From assembly GCF_039555335.1 (NCBI RefSeq), contig NC_092637.1, positions 46,455,613 to 46,519,612 on the forward strand: a DNA stretch of 64,000 bases. Reading direction: 5' to 3'. The notes beneath the pieces are model-generated. The model saw nothing but the letters and a program-made list of their open reading frames with translations, had not been told where the DNA came from and made no database searches. Origin of the DNA: Amphiura filiformis. Lineage: Eukaryota > Echinodermata > Ophiuroidea > Amphilepidida > Amphiuridae. Positions within the stretch are counted from its first letter, which is position 1, and every line of letters starts with the position of its first letter. A program made the position numbers and the translations under genes. Below are positions 1 through 64,000 of this stretch, in pieces.

Positions 1-83
1 ACCATTAATACTATTAATCTACTTGGAAGAATATTGAAAGAAACCACATATTATTGAGTCATTGTCTTTTGCAATCTTGACAG

Positions 84-281
84 GAAACGCTGAATTCACC
101 AATGTCATCGAGGCGGTGCAAGCAGAGGTGAATGCTTTAACAGAGGCTGGAATAGAGCACATCATCTTGCTAAGTCATCTATGGGGTCCTGGAGATATCT
201 CACTGGATCTGGAGGTTGCACGTACAGTTAAAGGAGTGGATATCATAGTCGGTGGCGGAGTCAACTATTTCCATTTTGATG
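84..281 (+). CDS. NT5E-like: 5'-nucleotidase exon A: end of metallophosphatase domain
   Basis: Acceptor TTGACAG ends at 83 and donor GTAAGA begins at 282. The exon reads NAEFTNVIEAVQAE, then HIILLSHLWG and VARTVKGVDIIVGGGVNYF. The first His (LSH) matches the penultimate metal-ligand His of the family. The next ligand position, normally the His of GGHSN, is Gly (GGGVN). It enters and leaves in phase 1. Confidence 0.9.
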
Positions 282-3200
282 GTAAGAAATACTTGAGTAT
301 AGTCGAATCCCATTTCACGCATTCCTACACCTCAATGGAAGCCAAAACTGGGTCCCCGTAGTGACTAAAAATATGAAATGATGCGTCCTTGGCGGGGATT
401 TTAAACTGCATTTCATAACCCGTGTTACACGTAGACAATAGAATGATGAAAGTTCACAACACGTACACCATAACAAAGATTTTTAAACGGCTTTAATCCA
501 CCCAATTGGGCAGTCACAACACCAGTTTGGTGCGCCGGGGACTCAGTCATGGCCGACTAAATTCTGACCATCACTTGGCTCGTGGGATTTGTTTATATGA
601 AGAGTTTGGTTCCAAAAGGCCTTAACTCTGCTTTGTGTAAAACTCATTTGAAGATATTCCTAAGATTAGCAGTAACCTTGCCAATGTAATAATATTGGAA
701 CACCAGAATTATATTTTTTGGTTATCTTTAAAAAAGATAAAAGCAAATCTCTTTAACCTCCCATGTGTGAAGAAGAAAGTTGTAAATGTAAAAGATTTTT
801 TTTGTTCCAAAATGAGCTAAATCCAATAGCAGCCATTTTAAATCTTTGCATTAGAGAATTTTCAAATGATGTTGAAAATAGTAAGAAAATAAGCTAACCG
901 TTACAAATGTAATTTAAACGTTAAAATGTTAAAATATACCAGACAAATGAGACACAAGGCCGCTATTGGATTTATTGCCCTTTGGAAACAAACTCTTCAT
1001 ATCATGTCTTCTAAAGAAAACTTGCAATCTCTGCTTTGGTGATTACCAGTAGCAGTAGATAATCTTTTTTATTGCTTTGGTAATGATTACCCAGCAGATA
1101 CAAAACATTTTACTGAAAACGTTTCATTGTTGGGTTATATAAACTTTTAATAGCATTTAAAAACACATTTTTGAAAACGTGATACAAAACTTTATAACAT
1201 AATGTTATTTAAGAGTTGACAAATTATTTTGCAAACTTTGTTGCCAAATATATTTTGCAGTAACATTTGGACATTTGTTAAATGTTGGTCTAGTGTTTTT
1301 TAATATAAAACGTTTTAAAAATGTTTGACATAAACCGACATTTAAATAAAACCAAAACTTGTTTTTTAATACGAATCAGGCGTAATATGATTTTCTCTTT
1401 TTGTAAAATAAAATTAAATGTTGGTATTTATACAGCGCCTTTCACGTGTGTACATGTACCAAAGCGCTTTACATTTATTCCGCTGTCGTTAGAATATGTC
1501 AGCTGCCATACAATACCCAAGGCATGCTCATACCTTTGGGTGGCGCTCAATGGACAATATTCATAACAGCTCCCCATTTCACACCTGGGCAGAGAGAGGC
1601 AGGTAAGGTAAAGCGCCTTGCCCAAGAGCACGACACGATGGCGCCGCCGGGGCTCGAACTCGCAATCCACCGATTACAAGGCAGAGCCCGTACCGCTGCG
1701 CCAACGTGCCCCTAACGTGACCCTATAAGGTCACACACAGGAATCTGATGTTTTTAGAAGGTCATTTTCTGCTGCCTACCAACTGCTCTGCAACAATGTC
1801 GCTCTTTAATTACACAAAGTTTAAAAACGCTATTGTTCTCATTTAATTTTTTTCTACTATAAGGTTGTCCACCAGATATTGAAGAAGCTTGTGATTCGTA
1901 TCCCATAATAGTTACTCCCGATCACGATCCCGAAGGCAAAGTGCTCGTCGTCCATTCACCAATTTGGGGCAAATACATTGGACGTCTGAATGTGATGTTT
2001 AATAAGAATGGCTCAGTATCTGAATGGTATGGCAATCCTGTGCTCTTAGATTCGAGTATTGAAGAAGGTAAGTATTTAGGGACCGTTCACAAACACTTGG
2101 GGGGGCTGATGCAAAAAAAAGGGGGGCTGAAATTTTTGACCCTCCTAAGGGGGGCCTTAAAAAAATTGACCACAAATTTTCCTGGGAAAATTGAGTTTAT
2201 ATGCTTTTCTATGGGGTTGACCCATAATTTTCATGTCAAAAAAGGGGTGGGGGCCCTGAAATTTTTGAGATCTGAAAAGGGGGGCGAAAAATTTTTGCGA
2301 TGAATTTTTTTTGCATCAGGCCCCTCCTAACAAGTGTTTGTGAACGGTTCCTTAAATTGAGATATTTGCGGTTTCTTACTTGAAAGCTTATACTTTTATA
2401 CTGACGCTGGTTAAATCGATTTAAAATAACTCGACTGTTCATTAATAAATCTCTCCTGATCATGCCGATTTTAGAAAAATACTGCACTACTCGATTTTGC
2501 ATTAAACGAACCATACTTATTATGTTTTGGCAAATGAAACATAGCGAAATCTTAATCCTTTAATTAGAGGCAACTGGATTGAATTAAAAGTCTTATTTTG
2601 ATATCTGGCCAGTGTTTGGAAATACATGCAATAAAACTTGCAATTTATAATTAAAGAATTAAAAAGACCAGTTTGAGTCTGACGTCATATATCAATTGAA
2701 CTCGGGCTGCGGTATGTGTCGTGGCGATGAACTGCTGAACTCGACGGTAAATCAGGGCGCTGTATGGTTAATTTTACACCTGCAATATACAAACCATCTC
2801 AAAAGTTAAGTCTTCATAGTCGGAAACTTTCTTTTCTGAAGGCACCATGTCATGCCTAGAAAAGTTGCCTTTCTTACATAATTTTTCTCCATTTTATGCG
2901 ATTCCTTTTCTCCGATCGGCACCAGATGAATCGACCTTTCTTTTATGCGCTATTTACTAATCAATGGTCGTTGGGAGTTTAATTGACAGTGACGTCAGAC
3001 GCAAACAAATCCTGTCTTTATTTATAGCATGCTTACAATTACAGTCATTAAATTCACAAACTTGGCGCAAGGCTATAGCATTTAAAATCAACCCGGGGAA
3101 TTGGCTCGAAGCCTAACAACAGGATATTGAGGGCATGTAATGCCTACATGAATTACCAGGGATTGGGAAATATACTTAAATGTATTTTAGCCTGAAAATG

Positions 3201-6200
3201 TACAAACCTGATCATTTCCCCACGTCCCCCTGGATGGGGGAGTGCTTTAATGGAAGTACTAAATATATAATGCATTTCGAATTCCAATTTTTGTTTCAGA
3301 TCCCGAGTGCTTAGCCGATATCAGAGAACTCATTGAAGGAGCGCCAGCAGAAGAGGCCAACGAAGTAGTTGGTCGTACACACGTGCTCCTGGAAGGTTAC
3401 CCCCGGTATTCATGCCGAATGGAAGAATGCAATATGGGTAACCTGATAACGGATGCCATGGTGTGGAAATGGGCCACGTTATACGATGGAGAGGAGGAGC
3501 TGGAAGGATGGACCAAAGTTGCTACTGCTGTGTTTAACTCGGGTGGAATACGAGACTCCATTGAACAAGGTAGTGTGCTCATCTCTTTCAAAGACAGGAT
3601 TTGTTAATAAATACCTACTTACATACCTACCAGATAGCATCATGCATTTCTGGACCTGCTGTCTGATGTAGCAGGTAATTTCATATGGACCGGTCCTTGG
3701 TAGCAACTTCGGCTTCCTCCACAGACCACCTGCTGCCAAGTCTATCCTGGTTTTCCAAGTTGCCCTAGCGCATCCATGTCTCCTTTTTCCGCGTATGGAA
3801 TTATAAAAATAGTGTTATTGGGATGCGACTCTCATACATTCTCAACAGATGAGCAAACCACTGTAAGTGGGGCTTTCGAATGAGCTTCTGTTGCTTTGTC
3901 ATAGATCTTACGAAGTCGTTGGTGATATACTGATATGCTGTGTCAATTTCCTTTGGGTTCTCGTATCAAATGCAGCGATATAATAAATGACATATAAAAT
4001 ACTGACTGTTTGCTTGAAATGGGCAGCAGGTGTTTTTGAATATTTTGTTTCAAAACATAAGTAAATAAAAAATGACATTTAGCTGCAGTTAAATAAACTG
4101 GTATAGTTTTGTTGGGAGGCAGATATATTTTAAAAATTAAAACAATTTCTAATTGCAATTTACAAAGCAGATTTGTTTGACCTTTTTCATCAAAGTCAGA
4201 AGAAATTGGCCAATGTTGACCTTTGACCTTTCACTAATAACTACAGACTGATAAGTCGTAGATAGTTCAAACTATGTAATTTCTGCAGATAAATTCTCGA
4301 GTATGTTTTAATCAAGTTTGAACAATTTTGACCCTTATATAAACTTTGACCTCTGAATTCTGAGATTGCACAATATGGCTCAATGTGGTTTTCCTAACAA
4401 GCAATAGGAGTGCATACTTATACCAATTATATTGCTTATATCACATTTTTGCGGTCAATTGTTACTTACAAGATGACTTTTTCTGCAACCTCATACTCTA
4501 ATTTCGGTTATTCCTTCATGTAATTTTACACGATATTAGGGTTAGGGTTAGGGTTAGGGTTAAGGTTAGGGTTAGTTTAGGGTTAGGATTAGGGTTAGTG
4601 TTAGGGTTAGGATTAGGGTTATGATTATGATTAGGCTTAGGGTTAGGGTTAGGATTAGGGTTAGAGTTAGGATTTAGGTTACACGAAATAATTACATGAA
4701 GGATCGACCCTAATTCCACACTATTTATTGTTCTGAATGGAGTCCCTACACATTTATTTTTGATCCTAAAACTATTCGCTTTGATGAGATAATTATTGTT
4801 AATTTTTATTAGGTTATATATATTATCACTTTGAACAGACAATCTTATGAAAATGAATAATTTCCTTTTTATTTTAACAAGTAACTAATTAAATTGAAAA
4901 GATCTCCAACTCATTATTTGACAAGACTATCCATTTCAATTAGAGAAATATCATGTCCCCCTTCGAATAATCTTGTTAAATTTGAATGGGGGAGGGGGAG
5001 GGGCTAGATTCCAGTTTTGGAGTGCGTAATACAGTACTATAATATGTCAATACCGTTATACACTTCTGACACCATTGTTATGTTAAGGGATGTGGAATGA
5101 GCGTTTCGACAGTATTTTTTGTGGGATATGAGATCACATCAGACATATCGAACTGCATTCTGAATACGAAGAAAGCCCATCTGATATCAAATAATTTTAA
5201 TTTTTTGAAATTCGCGATACAACACAACTTTTATGACAAATTATTAAAATTTGATATTTTTAAAATTTTGATATATAGGCCTAACAGTCCTCGAAGTAAA
5301 CTCGAAGGTCCGTATGCACAAAAGAGTTAGACCGGGTCTAAAGTTAGACCTGGTCTAAGTTGATTTTAGTTCCATCAGGAATGGTCCTTTACTCTTATTT
5401 CCTTCCTAAAGTAGCTAGCAAATTCTAAAGATTTAAATGCAGAGTTCAAAAATAATACAAAATATCTTAAGCAAATGTAAAGGAAAATGTCCTTTCTCCT
5501 GGGACTAAATTCCACTTAGACCAGGTCTAACTTTAGACCCGGTCTAACTCTTTTGTACATACGGACCTAAAAATCTAATGATATGTACTTAAAGCGTATG
5601 TAGCTGGGAGGAAAAGCCGACGATCAATTGAAAATTTTGACCTTTCATATTGAAGTTTATACATTTTCCCCCCCAAAACACTATTTTTTTGGTGTTTTTG
5701 GGAAAAAAATCCATATCTTCAACACGAAAGGTCAAAATTTTCAATTGATCGTCGGCTTTTCATCCCAGCTACATACACTTTAAGTACATATCATCAGATT
5801 TATAAAATTTACTTCGAGTACTGTTAAATATCAAAAATATCAATTTTTAATCATTTGCCATAAAATGTGTATTACATCGCAAATTTCAAAAAAAAAATCA
5901 AAATTATTTGATATCAAAAGGACATTCTTCGTATTCAGAATACAATTCGATATCTTTGGGGTGCTCTCATCTCCCACTGTCCAAACGTTCATACCCCATC
6001 CCTTAATATCGCTAAACATAATTCTACATATAATAAGACACGAAATTAAACACTATGTATTTTCTAAGCACCATTATGCCATTTGATTCTGTATTTTACT
6101 TTGCACAGGTAACATAACGTACCATGACCTGGTCAATGTCCTGCCATTTGGCAACACTCTTGATATAGTGGACTTAGAAGGGAGGTACATCCGGGAAATG

Positions 6201-9200
6201 TTGGAGCATTCTGCTGCAGGTTATTACACTTCAGGACAATTTCTTCAAATGGCAGGTTAGTGTGTATACACTGTAAAAATATTTTACTGAACACTGAATA
6301 AAAAGGTCACAGCTCAACAGTTGAGTAAAAAAATACTCAACATTGAACTCATTATATAGGTCACAACTCAACAAATGAGTAAAAAAGTACTCAATGTTCA
6401 GTAAGTTTTTACTCAACAGTCGAGTTGTGACATATATGAGTTAATGTTGAGTAATTTTTTACTCAACTGTTGAGCTGTGACCTTTTTACTCGGTGATGAG
6501 TAAACTAATTTTACAGTGTACTGAATGAGTCAAGAGATCATATCATGATATAGATGTTTGAAAAGTACATCATTTTGCAAACACTTGACAGGTTGTCGCT
6601 AACCACTACGGCCCCACATCATTCCATAAACCATTTAACAACAAATCAGGAACTTTGTTGCTTCAAGAGTGCACGTCCTAGAAATTCACAAATAAGCTTC
6701 GCAACCAGGATCAGCTCCCCGAGTTTCGTACGGGTTACAACGAGATAATTAGCATTAGCAGGGGAATTTCAAGCTAACTTAATTTTTCCACGAGAGCGTA
6801 CTAGGCACCGCCAGGGTTCGAACCCACAACTTCTCGCACCATAGTCGAACACATTATCGATTGAGCCAACTTATCGATTTGAGCTAACTTATCGATTTGT
6901 GCTAACTTATCGATTTGAGCTAACTTATCGATTTGAGCTAAACTGATTTATACAAATTATTTTTGTATTCAAGTTCCCGACATTCTAGAATTTTTGACTG
7001 TTCTAGTCAAACTTATTAACTGGAATGTCAAATTATTTTTTAACCCAAACACTCCCAGATACTACTAAATACTTCGTGATATATCCACTGCGCACACATG
7101 TATATAACGTGATGCCATGACGCAATCACCATAAAATGATATATACACATGATTTCGTTGGCCGGGCCAGCGAAATTCGTGGCTGCCGATCACCGCTTAC
7201 TGCAAGCCACATGAGGGGTCTCGGGTTCGAATCCAGACAACAACTTCTTTCTTCATCTTTTCTCTTTATTCCTTCTTAGGGCGTGAGGGTTAGAGTATCA
7301 AATATTTTGAAAAGTGGATGTTTTATATTCATGGACGTACGTTTGGTAGATCAACTGTATACAACACAAATCCACGTGCATGCTCTCTCTTTTTAAGCCG
7401 TGTGCAGGGAAAAACACTGGGTCAATAGCCTCTTCAGAAAAGTAAAAAGAAATAAAAAAATCATAGTATTATTTATTTATTTTTATATTGCATTTATTAT
7501 CATTGCATTTTTACATCTCCTGTGTCAAATGCTAACATAATTTACTGTTTTGTTTATTATTGTAGGAATGCGAGTAACCTACGACGTATCAAAGGACCCG
7601 TATGACGACAGGGTCGTAGAGGTCATGATAAGCTGCGCAAAATGCGAATATCCTCAATTCGAGCCTTTGGATGACGACGAGACTTATACTATCGCCCTCC
7701 CATCATTCCTTGCGGATGGTTACGACGGATATGACGTCATTGCAGAAAATGCTGTTAACCGACAAACAGGTTAGAAAATAGCCATCATTACGAACAGACG
7801 ATCGGAATGTTTTTGTGAATATTCCCAATTATCCAGGTTGATAAAGATAAAATTAATATTGAATCTATTCATGCTGTATGGACCCACTAAACAAAAAAAT
7901 GTCTTTAAACCGTTATAAATGTCGGTTTATATACGTTTAAGAGAAAAATAAGAGGGATGGGGAAAGAAATTAGGATCAAGAGGGAAGGAAAAGCAACAGA
8001 GAGGAAGCGTCCCCTCAGCACAATCTCTCTCGATTGAAGTTTATTTATGTTTATTAAGTTTAAACACACTTCAATCGAGAGGGAAATTGCACTCTAAAAA
8101 GATTGAAATTTCACTCTTTGCACAGTGAAAATTTTACTATATGTGATTTTCACTCTTGGTAGATTGAAATGTCAATCTTTTCGATTGACCCGAAGAGTCA
8201 CTCCGAGGAGGATTGACTTTTTCACTCTTTGGAATTAAGAGAGTATATACACTTCAGAGAATTTGTGATTGAAATTCAAATAACTCAGAAAGTACGCTTT
8301 TTGTGAATACGCCCGCAACAGAGATGTTTTTGTTACTTGTCATGGCAAATGAGGATGGGAATAGAATTAAATTGTCAGGTTTTATGCTTCTATCAGAGAT
8401 TCTTCAAATACAAGTGTTTAAAATCCAAAAGCATCAATAATTTAGAAGTTCTGGGTCCTGAAAGTCTCTGAAGTGTACTACGGAACTGCCTCTTATATAA
8501 ATTCGGCTATTCCACTTGAAATTCACACTACCGCTGTGGGAGATTTTGGAAATATCCTCCACAGGGGGAGTATGTTTTTCAAATATAACTGGTCAGGGTT
8601 AATAATTTTGAAACCCATACACCCTTGTATTATGGCTTTATACCTATATCTTCCACAACTGGAGTGAGTATTTCAAATGGAAGTACCCAAATTGCTATTC
8701 TATTCAAAACTCATACTCCCTCTGCAGATGACTTTAGTTAAATCTTCCACAGGAGTAGTGTGGATTTTAAATGGAATAGCTTGCTCAAATCAAGTCCCAT
8801 CTGTGGAATCCTTGGAATTTTCCTTTTGAGTTTAATTTTAAGAAAATGCCTTGTATTTAAATGTGACAATAAAATGTTGTGCATAATTTACTGTATTGTG
8901 TTTCTTTGTTTATTCTTTGATTAACAGGAGAAGGAGATGTGGAATGCCTCATCGATTATATCGACAAATATACTCCAATTTACACCCCCCTAGAACGACG
9001 AATCACCATCATTTCACCCATAGTTGCACCTGTAGATTCATGCCTGGCACCTACCGAAACCAACATTACGACCACCGCTCCTCCTGCGACTACATCATCG
9101 GATCTGACGATGATGTTGATGAGTACGGCTGCTGATGCGGCAACATCGACAGCAGCAGCAACGTCGATGCCGGCGACATCATCGATGGCGGCTACGACAA

Positions 9201-9265
9201 TCTCGACCACCACCACGAGACGAAGTGGTGGTGGCGGTAGACCCGATAAGCCGCGGAAAAATTAG
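84..9265 (+). CDS. NT5E-like: Ecto-5'-nucleotidase (CD73-like), 3' six exons, N-terminus outside window
   Basis: Exons 84-281, 1864-2067, 3300-3569, 6109-6255, 7566-7769 and 8928-9265 join in one open frame of 452 residues plus stop. All five introns are GT-AG and phase 1. Family members hydrolyse extracellular nucleoside 5'-monophosphates such as AMP to the nucleoside. The protein shows the end of the metallophosphatase domain (LSHLWG, VDIIVGGG), the linker, and the whole C-terminal substrate-binding domain (ECNMGNLITDAM, FNSGGIRDSI, VLPFGNTLD, LPSFLADGYDGY). The N-terminal half of the metal site must lie left of position 84. Oddities: the second metal-ligand His of the GGH motif is Gly. The C-terminus is a Thr/Ala/Ser-rich tail ending in basic residues, with no hydrophobic GPI-attachment signal, so the product may be secreted rather than anchored. 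Family assignment is firm; enzyme activity is doubtful. Confidence 0.93.
298..596. mobile_element. Degraded copy A of a TIR element family (TATA target)
   Basis: The copy begins TATAGTCGAATCC and ends near 596 with GGGATTTGTTTATA. The interior matches 11628-12160 (same order: ACGCATTCCTACACCT, AATGATGCGTCCTTGGCG, AACTGCATTTCATAACC, CTTGGCTCGTGGGATT). It is the most diverged of three copies in the window. It starts 16 bases after the donor of exon A. Confidence 0.7.
597..1404 (+). other. Intron sequence, nothing recognised
   Basis: AT-rich intron DNA with scattered A and T runs. No conserved frame, inverted repeat or tandem unit stands out. Confidence 0.5.
1405..1712 (-). mobile_element. tRNA-derived SINE-like element
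   Basis: Read on the minus strand it starts near 1712 with a tRNA-like head: A-box-like TTGGCGCAGCGG and B-box-like GAGTTCGAGCC. A body follows containing CTTGGGCAAGGCGCTTTACC and a stretch with AAAGCGCTTTGG and AAAGGCGCTGTATAAATACC. The tail is A/T-rich. Head plus GGCAAGGCGCTTTAC-type body is typical of marine invertebrate SINEs; the exact family was not identified. Confidence 0.65.
1864..2067 (+). CDS. NT5E-like: 5'-nucleotidase exon B: domain linker
   Basis: Acceptor CTATAAG ends at 1863; donor GTAAGT follows 2067. It encodes CPPDIEEACDSYPIIVTP, the VLVVHSPIWGKYIGRLNV strand (family VVQAYAFGKYLGYL) and GNPVLLDSSIEE (family GNPILLNSSIPED). The match to the family runs the length of the exon. 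A TIR element starts 11 bases after the donor. Confidence 0.92.
2079..2351. mobile_element. MITE, PIF/Harbinger-like (TTA target duplication)
   Basis: Inverted ends GGGACCGTTCACAAACAC and GTGTTTGTGAACGGTTCC are flanked by TTA at 2076-2078 and 2352-2354. The 273-bp interior is G-run rich and has no coding capacity. The 3-bp TTA duplication suits PIF/Harbinger; that assignment is an inference. It sits 11 bases after the exon B donor. Confidence 0.8.
2660..3020. repeat. Dispersed repeat with GTCTGACGTCA ends
   Basis: GTCTGACGTCA near 2678 is matched by TGACGTCAGAC near 2990. The interior (AAACCATCTCAAAAGTTA, GAAGGCACCATGTCA, TTCCTTTTCTCCGATCGG) recurs at 24345-24675 in the same order. It is probably a non-autonomous DNA element. 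Confidence 0.6.
3300..3569 (+). CDS. NT5E-like: 5'-nucleotidase exon C: substrate-binding domain, ECN motif
   Basis: Acceptor TTTGTTTCAG ends at 3299; donor GTAGTG follows 3569. It contains SCRMEECNMGNLITDAM and FNSGGIRDSI. The Arg after the first Cys, the Asn of NSGG and the Arg of GIR, which contact substrate in CD73, are present. The two Cys that form the neighbouring disulfide in CD73 (LIC..., MCIL) are both absent, which is consistent with paired loss of that bridge. Confidence 0.93.
3571..4511 (+). other. Intron sequence, nothing recognised
   Basis: The sequence just inside the donor continues in frame for 12 codons to TAA, but the GTAGTG donor and the frame of exon D show this is intron. 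The rest is AT-rich with no repeats that stand out. Confidence 0.5.
4512..4703 (+). repeat. Interstitial telomere-like (TTAGGG)n block bounded by inverted repeats
   Basis: About 145 bp (4536-4680) of degenerate TTAGGG units on the plus strand, with variants such as TTAAGG, TTAGTG and TTATGA. A perfect 14-bp inverted repeat brackets it: TCCTTCATGTAATT at 4512-4525 and its complement at 4690-4703. The symmetry suggests the block lies inside, or was captured by, a small palindromic element rather than being a plain chromosome-end relic. Confidence 0.85.
5087..6002. mobile_element. Foldback MITE, piggyBac-like (TTAA ends), with nested element
   Basis: Two long arms pair over most of their length, with shared blocks such as GCATTCTGAATACGAAGAA against TTCTTCGTATTCAGAATAC, and GACGATCAATTGAAAATTTT against its complement. 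The ends GGGATG and CATCCC are flanked by TTAA at 5083-5086 and 6003-6006. A second inverted-repeat element interrupts the left arm at 5307-5567. Related ends occur at 15940-16513, near 18930 and near 45202. Confidence 0.8.
5307..5567. mobile_element. Nested palindromic MITE inside the 5087-6002 foldback
   Basis: The arms start GGTCCGTATGCACAAAAGAG and end with its near-complement, followed inward by repeated GGTCTAA/TTAGACC motifs. It interrupts the left arm of the outer element; the right arm carries the uninterrupted sequence, so the order of insertion is clear. Confidence 0.8.
6109..6255 (+). CDS. NT5E-like: 5'-nucleotidase exon D
   Basis: Acceptor TTTGCACAG ends at 6108; donor GTTAGT follows 6255. 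It encodes NITYHDLVNVLPFGNTLDIV and EMLEHSAAGYYTSGQFLQMA. The Phe of LPFG corresponds to one of the two aromatic residues that stack the nucleobase in CD73. Confidence 0.93.
6269..6518. mobile_element. MITE with CACTGTAAAA ends and TA target
   Basis: Ends CACTGTAAAA and TTTTACAGTG are flanked by TA on both sides. The interior is a long near-palindrome of TCAACAGTTGAGTAAAAAA-type blocks and GGTCACAGCTCAAC. The TA duplication suggests Tc1/mariner-type mobilisation (inference). It lies 13 bases after the exon D donor. Confidence 0.8.
6800..6868 (-). repeat. tRNA-like SINE head
   Basis: On the minus strand: TTGGCTCAATCGATAATGTG, then GTTGTGGGTTCGAACCCTGG, an A-box-like and a B-box-like segment with tRNA spacing. 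No acceptor stem pairing is evident, so this is a SINE head or tRNA relic, not a tRNA gene. Confidence 0.55.
6861..6951 (+). repeat. 18-bp minisatellite next to the tRNA-like head
   Basis: About five tandem copies of GAGCTAACTTATCGATTT with few substitutions. The unit resembles the complement of the A-box end of the adjoining tRNA-like sequence (ATCGATTGAGCCAACTTATC), which suggests the array grew from that end. Confidence 0.75.
7147..7245 (+). repeat. tRNA-like SINE head
   Basis: GTTGGCCGGGCCAGCGAAAT and, about 60 bases on, GGTCTCGGGTTCGAATCC match A- and B-box order. The T-stem-like end is followed by a pyrimidine-rich stretch. No complete cloverleaf is apparent. Confidence 0.45.
7566..7769 (+). 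CDS. NT5E-like: 5'-nucleotidase exon E
   Basis: Acceptor TTATTGTAG ends at 7565; donor GTTAGA follows 7769. It encodes GMRVTYDVSKDP, the conserved Cys pair SCAKCE (family LCTKCR) and LPSFLADGYDGYDVI. In CD73 the last motif is GDGF, whose Phe is the second base-stacking aromatic; here it is Tyr, a conservative change. Confidence 0.93.
8027..8083. repeat. Hairpin in intron 5 and surrounding TTTCACTCTT repeats
   Basis: CTCTCGATTGAAGT and its complement ACTTCAATCGAGAG enclose about 27 bases. Downstream to 8290 the motifs AGATTGAAAT and TTTTCACTCTT recur several times; similar ones are at 25750-25930. Probably remains of a palindromic element. Confidence 0.5.
8505..8780. mobile_element. Palindromic MITE, GGCTATTCCA family, copy 1
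   Basis: It begins GGCTATTCCACTTGAAATTC and ends with TTTTAAATGGAATAGC. Internal arms with CCTCCACAGGGGGAGTAT and TCTTCCACAGGAGTAGTG repeat in both orientations. Three copies of the family are in the window. Confidence 0.75.
8928..9265 (+). CDS. NT5E-like: 5'-nucleotidase last exon with Thr/Ala-rich tail
   Basis: Acceptor TGATTAACAG ends at 8927; stop TAG is at 9263-9265. It begins GEGDVECLIDYIDKY and PLERRITI, matching the end of the catalytic domain (family VEGRIKF). About 70 residues rich in Thr, Ala and Ser follow, then GGGGRPDKPRKN. No hydrophobic tail or omega-site is visible. The tail DNA is rich in short GAT/GCA repeats, so its length may vary. Confidence 0.9.
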
Positions 9266-9357
9266 ACGTTAAAAATTTAAATTAATTTAGTCAAAACGTT
9301 GCACGACTTACGACACGAAAATCTTGAAATCGATTAAATTAGAGAGTTGTTTAAAAG

Positions 9358-9363
9358 AATAAA
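9358..9363 (+). promoter_or_regulatory. Candidate polyadenylation signal of the nucleotidase gene
   Basis: AATAAA 93 bases after the stop codon. It is the first canonical hexamer downstream of the gene. Confidence 0.4.
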
Positions 9364-9414
9364 TTAATATCCGTAAGCCGTATGTGCTATTTTCCTCTCT
9401 TCTATGAAGCATTA

Positions 9415-9590
9415 GGCTATTCGAGTTGAAATCCATACACTCACTATAGAAGACATAACCTTCCACACAGTGAGTGTGAATCTCAAATGGGATTACCTGA
9501 ATTGGTGACTCCATTTAAAAAATATCCCTTGTGTGGCTGATTAAGGTCATGTCTTTCATAGGGGGTGTATGGATTTCAACTGGAATAGCC
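9415..9590. mobile_element. Palindromic MITE, GGCTATTCCA family, copy 2
   Basis: Ends GGCTATTCGAGTTGAAATCC and GGATTTCAACTGGAATAGCC are near-perfect complements over 20 bp. The interior contains AAGACATAACCTTCCACACA and AAGGTCATGTCTTTCATAGG. Confidence 0.8.
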
Positions 9591-10369
9591 AATTAGGCCG
9601 CAAGTTTCTTAAAGTTTTCAGAAATTCATTTTCACAGCTTTAGTTTCCAACAGGGTTCGTTTAATGTCCCTGATTGCCTGAAAAATGTTGGTAATAAGCT
9701 GGTATCGACTTTTTCAGCTAAAAAAGTATAATAGGAATGAATTTGTTTAAGGAGCCTGTGGCCCATATGGCACCATTTCAGGGGTACTTCCACCAACATC
9801 CAAGTTTGAATGTCGACTTCCAGACACGCTTTAAAATTCATGCACGGAGATGAGGCCTAACAATATAATTTTGTATTGCCTTTTTTGATCAACTCTTACA
9901 TTTTTGCAAATGACGTGTCCACGGCATTAAACGTTTAATTAATGGGTTCGGCTGCGTCACACCTATTGTCTCGGACACAATATTTGGTGTAAAGAATAGT
10001 GCATTAGCTTTTATATCTTAAGTATAACAGTAAGAAAAAGGCAAATGAGCGCTTTTCAATTTTCAACTTTCATAGTAGGCCTACCATTATTATTAGCAAA
10101 CTATACTGTTAAAGGTGTATAATGACAAAAACTCGTATTTTTCTAATTATCGTATTAATTAGTGATTATTATATTTAGTGATTTTAATACACAACATAAT
10201 AATGTATTATAAAAATAAAACACGCTGCTGATTTCAATCAATGTATGTTGTCTATTGAGTTGGATTGTGTGAAAAATATACAGCTATAGGATGTTAATAA
10301 TTTTATGTAATACTTCGTTGCTATCAGTGTTCTTGTCGCTTAGAGAAACTTTAGTGACCACAACGCAAG

Positions 10370-10400
<31 letters not shown>

Positions 10401-11079
10401 GTTGTTTATACATTAATTGCTTAAAAGTGAAGGATAAGTCACGCAATTTGTCATTTGGTATTTTTGAAATACAAATACAAAATTTGGCAGTAAGGGGCAA
10501 GGGTAGGCAAATGCCATGAACGTCGTAGGGGATACCGACCAATTCAGCGCCATCTAGAGCGATTCTGCGCAACCTGTGAAAGTCGTGTTTTCCTTTCTGC
10601 TTACCATGCTTACTCATCGGTAAAATAAAAGGCTCGGCACATGGAAACAGTATTACAAAAATCGGAGTAAGTTTAAATTGCTGACCATTTAGAGGTCAAC
10701 CCTTGATCGTTGACCCTTTTGGTAATAACTCAAAAACGGTACAATCTAGATATGTAAACTATACATTTTCTGACAAAATTTGAACAGGGTGTCAAATGAG
10801 AAAGCAAAGTCCCAATTAACAAAATGTATATTTCAGAATAATCCAAAACTATCAAGTTATTGAACAGCAAGGATGAATATAACTGACGAGTTTCTTTTTG
10901 TGCCTGGTGTATATTCAAAGCTATAATACGTAGCCAGGAATTTAGTACGAGGGATAAAGCCATATTTTCGTCCCCATTTGCAATTTTTTGTCCCATTATT
11001 TGGCATTTTAAGTACAACGTTGCCGTCCCCATTTTATCCCTGGAAATTTGCTGAGGGAAGGCTACGCCGCTGATACGTA
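9591..11079. other. Intergenic, no gene recognised; AAAT microsatellite
   Basis: AT-rich DNA between the nucleotidase gene and the tandem array. The only clear feature is an (AAAT)n run of about seven units at 10373-10401. No open frame here resembles a known family. Confidence 0.5.
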
Positions 11080-12740
11080 ATAAAGATTCAGGCTAAAGAT
11101 CCCTTCGACTTTATGTTTGTATAAAATGACTTTTAAAACGACGCAAACACATTCTGCACGTTATACAATCACATAATGTTCAGAGTTACATGTATTATAA
11201 TAATTATGATAATAAATACAAGGTGTGTTATGCAAATAGTGCTAGATTCGAGAAGATTTGGGCTACAGAACCCGTAGACGATTTAAAAAAACCCCGACGC
11301 AAACATATTATACGTTCTACACACCAATATTATGTCTAAAGCTATATAATACTTTAATAGGGACTAACAATTAGGGCTGAAGATCCCTGCGACTTTTATG
11401 TTTGTATAAATCGACTGTTTAAACGACGCAACCATATTATGCACGTTATACAATCACATAATGTTCAGAGTTACATGTATTATAATAATTATGATAATAA
11501 ATACAAGGTGTGTTATGCAAATAGTGCTAGATTCGAGAAGATTTGGGCTACAGAACCCGTAGACGATTTAAAAAAACCCGACGCAAACATATACGTTCTA
11601 CACACCAATATTATGTCTAAAGCTATAGACGAATCCAAATCCACGCATTCCTACACCTGACTAGCAGCCTTTAGTTGGGTAGCCGTCGGCTACAATGCAC
11701 CCAAAATGTGAAATGATTCGGCCTTGGCGAAAATTTTAAACTGCATTCCATCACCCGTTTTACACCTTCCGCGAAAACACAGGTAGACAAAAGAATGATT
11801 AAAGTTTACAACACAATAGGCCCTATAGTTCCCTTCGGCAAAACACACATCTTCTACATGGTCTATTCGCTGTTGAAGTGACATCATGAATAATCGGATT
11901 AACTACACCATATCAAACGCTACAAATGGATGTACTTGCGAACAAAAGGACTATGTATGAATAGATGCGACGGGATTACCTGCGGAATTATCTCTATTGT
12001 ATATATTATTCTATTATCCCTCCTCGTCCTTGCATCTTCTCTGGGTGTTAGGCGGCTTTTATTTGCACAATGGGGCGCTCAAAACACCAGGTTGGTACTA
12101 GTGGCTACCCAAAGATGGCCGACCAAATCCTGACCATGACTTGGCTCGTTGGATTCGTCTATATAATACTTTAATAGGGACTAACAATTAGGGCTGAAGA
12201 TCCCTGCGACTTTTATGTTTGTATAAATCGACTGTTTAAACGACGCAACCATATTATGCACGTTATACATACACATAATAAGTCAAGAACTACATGTATT
12301 AAAATAATTATGATAATAAATACATTGTGTAAATTATGCAAATAGATTCGAGAAGATTCGGGCTACAGAACCCCTAGACGATTTTTTAAAGAACGACGCA
12401 AACACATAATACGTTATAGACACATCTATGTCCAAAGCTATAACACGGACAAACGAATCGGGCTAAAGACCCCTTCGACTTTTATATTTGTATAAATCAA
12501 TATTTCAACGATGCAAACACATTACATACACATTATTTTAAGAGCTACATGTATTTATAATCATGATAATAAACAGAGAGTGCACAAATATGTAAATAGT
12601 GCTAGATTTGAGACGATTCGGGCTACAGAGCCATTACACGATTTGATAAAGAACGACGCAAACTCATTATGAACGTTATGTCTGATGCTATAATGCGGAC
12701 TATCGATTCGGACTATCATTTGTATACATGGTATAAGCTT
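11080..12740 (+). repeat. ~280-bp tandem array, four diverging units, split by a transposon
   Basis: Units start near 11084, 11372, 12190 and 12457, each with a GGCTAAAGATCCCTTCGACT-type block, then AACGACGCAAACACATT and AATTATGATAATAAATACA. The second and third units are separated by the TIR element at 11628-12160. The first two full units are close to identical over long stretches, the later ones less so. A last fragment reappears at 13285-13390 beyond a second insertion. Confidence 0.8.
11628..12160. mobile_element. TIR element family, copy B, with 4-bp TATA target duplication
   Basis: Ends GACGAATCC and GGATTCGTC are flanked by TATA on both sides. The neighbouring tandem unit at 11333-11350 has the uninterrupted AGCTATATAATACT, so the pre-insertion site is visible and supports a TATA duplication. 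533 bp, no coding frame of note. Copies A (298-596) and C (16623-17563) are related. Confidence 0.85.
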
Positions 12741-12742
12741 CG

Positions 12743-13277
12743 GTCTTAACCCTGGAATTACGGAAACTTTTTGGCCTCGTAACTGCTGAATTGTTGGTCT
12801 AAAGTATATTTAGAAAGGCAAAGACTTGATAAATTCATCTGTGAGGTCAAATTTGGGCCAAAATGCTCATTTTTGGCCCAACATTTTATTTGTTTGAATT
12901 TTGACCAACTTTGAGAAATTTGCATCAAAAATGGTAACAAATGCTTAATTTTCAAGAAAATCATAAAAAAGCCCGATTTTTGCCCAAATTTCAAATATTT
13001 TTGGTGAAGTTGGTCAAAAAACAAAACAAAACAAAAAAAAAAGGTTCTTAGATATTTTTATTAGTTTTTAAAAATTTATTAGTTTTTAAAGATTAGTTTT
13101 TATACGTTGAAGGAAAACGAAGTGGGGTTGATTTTGGGCCAAAAATGAGCATGCATTTGGCCCAAATTTGACCTCATTTTGACAAGTCTTTGCCATTCTA
13201 AATATGTATTCTTTTATATACTTTAGACCAACAAATATACTTTAGACCAAAAGTTTCCATAATTCCAGGGTTAAGAC
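12743..13277. mobile_element. Foldback element with GTCTTAACCCTGG ends
   Basis: The ends GTCTTAACCCTGGAATTACG and CGTAATTCCAGGG-type sequence pair, and the pairing continues inward through GGTCTAAAGTATATTT, GGCAAAGACTTG and GGTCAAATTTGGGCC. It splits the last part of the ~280-bp array. The central bases are A/T-rich with a run of A at 13028-13040. Confidence 0.75.
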
Positions 13278-13396
13278 AACCCTTAAGAAGGTTTTCAATC
13301 AACGACGCAAACACATTTTATAGTTACTTTATACACTCATATGACTAGAACTATAATCATGGTAATGAACAGGGAGTGCAAAATATTTCTTCGAGA

Positions 13397-13470
13397 GTGA
13401 ACGGGTTCAGTAGGGGCCAACAATTCCGCGCAAGTGAACGGGTTCAGTAGGGGCCAACAATTCCGCGCAA
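13397..13470 (+). repeat. Perfect 37-bp tandem duplication
   Basis: Two adjacent identical copies beginning GTGAACGGGTTCAGTAGG (13397-13433 and 13434-13470). No mismatch, so recent or maintained. Confidence 0.9.
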
Positions 13471-13791
13471 CAAATTACATCAATTCTTTTCCCTCCTATT
13501 CCTTCCAATTTAATCCCGCCCAGGTCCCGATCCCGAAGAATGGTAGTACTCCTTAACATGACAACATTTTAACACAGCATCATGATACCCCTTAACCTAC
13601 TCTAATACCCTGTAACACACCCGAACTTTGAGACATGTTTACCAAAAGTGGTGGAAAATGCTCAATTTTGTAAATAAATCAAAATATTTCTTAAGGAGTG
13701 AACGGATCAACTCAAACTTTTTTCTTCCTACTCCCTGCAATTTGTTCCCGCTCAGGTTCCAATCCCAAAGAAAAGTAGCACTCTTGCCTTC
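13471..13791. other. Probable 3' flank or 3' UTR of the class C receptor gene
   Basis: No element boundary found. Two CTCCCT-type blocks (TTTTCCCTCCTATTCC near 13488, TTTCTTCCTACTCCCTGC near 13722) with TTCCGATCCCGAAGAA-like sequence after each suggest an old duplication. No minus-strand AATAAA close to the stop was seen. Confidence 0.4.
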
Positions 13792-14277
13792 TTATTTTTG
13801 TACTGGGGGTCCCGCGGGGGCGGATCTCTCACGTGACTGGGAGTGACTTCTGAACATCTTCACTTTGATTACAGACCCTGGATTATCTACGCTCTGATAA
13901 TGAATCGCGTAGATTTTTGGCAGGTATAAGCAACACAAAGAGAGATATGTATTATATAGCAACGGCACACTCAAAGCGCCAATCTTCTGTGCAACATCAG
14001 TGGCTGTAATATAGACTGGTATGGCAGCGAGACAAACTATCAATGTAGAATAAACGCTAACAGCGATGAACTTGGATTCGTTGAAATTATCTGGTACACT
14101 ACGAGCTCTGAAGGCGTAGTAACAGCACGCAACGATTACAACGACATTGTAGGCACAAGATGCGTAGAAACCATACCCAAATCGGCAGAAGATTTCAAGA
14201 TATGGCTTCCGTCGAGGAGGAATTAAAAGATCTGGTGTTGATGGAGCAAAGAAGATCAATGAGATTGCAACAAGTAC
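13792..14277 (-). CDS. Class C GPCR 3' exon: TM4 end, TM5-TM7, C-tail
   Basis: Acceptor CTGTCTTTCAG on the minus strand precedes 14277; stop TAA is at 13792-13794. 161 residues starting VLVAISLIFFAPSTPDL (second half of TM4). TM5 is YNVVVIVACCYYAF, followed by RSVPDNFNESKFI (family CVPENFNEAKFI). TM6 is STLIVCLAAIPVYI, and TM7 ends in the PKxY motif LPKIYAIHY. The TM6 tryptophan usual in mGluRs (IIWLAF) is Cys here. The tail is only about 35 residues and Ser/Arg-rich. A phase 0 join to the 26264 donor restores a continuous TM4. Confidence 0.92.
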   Translation of the reverse strand, partial: VLVAISLIFFAPSTPDLLIPPRRKPYLEIFCRFGYGFYASCAYNVVVIVACCYYAFRARSVPDNFNESKFIAVSVYSTLIVCLAAIPVYITATDVAQKIGALSVPLLYNTYLSLCCLYLPKIYAIHYQSVDNPGSVIKVKMFRSHSQSRERSAPAGPPVQK

Positions 14278-17200
14278 CTGAAAGACAGGAAGGAAGAAAC
14301 TTAATAATATACTCTAAACATGTTTTTGAAGCGCTAAACCGTGTTTTAAAACCTTTGTATGAGTAGTTTGTTCAGAGGCACCCCTTTTGAGCAAACGTAA
14401 GGCCTCACAAAAATTCGTTATAGATACATTAAGGTGGTACTACACCCCTGGCAAATGTTGTGCCAATTTTTTTTTTCAGCACAGACAACAGTTGAGGAGT
14501 TACAGTTAAAAATGAGGGAAAACCAATATTTGGTCAATAAATCAATAAATAACTACTTGTCTTGAGTTGATGAATTTCCAGTGCAGTAGTTGTAGTCCTT
14601 GTCCCTATAATATACATATCTTCCTTGTCACCAACGCGTTACAATTTTTTGAGAAAATACAAAAATAGGCAAAAAAATTGCCATGGGTGTAGTACCACCT
14701 TAAACTTTATTATTATTAATCGTCCGTTCATTAGCGGAGGTCAATACAGGTTGCTACTTCCGGTTAGATGACACAGTGTCCCGCTACCACCAACATATCA
14801 ATTTGTAGGAGCTATTTAGCAAAGTCATAGAACATTGAATCTACAACCGTGTGACAAACAGGCGAAAACAGTAACTTTTTGCACAAGATTGGCAATTTAA
14901 TGAGTTTTGGCAATTGCTCATTGAAACGAAGCTAGTATATGGACAATAAGTGTTTTCTTTCAATTGACATACAATTTGAAAAATATTGTAAGGAACACTT
15001 GCGGTTTTGACTTTTAAAACCTACATTTTGGTCAAAATTTGTGCTTGGATGGTTTAAATTGTAATATGAGAGCAACTTTTAGAATTCAGGTCTAAAAAGT
15101 GCATGTAACAAGTTGACCTTCGCATTTATGGAATCACGCATATTAAAAGTAGTGTTGTCAGGAAATATAGTGCATTTTGGCAAAAATCAAATACCGGGTT
15201 TGTTACTACGTGAATAATAAGGTTTGTACTGTGACATTTGTTTATTGCATCTTGTTTGAAAAAAAAATAAAACAATTAATTCTGACGGTACAGTTCTTTC
15301 AGAGACACTGATGGGCGTATACACAATTCCATAAACCGGGGGGGCGCAAATTATCTTTGGTATGACAATAATATATGGTCGCAAAGCGGCCATCGCTTCG
15401 CGTTTGCGTGACACAGAGGGTGTCTGAGTTGGGTGTCAGGGGCTATTTTAGGGAGGAAAAGTCACTGCACGCCGGTAAATGGAACGTTTCCGGAGTCACC
15501 TATCTGTCGCTGTTGTTAGCAATACGCAGATCTAGCCCAGTCGGAGAGGGGGGGGGGGGTTACCAAAAGATTATCAAATGTGTAAATCATTAAAAAAAGT
15601 TTGGTGCACCATTTTCGCACTATTAGTGCTATAAACAAAAAAGTGTATGAAGTACCGGTGTCTAGACCAGAAACCAAAATCTACACTTCTTTGTATCCAT
15701 AACACAAACATATAATGTAGCCAAGGGAGTAGGCATCTTTCTTGGTTGTGGTGGTTGTGGATTGTATGGGGCAAAATCGGTGATACATATCCTTTAATAT
15801 ACCGGTTTTTTTAGAAACTGTACATTTTGTGTTTGAGCTTCTAAAAAAGGACACAATTTTGCCCCGAGATCGGTGGTGGGAAATAGGTTCCTTGCCAATT
15901 TTCTTGTCGATTATCTTCTCAATTTCGCTATCATTTTTTTGTCAGAGGAGGGCACTTTTCTCCTTCATTTTTTGACGTTTTGGGAAAATAATGTCTGCAA
16001 TACGAAAGGTCAAAAAGAAATATGTTCAAATGATAGTCGGCTTTTCCTCCCAGCTACATATACTTTAATTACACATCATTTGATTTATGAAGTTTACTAT
16101 GAGGACACTTAAATGTAAAAAATATCAATTTTTAATTATTTGACCTGTGAAATTTGTATTATATCGCAAATTTCAAAACATCTAAATTATTTAATATCAC
16201 CAGGATATTCCTCATACCGTAAAACCCCGTCTACAAGCATATAGAGTGCTTCTGATAAAAGCTAAATTAATCCAGGCGCCATTTTGGAATTAGAGCAAAT
16301 AAATTATAGATCCAAGCACATACAAACAAGTATTATTGTAAGACCATTCTATTGTATTTGCATATTTACGCATATATCGTATTAATTTAACTTTCATCAA
16401 AAACACTATATTTGCTTGTAGACGGGGTTTTACGGTATTCAGAATTTAATTTGATGTGTCTGATATGTTTTCATGTCCCACAAAAAATACTGTGCAAACG
16501 TCGCTATCCGATCACTTAATTCAGCAAGTTTTTTCACTAAAGAAGTGACAAAGCTCTACAAGCTTCATCGGTAGGGAAGCAAACAATTAACAATAGCGAA
16601 ATTATATCTAATTCTTTGTATAGACGAATCCAACGAGCCAAGTCATGGTCAGGATTTGGTCGGACATCTTTGGGTAGCCGCTAGGACCAACCTGGTGTTT
16701 TGAGCGTCCAATTGTGCAAATAAAAGCCGCCTAACACCTAGAGAAGATGCAAGGACGAGGAGGGTTAATAGAATAATATACAGTGAGCCAAAGAATTAAG
16801 GTACCAGTTTATGTTCACCCATGTATATCTAAATAAAGACAAATATGTCAAAATTAAAACAAGCAGTCAATACCTGTACTCTTTAGCTCTGATTTAAGAC
16901 CTTATTTGTTGAAATTGGTTAAAAATTAAAGAAAAGGTGATCTAAAACCTAATGAAGAAATGAAATCAAAAGTTGCACTTTTGTGTTCTAATCAATGAAA
17001 GCACGACGCTAGTTTTAACGTGTTAATCAATGGAAGCGCAGCGCTAGTTCTCTTGTTCACGAACACTTTGTGTACAAATCAATAGGGCATTTAATACAGC
17101 AAACTGCAACTTTTAAATTGGTATCTTCCTTGGGTTTGGGGATCGCCGTGACTTTATTTCTTGAACAATTTCAACGAATGAGGTTTTAAATTCGAGCTAA

Positions 17201-20200
17201 AAGATGCGGCTATTGGCTGCTGGTTCCAATTATGACATATCTGTCTTTGTTTAGGATATACAGGAGGTGAACGTAACTGGTACCTTCATTTTTTGGCTTA
17301 CTGTATATAATATAGATAATTCCGCAGGTAATATCCCATCGCATCTATTCATACATAGTCCTTTTGTTCGCAAGTACATCAATGCATAGATACCGCGTGT
17401 AGTTAATCCGATTATTATGTATTAAGGTGTAAAACGGGTGATGGAATGCAGTTTAAAATTTCCGCCAAGGCCGAATCATTTCACATTTTGAGTGCATTGT
17501 AGCCGATGGCTACCCAACTAAAGGCTGCTAGTCAGGTGTAGGAATGCGTGAATTTAGATTCGTCTATGAGCTGAACTGAATTTCAGACAATGCAAAGTCA
17601 AACTTACGGTTTTTGTATATACTTGCTTTTAATATAGACGGAATAAAATTCTAAAAGCTTTTATCTGTAGTGTAACAATAGTAAAATTGATATGGAATAA
17701 TAATAATAATGATTATAAAATACTAATAAATTACACCCAAATACAATGCATACTCTTGGTCCAATGCTTTTATTTTCTTTCCTTTGAATTCTGTCTAATG
17801 CATTCCATTGTTCAACTTAATTCAGTACAACTAATGGATATTCAAGGTCATGTCTAACCATTTTTAAGATAACAAAGAAAAGTTTTTATAGTTTTGTGTT
17901 CCTGATAAAAGCGACCAGGGTGTCAAACTCGAGGTGATTTTTCAACAAACATGACAAAAGGCCGAGAACCTTTGCTTTATTATCATCATTATGAAGGTGA
18001 TTCGTCGACGGTTTTCAGCTCAGAGAAAAGGGTTCTGATTTAGCGAAATAAATCTGGAGAACTAGTCTTGTCACTCTGCAGCGTTGAGGTTGAAATAGGG
18101 TTTTTCAGACCAATCCCAAATTGTTCCTCTTGTTTCTGCTGAAAGTCAAATCCACATAAATGTATTTCCAATTTCGTCTTTGTACCAAAGGCTGCAGTAA
18201 TATTAAAATGTGAAAACCTAGTGGACCTAATTTGGTGCCTTGCGGAACCCCCTATTGATAGAAACACTTATCCTCTACTCAGAGAATATACTGCTGTACT
18301 ATACAACTTGAGACACGTTGTGTAACAAATTCCATATCCAGAGTGCGATGGTTCTACACAAACACCCATATCAATTACTCATAACACATGTATGTTACAG
18401 ACATTTGATGAAATGTACATACGTCAGCGTATTTTGCTGGTCGCAGTAGTGAATCTCGTGCGTAAAGTTAATCACGTTGAGCGTACACTCACGTGTACAA
18501 GAGCACATTGATGCCACGCGTGCGGCCCAACCACGAATAGACATTGACGTCACTACCGAAATTGAATATTCCATTCAAGTAAAACATCCACACCGCATAG
18601 GCATAGGCGTCAATAGGGGGGGTTGTAACAGGGGGGCGTGCCCCCCAACACACCCCACACACATACTTTTCTGCAAAATGACCAATTTTGTTATTTTCAG
18701 CCACTTCTTTAACAATTTTGGCCGGTTGTCAACCCCCCACACACATTTGAAGCCCAATTGGTGCTAATGAGGACAAGGGTATTAAAATGCATGAGAAACA
18801 ATGTACAGCTAATGTCCGTGTGTTATGTGTAGTTAATATATATGTGTGTTTATGTAGAACCAACTTATTGTCTTTGCGACACTCGGCGTGACGTTTTTAG
18901 CCACTAATAAATGTTGTGCAAACGTATAATAGCTCTCTGATCACTTAATTCAGCAAATTTTTCACTAAAGAAGGAACCAAACTCTAAAAGCTTCATCTGT
19001 TGGGTAATCAAAAAAGTAACAATAACGGAATAATATTTAATTATTTTTATAGCGCCGTAAGATCTGCTCTGAACTTTAGAAAATTCTAAAAGCTTTTATC
19101 TGTAGTGTAGCAATAGTAAAATTGATATTTCATTTGTGCAGCTACTTTTTAAGTGCGTCGTAAGATGTTCTTTGAACTGGACTTACTTTCCATAAGTTTC
19201 TAGCCTTGATTCAAGGCTTCTGCCTTTTTCCTCTTCTTTCTTCCTTTTTTAAAAATTACTTTACTTTTGCTCGAAATTGAACATGAAACCTTTAAATACC
19301 CAATTGACTATAAAAGGCCTATATTGCTTCAATGTTTTTTCTGAACTATTTCCAAATCATTCTTGGATGTCATTCTATCCATGCATGCACTGAGCATGCT
19401 GGTTTTGACCACAGAGGGGCCTGAGGGTTCATGTGTCTGACCATGGTCTGCCTTCCCTGATCTAACCTGGAAATCCCTGCTGGCTGCTTACAATAGCATC
19501 AAGCACACTGTATACAAGAGACAGGGTATTCTCACACTAAAGGACATGAGGCATGGCTGGATGATGTTCTGTGCATGTTGTGTGGCCATGGTTTTAAATA
19601 GGTTTATATACCAATGGATATAAATGAACAATTGATAGAAAAATGCATCAGTCTATAGAAAGCCTGAGGACTTGGAGCAAGTCTAATAAGTTTCTTGTAG
19701 TACTTGCTTTTAATAAAAGCTTATATGATATGTAGTGTAACAATAGTAAAATTTATCTTCGATTTCGTAGTTACCTGTTTTGTTAGATGTGCGGTGAACT
19801 GGAATTAATTCCGATAAATATAAAGCAAATATATTTAATTCTATCCCCCCTTTGCGAGCCTTGTCACTATTTATGATATTAGTTTGACTAGAGAAGATGA
19901 GAAAAGACAAACTCTTGACTTGATGAATTCCAAGAGCAAACAACGTATGCCGAGAATAGTAGCAATCCAGAAACCGCGCTATATCATAGAACTTGGCTAT
20001 ATCCAGAGAAATCCTTGAAAAAGCGCGCAAAATTTTGACTTTTACTGCTTGGACGGCGCTCAAGACACGTGCTCTCCCCAGGCGGTGATGGAAGCGATAT
20101 CGCCAATTTTGAGGTCGCCATTGGATTAACACATAATCATGAAATCTTCACAAACAATTCTAAATTTGTTATGTGGCGTCAAAGCAAAATTATCTTACTC

Positions 20201-23200
20201 TAAAACCGTCGGGGTTCGACAAAGTACCCCACTGCAAGTATGTTAATTTTCCATTTGTAATTGCTAACCGTGTATTTTGAATGGGGCTGTCAGCCCTGTA
20301 TCTTCGCCAGCCTCGTACGTCACATGTTGCGCTTCCTATGCCGCCTGCTCTCTCCCTTGCCCCCTTTGCTACACTACTGCCTGAAAGTAATCATAACAAA
20401 GGCTCTACTAAGCATCTCAACTGCATATTTTAAGCACGGATCTTTCATTGTCACTGCACGGAATTTTAATCTCGCTGCACGAACGTGCCAGGAGGCACGT
20501 TAAAATAGCCCATGGTTGGTGTCTTAGTGGGATGTGCCCCTGAGATGTTCGAAAATTTATTGAAGCCATTTGGTGCACCCTTTTTACACTTTTATTGCTT
20601 TCAACAAAAAGTGTCCAAATGGCTCTAAGAGTTACATTTTTTACCATGTTGCCACTCATGACGCATTACGCATAATCGTGTTTTTCTTCTATTGCTTTAA
20701 AATCACATGCAACACATGGCCCAAAATAACCACAGGCATATGTATACTCACGATCGAACCTACTTGTACTTGGCGGTTTTAAACATGAACCTATACACTG
20801 CAACAAAGTTTTTCTTTTAGTTGAATCTAATCAATCTGTTTTTTTGTTTGTTTTTTTGTTTTTTATATTTGGTTTTTTTTTTTTGCTGTGTTTATTTGTT
20901 ATTCTGTTTTTATTGACGGAAATTAAATGAATATGAAAATATGAATCAAAATGTTTAAATATATGGCCGCGGAACGGTTCTCACACGAAGCAGGTGTGTG
21001 TCAGAGGGGGATGTGCCCCTCATAAGTTCGAAACTTTCACAAAATGAAGGTCTAATTAATTGGAGTGATTTGGTGCACCATTACACTATCACTGTGTAAA
21101 ATTTTAGTTGTTTTTTAGTCTATAAATTAATGCTATAAACATAAAGTATACGGGTACGGGTGTCCAAAACAGAAGCGAAAACAGGGCCTGTTTAAACATA
21201 CACGAGGGTATCTGAGAGGGGATGCCCCACACCCGAGAAGAATAATTGTGCAAAATGAAGGCCCAATCGAACCCATTCGTGGACAATTGTTCACTATTAC
21301 TGTAATTATTGCTAAAGTGTACGGATGTCTAAAAAATAAGCAAATACGGCCACTCCGAAGTTGGATTGTTTTCAAAATTAAAGCCTAATTGACATGATTG
21401 AAGCCATGTGGTGAGATGGTGCATCATTTTTAGTTTTTTACCCTACTTTTGTGTTTGTTTTTAATGTGTGCGGGTGTCCAAAATAGAAACAAAAGCAGCA
21501 ACCTTTTCAGTGGCGGATCCAGGAATTTGGTAAGGGGGAGGGGCCACACTGGAAGTTTTGCCACCACCATCGCGTCGCGCTTTTGTGTGACACGGTGAGG
21601 GTGTGTCTAAGGGGATGTGCCCAAAAAAGAGAGAGTCAGAGAGACAGACACGCAAAGTGATGAGAGTGAGAGAGAGAATGAAGCTAATGCTTTTAGAATT
21701 CATTGAGTAGAGAGTTCTTTTAAAAAGATGACATTATATACGAAAGAAAAATATCTCTTCATATTTTATGAAAGTCGTATTATTAAGAGAAAATTTGCAA
21801 ACATAATAAGATTTATTTTTTGCCTTTAATTGTCTGAAATGAAGTCCAGTTTAGAGCACCTTATATGACCCAGTTAGCTACAAAATTAAATATCAATTTT
21901 GCTATTATCACTCTACAGTGCAAATGCTTTTAGAGCTTGGTTAGATCTTTTGTTCTATTTTTTTATATAGGTCATCATCATCATCAACAACTGTTTTCAA
22001 GATTGTGCTATTGCAGTTGAAATCCGTACACCCCCTATGGAAGACATGACCTTAATCTCCCACACAAGGGAATGTGGCTATGGTAACCCCATTTGAGTGT
22101 GAAAGCACACCACTCCACGCCATACATAAATTCTCCCAGTCACATTTCCCCAATATGAAATTTAAAAAAGTAAAATTTAAATTCTGCTTCTTTTAAAATT
22201 TGGCAGAGGCGGGGTTCGAACTCACGGCGCCGCTTATAATACTCTATGGGCCTAGCGCCTTAGACCACTCGACCACTTGTCTTCATGGAATTCATTTGAA
22301 ACTTATTTGAAGATATAATCGCAACTTCAATATAGGCATACCACGTGACAAGCAAAAGCAGAAAACGTACCATATTTTGGAATTTTATTTGCCTAAATAC
22401 ATTAATGTGTATTAATAGCGCTCAATTGTTGTTAATCCGACCATAAACATGATAAATGCGCGTCTATATGGACAATACATGATATCGATTTTGACACGTG
22501 CTCTCACGGTGTCGGTACATTTCCATGGTCAGTAAAATACTATAGAGGAACCTACCATTTTTCTTGTATACACGTTCGATGTTTTTATCAATTACATAAA
22601 AATTCCATTTTAGACCCCAAATGTTTTTTCAGGAAATAAAAGATTAGATTACCATAAAAACGAAACAGTAATCTTTTGCCGGGTCTAATGTAATATTCAC
22701 ATAGGATTTTCAACGTTTTTTCTATCCTTATTCTTAAAAAAAAAAAAAAAAATTTTGGCGTATATAAAATTGAAATAAAATTCTCTGCCTCTTAAACGGC
22801 ATCAAATGCGCCATAATTGGGTATCACGAATCGTTATATATGATGTGCAGTTAATATTCATATTTTCTTTTATACAGAGGATGCTTCAGTTTTGACAGGA
22901 AAAATATTTTCTTGAAAACCCTCTCACTCGGTTATTTTAAAAGGTAACCACGCTTCCCTAGAATGTGCAATAAATTAGCATTAAAATTTTTCTTATTCTA
23001 ACAGCAAGCGTTTCTAGAATGTATTTTGGCGAAATGTGGTGTGGTGTGAAAGATTAAGGTCATGTCTTTCATAGGGGTTGTATGGATTTGAACAAGAATA
23101 GCCCATTATCATGATTATGACTAGAAGTAACAATAGCTATAATGCAATGGTGACAATGAGAAAAAAATATAGCTCAGTAACAATAGCTATAAGGCAATGG

Positions 23201-26200
23201 TGACAATGAGAAAAAATATAGCTATGTCCCTTAAGTGCTTTTAACTGGATTTAATTCAATTAATAAACGTCACACTTTCATACTTGTTTCTAATGCAATA
23301 ACCTACATAATGTGATCAAGCAAAATCAGTCGGGAGTCGGATACATTGACTTTCAGATATAGCCAAACAAAGACAATAATTTCTTTTGTTGCATATTGTT
23401 TTGGAAACACTTCACCTGTTCATATCTTTGAAACTAAATGTTCAACTTCAACACGGGATTTCTGCAAAATGTAGCTTTGCAATTGCTTTATATGACCATG
23501 TAAAAAACTGGAAATTGAATATGCCCGACTACAGACTGATTTTGCTTGATCACACCCCATTTTCATTATTTTATCTATATTTTGTCCATACAAATAGAAG
23601 GAAGCAATCATATTTGACTTTAAGTAGATTACATAACACTGTAATAAGGTGTTCTTTGTGTGTAGAAGAAAAGAGAAATTTCCCCTCTGCATTAAATATT
23701 GCCAATTTGTCATTATTGAAAAGGGTTTTTGATTCTATTAATTCCTAGATGTAATCATTATAATAGCCTTGTTAATCTCATTTGGCACACAAGATCAAAA
23801 TCTTCTTTCTTTCCCCCTAATATGCGGTCACTTGTGGTATATGGTGGGGCAAATATGCTTACAAGCACCAAATTGGACCATCCTTTTCCCAGAAAAAATA
23901 TTTATCCCAGAAAAATATTTTTCATAAAAAAAAAAATATCGCTTCCCCCCGGCCCGCCAAAAATCGCTTGCCCTCCCGCTTGCCCCCCCTTCACCAGCTA
24001 TTGATAGTATAAAAACTAGATCGCGATAGCCGAGGAAAAATGGATGTATAGTATTTGACGCAAGGACGCGTCTTATTTCAAACGCTATGTAGAATGCATT
24101 TTCAGTTCATTAGTAACTTACAAGTATTTGAGCATTTCTCATGAAAGGTGAAGAACTTTACAAGATTCAGAGCCAGAGTCACTGTTGACAAAATACCATA
24201 AATGGCCGCCATTTTGGAATTCCAGATGCCCGTCTATCTCATCGTTCCTCTAGCAATCTGGCACCATGTTTTTTAAACTTGTAGGTATTGACAATGTGGG
24301 TATTACCACTCAAATGAGACTATAATGGAAGACAGAGATAAAAAAAACTTTGCGTCTGACGTCATCTGTCAATCAAACTCGAGCATGGTTTGTTTACAAG
24401 TGTCGTGATGATATGAGTTGCTGAACGCGGCGGTAAAACCGGGCGCCTTATTAATAATTTTGCACCTTCAAACATAGAAACCATCTCAAAAGTTAGGTCT
24501 TTATAGTAGGAAACTGTCTTTCCTGAAGGCACCATGTCAACAATGGCTTTTTACCTTGTAAAAATGCGTAATGTTTCGCCATTGCCTGCTATTCCTTTTC
24601 TCCGATCGACACCAGATAAATCGACCTTCCTTTTACGTGCTTTTAACCAATCAAGGGTCGTAGGGAATTGGCAGCCATTTTGAAAATCATGATGTCTTAT
24701 TGTTCCACTAGCAAGTTGGCACCATGACTGGGTGGATATTTTTGGGCAAGGAGCAGATTCTGGATGGATTTGCCCACCCAGTTTGCTTGTAAATTACATA
24801 TTGAAACTTGTTTTAAGGGGGGTCGATCTTTTGTGCGTAATTATAGAAGGCCAGCGGATTCACGCTATCATTAAAAAGATTATTTGAAGAAGTCAAAGAG
24901 CCCTAGGAATAAAAACTGTAGTGTAATTCAGGCCAGATGCAATTTCTTTATACGACAAAAATTAATTTTTGTAATCGATCAATCGATCGCCCGAACCATT
25001 GTTGAAGCTATTTCACATACATGTACACATACATGTACAAAACATTCTAGAGAAAGAATGAGGACATATAGTGTTGAAATATCTTTTGTTGATTTCGAAT
25101 GATAATGTTATGAAGTCGTAAATTTTAAGGTCAAATTCCTAAAACCAAAACAAAACATTGCGACGCAGATAATTCCCGACTTACGCAATTTCATCATCAC
25201 ATCAGTGTCTTTATTATTTGTTTGAAACCTTTCCCAAACGTTCGTGCTATTTATGCATAAAACGGCTAATCTATCTTTACAAAACGCGTCTTTTTTAGTA
25301 AACAAAAGGCTAAAGATGGCATTATGAGATTTATCTTTTATCATTACACTCATCCGCTCAACTGCCACGGTGGCCGAGTGTTAAAGCGCTAGACTCGTAA
25401 TCGAAGGAAGTTTAGAATAGCTGGTTCGAGTCCCAACGAAGCCTGTGAAAACTTTTTTTTCTTCAAAATTCATGAATTCCGAAATGAGTCACTTGTCGGT
25501 AAATCATGTATCGTACCCTTAACGCGATGAACGCTTTTTGTTTAAAAACTATTATATGTTTGTTTAGTAGCAAACTACAAGCATAGCAAAACAATTAACT
25601 CAACAAAAATAAATAATATTTAATGTTGCAAAATGCACTTCGATCATGATTTCAATATTTTCAACTTCATTTTAAAGATGGAAATATACAACCATGACTT
25701 CAATATTTCCAACTTCGTGTTAATATGAAAGGGCGTACCCTGGTACTCTCTAAATGTAAAAAAAAGAGAACAAAAGAGTGAGTATTTATGCACTACAAAA
25801 AGAATGAAACTCACTCCAAAAGAGTGACATTTTCACTCTTCAATGAGCCATATGATGAACCACTCCAAAACAACTGCAGCTGGAACAAATTTTCACTCTT
25901 CTTTGGTTCACCTTTAAAACAAAGGTAACTAAAGAAGTATTTGAATCAATTAACCCTCATCCAAGGTTCTTTTTTGGGTTTTTTTCATGTCGCCGCAAAA
26001 CGCTAAAACAAAAACGGCTCAATGTGCACTCAACTTTGAGGGGCAGGGGTCGGGTACATGTATTGTTTAAGCACAGGTGTACATTTTCGTCAATTTTTGT
26101 AAAATATTTTAATATGATGGGCATAAAACTTTATAGTTGTTTCCAATATATAAATGATATATAGGAAAAAACCCTCTAATAAATACTGCAACAATGCAAA

Positions 26201-29200
26201 GTTCTACAAAAATGCTTGAGTTAGACCAGGGTTAAGAGAACAATGATAATACAAAAACAATACCTCTACCGTGATGATGCAAGAAGTGATGATGATTTGG
26301 GTCTTTGGATTGCCATACCGGAGTGTCTTGCCGAGCTTCAGGCTAAAAATCCTCCAAATGCGATTGACCTTGAGGAGTACCGGTGCAAAGGAAATGCAAA
26401 AAGACGTTGATATGCAGACATCAATTACCACGCAGGTAACGTTTGTTGGTGTAAAGAAAATCAAGGCGACGACGATGCAGAAAAATCCCAAACCGATTAA
26501 GTTAATGCCACACAGCTCTCTACCGCTTGCTTTAATTAGAGCGTGTTCAGAGTAGTAGCACAGTCCGATAGCTGCTAAGGCAGTAAGAATAAGTCCTAAA
26601 CCTGCACCAGCTATTGATAGTATAAAAACTAGATCGCGATAGCCGAGGAAAGATGGATGTATAGGTACACATGCTTTGAAATCCTCATTTGGCCACTCTG
26701 TTACGGGACAGTCTTGGCATACTGAAGCACCGTTCTGATTCACAACAATCGCATAGTCATTGCATTTCTGACAGCCCCAACAACACTTCTTCTTTAGTGG
26801 GACCTCGACGTAACCAGGTTGACATTCTTCGATACAAAGAGAAATCGGCACTTTTCCATTCCTTGTTCGCCACTGAATTTTATCCTCTTCAACGTGAAGA
26901 TGAGTTTCCTGAAGCGAATCCCATTTGCCAACGTTTACAAACTCATAAACACCGTTTTTAATTTGAAAATTGTTGATTTGATAGGTTCCAAGTACCTCCC
27001 CGTTGTCATCAAATCGAAAATAATTGTTACTTGTAGATGGTATGGAGACTTCATGCATCTTCCTTTTCAAAAGCCACCCATCGATGGGCCGGTCAGTGGA
27101 TCTGTTAAGACCGCTATAATCTTGCAAACTCGCGTTTAATGCATAGGCTATCGCGTAGACTGCACTTATCACTTGTTGCGTGTTCCAGTGGACCTCAGGA
27201 ATGGGACATGAAGCCCAATCGGTACAATTTTCTTGGACTTGAATTTGACGAAGTCTATCTTGGTACCACTTGCTTGTGTACTGCTGTTTGTTTGGTAGTT
27301 TACGGTAATACTCTGGGAAGGTATCAGGCAATTCACCTCGGAACTGAACGAAGATTCCACCAATCGAAACACCAACAGACGCGTCTGGTAAGCGCCGAAA
27401 CCCGGCGGCTGTACCATCGCTACCGACGAAAGTAAATTGCCTGGTTGTTTCTAACATTTTAACAGCTTTGAGAACAGCCAGTGCACCATTCCATACTGAG
27501 AATGATACAATTACCGTTACTTTTTTGTGTTCTGACAGTCTTTGCGCTATTTCTTCAATTTCTCTCTCCGAGGCAACAGGCATAATCATTGCAATACAAA
27601 TATCATAGATATCGGCCAATTGTACAATTTGCCGTGTACCGTGTATCCCGTAGGAATCTAAAGAATAAAACAACGCAATATACTTCCAGTTGTAATGTCG
27701 TAGAATGTCAACAATCACTTTTATAGCTAATTTATCGGGAGGAATAGTGCGGAAAAAGAAGGGAAATCTTTTCGAATCGCTCAGTTCGTCACTCGTAGCC
27801 CAGTATGAAATAACCGGTACCGTCACTACTCTTCCGGTGTTTGCAGCCAGGATACTTGAAGAGCTTCTTTCTGTACCAATGACCCCTATGACTTTGCCTG
27901 AATTCATTCGCTTTTGATCAGGATCAGGACAAGTTTCCGCATATTCATATCTTCCAACCGAAGAAGTCATCGTCATCATTGTCCACAATGCAATATTTTC
28001 ATCATTGCAATCATTTCGTACTTCATATCCCAAATCAACACCATATAACACACACCGTCGACGTCCTATACGATAAATATAAATTTAATACTCCGTTGGT
28101 GAGCGACGGGCGAGTGGTAGTGAGCGACAGGCGAGTGGTATTTCACTGAACGCAAGAAAAGGAGTTCTATCTGATTGGCTAGCAATCGATCGCTTAGGTC
28201 GCTCAGTAGTCAACTACAAACTCATGCATTCAATTCGATTGAAATCGATTATTCTATTATTGACGAAGATAAAGAGCGTGATAGTGTGTCAATAATGTAC
28301 ATTGTACTGCAGCTGGATTTTACATACATTCCTTTATATTATTATTTCTCAAAGAGTTGAATATGATCACAATTTTTACCCAGGATTTCAAATTTTTTAC
28401 CCGCAAATTGCAGTTAAACATATCCACAGCAAAATACCGGTCCTCACTAATTAGTACATTTAATTTCCAGTTAGTACATTTAAACGAAACCTGTGATTTA
28501 CGTGACAACAAATAAAATTTTCTTACAATAGAAATATCATATGGGATACTGATATGGTAGGCCGCAACCGCCACAACGTGGAGCTGCTACGCGTAGCTGA
28601 CTTTTTGTTCCGTGGAGCCAAATTGACCAATCATGTTAGAGTTTTTCATTACTCGGAGGTAAAACTGACCAATCAAGTACGACTTACTCATTACGTGAAG
28701 CGAATTTAGTCATTAAGAATTTGCCAGACGAGCTTCACGTAGTTGCAAGATATCCTCGGTCACGATAGTTATGGACATGCACTCACAAGAAACTCATACA
28801 GTATTGTACACAACTATATAGCTAGGCAGAGTGGTGGTAAACCATGCACACAATTCTGCGATCTGCAGTGTACGCCGGGAGCTGATTTGTACATCTTGTG
28901 CGGCGTGGCCTGCGGAATTCGACCTTCAGCAAACCAGTTCGGATTTACTTTATATACTAGTAGTAGGCCATACATACTGTAGTTACGGTACTGCCCGTTT
29001 TCCTATACACAATACTCAGTGCGCTCACCATTGACGCGTGACCTAGTGTATGTTAGAAGTATTATGCCATTGCCTATATGACGTCACTGTGTAAAAAATA
29101 ACCAGTCAATATTTAAAGTATTCTCTGAAATTCTAGAAAATATAGTTTTGTAACATTTCCTAAAGTTTTAGCTAATTTAGGTGTTTGGAAATATTGGTAC

Positions 29201-30472
29201 TTTTGTGTTTTAGGAAGGATATGTAAACGACAGATAACACCAAAAAATATGAACAAATTATTTCTAAACCGTGTTAAGTCTGCAAACCATTATGCTTCTC
29301 ATTTTCAAGAACGCTGGTTAACAATAAGCAGACTATTGTCTCATTTCGTAAACAAAAGCCCAGACAGTATTGTTACCTTGCGTTCGCTTTCTAATCATTC
29401 ACCCAACTGAAACTATAATACCAGCTCATTGTTCATTGCACAGGTAAAACAGACACAAGTGCAGTGTGTATTTAACCAGAAAAGATCTGATGTAACATAG
29501 TTGAGCTGTTTTCATTGAGTGTTATCTTGGTTTAATAGCTTTTAATGGGGTTTAAGTCCTTCAAAGGTCGTGGTGAATTCTACTGTAGACATGACTGCAT
29601 CATGATTATTTTAAAGTCAACAACATTCAACAATATGATCACCGTGATAGTATGACAGTATCAGTACCGTGGGTGTCAGTGATCCTGGCCTGACATAGTA
29701 GACAAACAAACAAACACGCCATACACATGGCACATGCATGCAAGGTAACATTGACTATACACTAATCAAACAATGGTATTGATCCTGTACAACTGTTTGT
29801 GGTTTATTTACATTCGATTCATTTAAAATCCACATAGTAAACATTAATTTTGGCAAGAGTTTTTCTCTCTGGAACGATGATGCATCAACTGGCTCCGCGT
29901 AATGAAAAGATCTAACATGATTGGTCAATTTAGCTCCGCGAAGCGAAAAGTAAGCTACGCGTAGCAGCTCCACGTTGTGGCGGTTACGGCCAGCCATATA
30001 CTGATCATGTGAAAATCGTAAAACATAGAATAGAAACAGTGTGGCCGGCTCTCAAAATCTCAAATTGTATGCATAGCCTGAGTCGCACGGCCTATCTCGA
30101 ACAAAATAGCTCAAAATCACCATGCGTAGTTGTTGAAAAACGTGAGGATTTATCGTACTACCACGGTAATTTTTAACACGAAGATATAGGGATGTTGACG
30201 GTGTGTAACAAATCACTCCGATTGTTGATAGATTCTATAGCATAAGTCATAGATTCAATAAAGCTCATGACAGAATTCATTATTTCTCCATCACAAGTTG
30301 TAGAACGGTAGCCATAGGGCGTGAATATTCCACCGATGATGTAATCACCGTCCTTTTGATGAATTTCGCAAACACCTTGCGCAAAATTAGTGTTCAAACT
30401 TTGTATGGTCTGAAGTTGAAAGGAACTTGCGATTACAAGTTGTAACCACATTTTCAAATATATTTTCTCCAT
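13792..30472 (-). CDS. Class C GPCR, metabotropic glutamate receptor-like (gene span)
   Basis: Three minus-strand exons: 30217-30472 (signal peptide and start of ligand-binding domain), 26264-28065 (rest of the domain, cysteine-rich linker, TM1 to early TM4) and 13792-14277 (rest of TM4, TM5-7, short tail). Domain order is that of metabotropic glutamate receptors. The residues that in mGluR1 hold the alpha-amino-acid part of the ligand are conserved. The lysine that holds the side-chain carboxylate is Arg, and the first-lobe Arg is not evident. The second intron is 12 kb and packed with mobile DNA. The join between first and second exon is the weak point: the only phase-compatible donor (A|GTGATT) drops residues normally kept. 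It could instead be two partial paralogues. Family membership is firm. Confidence 0.88.
14433..14699. mobile_element. MITE, piggyBac-like (TTAA), copy 1
   Basis: Inverted ends GGTGGTACTACACCCCTGGC and GCCATGGGTGTAGTACCACC are flanked by TTAA at 14429-14432 and 14700-14703. The interior has CAGCACAGACAACAGTTG and GTGCAGTAGTTGTAGTC, also found in the copy at 49600-49949. Confidence 0.85.
14704..15939. other. Receptor intron, no gene; old repeat fragments
   Basis: Mostly unique-looking AT-rich DNA, plus a G run at 15549-15559. The block at 15598-15670 (TTGGTGCACCATTTTCGCAC, ACTATTAGTGCTATAAAC) belongs to the same family as 20560-21480. No coding exon recognised. Confidence 0.5.
15940..16513. 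mobile_element. Half copy of the TTAA foldback family, interrupted by a MITE
   Basis: Blocks ACGAAAGGTCAAAAAGAAAT, TCGGCTTTTCCTCCCAGCTA, ATATCGCAAATTTCAAAA and TTTTTTGTGGGA-type sequence match the right arm of 5087-6002 in the same order. It ends at GATCAC|TTAA (16514-16517). Only one arm is evident. Confidence 0.65.
16217..16435. mobile_element. Nested MITE with CCGTAAAACCCCGTC ends, TA target
   Basis: CCGTAAAACCCCGTCTACAA and its complement at 16416-16435 are flanked by TA on each side. The surrounding foldback sequence resumes on the far side (ATTCCTCA then TTCAGAATT), matching the uninterrupted arm near 5920-5950. Confidence 0.85.
16623..17563. mobile_element. TIR element family, copy C, inverted and interrupted
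   Basis: It runs antiparallel to copy B: GACGAATCCAACGAGCCAAG at the left, GAATTTAGATTCGTC at the right, with the interior in reverse order. A 523-bp element is inserted at 16781-17303. The flanks TATA and TATG suit the family's TATA-like target. Confidence 0.85.
16781..17303. mobile_element. Palindromic MITE with CAGTGAGCCAAAGAATTAAG ends, copy 1
   Basis: Ends CAGTGAGCCAAAGAATTAAG and the near-complement finishing TTTTTTGGCTTACTG are flanked by TA on both sides. Copy B of the host element has the uninterrupted sequence near 12000-12012, so the empty site is visible. Much of the 523 bp is self-complementary. A second copy is at 35491-35944. Confidence 0.88.
17564..22004. other. Receptor intron, diverged dispersed repeats, no gene
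   Basis: A block with AAAAGCTTTTATCTGTAGTG and AACAATAGTAAAATTGATAT recurs near 17650, 19085 and 19725, and in inverted form near 21870-21930. The block at 18905-19050 duplicates 16490-16610. 19370-19610 is less AT-rich than its surroundings and reads like a decayed coding fragment, but no family was recognised. T/G-rich low complexity occurs at 20838-20905. Confidence 0.5.
20470..21690. repeat. Degenerate tandem repeat with GGGATGTGCCC and GGTGCACCATT blocks
   Basis: Successive stretches share GAGGGGGATGTGCCCC, AAAATGAAGGTCTAAT, TTTGGTGCACCATT and ACGGGTGTCCAAAA in the same order with spacing of roughly 200-280 bases. Similar single units are at 15400-15680. The units are strongly diverged. 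Confidence 0.55.
22106..23043. mobile_element. hAT-like non-autonomous element with 8-9 bp target duplication
   Basis: GTGTGAAAG occurs directly before (22097-22105) and directly after (23044-23052) the insert. The ends CACACCACTCCACGCC and GGCGAAATGTGGTGTG are complementary at 12 of 16 positions. A duplication of about 8 bp suits hAT elements (inference). No transposase frame is visible. A tRNA-like segment lies inside at 22201-22275. Confidence 0.75.
22201..22275 (-). repeat. tRNA-like sequence (pseudogene or SINE head)
   Basis: On the minus strand: GTGGTCGAGTGGTCTAAGGC (D-arm type of a class II tRNA) and GTGAGTTCGAACCCCGCC (T-arm type). The 3' acceptor half GCCTCTGCC has no complementary 5' half, so it is not a working tRNA gene. 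Confidence 0.6.
23126..23225 (+). repeat. 50-bp tandem duplication
   Basis: Two adjacent copies beginning AGTAACAATAGCTATAA (23126 and 23176) differ at only a few positions. Confidence 0.85.
23226..23990. other. Receptor intron, no gene recognised
   Basis: Both strands are open for about 100 codons around 23400-23740, but the translations resemble nothing recognised. The end (23880-23990) is a C-rich stretch with an A run. Confidence 0.4.
23992..24050 (-). pseudogene. 59-bp near-identical copy of the receptor TM1 coding sequence
   Basis: The 59 bases match 26605-26663 with one mismatch, in the same orientation, about 2.6 kb away. The source encodes the end of the extracellular linker and the start of TM1 (HPSFLGYRDLVFILSIAG). 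Sequence on both sides of the copy is unrelated, so this is an isolated fragment in the receptor's own intron. Confidence 0.85.
24345..24675. repeat. Second copy of the GTCTGACGTCA repeat
   Basis: It starts GCGTCTGACGTCATCTGTCA and shares AAACCATCTCAAAAGTTAGG, CTGAAGGCACCATGTCAA and TTCCTTTTCTCCGATCGACA with 2660-3020. The right TIR is not obvious. A fragment of the same end may be present at 52700-52735. Confidence 0.6.
24676..26203. other. Receptor intron, no exon recognised
   Basis: Contains the tRNA-like sequence and a cluster of CACTCTT/AAGAGTG motifs at 25755-25910 like those in 8090-8230. Otherwise AT-rich with no supported coding frame. Confidence 0.45.
25369..25440 (+). repeat. tRNA-like sequence, degenerate
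   Basis: GGTGGCCGAGTGTTAAAGCG, then AGACTCGTAATCGAAG and CTGGTTCGAGTCCC match D-arm, anticodon-arm and T-arm order of a class II tRNA. The anticodon stem is mispaired and the acceptor halves do not pair. Probably a tRNA pseudogene or SINE head. Confidence 0.55.
26264..28065 (-). CDS. Class C GPCR central exon: ligand-binding domain, NCD3G linker, TM1-TM4
   Basis: 600 codons with no interruption. Acceptor TATCGTATAG precedes 28065; donor GTATTG follows 26264 at TVE. Counting from the GTG at 28051: Ser cluster ERSSSS at 62-66, ISYWATSDELSD at 81-92, IPPD at 103-106, DSYG at 132-135 and VGSDG at 209-213. These supply the Ser, Thr, Asp, Tyr and Asp that bind the alpha-amino acid in mGluR1. RPIDG at 321-325 has Arg where mGluR1 has Lys. 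The cysteine-rich linker spans 406-461 with CCWGC and PNEDFKAC. TM1 is about 473-500, followed by TM2 and TM3 ending LLKVNRIWRIF with the conserved Lys. No frameshift or stop. Confidence 0.94.
28099..28140 (+). repeat. 21-bp tandem duplication just upstream of the central receptor exon
   Basis: Two copies of GTGAGCGACRGGCGAGTGGTA with one difference, about 34 bases from the acceptor of the central exon on the transcribed strand. Confidence 0.85.
28554..29997. mobile_element. 1.44-kb TIR element with 8-bp target duplication in receptor intron 1
   Basis: ATACTGAT is present at 28546-28553 and again at 29998-30005. Ends begin ATGGTAGGCCGCAACCGCCA and finish with its near-complement (GCGGTTACGGCCAGCCAT). 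The inverted repeats run about 105 bp, with GTGGAGCTGCTACGCGTAGC and TTGACCAATCATGTTAGA matched in both. An 8-bp duplication suits hAT or P-type transposases (inference). No long frame is present, so it is non-autonomous. Confidence 0.88.
30217..30472 (-). CDS. Class C GPCR first coding exon: signal peptide and LBD start
   Basis: ATG at 30470-30472 begins MEKIYLKMWLQLVIASSF, a plausible signal peptide. The domain start follows: CEIHQKDGDYIIGGIF, TPYGYRSTTCDGE and SFIESMTYAIESINN, matching the mGluR pattern DI.IGGLF...C.......R..AM..AI..IN. The 3' boundary is uncertain. Translation stays open past 30217 to a stop at 30174 (NNRSDLLHTVNI). The only donor in the phase needed by the next acceptor is the weak A|GTGATT at 30217/30216. 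Exon identity is firm, its end is not. Confidence 0.75.
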
Positions 30473-30519
30473 AACTAATTTGTGACAATTCAAAAGAATC
30501 GCCGTCAGGATCAAAATAG

Positions 30520-31028
30520 CGGCAACTTTTTCATGTCATCGTCGTTGGTTGATTTTCTTCATGGCTGTGATTATTTACTTTTATATCAAAATCATGAATA
30601 TGCATGATGTAACCGTGCTTGCTACCAGGAGGAACTATTTTGGTGGAGGGGTGGTTATCGTGTTATAGTAGTCGGATAAGAGAATATTAATTCATCTGAT
30701 TATATTTAATATTTTGTTTATAATTATTAGTTTTATTATGGTTATATTATTTGTTGTTTGTAGCGCATACGGGAAAGCAAGCGCAACTACGCGTTTATCG
30801 ATAGCGCATAAAATTGGTCATACCTGGAACTTGTGCGCGTATGCAAGCTTTAGTATTTTTCAGGTAGCGGTTAAACATTACCGTTTTATTCTGTACTTTT
30901 ATCGCTGATATCAACAGACAAATCACCGAGGTTTTTGTAAGGCTGAATGGCAATGGCTAACTGACATTCCTCATGAAATAATCATGTGAACTAGACGATA
31001 TTTAGCTTGTTTTCGTTGTTGAAAGGGA
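30520..31028. other. Spacer between the two copies of the receptor first exon
   Basis: AT-rich. Probably contains the receptor promoter if 30217-30472 is the used first exon, but no recognisable core promoter element was found. Confidence 0.35.
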
Positions 31029-31190
31029 TTCAATCATGTTTCACCGTCTAACAACTCGCGTCCAACAAGTCGCGTCCGGGGCGTCTGGGTGGTTTTACTT
31101 CACTCGGGCTGCCCTCGCGAAGTAAACCACGCAGACGACGCGGACGCATCGCCGTAAAACGGTGATGAACAACGGTGAAACATGATTGAA
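31029..31190. mobile_element. Small palindromic element truncating the second receptor first exon
   Basis: TTCAATCATGTTTCACCGT at 31029-31047 is perfectly complementary to 31172-31190. Inside, TCGCGTCCGGGGCGTC and GACGACGCGGACGC also pair loosely. It is GC-rich compared with its surroundings. Confidence 0.75.
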
Positions 31191-31370
31191 TTCCCAATAG
31201 TAGGGTGTGAAGATTCCACCAATAATATAATCCCCGTCTTTTTGATGAATTTCGCAAACACTTTGCGCAAAATTATTGTTTAAACTTTGCGTGGTCTGAA
31301 TTTGAGAGAAACTTGCGATTACAAGTTGTAACCACGTTATTGTCTCCATAACAAATTTGTGACGGTTCAT
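31191..31370 (-). pseudogene. Truncated duplicate of the receptor first exon
   Basis: From ATG at 31368-31370 it reads MNRHKFVMETITWLQLVIAS, then CEIHQKDGDYIIGGIFTPYY, closely matching 30298-30500. Homology stops abruptly at 31191, at the edge of the palindromic element, before the conserved Cys and helix. It could be a dead duplicate or an alternative 5' exon that can no longer supply the full domain start. Confidence 0.75.
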
Positions 31371-31397
31371 GTCTTGTCGTCACACCTGCGAGAAAGT

Positions 31398-31485
31398 ATG
31401 TGGGTGTGTGTGTGTGTGTGTGGGGGGTGTTGGGGTGGGGATGTGGTGGTGAGGGTTGGGCGGGTGTGGGGTGTGTGGGGGTAAT
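31398..31485 (+). repeat. GT/GGTG-rich low-complexity tract
   Basis: (TG)n followed by G-rich GTGGGG-type sequence. Confidence 0.85.
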
Positions 31486-32227
31486 ACCCTCTATTACCAT
31501 TCCTTGAGTATTCCAAACGGAACTTAACGACATATTCGCTACCGTATCCGTAATTCTTCTATCGGAAATGTATTAACAGGCAACACACATAGTCATGCTG
31601 GATCTGTCTCTCTCTCTAACATGTCTAAGGTCACATTGCATACACGTATGCAGGTGTGGTTCGTATGAGAGTATACCATCGAATGCGGTCAGCGGCAGCT
31701 TTCCACCTTTTCAATGAAATCACCCTCTAAGGAAAAGTTTGCATCTGTGTCATTTCGTCCTGCGTCTACAATCATGACTTTCGCTGGATCTGTAGAAATT
31801 CGTATATCTATATAATAATTTAAAGATTGAGATGTTTATAACGAACACGCGGGAGAAAGTCTTACTATATATTAATATTATTTTCTTTGTAAGAAACCAT
31901 TATAATGAATTATATTACCGCCACGACCCATTATTCAAAATCGCGCACTGTGATTTGTTGAAACGCACGTAAAAGACCATTCATACACTCCTATATCAAA
32001 GCAGCCAATCAGAAAAGCTGTTAGAAAGTACGAAACATGCATTGATTGTGTATATTGTGCACTCCGCGTACTACGCGCAGTGTTTCGCGCGCGTTCGCGT
32101 CGCGTAGGATTGATTCATTTTTCGGGCGGGTTGATGCATTTATATTTGGTTCTGTTTTCCAACATTTTTAGTGATTTTGTTATATAAAAAAAGTTTCTTC
32201 TCGTGTATGAAATAGAGTAATAAACTT

Positions 32228-32382
32228 GTATTACTTATTGCTCGAGAAATTAGACAAAATAATGCACTTGCGCTGATGTTGATGCGTCTAATGCACTCCC
32301 CTCTTCGGGGCTCGTGCATTAGACGCATCAACATCAGCGCGCGTGCATTATTTTGTCTAATTTCACTCCCAATAAGTAATAC
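32228..32382. mobile_element. Near-perfect 155-bp hairpin (foldback MITE)
   Basis: Arms of about 69 bp (32228-32296 and 32314-32382) pair almost throughout, for example AATTAGACAAAATAATGCAC with its complement and GCGTCTAATGCAC with GTGCATTAGACGC. The loop itself contains CCCCTCTTCGGGG. High arm identity suggests recent origin or strong conversion. Confidence 0.85.
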
Positions 32383-35300
32383 GCGCTCATTAACCTATAA
32401 ATAATGAACAATAAAGTGGCCAGGACAACTTCATAATAATTCGTCTCTCATAATACAGTGCACAGCAAAACGCAAAGCAGTATAGCGCCATTATACATTC
32501 TCCGCTTTGACTGCGCGTTGGCGCTCCACCTTGAGGTAAACAGCTTCAAATATTTGGGCAAAAAAGTAATATTTTCTCTTTAAAGGTCCGTGACCCGATC
32601 GACAGTATCATCCCCCCGATTTTTCTCATTTTTTTTTCTAGGGTCTGTGGTTTTTGGTATCATTTAATAAATTAAATTTTTCTCATTACCATCCTGAAAT
32701 TTGACGATCCAATTTGATGTATTTTCGGAGAAATCAAGAAACAAACAGGCTATACTTAGGTATGTCACAGTGGCTGCACAATAATTCTGCTGCACTGTGC
32801 ATGCAAGCATAAGAATTGAAAAGGGCGCGCTTCAAATTTGGCCAATTTTAGAAAACATCCATGTCATTAAATGAATTTCTTCATATGCTTCATTTATCCA
32901 AATTGTTTAAATTTATAATATATGGTGTGTGAAGCCTTTCCGAGGCTAACATCGGGTCCTCAAAAATTAAAAATTGTTTTGTTTAAGAGCTACTGACTGT
33001 TTTTATGGATTTTTGAAGATCGCTCATAAATCAGTAAATATAGGCCTATTGAAGTAAAGGAACTACCACCATTTAGCTGAAATACTAATCTTTCTTAGCA
33101 TGTAAATTAATTCCGTCGACAACGAATGAAACACTTCTCTAAAACTAGTTGAAGCAAAACATTAATCAATGATATTTTTAGGGAGTAATTTGCCAAACCA
33201 CAATAGCACTAAGCCATTGTGTGTGTTCAAGGCCATACTATTTTTTATATACGCGGTACAGTAAAATGGCTATTGCTTTTACTGATTGTCCTCCCATGTT
33301 AATCCAAATGACAAAATGTTAATTTAAAGTCTCATTGCAACTGAATTTTAATTTTTACTTTTCGGACTTGGCTTTGAGTAATGGTGACACATACCATGTT
33401 TACAGTAAAAATTAAGATTATATTCCAGACATCGTCAAAATGTCAAACTTTTATTTTTTTGTATTGTTTTTAAATAATTAACTGCAGTTCATTTATTCAA
33501 CCTCATAACAGGATCATACTTAAAAAATTTATGATGAATCAACAGACGTTCATTAAATATTGAAAAAAAACCTAAAATTACTCATGCCTAATTTGCATAA
33601 TAAAATCATAAATACATAATTAGCTGTTATTACCTAATTTGCATAATTAATTACTTTTTGTGTATTTTTGTTATCAATTGAAAGAACTTTGCATACATAT
33701 GTGTGCAAAAAACCCCGCACCTTTATATCATGTACGGTTTTCTATTGGCATCAATTTTGCATATTAATTAGCTGAACTTAGTCATTTTTTGAGATTTAAT
33801 TTGTCTGCAGATTGGCCGAAATTGCTAAAATAGTATATTTGGTTAATTTATTATAATTATTCAATGGTAGATTTTTAAATTTTGTTTTCTGTAACGAAGT
33901 CAGGAAAGATAGGCATTTAACATGTGATATTTATATTAATGCTGCTTTTTCAAGCAAGCGTCCAAATATACCTTCAAAATCTCGAAATGTGCCAATTTTG
34001 TCATTACAGCCATTTGTGGCAGGATTTCATTCCATCTACGAGCATCTTTAAATTGACACTACGTGACAATGCATTGACCGATTTCAATTCTGTTTTTTGA
34101 TTTTTGGTGCTCTAATAAAGCTCAATAATGTAGGAACATTAAATAACGTGTTTCTGCTGCGATTATTTTTGAGGTGATATGCCTACTATACTGGTAACCA
34201 CCTTCGACATTCTGGGTAGGAAAAATGATTCCGTGAATAAGAGCCGTTTTACTCCCATGCCAATTCGCACGAACGGAAATAGGTCCGAATCAATGAGGGC
34301 GCTATATAACAAAAATAAAGAAAAACATAAGGGATGAAATAAATACAAAACAAGACCTTATCTTGTAAAGTATGATATGAGGAATATGAAAAAAAATATG
34401 AGAAAAAATGTCCCCCACTATAAAATTAATTAATTAATTAATTAAAAATATTATAAAAATCCCATTTTTTCATTAAAACAGTTCCTAAAATAAAAGATAA
34501 GTGTAAAATGTACGTGATGATAATATACAAAATTAAAAGGAAATGTATCAGGGTCAAATTAAAATAAAAAGAATGAGATAGTTTGTCACAAGAATGATGA
34601 GCATAGTGGTATGGCGAAGCACTCGACGGGAGTGTTGTTTCTGGATGCCGGACCATAATGCAATTCAACCGTACCAACGTATTGGCTTACTAATTGTGCT
34701 AATTATTCACTTTTACGCTGAAAATGTTCTCGTTTTCTCACATAGATGCATAAAGGGGACAATATTTAAAATTGTACGTAAGTTTGAAGACAATCCATAT
34801 CCTAAACTGATCGGGTTACCCCCCTTTAAATCGCACTATTTGTGGTAATTAAACAGAAAAAAAGGAGCAGAATTATCCTTAACACGACAGTAAAAACATT
34901 AAAAAAATGGATTGGCCTTATCATTTTACTGCATCGGACACATTATTTGGGTGTAAAGGATAATACATTATATTTACCCTCACAACAGCGAGCTATGAAC
35001 ATTTGATATTGATGCGCGCGGTTTATATACGTACGTGCTTATTGTCCATTGAAATGCATGTGAGATCGGCCGTATTAAAAAGATTGCCATGTGCCTTTTT
35101 GATACAAACGTACGCTGTGTATGCACGCGGTGCATGCACGGAAATTGCCATTTTGCACTGCTTCACGTCGGTTTATGCAACGTGACTAATATTCCCAACG
35201 AAAATATATAATTTTAAAAATAAAGTAATGATTGATATAATGCATGTAGTGGTCCTAAATCTATCGAACTATTTTTTTTTGCAATAATAATATTGGGAAT

Positions 35301-35488
35301 CACTGAAAAACTATTCATTTTAAGCGGTATGTTAAGCATGTTTTAAAATCAAACGAAATCGGTATTTCAGAAACCATCAGAGCCATCGTTAAAATCTTGT
35401 CTACCGCCATCCCTTTTACCAGGTTTTGATTACAATCATTTCAGTCACAAGAGGGTCCGATACCGTATCGGAAATAATTGGTTAAGTG
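32383..35488. other. Intergenic, no gene recognised
   Basis: AT-rich DNA. A (TTAA)n run lies at 34427-34445. Open stretches of 60-85 codons exist on both strands but none resembles a known family. Confidence 0.5.
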
Positions 35489-35490
35489 TA

Positions 35491-35944
35491 CAGTATGCCA
35501 AAGAATTAAGGTACCAGCAATGTTCACCATATATCCTACACAAAGACATATATGGCATAATTGGAACCAGTAGTCAATAGCTGCATCTTTTAGCTCGAAT
35601 TTAAGACCTCATTTGTTGAATTTGTTCAAGAAATAAAGACACGACGATCCAAAACCCCAAGGAATATGCCAATTTAAAAGTTGCAGTTTGCTCCATATCA
35701 TGCCATATTGATTTGTACACAAAGCGTTCGCGAACAAGAGAACTAATGCCATACTTCCATTGATTAGCACGTAAAAAATAGCGTCGTGCTTTCTTTGATT
35801 AGAATATAAAAGTAAAACATTTGATTTCGTTTCTTCATTAGGTTTTAGATCACCGTTTAATTCTCAACCAATTTCAACAAATAAGGTCTTAAATGAGAGC
35901 TGCAGGGGTGAACACTACGGGTACCTTAATTTTTTGGCTTACTG
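35491..35944. mobile_element. Palindromic MITE, CAGTRWGCCAAAGAATTAAG family, copy 2
   Basis: Starts CAGTATGCCAAAGAATTAAG and ends AATTTTTTGGCTTACTG, flanked by TA at 35489-35490 and 35945-35946. The interior (ACCAGTAGTCAATAGCTGCA, TTTAGCTCGAATTTAAGACC) matches 16781-17303. Confidence 0.88.
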
Positions 35945-35946
35945 TA

Positions 35947-38134
35947 GATACAGCCAATGCGATACAAACGCACGTCTAAACGTGTGTATTAAACGCACCT
36001 TTCTCTGTGCATTGTAAACAGTAGTCAGGTTAGTCATTGAGACTTCTGTGGCTCTGTCGTAACATCTGGTGAATATGAATAGATGGTTCCAGGCAGGGTT
36101 CGAAATAAGGCGCGTTGTTGCGTCAAATACCCGTGATAGTAGGCGTGGACCCGCAAATTTCCTACGGTACGGCTCCGCGTTACCCGTAAAAATTGAACTA
36201 GGCAAAAGAGCAGAACTTTTTGTTGTTCCACTGGAAAATATTGTTCACATAATACGTCCGGCTTCCTGAGTACACTTTCATTTTAGTTTCCCATCAATTT
36301 TTCAACCCGGGTTTTCAATTTTTTACAATGTACATGCCGTGATCGCCGTAACTAATTCTCTCTATTGATACCCTTGGATTGTTTTTTCTTATTTGGAGGC
36401 TTGGTTCCAGGTAAACAAAATAATTATCTGTTAAAGCCCTAATGTACGATTTCGTTCAAATTCTAAATTTGTTATTCTGCACTCGTACTCAAGACGCTGA
36501 AAAAATACTAGTAATAATAATCTTTGATGGCCGCAGAATGGAATAACCCACGGGGTACTCAACCGTGTAGTATTTTACAACTTCAGTGGCGTATCAGGGT
36601 CAGTTGTCCAAGGGGGCAAAGACAAAAAAAATCTGGTGGGCATTATTTTGGTCCTGTGTTAACATTTTTTTACCTTGCAGGCCAATATTTAGATTTACAC
36701 CATTTTTGGTAAGATAAGGGTTAAATTGTGTGTTTACCCGGCTAGCTTTTAATTTTAAGTGGGGTTATGGGTTTGAAAATTTTAGGGGGTTGGTTTTAGG
36801 GTGTTGACATTTGGGGGGGGGGGGGGGTTGGGGATGATATTTTCTTTTGGGCGGTTGAGTTAAGAAATCAACTCATTTAAAGGGGTTCAACCAACCACCA
36901 CCCCCGCAAAGACAACAATGGTACTCAGTACAAATGACCATACGTCATAAAGAGCCGCAAAAATGGGTCTCATTTGGGGTCTCTTGGTGAAAAAAAAAAT
37001 ATCACAAATTTCACCTAACTGGGCATTTTTATGAGATTTTGTAACAATGCCGAGAAAATTGTTTTAAATTTGGCCAAAATATCTGACTATCGTGGGCATA
37101 GTACATCCTGACTATCACGCCCTCTGTGATGATAAGCTGGATTCGCGGTTGTTTGATGTGATCATTTATTATTTTTTTCTAACTAATAGTTTTCAATTCT
37201 AGGCCTAGACAATATGAACAGCTTTCATGCTAATATACATATTTTTAAAAACTATTTTAACATTTTCATTTTTTTCATCTTTTTCTGCCTTTTTTCTGTA
37301 ATTATTATTCTATATATTGTATAGTTGTGTGTAAATTGAGGGCGCTTTTTACATATATTTTAAGTTTACTTTCACCCAATAATTTCATTTCAGGATGAAA
37401 TAATTTTAGAATTTATTTTTTGCTATTTGTTACTCATTTTTAATGCAATTATACAAGTATCTACCACTTCTAAATATGCAAACAAGATTGAAGATAAATA
37501 GCGCCATCAGTGTAATAACTTTGCTTTAAAATGAATACAGTTCTACGTACCATCAACAACCGTGGATTGCTTTATCCGGATGGTAAGCCCCATGGGAATT
37601 TGGGTGTACTATAGCTTTTGTGATAGTGTATCATTTTTCATACATGCAACCAGGGGAATTGGCAATGGAGGAAACAGCAGGACAATGGGGCATGTAAATC
37701 CCCGTGTATGGGGAAATCATACTTAAAAATAAGTACTTTCCAGGACCAGTCGGATCGAGACAGTACAATCTACCGTTATCAGGTTAAAATAAAATATTAT
37801 TATGATAAGAAAAAGAATATATTTTTTTTGTATGACGAATAAAAAAATGTAAAGAATTTATTTCTGTGATTATATCCAGCCACGTGGAGGGAATATTTAT
37901 TTGGCACAAAACGTGCAATATTCACACAAGTCTTGAATCGTGTGGACATCCTGAAAAAGATATGTTTGAAAACATGCTCCCCCCAGATGAAAATGTTTAT
38001 AGATTTGGAATAGTGTAGTAAAATGTAATTGTTACAAATATAAGGAATATTGTAAACAAATAAAATAACGGGACTTTGACTCTATAGTGAAATTTTGTAT
38101 ATTTGGATGGTAGGTCTACTATAATGCTGCTATC
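35947..38134. other. Intergenic, no gene recognised
   Basis: Holds the CAGGGTTCGAAATAAGGC motif at 36099, seen in many animal repeats, and a G run at 36808-36828. 36600-36900 is G/T-rich. No supported gene. Confidence 0.45.
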
Positions 38135-38430
38135 TACTGGAAGCACGGTGACCTAATGGTTAGGGCGCGAGTATCGTATTCGAAAGGTTGCGTGTGTTGC
38201 GTCTTTGAGCAAGACAGCATAAATTCAAATTGCTTCACACCACCCAGGTGTAAAACGGGGAGCTGCTGGGGGTACTTACAATCTAATGCACATCAGTTGC
38301 GTGTTTGGTGAAGCGGAAATGATTCTGATTTATCTAATGGCAGCTATATAATTGTTGACGAGTGCTGATACTTAAATGAAGCGCACGTTAAATCACCAAC
38401 ATTTTTACAAATGTTATACGTCACAGGGAA
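38135..38430 (+). mobile_element. tRNA-derived SINE-like element
   Basis: Head GCACGGTGACCTAATGGTTA (A-box type) with a decayed B-box region. The body is TTGAGCAAGACAGCATAAAT, TTGCTTCACACCACCCAGGT and GTAAAACGGGGAGCTG, ending near GAAGCGCACGTTAAATCACC. Order and motifs match the common tRNA-head SINE of marine invertebrates. Confidence 0.65.
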
Positions 38431-38504
38431 TAAATATTGATAGATATATTGATTGACTATTGATTGATTGATATATGATCTATTGATTTGTCGATTTGTT
38501 AGAT

Positions 38505-38629
38505 CATTCATTCATTCATTCATTTCATTCATTTCATTCATTTCATTCATTTCATTCATTTCATTCATTCATTCATTCATTCATTCATTCATTCAATCAT
38601 TCATTCATTCATTCATTCATTCATTCATT
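38505..38629 (+). repeat. (ATTC)n microsatellite
   Basis: About 125 bp of TTCA units with a block of ATTTC-type interruptions near 38523-38562. Open frames over it are compositional artefacts. Confidence 0.95.
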
Positions 38630-39223
38630 TGTGTTTTGTCTATTAGCATTTTGTTATCAGACATTCTTAAATGTAGAAAGCTCCGCTATGAGCGGTTATT
38701 CTAATTGAAGATGATCACCCCCTCCCAATTCCTTTGTTCCCCCTCCCAGAATAAATAATGTTGACACCATCTGCATTTCGGGTGATATTATATACCTCTT
38801 ATTATATACCTTTTCCTGAAGTGTTTGCCATTCAAAATTCTCATACTTTTTAGCTCATACTTTAGACCAACAATTTACCAGTTATGAGATTTTCATAGTT
38901 TCAGGGTTAAGAGCAACCAGTACACGAAAACTTTTCGTCGAGGACGCATACGAGACGCTCCACACGCAGAATACGCTCTTTTTTGCGAAATATTATTTAC
39001 ATTCACAATCTCATCAATGATTTTGTCCTCTATCTTTGGATCGAATTTCTTACTCGCCAACTTTACTCCTCGAAAGATGAAAAGTGGGTTACTGATTAAC
39101 AATACTCTATTCTAGTAACTTACCCTGGTTCAGAAGTGACACAATGCGAGATACGCGCCAACTTATTGTACAAAAAGCTTGCTCTGACGTCACGTGGATT
39201 TGGGGCACTCAGCGGAAAATGTT

Positions 39224-40272
39224 TAATCCTAGAACTACGGAGGAAAGGAATTGTACCAACCCCCTAAGATTTTGCATACGTCATAAAAACGCACTCGTTT
39301 GCGCCCAAATGATATAGGCTACTCGTAGATCCATCATTTGCGGCCATCAAAGATGAGCAGGAGGGGGGGTGAGGCCAACATTGGTTTCTACAGTAAAATC
39401 AATTATTTCTCTCGTGTAAAATTATTCCAAGAACTACTGACTTTCTACTTATTAGTTAGGTTGAAATAGTCATTTACTTTTTTTATTCAGGAGAAAATTC
39501 GGTAAACATTATTAAAATCTTAAAATGTTGTTGTAGTGTTTTCTTCATATTAACACTAGAATTAATGTAGATTCAGAGCAAGGCTAAATATAAAAAAATT
39601 CAGTTTGCAACTAAATTTCAATTGCCTGGTAGCATAATGCCACAGTACACAATACATAAAGTGTATAGCAAACATAAGAATTTTTTTTAAATTGCCAACT
39701 ACTCACTGGCTGTTGAATATACTGCTGTCACCCTCATTTTGCCCTTTTTACAAATTAGATTTTTTATTGACTTTGGGATATTTTATCTCGAATTTTCTTT
39801 CACAATTATGTTACAAATTCCAATAACTCTCTCATGACACAAGTTTTTAAGGAAATATTTCAGATAAATACTTTATAGTACTTTGTTGAAAATAGTTAAA
39901 TCACCATTGACTTGATGTGCAAAATTAAAATGCTCGATAGGGACCTCTAAAATTTGTTCAAAACGCATAATTTTTTTCATGAGAAAATTCGGTGAAAATG
40001 GCATTTTTGTAGATTTTTTTAGCCGAAAACCAATTTTGCCTATACTTTAGTACATGTCCAAAATTACATTGGCGCCCTCACATTATGACGTCATAGCGAC
40101 ATTATGTGGGGAACGTTCGTACTTATTTTGGTATCACTGGATAGAGGAGACTCATAGCTATACATTAGTACCACATATATCTGTATACATGTATATGACG
40201 TTTGCAATTGAAAATTTAAGGGTGGGGTCGCAACAACCCCTCTCTTCGTATGGCTCCGTAGTTCTAGGGTTA
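39224..40272. mobile_element. 1.05-kb TIR element with CCTAGAACTACGGAG ends
   Basis: TAATCCTAGAACTACGGAG at 39224-39242 pairs with the complement ending at 40272 with one mismatch. GC-rich subterminal sequence follows on both sides (ACCAACCCCC; GGGGTCGCAACAACCCC). No transposase frame seen. Confidence 0.7.
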
Positions 40273-40592
40273 GACGTTTTAAAACCCTTTTCTTTACCTT
40301 TATGTCGGGTGTTATTTAGACTTTAAAACATGTATGATTAACTGTCACTCAGCTTCAGGAGGTATTTTGGGTACAGGGCGTTAGTCCGACATGCCGCTAG
40401 TCCGACACGTCGCTAGTTCGAATACGAAATGCACTGCACCAGTCCGATACGCCGCTAGTCAGAAACTGGAGAAAGCTGCGCTAGTCCGAAATTCGAATCA
40501 GCGCAGAATTTTGCAGTGATGCCAAAGCGCAGGCCTTGTCGTTTCAACGTTGGGACTTCTTTTACATTTACAACGTGTTTTTGGTAGACAGA

Positions 40593-40899
40593 ATACGCTG
40601 GCGAAGTTACGTAATTAATCGGATTAATTACCATAGCAATAGGTGAAAACAATTTTGAACATATCGCGCTGCACTACAAGCAAGTTACACTCATCACCTG
40701 TGTATGTCTGCAATCATAGATTGAATACAATACTGGTCTTTTCAAAGATACTAATCTTACAGGTGCAAGTAATCAGCATGATATGGTTCAATGAAGAGGT
40801 ACCGTGTGAACGTATCCGTGCAGCGCGGTATATTCAAAAATTGTTTTCACCTATTGCTATGGTAGTTAATCCGATTATTACGTAACTTCGCCAGCGTAT
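40593..40899. mobile_element. Palindromic element with ATACGCTGGCGAAGTTACG ends
   Basis: ATACGCTGGCGAAGTTACGT at 40593 and its complement ending at 40899 continue to pair through TTACCATAGCAATAGGTG and GAAAACAATTTTGAA for about 70 bp. Confidence 0.85.
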
Positions 40900-43063
40900 G
40901 GACCTAAACTGTGCAAATCAAAAAAACCAAATAAACACTATCTTGCTCAAAAGGGTGCTGACTCTTGTTAAAGATGTTCCTTGTAAGCACATGAGACAGC
41001 TTACACTCCATACCCTTTGCACTGAGATTTCGCGGCTTGCTCTTTGTTATGATAATAACTTTCCATATTTTACGTTTCTAAACAGGTGAATAGGCATGAA
41101 AAGATTCGCACGACTATAATATAATTACTTAATATCACATTAGTGTGCTCATAAAATGTAATGTCGCATTTAAGGCATGTGCACTTAATGGGAAATATCT
41201 GATTTGCTTCGCATATTAATACATAATGTATTGTTCACACAATGTTGCTATCACCATGTGTTGATAATATCTATAATGTACTTTTTTTAAAAATAACTTA
41301 ACTTGGGGATTCATTTGAAAAAAATCCAAATTCTAAGGGGCATATCTCTCTTCACACACACCCCTTCTACTACGTCGGGCAAGCCTACATCCCAAATCTT
41401 ATGGCTACGGGTTTGGTAAAGCCCCCTGGGTACAATGTTTCTTGACAAGCCTGCTTGACAATAAATGTGGTACAGGGTGTCCCAATAAAAACAGAACCCT
41501 CATTGCGCCCTATTTTTCTCCTATTTTGGAAAAGTTGATCAAATATATTTTGGTATGTAAAGAAACTTAAATCGTTAGTTTTAATAAGCCAAAACAATTA
41601 TTTCAATCGGCTCGCAATTTTTGAAGATATGCCCTCTTTCAGAAATGTACCCGGTTTCACTCTGTCCACGGATGAGGTTTGGCTACATCAAAGATTAAAA
41701 CGAAACATACGGTTAATGATATAGATAGATGACAGCATTAGGCTTTGGAACGTATTCACTATGAGCGAGAATTGCCAGCTAGCCTCCAACATCTTCGCAA
41801 CAATACTACAGCTGCATTTGCAAGTATACGGCGTACAAGGGGGGGGGGACGCAATGCAATTGATGCAAAGGGATGAAATCTGTATTTGTCAAGGAGGCAA
41901 CCAGGTAGAGGGCAAAGCAGCATACTAAACTCACTTAAGAAGAACCCAAGGACATACCAAACAGCCTTTTTCAGGCTACCTTTTATCCCCCAAAGAGAAA
42001 ATGACACTGTAAAACAAGCAAGAAACAACAGAGTAAGGAAGTAAGAAACGTAATAAAACAAAGAGGTATAAATAACCAAGAAAAAAAAGTTTAATTGCGA
42101 TTTTTTCCGTTTCGCATAAATGGACTTGACTTGACCTCCGGTAAATATTCATCGATGAAAGGCACAAATTCGAGAGGGTCTAATTTTTGTTACGTTATGC
42201 GCTTTTGAGGTTACGCTTTTGAAAAAGTTCTTTTATTAGGATTTTGTTTCTTGTATGGATGGACTTGTTAATATTTATCGAAGAAAGAAAGAAAGAATTA
42301 AAAGTGTCTAATTTTGTTTTGTTTTGTTTTATGCGTTTTAAAGGTTACACTGTCGGGAAAGATCTTTTATCCGGTTTTTTTTCGCATAAATGGACTTGAC
42401 TTGACCCCCGATTAATATTTATTGAAGAAAGCAAAAATTCGAGAGGGTCTAATAATTATTTTTTGTTACGTTATGCATTTTGGTTACACTGTCGGTCTTT
42501 TATCCGGATGTTGTCGCATAAATGGACTTGGCAGGACCTGCGGCAAAGATTTATCGAAAAAAGAACAATTCTAAGGGGTATAATATTTTTGTATGCGTTT
42601 TGGAGGTTACACTGTCGGAGAAGTTCCTTTATCCGGATGTTTTCGGATAAATGGACTTGACATTACCTTCGGTTGATATTTAAATTTAAAATTCAAAAGG
42701 GTCTAATTTTTGATACGTTATGCGTTGTATATGTTATATTACATTGTCGAAAAAGTTCTTTTAGCCGGATTTATTTCACCTAAATGGACTGGTCTTGACC
42801 TCCGGTTAATATTCATCGAAAAAAGGCGCAAATTCGAGAGGGTCTAATTTTTTGTTACGTTATGCGTTTTGGAAGTTACACTGTCGGAAAAGTTCTTTTT
42901 TTGCATAAATGGACTTTACTTTACCTCCGGTTAATATTTTTTGAAGAATGAAAAAATCAAAAGGGTTTAATTTTTGTTACGTTGTGCGTTTTATAGGTTA
43001 TACTGTTGGAAAAGTTCTTTTATTCGGATTTCTCGCATAAATGGATTCGCATAAATGGACTTG

Positions 43064-44713
43064 GCTGCGAATATAACAATATTCAATGTGGAGTGCCCCA
43101 AGGATCAATCTTGGGCCCATTATTATTTCTTTTGTATGTAATTGAATTTATATTGTTTGCAGACGATACCACCATCACCTATTCACATACAGACATTTTG
43201 TCTTAGTATGATCTAGTTAATAAAGAATTACTTGAAGTCAATAATTGGTTTAAGGCGAATAAGCTATCCGTTAATGCAAGTAAGACCAATTATATGGTTC
43301 TTGGAACTAACCATAAAAAATCACGTATATCAAATAATGCAAAAAGAAGATATCATATTGGACAATACTAGAACGGGTTGACAAGATCAAATTCCTAGGA
43401 GTGACAATGGACGAAAATTTGACATGGAAAACTCACATTGATAATATATCAAAGAACAATTCCAGAGGTATTGGAGTAATAAACCAAAATTGTACCAGAG
43501 AAAGTTTTATATTCACTATATTGCACATTAATTCTTCCTTATATAAATTATGATATTTTAGCATGATGAAATACATGTAAGAAATACTTAGACAAGATTT
43601 TTGTACTGCAAAAAAAAGCACTTAGAATCATTTCAAATAGTCATTATTTATGTCACTCTGCTCCTATTTAAAAAAAGTATGGATTACTCAATGTTTATGA
43701 ATGAATTAAGCATATTTGTGACGTGTCATGTCAAAAGGAGACACTTTTGGGCAGGATCATAAATGGAGAAATAGCCAAATATCTGCCCGGGGTGATTTTT
43801 TTCACAATTTGGGTTTGTTGCGAATTTGTGATGTTATTAATGTTTAAAATATTATCTGATAGTTTCAGACCGGAATATAACTGGCATCTTATATTTTAGA
43901 CATTTTTCAAGATAATTCCTACTCTCAACATTGTCAATAATATTTTTAAAGGCCGATATCTCAATTTCCAATTTTATAATACCATAAATTACGAACTCAA
44001 TATCTTCGCTTAGGAATGTCCGATTTCATTGGGGAAAACGTAATTGTGGAGCAAAATATCTCTATATTTAAGGTATGTAAAAACCTCAAAATTGGTAACC
44101 TGCCCAAAAGTGTCTCCTTTTGACATGACACGTCACATTTATGTATAAACATTTTTCAAATCAGTTACCTGTAGCATTCGACAGCTATTTCATGCAGCAG
44201 ATAAATCGACATAAGTACCACACAAGAAATGCCGATGACTATAATATATGTGATACAAAAACAGAATTTGCACACAAAACAATAAGAGCTGCCGGTCCTA
44301 GGATATGGAATATTACTGATAAATATATAAAGATGGCAAAATCAGTAAACCGGTTTAAGTTACAAATAAAGAAAAGTCTAATAAAAAATTACATCTAATA
44401 TTTAGGCATTATTTAATGACCTCACCCATCCCCACCCATCTCGATCCCAACTATCGATTTCTTGCGTGAACTATGGAATGTCTATTTATTGAAATGTTAT
44501 AAATATTTATATTGGTTCTTTCTTTGCATGTTCTTCTCCTCTTTCTTTTTTCTTTTATTTGTAAAGTTTGTGTAATTGTATGTTGTATCGTAGGGTAGTG
44601 TAAGGGGGTGCTCGCTTCAGGCCTTAGAGCATCTCCTCATTCAAATTTTGTGTCTTTTATATATATTTTGTATGTTGATTTGAATGAAATAAAATGATCA
44701 TGTATGTATGTAT
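43064..44713 (+). mobile_element. 5'-truncated LINE (jockey/CR1-type reverse transcriptase remnant)
   Basis: Reads QCGVPQGSILGPLLFLLYV, then LFADDTTI (the FADD active-site motif) with a short internal deletion between them. WFKANKLSVNASKTNYMVLG and LTWKTHIDNISK follow. After the nested MITE come MYKHFSNQLPVAF and AGPRIWN. It ends AATAAAATGATC plus (ATGT)n. GACTTG precedes it (43058-43063) and follows it (44714-44719) as a target duplication within the 131-bp array. Frameshifts and stops show it is dead. Confidence 0.9.
43718..44136. mobile_element. MITE with perfect 38-bp TIRs inside the LINE
   Basis: Positions 43718-43755 and 44099-44136 are exact complements (GTGACGTGTCATGTC...). ATTT flanks it at 43714-43717 and 44137-44140. 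Removing the 419 bp and one ATTT restores LINE reading (ELSIF then MYKHF). The perfect ends make it the youngest dateable insertion of this stack. Confidence 0.93.
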
Positions 44714-45319
44714 GACTTGACATACGGTTAATGTCGGAGAAAGACAACAGTTTGAGGGGGTTATTTTTTGTTACGCATATGCGCTTTATGTCGGAAAAGT
44801 TGTTTTATCCGGACTTGTTTTTCGCATGAATGGACTTGACCTTATCTTCAGATATGTTATGGAAAAAATTCTAGAGGTTTTGGACCACTTCGGCACAAAA
44901 ACAAATGTTTCGTCATGCGTCAGCCATGCTGAAATTTGCCGTAACGTAACAAACTTGTTGAACGGCACTTAGCAAACTCTGTAGATACTTTTTAATATAA
45001 TATCACATTAGCTTACTCGGAAAATGTAATGCCGGATGCCGCATTCAATTAAGCCATGTGCACTTAATGGATTATATCTTATTCTTTTCACATAATTATT
45101 TATAGTTGACGCACTGTTACCTATAATAAAATCAAGTATATCACAATGTGTTGATAATGTCTGTAACGTACTGTTTTGCAAAAATGTTGCACTAAATGGC
45201 TTAAGGGATCGGATAGCAACGTTTGCAAAGTATTTGAATTGTTTTCGAAATGCCGATATAAAAAACACATTTTATGTCAATGTATTAAAAATGCATTATG
45301 TTAGCCGAAAACCTGAACG

Positions 45320-46040
45320 GGCTACACCGCTCAGTCCGACACGCCGCTAGTCCGACACGCTTCTAGTCCGACACGCCACTAGTCCGACTACACAAATTTC
45401 ACATACTTGGGTGCGTCACTCCGAAAATGAAAACCACTGCACTAGTCAAAAAAAACATGCGCTAGTCCGAAAATGAAAACCACTGCAACAGTCCGACACG
45501 TCGCTAGTCCGAATCTGCAAACACTTTTTAGTCCGACACGCCGCTAGTCCGAATTCGACATACACTGCACTAGTCCAAATCTGGAAAACACTTCTGCAGT
45601 CCGATACTACACTAGTCCCAATTATTAAAACACTGCGCTAGTTCGAAGTTGAAAAACACTGCGTTATTCCGAATCTGGTAAACACTGCGTTATCTTCTAG
45701 CACAATGTTTTTCAAATTCGGACAAGCGCACTGGTTTTCAGTTTGGATTAGCGCAGTGTTTTTAGATTCGGACTAGCACAGTGTCAGACTAGGGGGTGTT
45801 TCCCAGATTCGGACTAGCGCAGTGGTTTTCAGTTTCGGACAAGCGCAGTGGTTTTCAGTTTCGGACAAGCGCAGTGGTTTTCATTTTCGGACTAGCTGCG
45901 TGTAGGACTGACATTGTGTATTTTCGATTCGGACTAGCTGCGTGTCGGACTGGTGAAAATGCATTTCAGATTCGGACTAGCGGCATGTCGGACTAGCGGA
46001 GTGTTGGACCAGTGGCGTGTCGGATTAACGCCTTGTACCC
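45320..46040. repeat. Head-to-head arrays of CTAGTCCGAC-type units
   Basis: From 45330 to about 45690 units read CTAGTCCGACACG, alternating with CTAGTCCGAAAATGAAAAC and CACTGCA. From about 45690 to 46040 the same units run in the other orientation (TTCGGACTAGCGCAGTGG). A single-orientation array is at 40378-40500. Confidence 0.88.
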
Positions 46041-46261
46041 CTGCGTGTGTCACAGCCCCCCAAATAGCTAGAAAAATAGGATAATGATATAGATAAGCGT
46101 GGTACCAATTAAAGCCACCGCCACAGTGTGCGCAACGCTCTCCGTATATCAACATCACAAACGGCAGAAAATATCTGCTGCCAAAGGCCTGTCAGATCCC
46201 TCAATCTCCCTGAAAATCAGCCAGACATAAATGGGTTAGGTACCACTTGATAATTTTAGGG

Positions 46262-46296
46262 TTATCATCAATATCAAAATCAACATCATCATCATC

Positions 46297-46358
<62 letters not shown>

Positions 46359-46530
46359 TATCATTATCATCATCATCAACATCTTCATCTTCTTCTTATT
46401 ATTCTTCTTCTTCTTCTTCGTCTATATCTTCTTCTTCTTCTTCGTTTCTTCTTCTTCTTCTTCATCTTCTCCTTCTTCCTCTTCTTCTTTGTCGTCTTCG
46501 TCTTCTGCTTCTTCTTCTTTTCTTTTCTTC
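46262..46530 (+). repeat. (ATC)n then (TTC)n microsatellites
   Basis: 46266-46380 is ATC-based and 46385-46530 is TTC/TTCTTCG-based. Long open Ser- or Leu-rich frames over it are artefacts. Confidence 0.95.
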
Positions 46531-46540
46531 TGGGTAGAAT

Positions 46541-48123
46541 AAGTGTTAGCGCAAAACTTTCATTGATCAAGCTCATTATATCAAACTTGGGTTTTGAACT
46601 ATATATTTAGCAGCATTTAAAAACATGATTTTATGCTATATTTTAAACAACTGTTGCATTTTATTCTCAATTAGCACGCAGATTTAATTTGTTTTGAAGT
46701 CATGAGATCTTGTAAAAAACTATCATGTGTTTGAAATGATCTCATTATTTTTTTTTATTTATAGCAACTTAAATGAGTTTTAATGTCGTCATTCACATTA
46801 TCTTTTGATGCAAAGCATCGTTAAAATTACATTTCTAACAACTGCTGTCGTTTCGCACGCACGTTGATTTAATCTACTTTTGATGTATTTCTTGAATTTT
46901 TCCCTATATCGTTATTTCCATAAAAAATACATTGAATTTACAAATCAGATCAAACATAATACAAAGACAATATAAATATATACATTTGATTAGGCTGCAT
47001 ACAACTTATTGTGCTAATATATATATAAATATATATATATTGGTGTATTGAGTTGTGTGTTGGCATGTGTAAGGTTATGTTGTGTGTTTGCTCAACTTGT
47101 CATAGACATGTAAAAAAGTAATCAAAGCTGGGAAATTAAAATATACTGTATGTAATAAGCATAACTATGAGTGAGCTTTACAGGGGTCAAAAATGATTTT
47201 TTGGTTGTTTTTCTCTGTTAACAGTTTTTTTCTATTCAACTTGACCTATCACAACATGAAATGACAACAGTTTTGGATATAGACCGAACAAAAGTGTACA
47301 GCGCCCTCAAGCGTCACCATACTTTATCTAGTGAATGAGTAAATTATGCTGCAAAATCCTTCAGATTATTTATATTTGGGTATTTTGATATGCTTTTGGT
47401 GTCTAAATATATGTAAAGAAGTTGAAATATCAATTCTTGAAAGTTCCATGAAAATTGGATGTTGCGTTTTCGTGAAAATTGACATTAAAGGTCAAAATTG
47501 AGAATGAGGGCGCTTTTCAAGAGTTTGCGCAAGTTTTACTTGCAACGGCTCTGGGTTTTGCTTACAAATCTTTTAGAATTATATCGTTTCTTTGAAAATA
47601 GAACAGTTTTAGATACTAATTTAAAAAATAAATATGAAAATAATTTTTTGATCCAACTGTATTTCTAACTGATGTAAATGGTACGAGTGATTCTTCTTAT
47701 TTCACTGAGATTGATATTAACAATTTACAGGAAAAAACCTGTCAACGGAGCAAAACCTTATCTAATTCCCTTTTAAAATAATCCATATCCTCGTATATGT
47801 GATCATGTATTTCGATTTCATAATTTTCTTTCTTAGGTCTGTATACGTTAAGATCACTTACGTACATGACATTTTAGTGGAGTGTGCGGGTGTGAGTGTG
47901 ATGTGAGAAATCAAGTACGTAAGATTCTTTGTTACCTACTTCTACTTCTTTGTTACCTACTGTATAACTCTACATGGAGACATCAGTAGGAACAACCTGG
48001 GGAAAGTAGGTATGCAGTAACATCGTAACCAGTTTTTAATACTTTGGTTAGTCAACTTTTTAACAATTATTATTCGTCGCTGTAAACAGGTGTGTAGGTA
48101 AATATCTATGGTATTAAGATAAG
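46541..48123. other. Intergenic, no gene recognised
   Basis: AT-rich; (AT)n at 47018-47040. Nothing coding can be supported. Confidence 0.5.
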
Positions 48124-48400
48124 AGTGGGTTGGCGCAGTGGTTGTTCCCCCACCTTGCACCACTGAGGTCCCGGGTTCAAGTCCAGCGGCCGTGCCCAAG
48201 GATTGAATTGGATCTCCGGTTTTCTACTACTTTCAAAAAAATCGGTGATTAGTTGTTTGGTTATCAAAAACTTCTTTCACCCGACATAATGTTAGGAGCT
48301 GCACAGCTAATTGGTGCCTGTTACAATCTAAGTGCAGATAGGTTTGCGCCAGGTTCAGACGCTACCTAGTTGATGCGATATAATTGCGATGATGCCCAAA
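48124..48400 (+). mobile_element. tRNA-derived SINE-like element
   Basis: Head GGTTGGCGCAGTGGTTGTTC (A-box type) and GTCCCGGGTTCAAGTCC (B-box type), then a body with GTGCCCAAGGATTG, CTGCACAGCTAATTGGTGCC and GCGATATAATTGCGATGATG. The head is well preserved; the 3' end is a guess. Confidence 0.65.
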
Positions 48401-48449
48401 AACAACACCCCCTTTCTACTTTCCCCTGAGCTCATAAATGTTTATTTGT

Positions 48450-49350
48450 TCATAAGCCTTTTGAACCAAACTCGCCCAAATTGACGTATACAATATACAA
48501 TGAACTTGGATTCCATCTAGAAAAGAGAAAGAGCATACGAGTTGGGTCAGAAGTGGTAACCGACCTGGACTTCGCAGATGTCATCGCTCTCCTGTCAGAT
48601 GAAATTAAACAAGCCCATGAACTGCCGTAAAGGGTCGAAACATCAGTCGGAAGAGTCTTAAAGATGAATGCCACCAAGACAAATTACATGTCTTTTAACC
48701 AAGATCAGCAGGTTACAGCACAATGGAACAAAGCTAGATGAAGTGAAAAACTTCAAATATCTCTGAGCATGGATGGCTAACACAGAGCAAAACACGTAAG
48801 TTAGCGGCTTGGAGAGCATGTAACAGCCAAAGCAAGATCTGGAAGTCTGCACTACTAAAGAAATTAAAACTGCGGGTTTTCAGTGCAACGGTGGAGTCTG
48901 TGTTAACATAGGGATACGAAGCCTGGACCATAACTCCAAAACTATCTAAAGAGCTGAACGGCTATTACACTCGGATGCTTAGGGCAGTGTACAACATCCA
49001 TTGGAAGCAGCACATAAACATCAAAGAGCTGTATGGAGACCTTCCGAGACTCTCAGAGACTCTCACTGCTTCAGGAGTAAGTGCAAACCTGTCGTCAATC
49101 TGATAAAATTGACACCCAAACATGAAATAAAAAACCCTGGTAGACCATCCCTTACATATGTAGATGTACTCAAGCAGGACACAGGACTAGAAGCATCTGA
49201 CCTGGGAACGGCGTTGCAGGACAGGAGGATATGGATATTGTGCCACGACAATAATGTGTATGACGATCTATCTTGCCACACTGGCCGAATAAACCACGCA
49301 CCACATACATGCAAATGTACGTCAAACTGCCATTTAACGCGTGAACGAGA
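48450..49350 (+). mobile_element. Decayed LINE reverse transcriptase C-terminal fragment
   Basis: Broken frames read DLDFADVIALLSDEIKQAHE (an FAD-type motif), MNATKTNYMSFNQDQQVT, LKKLKLRVFSATVESVLT, KLSKELNGYYTRMLRAVYN, ELYGDLPRLSETL and NPGRPSLTYVDVLKQDTGL. This is the usual order in non-LTR elements of the type with a GRP...TW..D...D end. Several stops and shifts. Confidence 0.85.
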
Positions 49351-49599
49351 TAATGTATAGGCCTAGTATATCTTCCTCAACATCTTCCAGCCGGGATGCT
49401 CAGATCATATACAGTTATCCACGTGCTTTAAATACTCTAAGTTGTACGTCGAAGTGTGTACAGATTACCGAGTTAGCATGCGGCTACACAAAAGCTGCTT
49501 AAAACACATTCTGATTTAGTTTTTGTCCATTTTGTTTGTTATGTGAGCGAGCAAGTGTGTAAGTTTGGGTTAATGGGGGTCGGGGTATAGCCTAATTAA

Positions 49600-49949
49600 G
49601 GGGGTACTACACCCCTGCCCAATTTTGTGCCTATTTTTGCATTTTTCTAAAAATTTGGTGAATTGGTGACAAAGAAGATATGTAAATTATAGGGGCAAGG
49701 ACTACAACTACTGCACTGGAAATTTGATTTCAGCACAGACAACAGTTGTGGAGTTACAGTCAAAAATGAGGGAAAACCAATATTTGATCAATAAATCAGT
49801 AACTACTTGCCTTGAGTTGCTGAATTTTCAGTGCAGTAGTTGTAGTCATTGCCCCTATAATATACATATCTTACTTTTCACCTATGCCCCATAATATTTG
49901 AGAAAAATGCAAAAATAGGCACAAAATTGGCCAGGGGTGTAGTACCCCC
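49600..49949. mobile_element. MITE, piggyBac-like (TTAA), copy 2
   Basis: Ends GGGGGTACTACACCCCTG and AGGGGTGTAGTACCCCC are flanked by TTAA at 49596-49599 and 49950-49953. The interior (TTTCAGCACAGACAACAGTT, AAAAATGAGGGAAAACCAAT) matches copy 1, which is shorter by a left-arm deletion. Confidence 0.88.
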
Positions 49950-50239
49950 TTAATCCGAGAGGGTTATTATTCCAAAAAGGGTTAAATTTATTAATGGTTT
50001 GGTCAATTTACGTTAAAATAAGACTCATGGTTATATTCAGTGACGACACTACGGGGGTGGACAATAATAATAATAGTAATTAATAATAAATAAACTCTAT
50101 CAGTGCTTTTGGTCTCTAGTCGCTCCTATACAAACTGCGAAGGAGGTCAAAATGGACAATTTGTTCTCAAAAAGTTTTTTTTTTAATTTTTCGATCATTT
50201 TTTAAAATTCTTAATGGACTTTTTCTTGCTCAGTATGTG

Positions 50240-50425
50240 TTTTTTTTTTTTCTAGGTTGATTTCTTTTCTTTCTCAATATGTTTTTTTTTCTCGGTGTAT
50301 TTGTTTTCTTTCTCAATGTGTTGTTTTTTTCTCAGTGGAGATTTTTTCTTTCTTTCTGAATGTGTTTTTTTTTCTCGGTGGAGTTTTTTCTTTCTCAGTG
50401 CGGTTTGTTTCTCAATGGGTTTTGT
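50240..50425 (+). repeat. T-rich minisatellite
   Basis: Repeating TTTCTTTCTCAATGTGTT and TTTTCTCGGTGGAGTTT units over about 180 bp. Frames on either strand are compositional. Confidence 0.8.
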
Positions 50426-50539
50426 CGAGGTTTGTTCCACTCTGGCGTGCCATAATAACACCAGAGAAAATATCCCTCTGTACAAAGAATTCAGAAACCA
50501 AGATTGAATCAAGATAAAGGACCACAGATAGGTCACGCG

Positions 50540-51250
50540 CGTAACTAGAACCTTCGAAGGAGGTAAGTGTGGAGATTTTGAAGTGAAAAGATAAGCGATT
50601 CACGGCGTAGGGTTACACCCCACACCTCTAGAACATAAATACCCTAAACCCGGAGAAGAAAATTTAAGCAAATATTACAAACACCTTTAATGTGATAATG
50701 GTAGGGTAGTATACATATTTTTTTCTATGTAAAATTATAAAGTCAATTTGTAGTGCACCCATATGGTATGATAACCTTATTGCACAAATTACAAAAGAAA
50801 CAATAGTTGATCTTTTTATACTCACAAATATCACAAAACAGGTTTAACATATTGTTAAAAGAGTGCACACCACTTTGAGGGATCGTGGCAAATTTGTGAT
50901 ATTAAGTAACAATGGATCTTAACGCAGTCTCTACTAATTGGTGGCCATCTTGGATTTTAGGTTTCAGATTTCAAAACAGTACCGTGAAGCAATCGTAGAT
51001 GATATAAATGTATTTTTGTTGACATATAAAAAAACAGCAAAAACAAAAGTGCAGAATTAGATTTTTGTATAAAATGCTTAATTTGTTGAAATAAAAATCC
51101 AAAATATTCAAAAATCCATATTTTCCGGAATTTATTTAAAAACTTAAATTTTACTGTAAATGAAGCACTCCACTCTTAGTCTTTCACGTGTTATTTTAGT
51201 ACACCATTGGGCGTTACAATCATGCAAAAAGTAGAAATTGAAGAAAACAT
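50540..51250. other. Intergenic, no gene recognised
   Basis: AT-rich; no repeat or frame stands out. Confidence 0.45.
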
Positions 51251-51254
51251 TAGG

Positions 51255-51830
51255 GCGTCGCTTTGAAGCAAATCACTTATTATGGCTCTAACGTTGCTAT
51301 GCCCAGCTCTCGACCAATCAGAAACGCAGAAATCACCTAATTACGTGAACATTACTAGAAAATAAATCATATTTGCGCCACCAAGTTGGGCGGGGCAACA
51401 TCATAACATCATATGACATGATTTTGTCAATTACGCAGTATAGACAGCTGGCAAAACTCCACAGCTCTTGCTGTCATTTGCCCGGCTTTCGACGAATCAG
51501 AAACGAGGAAATCACAAAATCAAGTAAGTAGGCCTACTTGATATAGATCATATTTGCACCGCACAGTGGGCGGTGCAACATCGTAACATCCTATGCTATG
51601 ATTTTGTCAATAACGCAGTAGATACAGCTGGCCGAAAATCCACAGCTGCTGCTGTCATTTGCCCGGTCTCGACCAATCAGAAACGAGGAAATCACATAAT
51701 TAAGTATGTACTAGAAAAGTTCTATTTGCACCGCCCAGTAGGGCGGCGCAACATTATAACAGCATACGCAGTGATCTTGTCAATCAAATCGTATAAACAA
51801 CTGGCAACAAATCCACAGCTGTTGTTATAT
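51255..51830 (+). repeat. ~180-bp tandem repeat, three units
   Basis: Blocks TCGACCAATCAGAAACG, GAGGAAATCACATAAT, CATATTTGCACCGC, GCAACATCGTAACATC and GATTTTGTCAATAACGCAGT recur at steps of about 180. Unit anchors are near 51301, 51480 and 51661. Each unit has a CCAAT sequence on the plus strand or a near variant. Confidence 0.85.
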
Positions 51831-53939
51831 TTTTCACCTTATTTAATAAATATCCGTATCTGTATGTTTCAGTTCGCTTTGTATTGTTACCTAGTACAGA
51901 CCAAGTTTGGTTAACAGTGATTTCGGGCAAGTGCAAGAGACTAAACGAAAGAAGACTCACCAAAGATAAATAAGGTAAGACACAATAGTATTATTTCACT
52001 CTAAATGACTTAGCCAGGAATTCAACTTGGCTTACCGACACGGATAATAAAATTGTTTAAACAAAATGAAGAAGGAAAGGGTGAATTGAGTAAGAAGATA
52101 AATAAGGGAAAAATGAAGTGAATACTTTTTTTACAAGGATACCAATTGGACTTTTTTGTAGGAACATGTGCAGTATTTAAGGTTTCATTTTAAAAACTTG
52201 GTATTTGAATGGTCACAACGTGATGATACACTGTTGGAAAATGGTTAATCGCAGTACGTGTACCGTACATATGAAATGGATATGGTGAAAATGTTCACTT
52301 TAATATTGACATTTGAAGTTTCACAATTTTAAACAAAAAGCGCTAGATAACCATATAAATAAACTAAACAAAAGTTGTAGCCATAATTTTGTTGGTATTA
52401 TATAACATCTATGGTATCTTAATGTTGTATGACCCGTAAATCAGTAATACTACTCGTAACCTTTTTATAATCAAAAGAACACTGGAATTCAGTTCCATTA
52501 TTTTCGATATAATTTGCATGGCTCCTGTAATAGTTTTATTAGATCGGATTTCTGAAGAGAGCTAGTTTGGTTTAGGTTCAGAGAGAACCGATTTAAGAAA
52601 TCTTTTGTTTGTTTGTTTTTAGATTACTTTTCATGTTCATCGACATGATGTATCCTAAATACTAATTAAAGCATTACTATAATGAAACACAGAGATACAA
52701 AGACCAGTTCGCGTCTGAAATTCTGACAACTAGACAGAAAATACCATACTGCGAAGCTCGTCAACCAATCACGGGGCGCCTTTGACCTGACCTCAAACGT
52801 GAAATAGTATTTTTATCTCTGCCTTTCATTATATCAATAAATTTAATTTCATTGAGTAGACCAGATATATGCGTTGCAAATATGGCACTCCAAAATATAT
52901 GATTATGTCGGATGCTCAAAATCAATTAGGATAATGAACATTAAAACTATAATATAACTATCTTCTTTTTATATAAATCCAACAATATTTGAGATAACCG
53001 AGGGTGACCAAATAAGTTTATATAAATGTTAGGAATGTGCCAATTTAGGATATTGGTAGTGGCTGATACCAAGGAGGTTATAATAAACATGGAGACTATA
53101 AAAGATTACGCAACGCATTGTTCCTTTCATGCCGCTTTAAAGCAATATTATAACATTATCATACAAAATAGATTAGCAATTCTTTGACATAAAATGTTAG
53201 TTTTACTGTCAGATATATCCCCTTTTATTTTTGAGCCGAACAACTACGACAAAGCAAAGTAAATTGGAATTTACCACCAGCGCGTATGTCGCCAATACGT
53301 ACCACTCCTTCGGTCATGTTATGGTACGACCCTTTGTTGTGTAGATCACCGTCCTGCACGCCGTGTGTACTGTGTTTTATAAACATCGTGTATGCGTTCG
53401 ACTAATAATTCCATCGTAATAATAAGACGCCGGTTCCGGCGCTTTATTCAAAATCTCGGATTTTGACAAAACTACAGCACCTAGAGTCTTGAATTTTGCA
53501 GGGTATATTGGTTTAATAAAGTACAATATAATCGTGTAAAAAAGTGAATTAAAAAAAATCAGTGAGGGTGTCCTCCTCAGCAAATGTTATAATATGGCTT
53601 TAATTTAACGATAGGCTATTCATAAAAGTGGGACCATTGTTTCGGAGAAACGACTTGAGAAATTAAATTGATTACTGATCTGACAGCATGTAAACATTTA
53701 ACTAGGCTGGTGACTGTAAATAAGTGAACTTTTTATTTTCAGACCGTCGTTTTTTCGCGCACTGTTATAATGCAACTGCGACACCAGATGGTAGAGTGGG
53801 TTACTATCTAATTGTAAATTAAAACCAAATCTTGTTTTCTCTGTTAATAGTATTTTTTTAAATTCTAAAACTAAAAGTAATTTAAATGACAAGAAAAATA
53901 AACTAAGGTAATATTTCAGCATTAGACGTTGGATTAAGC
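51831..53939. other. Intergenic, no gene recognised
   Basis: AT-rich. 52700-52800 shares the GCGTCTGA-type end with the repeat at 24345. No supported gene. Confidence 0.45.
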
Positions 53940-54625
53940 AAAACAAATAGAGATGATGTGTTTAACAGTACCTCTGCTGACGAATCTTACAATGAATTTA
54001 ATAATAAATTCTCAAACGTATGCAATAAAAATCTTTCAATAATACATAACCAGGATTTCGTGCAAAAGATACTATTCTAATAGATTTGATTCTTATAACC
54101 ATCAAATTAAAAATACTTGTCGTACAATAAATGACATATTAGTCAAATCTACAAAAACTTGCAGCTACTCATTTTAATGACGATCAGACTAGAGTTCCTG
54201 ACCCTGATTGCATAGCATCTAAATTTAACCATTTTTGCTGACATTGGTCCTACCTTAGCTAGTCAAATTCATTCTTCCAGCAATTTTCCTGACTTCATTT
54301 CGGTTCCATCTGGTTTTCCGTTGCTGTTTGGTCTTATTTTCTGAATTTTTGATGGTCCGGAGACGGGGTCCCTTTATACCTTAAGTCATATGCCTTGTGT
54401 GCCACCATGTTTGTCCCACCTATCTTGCAACGTCTTGTTTTACACCCCTGGTGTCTCTGTCTTTGCACCATCTATACTTGTCTTATAACTACTTAATCAT
54501 TTATCTAAGAGGATTGCCGCAGTTCCTTCGAGCTTCGCTCTGTTATGGTCATCCTTTCATTTTATTGCTCAATTTATTGTACTGTGATTTTGTTATGGAA
54601 AATAAAATCTGAATCTGAATCACTT
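53940..54625 (+). mobile_element. LINE remnant with (TCTGAA)n tail
   Basis: Broken frames give TSADESYNEFNNKFSN, CRTINDILVKSTKT and GPTLASQIHSSSNFPDF-like text typical of the segment before the reverse transcriptase core of non-LTR elements. The 3' end GGAAAATAAAATCTGAATCTG is a LINE-type simple-repeat tail. The core itself is missing. Confidence 0.75.
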
Positions 54626-54639
54626 GGATTCTCTTATCA

Positions 54640-55078
54640 GTGTCTTCAAAACTGAGCTAGCTCGCGTTTCTTTCTAGTTCGAAGCAAATAAACTATCTCT
54701 CTCTTAATGTCAGCAAAACAAATTCTATCCATTTTATCGATAACACCATAACTTATCGTATTCTTTAATTGGTGTCCAAACTTGTTGCTTAAAAATAAAA
54801 ATGCCTCAAATTTCAAATTATTTAATTTCCCCCTTTAATATCACATTGATCATATTCATCACTTGTATCATAATGTTACATTCGTTGAAAATTCTATAAC
54901 ATTTTAGTTTGCCCAAATTAGTAAAGCATTTATATTTATTATACTGATCATATCGATCTTTGTGATATATGAAATAAAACATGAATGAATGAATGAATGA
55001 ATGAATGAATGAATGAATGAATGAATCAATGAATCAATCAATCAATCAATGAATCAATCAATCAATGAATGAATGAAA
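54640..55078 (+). mobile_element. Second LINE remnant with (GAAT)n tail
   Basis: Near the start it reads FKTELARVS and FEANKLSLNVSKTNSIHF-like sequence with shifts, the palm-end motif of LINE reverse transcriptase. It ends GATATATGAAATAAAACATG and (AATG)n to 55075. It directly follows the previous remnant in the same orientation. Confidence 0.78.
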
Positions 55079-56081
55079 TCCCTAAAGGCCAGCATTTGGA
55101 ATAAAAGGCTGTCGCATGGAGTAACACGGACTTTTGTAGATGTATGCACTATCAAGATCCCCATAAAATTGCTTCATGTTTAAATTATCTAGATGTTCAA
55201 AAACAATAATCACTTGAAAAATAATTGGGATTATGCTGGGGTCACTGTTCAATTTGAGTCTTAAAAAGGCTGTCGAACGGCGCAAAATACACTTTTAAGT
55301 CCTTGTAGATTTATGCGCCAACAATATCCTAACTTCATGTCTATTTTATTTACATTATCCCTTGAATTATCACGCAAGGATATGAGAAAGGTCAAAGTTC
55401 AATGTCCTTGTCCTTGTAGATCTATGCGCCAACATGATAAACAAAATCCGGAAAATTTTCTATGTGCATTTGTTTCAGAGCTAGGTGTTCTTTCCTGTGG
55501 ACTTATTATTTTCATGGGATCTTAATGGCGCATTGAGACATATGTCATAAGGCCATCAAAATGGCACGAGGGCGAAGATTTAAGCCACAATAACGTGATG
55601 CGCCACCGAGATCTCATTTTTTATGAGACCATCTGAAGGTATCAAAATCTGTGTTACTTTTATTAGGGTACTGTTGGCGCCTAGTTTTCCATGCACTGTA
55701 AAATGTTTTTTGATCCAAAATCTCAAGATTTTTTATTTGACAAAAGGATATTGTCAGGATGCTACACCATTTGGCTATAGCATCTTGAGGTAACATGCTA
55801 TCAATATATTTTTTGGTTAAAAAAATCCATGAAACACATGTATCACACACACCATAAATATTGTTCAACCTTAGCTACAATGACTGTTAAAATAATGATG
55901 TCGCATGTTTTATATGAAACGATTGATGCACGACAGCAGCTAAAAAGGATGCCTTTATTCACTAATTAAAACGTTTTAACAAAACCAAATCGCGTTTTGT
56001 AACAAGTTTAAAACGATTTGAAAAAAACATATTTGTGTTTGCTTGTTTATTAGGAATATATTTTTTTTTTTTATTTGTTAG
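55079..56081. other. Upstream region of the EGF gene, no gene recognised
   Basis: CCTTGTAGATTTATGCGCCAAC and related stretches recur at 55125-55150, 55300-55325 and 55410-55435, an old degenerate repeat. No promoter element can be named. Confidence 0.45.
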
Positions 56082-59000
56082 AGACAAAGACTGGACTTGC
56101 TTGGAGGAGTCAGAAGTTGAATTCAAAGATGTATACCTCAATAATGTTGGTTTTGTTGCTACTTGTAGCAGCTGCTACAACAGCTCCATATGGACAAGGA
56201 TGTGGATATGGACCTGGATTTGGATGTGACAATGGAGCTCCAGCAGCTCCAGCAGCTCCGGCGGCTCCGGATGGTCCAGCAGCTGTGGCTCAGGTGGTTA
56301 TAGTGGCTCCGGCGGCACCAGCAGATCCAGTAGCTGGAAACAGCGGGTTTAATCATGGCCAATGTCAAAATGGAGGTTATTTTGGATGCGTATGCCCTGA
56401 TGGCTACACTGGATCCTTTTGTGAAATTAGTAAGTGAAAGATTAAGCTTAGATAATCGTTCAAAAACAAAATATGCAAGATCTATGCAATTATGTTTCAT
56501 AATTGCGGTGGTTACTAATGTTTAACTGAATTTTCATTTACGCATATAATTAAGTATGCTGAAAAGTGACTTGCAGATTATCAAATGATTAATTTTCTAT
56601 TATATTATCAAAGTTGAGGTGGTTAGCTGTGTAGATTGAGTATGATTTCCATGTGTATATGGGCTACTGTATACATCATGGGATAGGTATGGATCTCTTT
56701 CCATTGATATCTGTTATAGTATATGGATTTGTGTAATAACGCCCAACCATATACACCGTGAATGTTACCTAGCTAAGTAAAGTACCGCCCATCATTGGGT
56801 TCTACAACATGACCGAATTAGATATAAACTACTGTCTCATAGCTTCCTGATTAATGATATATAATATGAATAAGCGGACTTGTTATATGATGTCGGAAGT
56901 GGTTTTCTGAACTGTAGATACCCCGCCTACGATTAGACGGGTTCGAGCGCCGTGGACGTCGCAGAAAGACAAAAAGAAGACCATTTTCGAAATGGATACG
57001 TGGGCTTAAAACAAAGGTGGAAAACTCTCGTCGAATCACCGGTAACAGGTGACGCACTGTGTCGCCACTAATGGACTGCGCCCTGTCGGCAAGAAAGATT
57101 CGACAAACTAAAACATGAAAAAAATCGATGATTTGAAGAAAACATACTTTGCTTGAAGAACTTTGAAGTTGTCAAAAATACGCCAGAAGAAGCCAGAAAT
57201 CAAGATGTTCCGAGCTGATAAAGACATGCACAAGATGCAGCAAGAAATACCTGCAGCAAGCAGTAAAAATGACAGTGAGTGTGACAGCAAGTCAGCAGGA
57301 CATGCAGTCATGGACTTGTGATGTTTCCTGATACAGAGTTGTGTTTACAATGTAATGAATGCCATTGGACACTGTGTTTTAAAATGTGACGCCATTTAAC
57401 ACAACATATGAACCATATTTCTAATACATGCTAGCTATTAAGCATGAAAGTGTAAGCATTGGTCGATATAGCTGTAAGCATAGAGTACGCGAGGATGATT
57501 GCAAACCATAGGGAGGTGTGATGTGGACAACGACTCATGGAGCAAACGACTCATGAAGCAACGACTCGTGGAGCAAAGTCGCACATCAGCATCGGTGTAA
57601 ATTAATCCATGATTCCCTAAAAGCGTGAGGATGCAAAAGACGCCCAAGAGACTTGTGTATCAGAAGGAATTATGCGCAAACAGACCTCACTAGTCAGCAA
57701 TGAAACTTAACTTTCTTCAAAGCAGTGTTTGGTTTGTTTGATTTTAAAGAAAGAAATCAAAGATAAGAGAAATAAATAAAGTTCAAGATTTTGCTCAAAG
57801 AAATGTGTAAGCAAAATATACATAGTTTGTGAGATAAATAGTACGCTGTATTAAATGCTGTACCGGTTAGCGACATATTCTCCACAAACATAATAGCTGA
57901 AATTACAGTATTTGCAACAATAGGCGAATTTTAGTCCACAAAGTAATCGAAACATCCGATTTTTGGTTTGGGGTCAAATGTCACACGCTCTGCATATTTT
58001 CATATTTATATCATTGGAAGAAGCTGGAGATACCTTACTCGTCATGTAACTGAACAATAGTGCATTCATTCATAACTTCGCACTTGAATAACTGCAACTC
58101 CCCCTTCATAGCCCGTCACATGGTCACATAAACTAGCTCCAAACCCATTAAAATACAGACACAAAGTAATGTTGCAACATCAAACCGTCTTGAAATAATT
58201 AAATTGGTTTCCTATCCCTCATAAAATTGTCTAAAAATTATATACTGCTTTATCTTATTCGTCATAAACTGAACAAATAGTACATTAATCCATCCATAAC
58301 TTCGCGCTTGGACAGCTGCAACTCTTGGAAATACACCTTATAATTTAACTGTACTATTGCAAACTTACAATCTATCAAGCATTTAGCCTTCAAAATCTCT
58401 ACGATCCAAAACCAAGACATAATTGGGGTGACATATCTTTCGCAGTAACAGCATACCGTTATACACAATGCCCTGCCATACTTCCATGACGCTTGCCGCT
58501 ACGGCAAGCTGCAAGACGTATTAACCAATGACAAGCTTCGATTGTGTCCGTTTGTCTGAAATGCGCGTGCGTCACGCCGCTCAGCGACAAAGGTATGAAA
58601 CAAGCATTGGTCGGACCTCATCTCTAACAAAATAACTGACATAGGTCAATATCCTTCCCGACACGCTTTAGTAGCCAAGTCCGTAGAAGATTATTATTCT
58701 TGTGATCCAAACACTGTGTTCACATATACATTTGGCCACATTTTATTGTACGATAAATACGAATTTATTAAACATGGTAACAAATATTCTCTAGCAAATC
58801 GGTTATACGATCGAACTGGTAGGCATATTATAAATTCGGTGTATTAAATATCTACCTGACCAGATCTGCGCATGGTCAAAGACCGTCCGCTGCAATTAGT
58901 TAGAACATGAACCATTCGTTAAAATGAACAAAATGGCTGTTGTTCGGACCTAATCTCTTCGCATCGACTGTGACGTCATGACCTTTAGTCCCCGACATTG

Positions 59001-62000
59001 CCCTTGCGAACTCGCATCCTCCTGGTTTTATGCATTGGCTTTCGTTATTGGAAATCTTCATACATATTCATACAAGTTTGAATTCGTTTTCTTAAATTGT
59101 ATTTTTATTTGGCCATTTTAGGAGAGAGAAATTTAAATTATGTTACAGCAACGAGTCAATTTTGCCTTTTATTGTATTCGTTAATTTTGATGTGATTTTC
59201 AAGTAGCCATGTTTTGTGTCCATATTAACATATACTGATAAATAATGACCCTTTTGATTTTCAGATATTGACGAATGTGAATGTGATCCATGTGCGTATG
59301 GTAATTGTATTGACGGAGTCAATGGATTCACCTGTGAATGTGCTGCTGGATATACCGGAACACTTTGTGATAGTAAGATAGTATTTTGTTTGCTCATCGA
59401 TATATATGACTAGTATTATTAAAATAACATTAGCTCCGCTTATAATCATCTATAATTTTTACATTTCGTGTTTTGGGAAAGTTAACAGAAAGCACAACCT
59501 CAAAAGTACGATGTAAGTGTTAGTACGTTTGTTACAAAGGACTGATAAGTAGTGAAGCCAATATGCTTCACCGTAGCAGAGAGTAATAGGGTGTAGGTGC
59601 ACCTTCGGAAATATACTTGTAATCAACGTTTCTAGATCAGAAAACATGCGTAAAAAGATCAGATATGTTATCAAATTTAAAAAGTGTCATTTTGGGTCAA
59701 TTGAGGTCGATTGAGAAGAAAGTATAGTTTGACCTATATGCAATATATCGTGCATTAGTTATGAGTGCGAGGGGGGCAGTTTTTTGGCCACATGGGTCAA
59801 AAACTGAAAGTGCTCCGATTTCAACAAAACATGATGTCAAATTGTTCTCCATGTAAAATGAACTCAAATAAAAAATTGTTCTCACCTTCTTGGACGCTTC
59901 GTTACCTAGGAAACATCATAAAAAAGGTCATGGTCAATAGCCCTAATAAGCTGCAATGGAGGTTGATTTTGGGGGGAATTTTGGCAATAAAAACCATTGT
60001 AGACAGTGCAATGCTGAAGGGGCAGGCTAGGCCCTCCTTCCTGCTAAACTATAAGAAAAAGTGCGAATCGGAAATACATGAATAATAACATCGTCTTCGG
60101 TCATAATACTAACCTAACCTCCTTTGGCGGAATATTCTAGTATATATTCGGAGTATTGGACCGGACACTGGAAATATATTGTTCATATTGCTGCTCGTTT
60201 TACAAATTAAATTATGCTTTGGTTAATCCGTCGGCTGTATTCCAAAGTGGCTTTTAATGATTTTTGGTCATTTTAATGATGTTCTCATCAGTCATAATTA
60301 GCTAATTGATTAAATGTGTCGTATAATTACAAAGTGACATTTTTTGTATTCCATAGTGTCGTATCGACCATACGCCACTTTGTATACACATTTGATAATT
60401 AACAAATATAGGCAAAATGAAAAACATTTTATGTCATAGTGGCGTACACCTCGCTACATGTCATAGTGACGTATCGTGACATATACGCCACTATGGAATG
60501 AAGCCGACGAAAAGTAACGCCATAGGGATTACACGGCGATCGATGTGGCGTAATGTTAATATTAGGTTAGGGTGTTGCGTTTTGTGTGTTTTCCATAGTG
60601 GCGCACAGTTTTGTACTTTTTGTTTTAGTTTGCCAACAATATTATGTATTTATTTACTTTGAAAAATATATAGAAATAAAATCTATTTAGTTAACTACAG
60701 AAATTTCACATCATTTACAAAATATGATGAATGTCTGATTTACACAACTCGATTTTAAATTGGTATTTCTTCAAACCCGATTTTCTCGAAAAGTTGTTTA
60801 TTCGCGATGCCTCACTATACGCCACTATGGAATACAGCCGAATCGATCAAATATAATTTAAAAAAGTTTTACCTCATGAAATCTCGTCCTCCTGACAACA
60901 CTTGCATAATGCAATTTAAGTACATAATAATGTTTGTATATTGGTTAATTTCCAGTTCCGATCTTGACTACACATGGGGCAACGACGATAGCGGCGACAA
61001 CAGCAGCAACACCTGAGGCCACGCCTGTCGCCACACCTGAGGCGACGACGGCAGCAGTGACACCTGAGACAACACCTGAGGCGACGACGGAAGCGGCGAC
61101 AACAGCAGCGACCATTGGCAGCACCAGTAGCCCCGGCAGTAGCCCCAGTAGCCCCGGCAGCAGCCCCGGCAGTAGCCCCAGTAGCCCCGGCAGCAGCCCC
61201 GGCAGTAGCCCCAGTAGCCCCGGCAGCAGCCCCGGCAGCAGCTTCAGTAGCCCCGGCAGTAGCCCCGGCAGTAGCCCCGGCAGTAGCCCCGGCAGCAGCC
61301 CCGGAAGTAGCCCCGGTAGTAGCCCCGGCAGCAGCCCCGGCATCAGCCCGGCAGCAGCCCGGTAGCCCCGGCAGTAGCCCCGGCAGCAGCCCCGGCAGTA
61401 GCCCCAGTAGCCCCGGCAGTAGCCCCGGCAGCAGCCCCGGCAGCAGCCCCGGAAGTAGCCCCGGTAGTAGCCCCGGCAGCAGCCCCGGCAGTAGCCCCGG
61501 CAGCAGCCCCGGTAGCCCCGGCAGTAGCCCCGGCAGCAGCCCCGGCAGTAGCCCCGGCAGCAGCCCCGGCAGCAGCCCCGGCAGTAGCCCCGGCAGCAGC
61601 CCCGGAAGTAGCCCGGTAGTAGCCCCGGCAGCAGCCCCGGCAGCAGCCCCGGCAGCAGCCCCGGCAGCAGCCCCGGCAGCAGCCCCAGTAGCCCCGGCAG
61701 CAGCCCCAGTAGCCCCAGCAGCCCCAGTAACAGTTCTAGCAGTTCTAGCGGCTCCAGCCCCAGTATCTCCAGCAGCTCCAGCGGCCCCAGTAGCTCTAGC
61801 AGCCCCAGTAGCCCCAGTAGCTCCAGCAGCTCCGGCGGCACCGTCAGCTCCAGTAGCTCTAGTAGCCCAAGTAGCTCCAGCAGCTCCAGCATCCCCAGTA
61901 GCTCTAGCAGCCCCAGTAGCCCCAGTAGCTCCAGCAGCTCCGGCGGCACCGTCAGCTCCAGTAGTTCCGGAGACTCCAGCAGCTCCAGCTTAGGTGGTTC

Positions 62001-63072
62001 TAGTAGCTCTAGCAGTATCGGTGGCTCCAGCAGCTCCGGCGGCACCGTCAGCTCCAGTAGCTCCGGAGACTCCAGCAGCTCCAGCTTAGGTGGTTCTAGT
62101 AGCTCTAGCAGTATCGGTGGCTCCAGCAGCTCCGGCGGCACCGTCAGCTCCAGTAGCTCCGGCGGCACCGTCAGCTCCAGTAGCTCCGGTGGCACCGCCA
62201 GCTCCAGTAGCTCCGGAGACTCCAGTAGCTCCAGCTTAGGTGGTTCTAGTAGCTCTAGCAGTATCGGTGGCTCCAGTAGCTCCGGCGGCACCGTCAGCTC
62301 CAGTAGCTCCGGCGGCACCGTGAGCTCCAGCAGCTCCGGAGACTCCAGCAGCTCCAGCTTAGGTGGTTCTAGTAGCTCTAGCAGTATCGGTGGCTCCAGT
62401 AGCTCCGGCGGGACCGTCAGCTCCAGTAGCTCCGGCGGCACCGTCAGCTCCAGCAGCTCCGGAGACTCCAGCAGCTCCAGCTTAGGTGGTTCTAGTAGCT
62501 CTAGCAGTATCGGTGGCTCCAGTAGCTCCGGCGGGACCGTCAGCTCCAGTAGCTCCGGCGGCACCGTCAGCTCCAGTAGCTCCGGTGGCACCGCCAGCTC
62601 GCTCCAGCTTGCAGGTGGTTCTAGTAGCTCTAGCAGTATCGGTGGCTCCAGTAGCTCCGGCGGCACCGTCAGCTCCAGTAGCTCCGGCGGCACCGTGAGC
62701 TCCAGCAGCTCCGGAGACTCCAGCAGCTCCAGCTTAGGTGGTTCTAGTAGCTCTAGCAGTATCGGTGGCTCCAGTAGCTCCGGCGGCACTGTCAGCTCCA
62801 GTAGCTCCGGCGGCACCGTGAACTCCAGTAGCTCCGGCGGCACCGTGAGCTCCAGCAGCTCCGGCGGCACCGTCAGCTCCAGCAGCTCCGGCGGCACCGT
62901 CAGCTCCAGCTCCGGTGGCACCGTCAGCTCCAGCAGCTCCGGCGGCACCGTCAGCTCCAGCAGCTCCGGCGGCACCGTCAGCTCCAGTAGCTCCGGCGGC
63001 ACCGTCAGCTCCAGTAGCTCCGGAGACTCCAGCAGCTCCAGTGATCCCGTAATGACCTCTCACCCCAAATAG
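56082..63072 (+). CDS. Secreted EGF-domain protein with Ser/Thr/Pro-rich tail (gene span)
   Basis: Three exons (ATG 56129; 56129-56429, 59265-59372, 60956-63072) with phase 1 introns total 2526 coding bases. Order: signal peptide, Ala/Pro-rich linker, partial EGF module, calcium-binding-type EGF module, about 60 Thr/Ala/Pro residues, then several hundred Ser/Pro/Gly residues. There is no membrane segment or GPI signal, so it is probably secreted and heavily O-glycosylated. The last exon has an in-frame TAG at 61363-61365 because three CCCC runs are CCC. The three deletions together restore frame. This could be sequence error in a hard repeat or a real broken allele. No family name can be given beyond EGF/mucin-like. 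Confidence 0.75.
56129..56429 (+). CDS. EGF protein exon 1: signal peptide and first EGF-type module
   Basis: Start [19 protein letters not shown] is a clear signal peptide. Then CGYGPGFGC, an Ala/Pro-rich linker and an EGF-like end: [17 protein letters not shown]. Only four cysteines of the usual six are present, so this is a shortened or atypical EGF. A pyrimidine tract and AG at 56081 suggest the transcript exon begins at 56082 after an upstream untranslated exon. Donor GTAAGT follows 56429. Confidence 0.82.
56430..59264 (+). other. EGF gene intron 1
   Basis: AT-rich. A pair of diverged repeats (ACTGAACAATAGTGCATTCA... and AACTGCAACTC at 58030-58105; again 58265-58325) is visible. An 83-codon stretch without stops but without Met lies at 58599-58847. 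No splice pair makes it an exon of this gene. Confidence 0.5.
59265..59372 (+). CDS. EGF protein exon 2: calcium-binding-type EGF module
   Basis: Acceptor GATTTTCAG ends at 59264; donor GTAAGA follows 59372; 108 bases, symmetric phase 1, as usual for single-module EGF exons. It reads [20 protein letters not shown] and [14 protein letters not shown], with six cysteines and the DECE start and internal Asn typical of calcium-binding EGF. Confidence 0.93.
59373..60231 (+). other. EGF gene intron 2, left part
   Basis: No repeat or exon recognised up to the TIR element at 60232. Confidence 0.45.
60232..60840. mobile_element. TIR element with CGGCTGTATTCCA ends and GTGGCGTA subterminal repeats
   Basis: CGGCTGTATTCCAAAGTGGC and the complement of GCCACTATGGAATACAGCCG match at 19 of 20. 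Inside, CATAGTGGCGTA and TACGCCACT motifs occur at least five times in both orientations. 609 bp, no coding frame. It ends 115 bases before the exon 3 acceptor. Confidence 0.8.
60956..63072 (+). CDS. EGF protein exon 3: Thr/Pro then Ser/Pro/Gly low-complexity region
   Basis: Acceptor AATTTCCAG ends at 60955. In phase it reads [14 protein letters not shown], then repeated ATPE, then SPGSS repeats and longer units with [19 protein letters not shown] and SSSSSIGG. It stops after DPVMTSHPK at 63070-63072. The Ser frame moves after 61341-61362 (two missing C, TAG at 61363) and returns after about 61612 (third missing C). CCC|GTAATG near 63048 could be a weak donor to a further exon. Confidence 0.7.
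61115..63050 (+). repeat. GC-rich coding repeat tract (AGCCCCGGC and AGCTCCAGC units)
   Basis: 61130-61700 is built of 9-15 bp AGCCCCGGCAGT-type units. 61700-63040 is built of AGCTCCAGTAGCTCCGGCGG-type units with longer super-repeats of about 100-140 bp marked by AGCTTAGGTGGTTC. It is markedly GC-rich against the AT-rich surroundings. It lacks stops in several frames on both strands. Confidence 0.9.
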
Positions 63073-64000
63073 TAGTATCCAGCAAATAATCGATCAATAA
63101 TTAATTAATATTGACCGATTTGATCATAACATCTTATGTGGACAAGGCATGTAAATGCACCGATCTAATAATTATTGTATGACTGATATACTCGGTAAAA
63201 TTATCCCTAACTTACTGTACCGAATTCGACGGTCGTAATCGCGCGATAAGAATAACGTACCGACGGTCATTGGCCAGGAAAAATCTGTACTTGTGGCCCT
63301 TGAACATGTTTAAAACAAAACTGCCAATAAGTTACACAAGAGGTTTTATTTTAAACATTTTCTGGAACCAACAACATATAAGAGAGTTTTCTTGCCCAAC
63401 GACTAGACGTACTTCATTTTGATATCAGATTTTGTCTTCATTGGAATTCTTTCAGGTTTGCCATTTGTCCACATAAATAGCACATAATATTTAAAAAAAT
63501 CAAAAATAACATGCATTTTAAACTACTGGATCGGGTTTATTAACAGATTAAATAACGTATGACATTTTATTTGCATGGTCTTCTTTAGTGGTATTGTCAA
63601 AGCTTAGCTTGTATTTACTTTGTTAGTATTTGAAATTGCAATTAAAAGTCCAATGTCTCTGGAGCAAATTCTGTTGTGATGTATGTTTATCTTAATAACC
63701 AACTAATCATATCAATTTTATAATCACAAACATTTTTATGAGAACATGTATATAATGGTTCTGGTATCATAGACTAAGCACTATAAAAATGTAAATAGAG
63801 CATTACGTGGCCTTTAATTTGGTTCATAGCGCTGTCAAATTAAGAAAAATAAGGGGTTAACCCACCACTGAATGCAACAGAATCCATCTAATCACCATTC
63901 ATTTCAGAAAAGGATTATTACAAATGTCCCCTAAACTTATTACGAACAAATGTATACCCTAAAATCCAAATAGTGGAAGTGTGCCTAATTTGCATGAATC
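63073..64000 (+). other. 3' flank of the EGF gene, nothing recognised
   Basis: AT-rich. ATTAAA at 63547-63552 is a possible variant polyadenylation signal. No further exon was recognised. Confidence 0.4.

Follow-up and report, generated by a model that had tools for sequence, protein, structure and literature searches.

The general architecture of the FB elements of Drosophila and the TU elements of the sea urchin is like that of the elements considered here, a likeness judged on architecture. The target duplications of FB and TU measure 9 and 8 bp, and none was seen at the present locus. Tm1 of root-knot nematodes is a Mutator/Foldback family whose terminal repeats are built from tandem units of 13-15 bp (PMC3169594). 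It resembles the present locus in the short tandem units, variable in number, that follow a short end motif, in the unequal number of units between the arms of one copy, and in having copies without coding potential. It differs in that the unit and end motifs quoted there are unlike those found here, in that 45 of 53 complete copies carry target duplications of 8-10 bp whereas none was found here, and in that the right-hand copy described below has almost no middle sequence (PMC3169594). Galileo of Drosophila belongs to the P superfamily (PMC3688188, PMC3573991), and in one subfamily the tandem units within its long terminal repeats contain binding sites for the THAP domain of the transposase (PMC3688188). 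Also described are copies composed solely of two terminal repeats, chimeric copies whose target duplications do not match (PMC3573991) and a changeable number of units (PMC3688188, PMC3573991), all of which are reminiscent of the present arrays. In contrast, the units of Galileo group F are about 210 bp long, the target duplication is 7 bp and the transposase gene is known, a comparison made by description (PMC3688188, PMC3573991). Tetris of Drosophila virilis shares the foldback anatomy, the tandem units in the terminal repeats, an apparently non-autonomous character and rearranged copies, but has units of about 220 bp and target duplications of 8-10 bp (PMC4079207).

Here we describe a related arrangement in a window of 64,000 nucleotides from Amphiura filiformis (contig NC_092637.1), the window being the whole stretch of DNA that was analysed. 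The repeat patches between 40369 and 46040 look like the remains of a foldback-type transposon, and they are not demonstrable as the two ends of one element. They may represent an undescribed member of the known foldback-type class. The features are as follows (window coordinates, strand where assigned):

40369-40490, plus strand: left 22-bp end (40369-40390) and left plus array, unit order A A B A B followed by an incomplete unit
40491-40559, minus strand: possible decayed minus units, a head-to-head extension of the left array (weak, post hoc)
40593-40899: MITE-like inverted-repeat element 1, nested
41130-41293, plus strand: direct repeat, copy one
42110-43063, plus strand: tandem array with units of about 131 bp, first part
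43064-44713, plus strand: 5′-truncated LINE within the 131-bp array, with an RVT_1 match
43711-44143: MITE-like element 2, inside the LINE, with 45-bp inverted ends
44714-44850, plus strand: remnants of the tandem array past the LINE
44998-45183, plus strand: direct repeat, copy two
45319-45331, plus strand: possible decayed end before the right inner arm (anchored end test)
45332-45696, plus strand: right inner arm, 16 plus cores
45697-46040, minus strand: right outer arm, 15 minus cores, with the terminal 22-bp end at 46019-46040

The matching 22-bp ends reported by the first-pass annotation are present. The left end, GGGTACAGGGCGTTAGTCCGAC (40369-40390, plus strand), and its inverted partner on the right, GGGTACAAGGCGTTAATCCGAC (46019-46040, minus strand), are identical at 20 of 22 positions, and in an ungapped comparison across the whole window the runner-up 22-mers matched the left end at only 15/22 positions and were situated within the arrays. 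Both ends lead into arrays of AGTCCGA units. Cutting the arrays at the core TAGTCCGA delimits two kinds of unit, A of 16 bp (TAGTCCGACACGCCGC) and B of about 26 bp (TAGTCCGAAACTGAAAACCACTGCGC); by eye, unit B looks like unit A with an insert of ~10 bp. The string CTAGTCCGACACG, allowing up to two mismatches, occurs 13 times in the window, each time in one of the two arrays, compared with a mean of 0.29 and a maximum of 2 occurrences in 100 shuffles. Of the distances between successive cores, 34 in all, 15 measure 16 bp and 16 measure 25-27 bp; the remaining ones are 20, 24 and 37 bp (one each). These values are not independent because units arise by duplication.

The left array is short (40382-40490), with five whole units and a partial one that read A A B A B from the end inward. 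The right array is head-to-head as had been claimed, with 16 plus cores (45332-45665) followed, beyond a strand flip at about 45697, by 15 minus cores (46027-45725; up to two mismatches for both sets). Reading inward from its end, the right outer arm has the order A A A B A B A B B B B A B B B, and a blastn self-comparison aligned it with the left array in inverted orientation (82.9% over 82 bp). The short-unit arrays of opposite orientation noted on first inspection are seen on the two sides, and are better described as built from the two unit types. This arrangement, with tandem repeats inside terminal inverted repeats and the arms opposed, is the one that characterizes the foldback class.

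Folded as single-stranded DNA, the right side (45302-46040) forms a near loop-less hairpin of -203.6 kcal/mol, compared with a mean of -96.7 kcal/mol for 20 shuffles, none of which folded equally well (z -24.75). For the left side (40369-40560) no such excess was seen (z -0.73), 48 of 200 shuffles folding equally well. Compared from the outside in, the two right arms have a similar order of units, with 13 in common (p about 0.03) and nine in the reversed control; when unit order was left free p was 0.12, and there was no position-by-position orthology within unit type (p 0.67). Such orthology would be expected from a simple recent inverted duplication of the right arms. When the left array was slid along the right outer arm in 11 registers of five units, the best fit was at an offset of one (score 96; the other ten scored 37-88), and the best fit to the inner arm scored 84. 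Permutation tests of the left array against the outer arm were not significant, either within unit type (p 0.29) or with free order (p 0.18), and the same was the case for the first seven units (p 0.28 and 0.09). A shift of one unit from the end-aligned register is compatible both with two copies and with one element.

Traces of further ends or arms were sought at the inner borders. The 14 bases preceding the right inner arm are end-like when the comparison is anchored at the array (shuffle p 0.0056), a score equalled at 0.98% of window positions. An unanchored test over 45300-45331 did not reach significance (p 0.17-0.23), and the better fit to this stretch is a decayed B unit (p 0.003). On the left, the array may change strand and run on as decayed minus units at 40491-40559, a feature absent from the first-pass annotation: in a post hoc test devised after sight of the sequence, a query of three B units scored 21.0 there, a value that none of 1582 control tiles reached (best control 20.0), and a B-A-B query, which scored less well, was equalled by 13 of the 1582 tiles. 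Neither a search with the unit HMM nor folding (the z of -0.73 above) gave a signal for these left minus units.

The DNA between the arrays holds other repeats, among them nested elements that the first-pass annotation did not mention. The tandem array previously described as having a 131-bp unit, satellite-like in character, was recovered at 42110-43063 with units of about that length, seven of which adjoin at 42110-43030 (125-138 bp; starts set by hand), and array-matching remnants lie past the inserted LINE at about 44713-44849. The direct repeat is likewise borne out: its copies at 41130-41293 and 44998-45183 are 68% identical, with an alignment score of 157, whereas 300 shuffles reached 71 at most. 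The LINE (43064-44713) ends in a tail of short repeats and contains the reverse transcriptase of a non-LTR retrotransposon, with an RVT_1 match at E 9.5e-7 and 29.2 bits, slightly below the curated threshold of 29.6. GACTTG occurs on either side of it (43058-43063 and 44714-44719). This pair is a possible target duplication of the LINE, an ambiguous one because units of the 131-bp array contain GACTTGACTTGAC, and an automated search at slightly different LINE borders (43065/44704) found none. MITE-like element 2 has inverted ends that are 95.6% alike and a 4-bp repeat, ATTT, at its borders, and for MITE-like element 1 (40593-40899) no target duplication of 4-12 bp was found. Elsewhere in the window, two further MITE-like elements (16773-17311 and 35477-35958) are inverted relative to each other and 88% alike over 329 bp; the inverted ends of each measure 52-57 bp and are 77-81% alike. 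A mariner-like end motif at 41473 stands alone in the window. Just inside the right array, 45201-45235 matches 16485-16519 in opposite orientation (35 bp, 91% alike) and probably belongs to another dispersed repeat.

The first-pass annotation had proposed a search for a coding member between the arrays, and this revealed none by Pfam. In a six-frame scan of 40490-45330 at E up to 1 there was no transposase, and the only matches were RVT_1, assigned to the nested LINE, and an MgtS-like match at E 0.1. Since non-autonomous copies carry no transposase, its absence from the Pfam matches cannot decide between the Mutator (MULE) and P superfamilies. The search for target duplications that had also been suggested, covering lengths of 4-12 bp and slips of up to 3, found none at the outer ends 40369/46040. 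Here, 2441 of 3000 random pairs also had no target duplication, so that the absence amounts to a lack of support and not to disproof, and decay or recombination could have erased a duplication. Taken alone, the right-hand element (45318/46040) is bordered by a 4-bp match only, and a match of at least 4 bp was found in 559 of 3000 random pairs. Viral contigs scanned with three patterns gave no matches, Rfam at gathering thresholds gave none, and the unit and end strings matched a single, unrelated paper among those searched. A repeat string known from other invertebrates is absent from the window. The sole match in genome contigs, in a marine gammaproteobacterium, was a lone core pair within the surrounding 261 bases and was taken as chance.

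Our confidence is evenly balanced over the reading that we put forward, in which the arrays are non-autonomous copies of a foldback-type cut-and-paste DNA transposon, a nearly complete and compact one on the right and an end fragment of a second on the left. The compact copy would be the right side, spanning roughly 45319-46040 (0.72 kb), with two opposed AGTCCGA arms and hardly any loop; the left side, from 40369 to about 40559, would be the end fragment; and the stretch between the arrays would be genomic DNA populated by other repeats, inserted one into another. A transposase encoded elsewhere would bind the repeated AGTCCGA cores near each end, repetition of the core offsetting a weak specificity for single sites, and would then pair the two ends and move the element, while the arms would gain and lose units through slippage and unequal exchange. 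The binding of transposase to tandem units in Galileo (PMC3688188) is a precedent that supports this binding step. We infer the mobility, the protein binding and the existence of two separate copies. Two head-to-head copies are favoured because end-like bases precede the inner arm in the anchored test and because the left array possibly flips strand; the nested, unrelated elements of the interior lend further support. The same reading is weakened by the lack of a convincing target duplication for the right-hand element and of within-type orthology between the right arms.

The FB/TU-type architecture ascribed to the locus at the outset thus stands as regards the inverted ends, the opposed short-unit arms and the right hairpin, but a single element from 40369 to 46040 is not supported. 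Such a composite foldback element of 5.67 kb, which we consider a serious but somewhat doubtful possibility, would have the left array and the right outer arm as its terminal inverted repeats, a former middle domain invaded by the LINE and MITEs, and a right inner arm that arose by internal inverted duplication; it would have moved by the same transposase-binding mechanism. This would account for an intact 22-bp end on both outer sides and on neither inner side, and is consistent with the closer fit of the left array to the outer than to the inner arm (96 and 84) and with the unequal arms reported for Tm1 (PMC3169594). It is opposed by the missing target duplication, by inner flanks of the two arrays that are without inverted similarity (p 0.29) and by the presence of both foldback arms on the right side alone, where the additional plus array is unexplained. 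Moreover, Pfam shows no transposase in its interior, and a blastn self-comparison aligned nothing in it with the arms at E 1e-3. In a variant of this explanation, recombination united ends from two different copies; the lack of a target duplication would then be explained as well, and the chimeric copies of Galileo, whose target duplications do not match, offer a parallel (PMC3573991). We think it improbable that the arrays are instead satellite-like repeats that owe their spread to recombination or replication slippage and not to a transposase, with the common 22-bp ends marking an ancestral duplication. The variable number of tandem units and the failure to find a target duplication, or by Pfam a coding member, fit such an origin, but an end of identical type at the outer border of both arrays, in opposite orientation and with the arms inward, is what transposon ends predict, and a large hairpin of opposed arms is atypical of a simple satellite.

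Returning to foldback copies, the spacings of 16 and about 26 bp between cores correspond to 1.5 and 2.5 helical turns. In a more speculative proposal, which we regard as unlikely, the locus would belong to an undescribed foldback family that moves as the almost loop-less hairpin of two unit types, with neighbouring bound transposases on opposite DNA faces, and two such hairpins acting as a pair could transport the intervening DNA as a composite transposon. If confirmed genome-wide, the arrays would constitute a foldback family whose very short units come in two lengths and resemble binding sites, useful for understanding how repeated ends take part in recognition by the transposase and how opposed arms lengthen. 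At present, the locus is chiefly an example of nested repeats able to mimic one larger element.

The window as a whole has a GC content of 37.5% and contains coding pieces of a class C GPCR and a 5′-nucleotidase by Pfam, which point to animal DNA. One class C GPCR piece (13795-14313) lies inside about 4.4 kb enclosed by inverted repeat pieces of 165, 144 and 51 bp (11625-12166 and 16616-17567; 95-97% alike), which may be a large transposon or the product of a recent inverted duplication. Several overlapping inverted repeats are clustered within 900 bp at 5083-5977, and an internal array of about 23 TTAGGG units (4536-4671; 83% matching) resembles a telomere repeat within the chromosome. At 61125-63041 there is a very long array of short repeats, with periods such as 12, 27, 96 and 123 bp, that is open in several frames.
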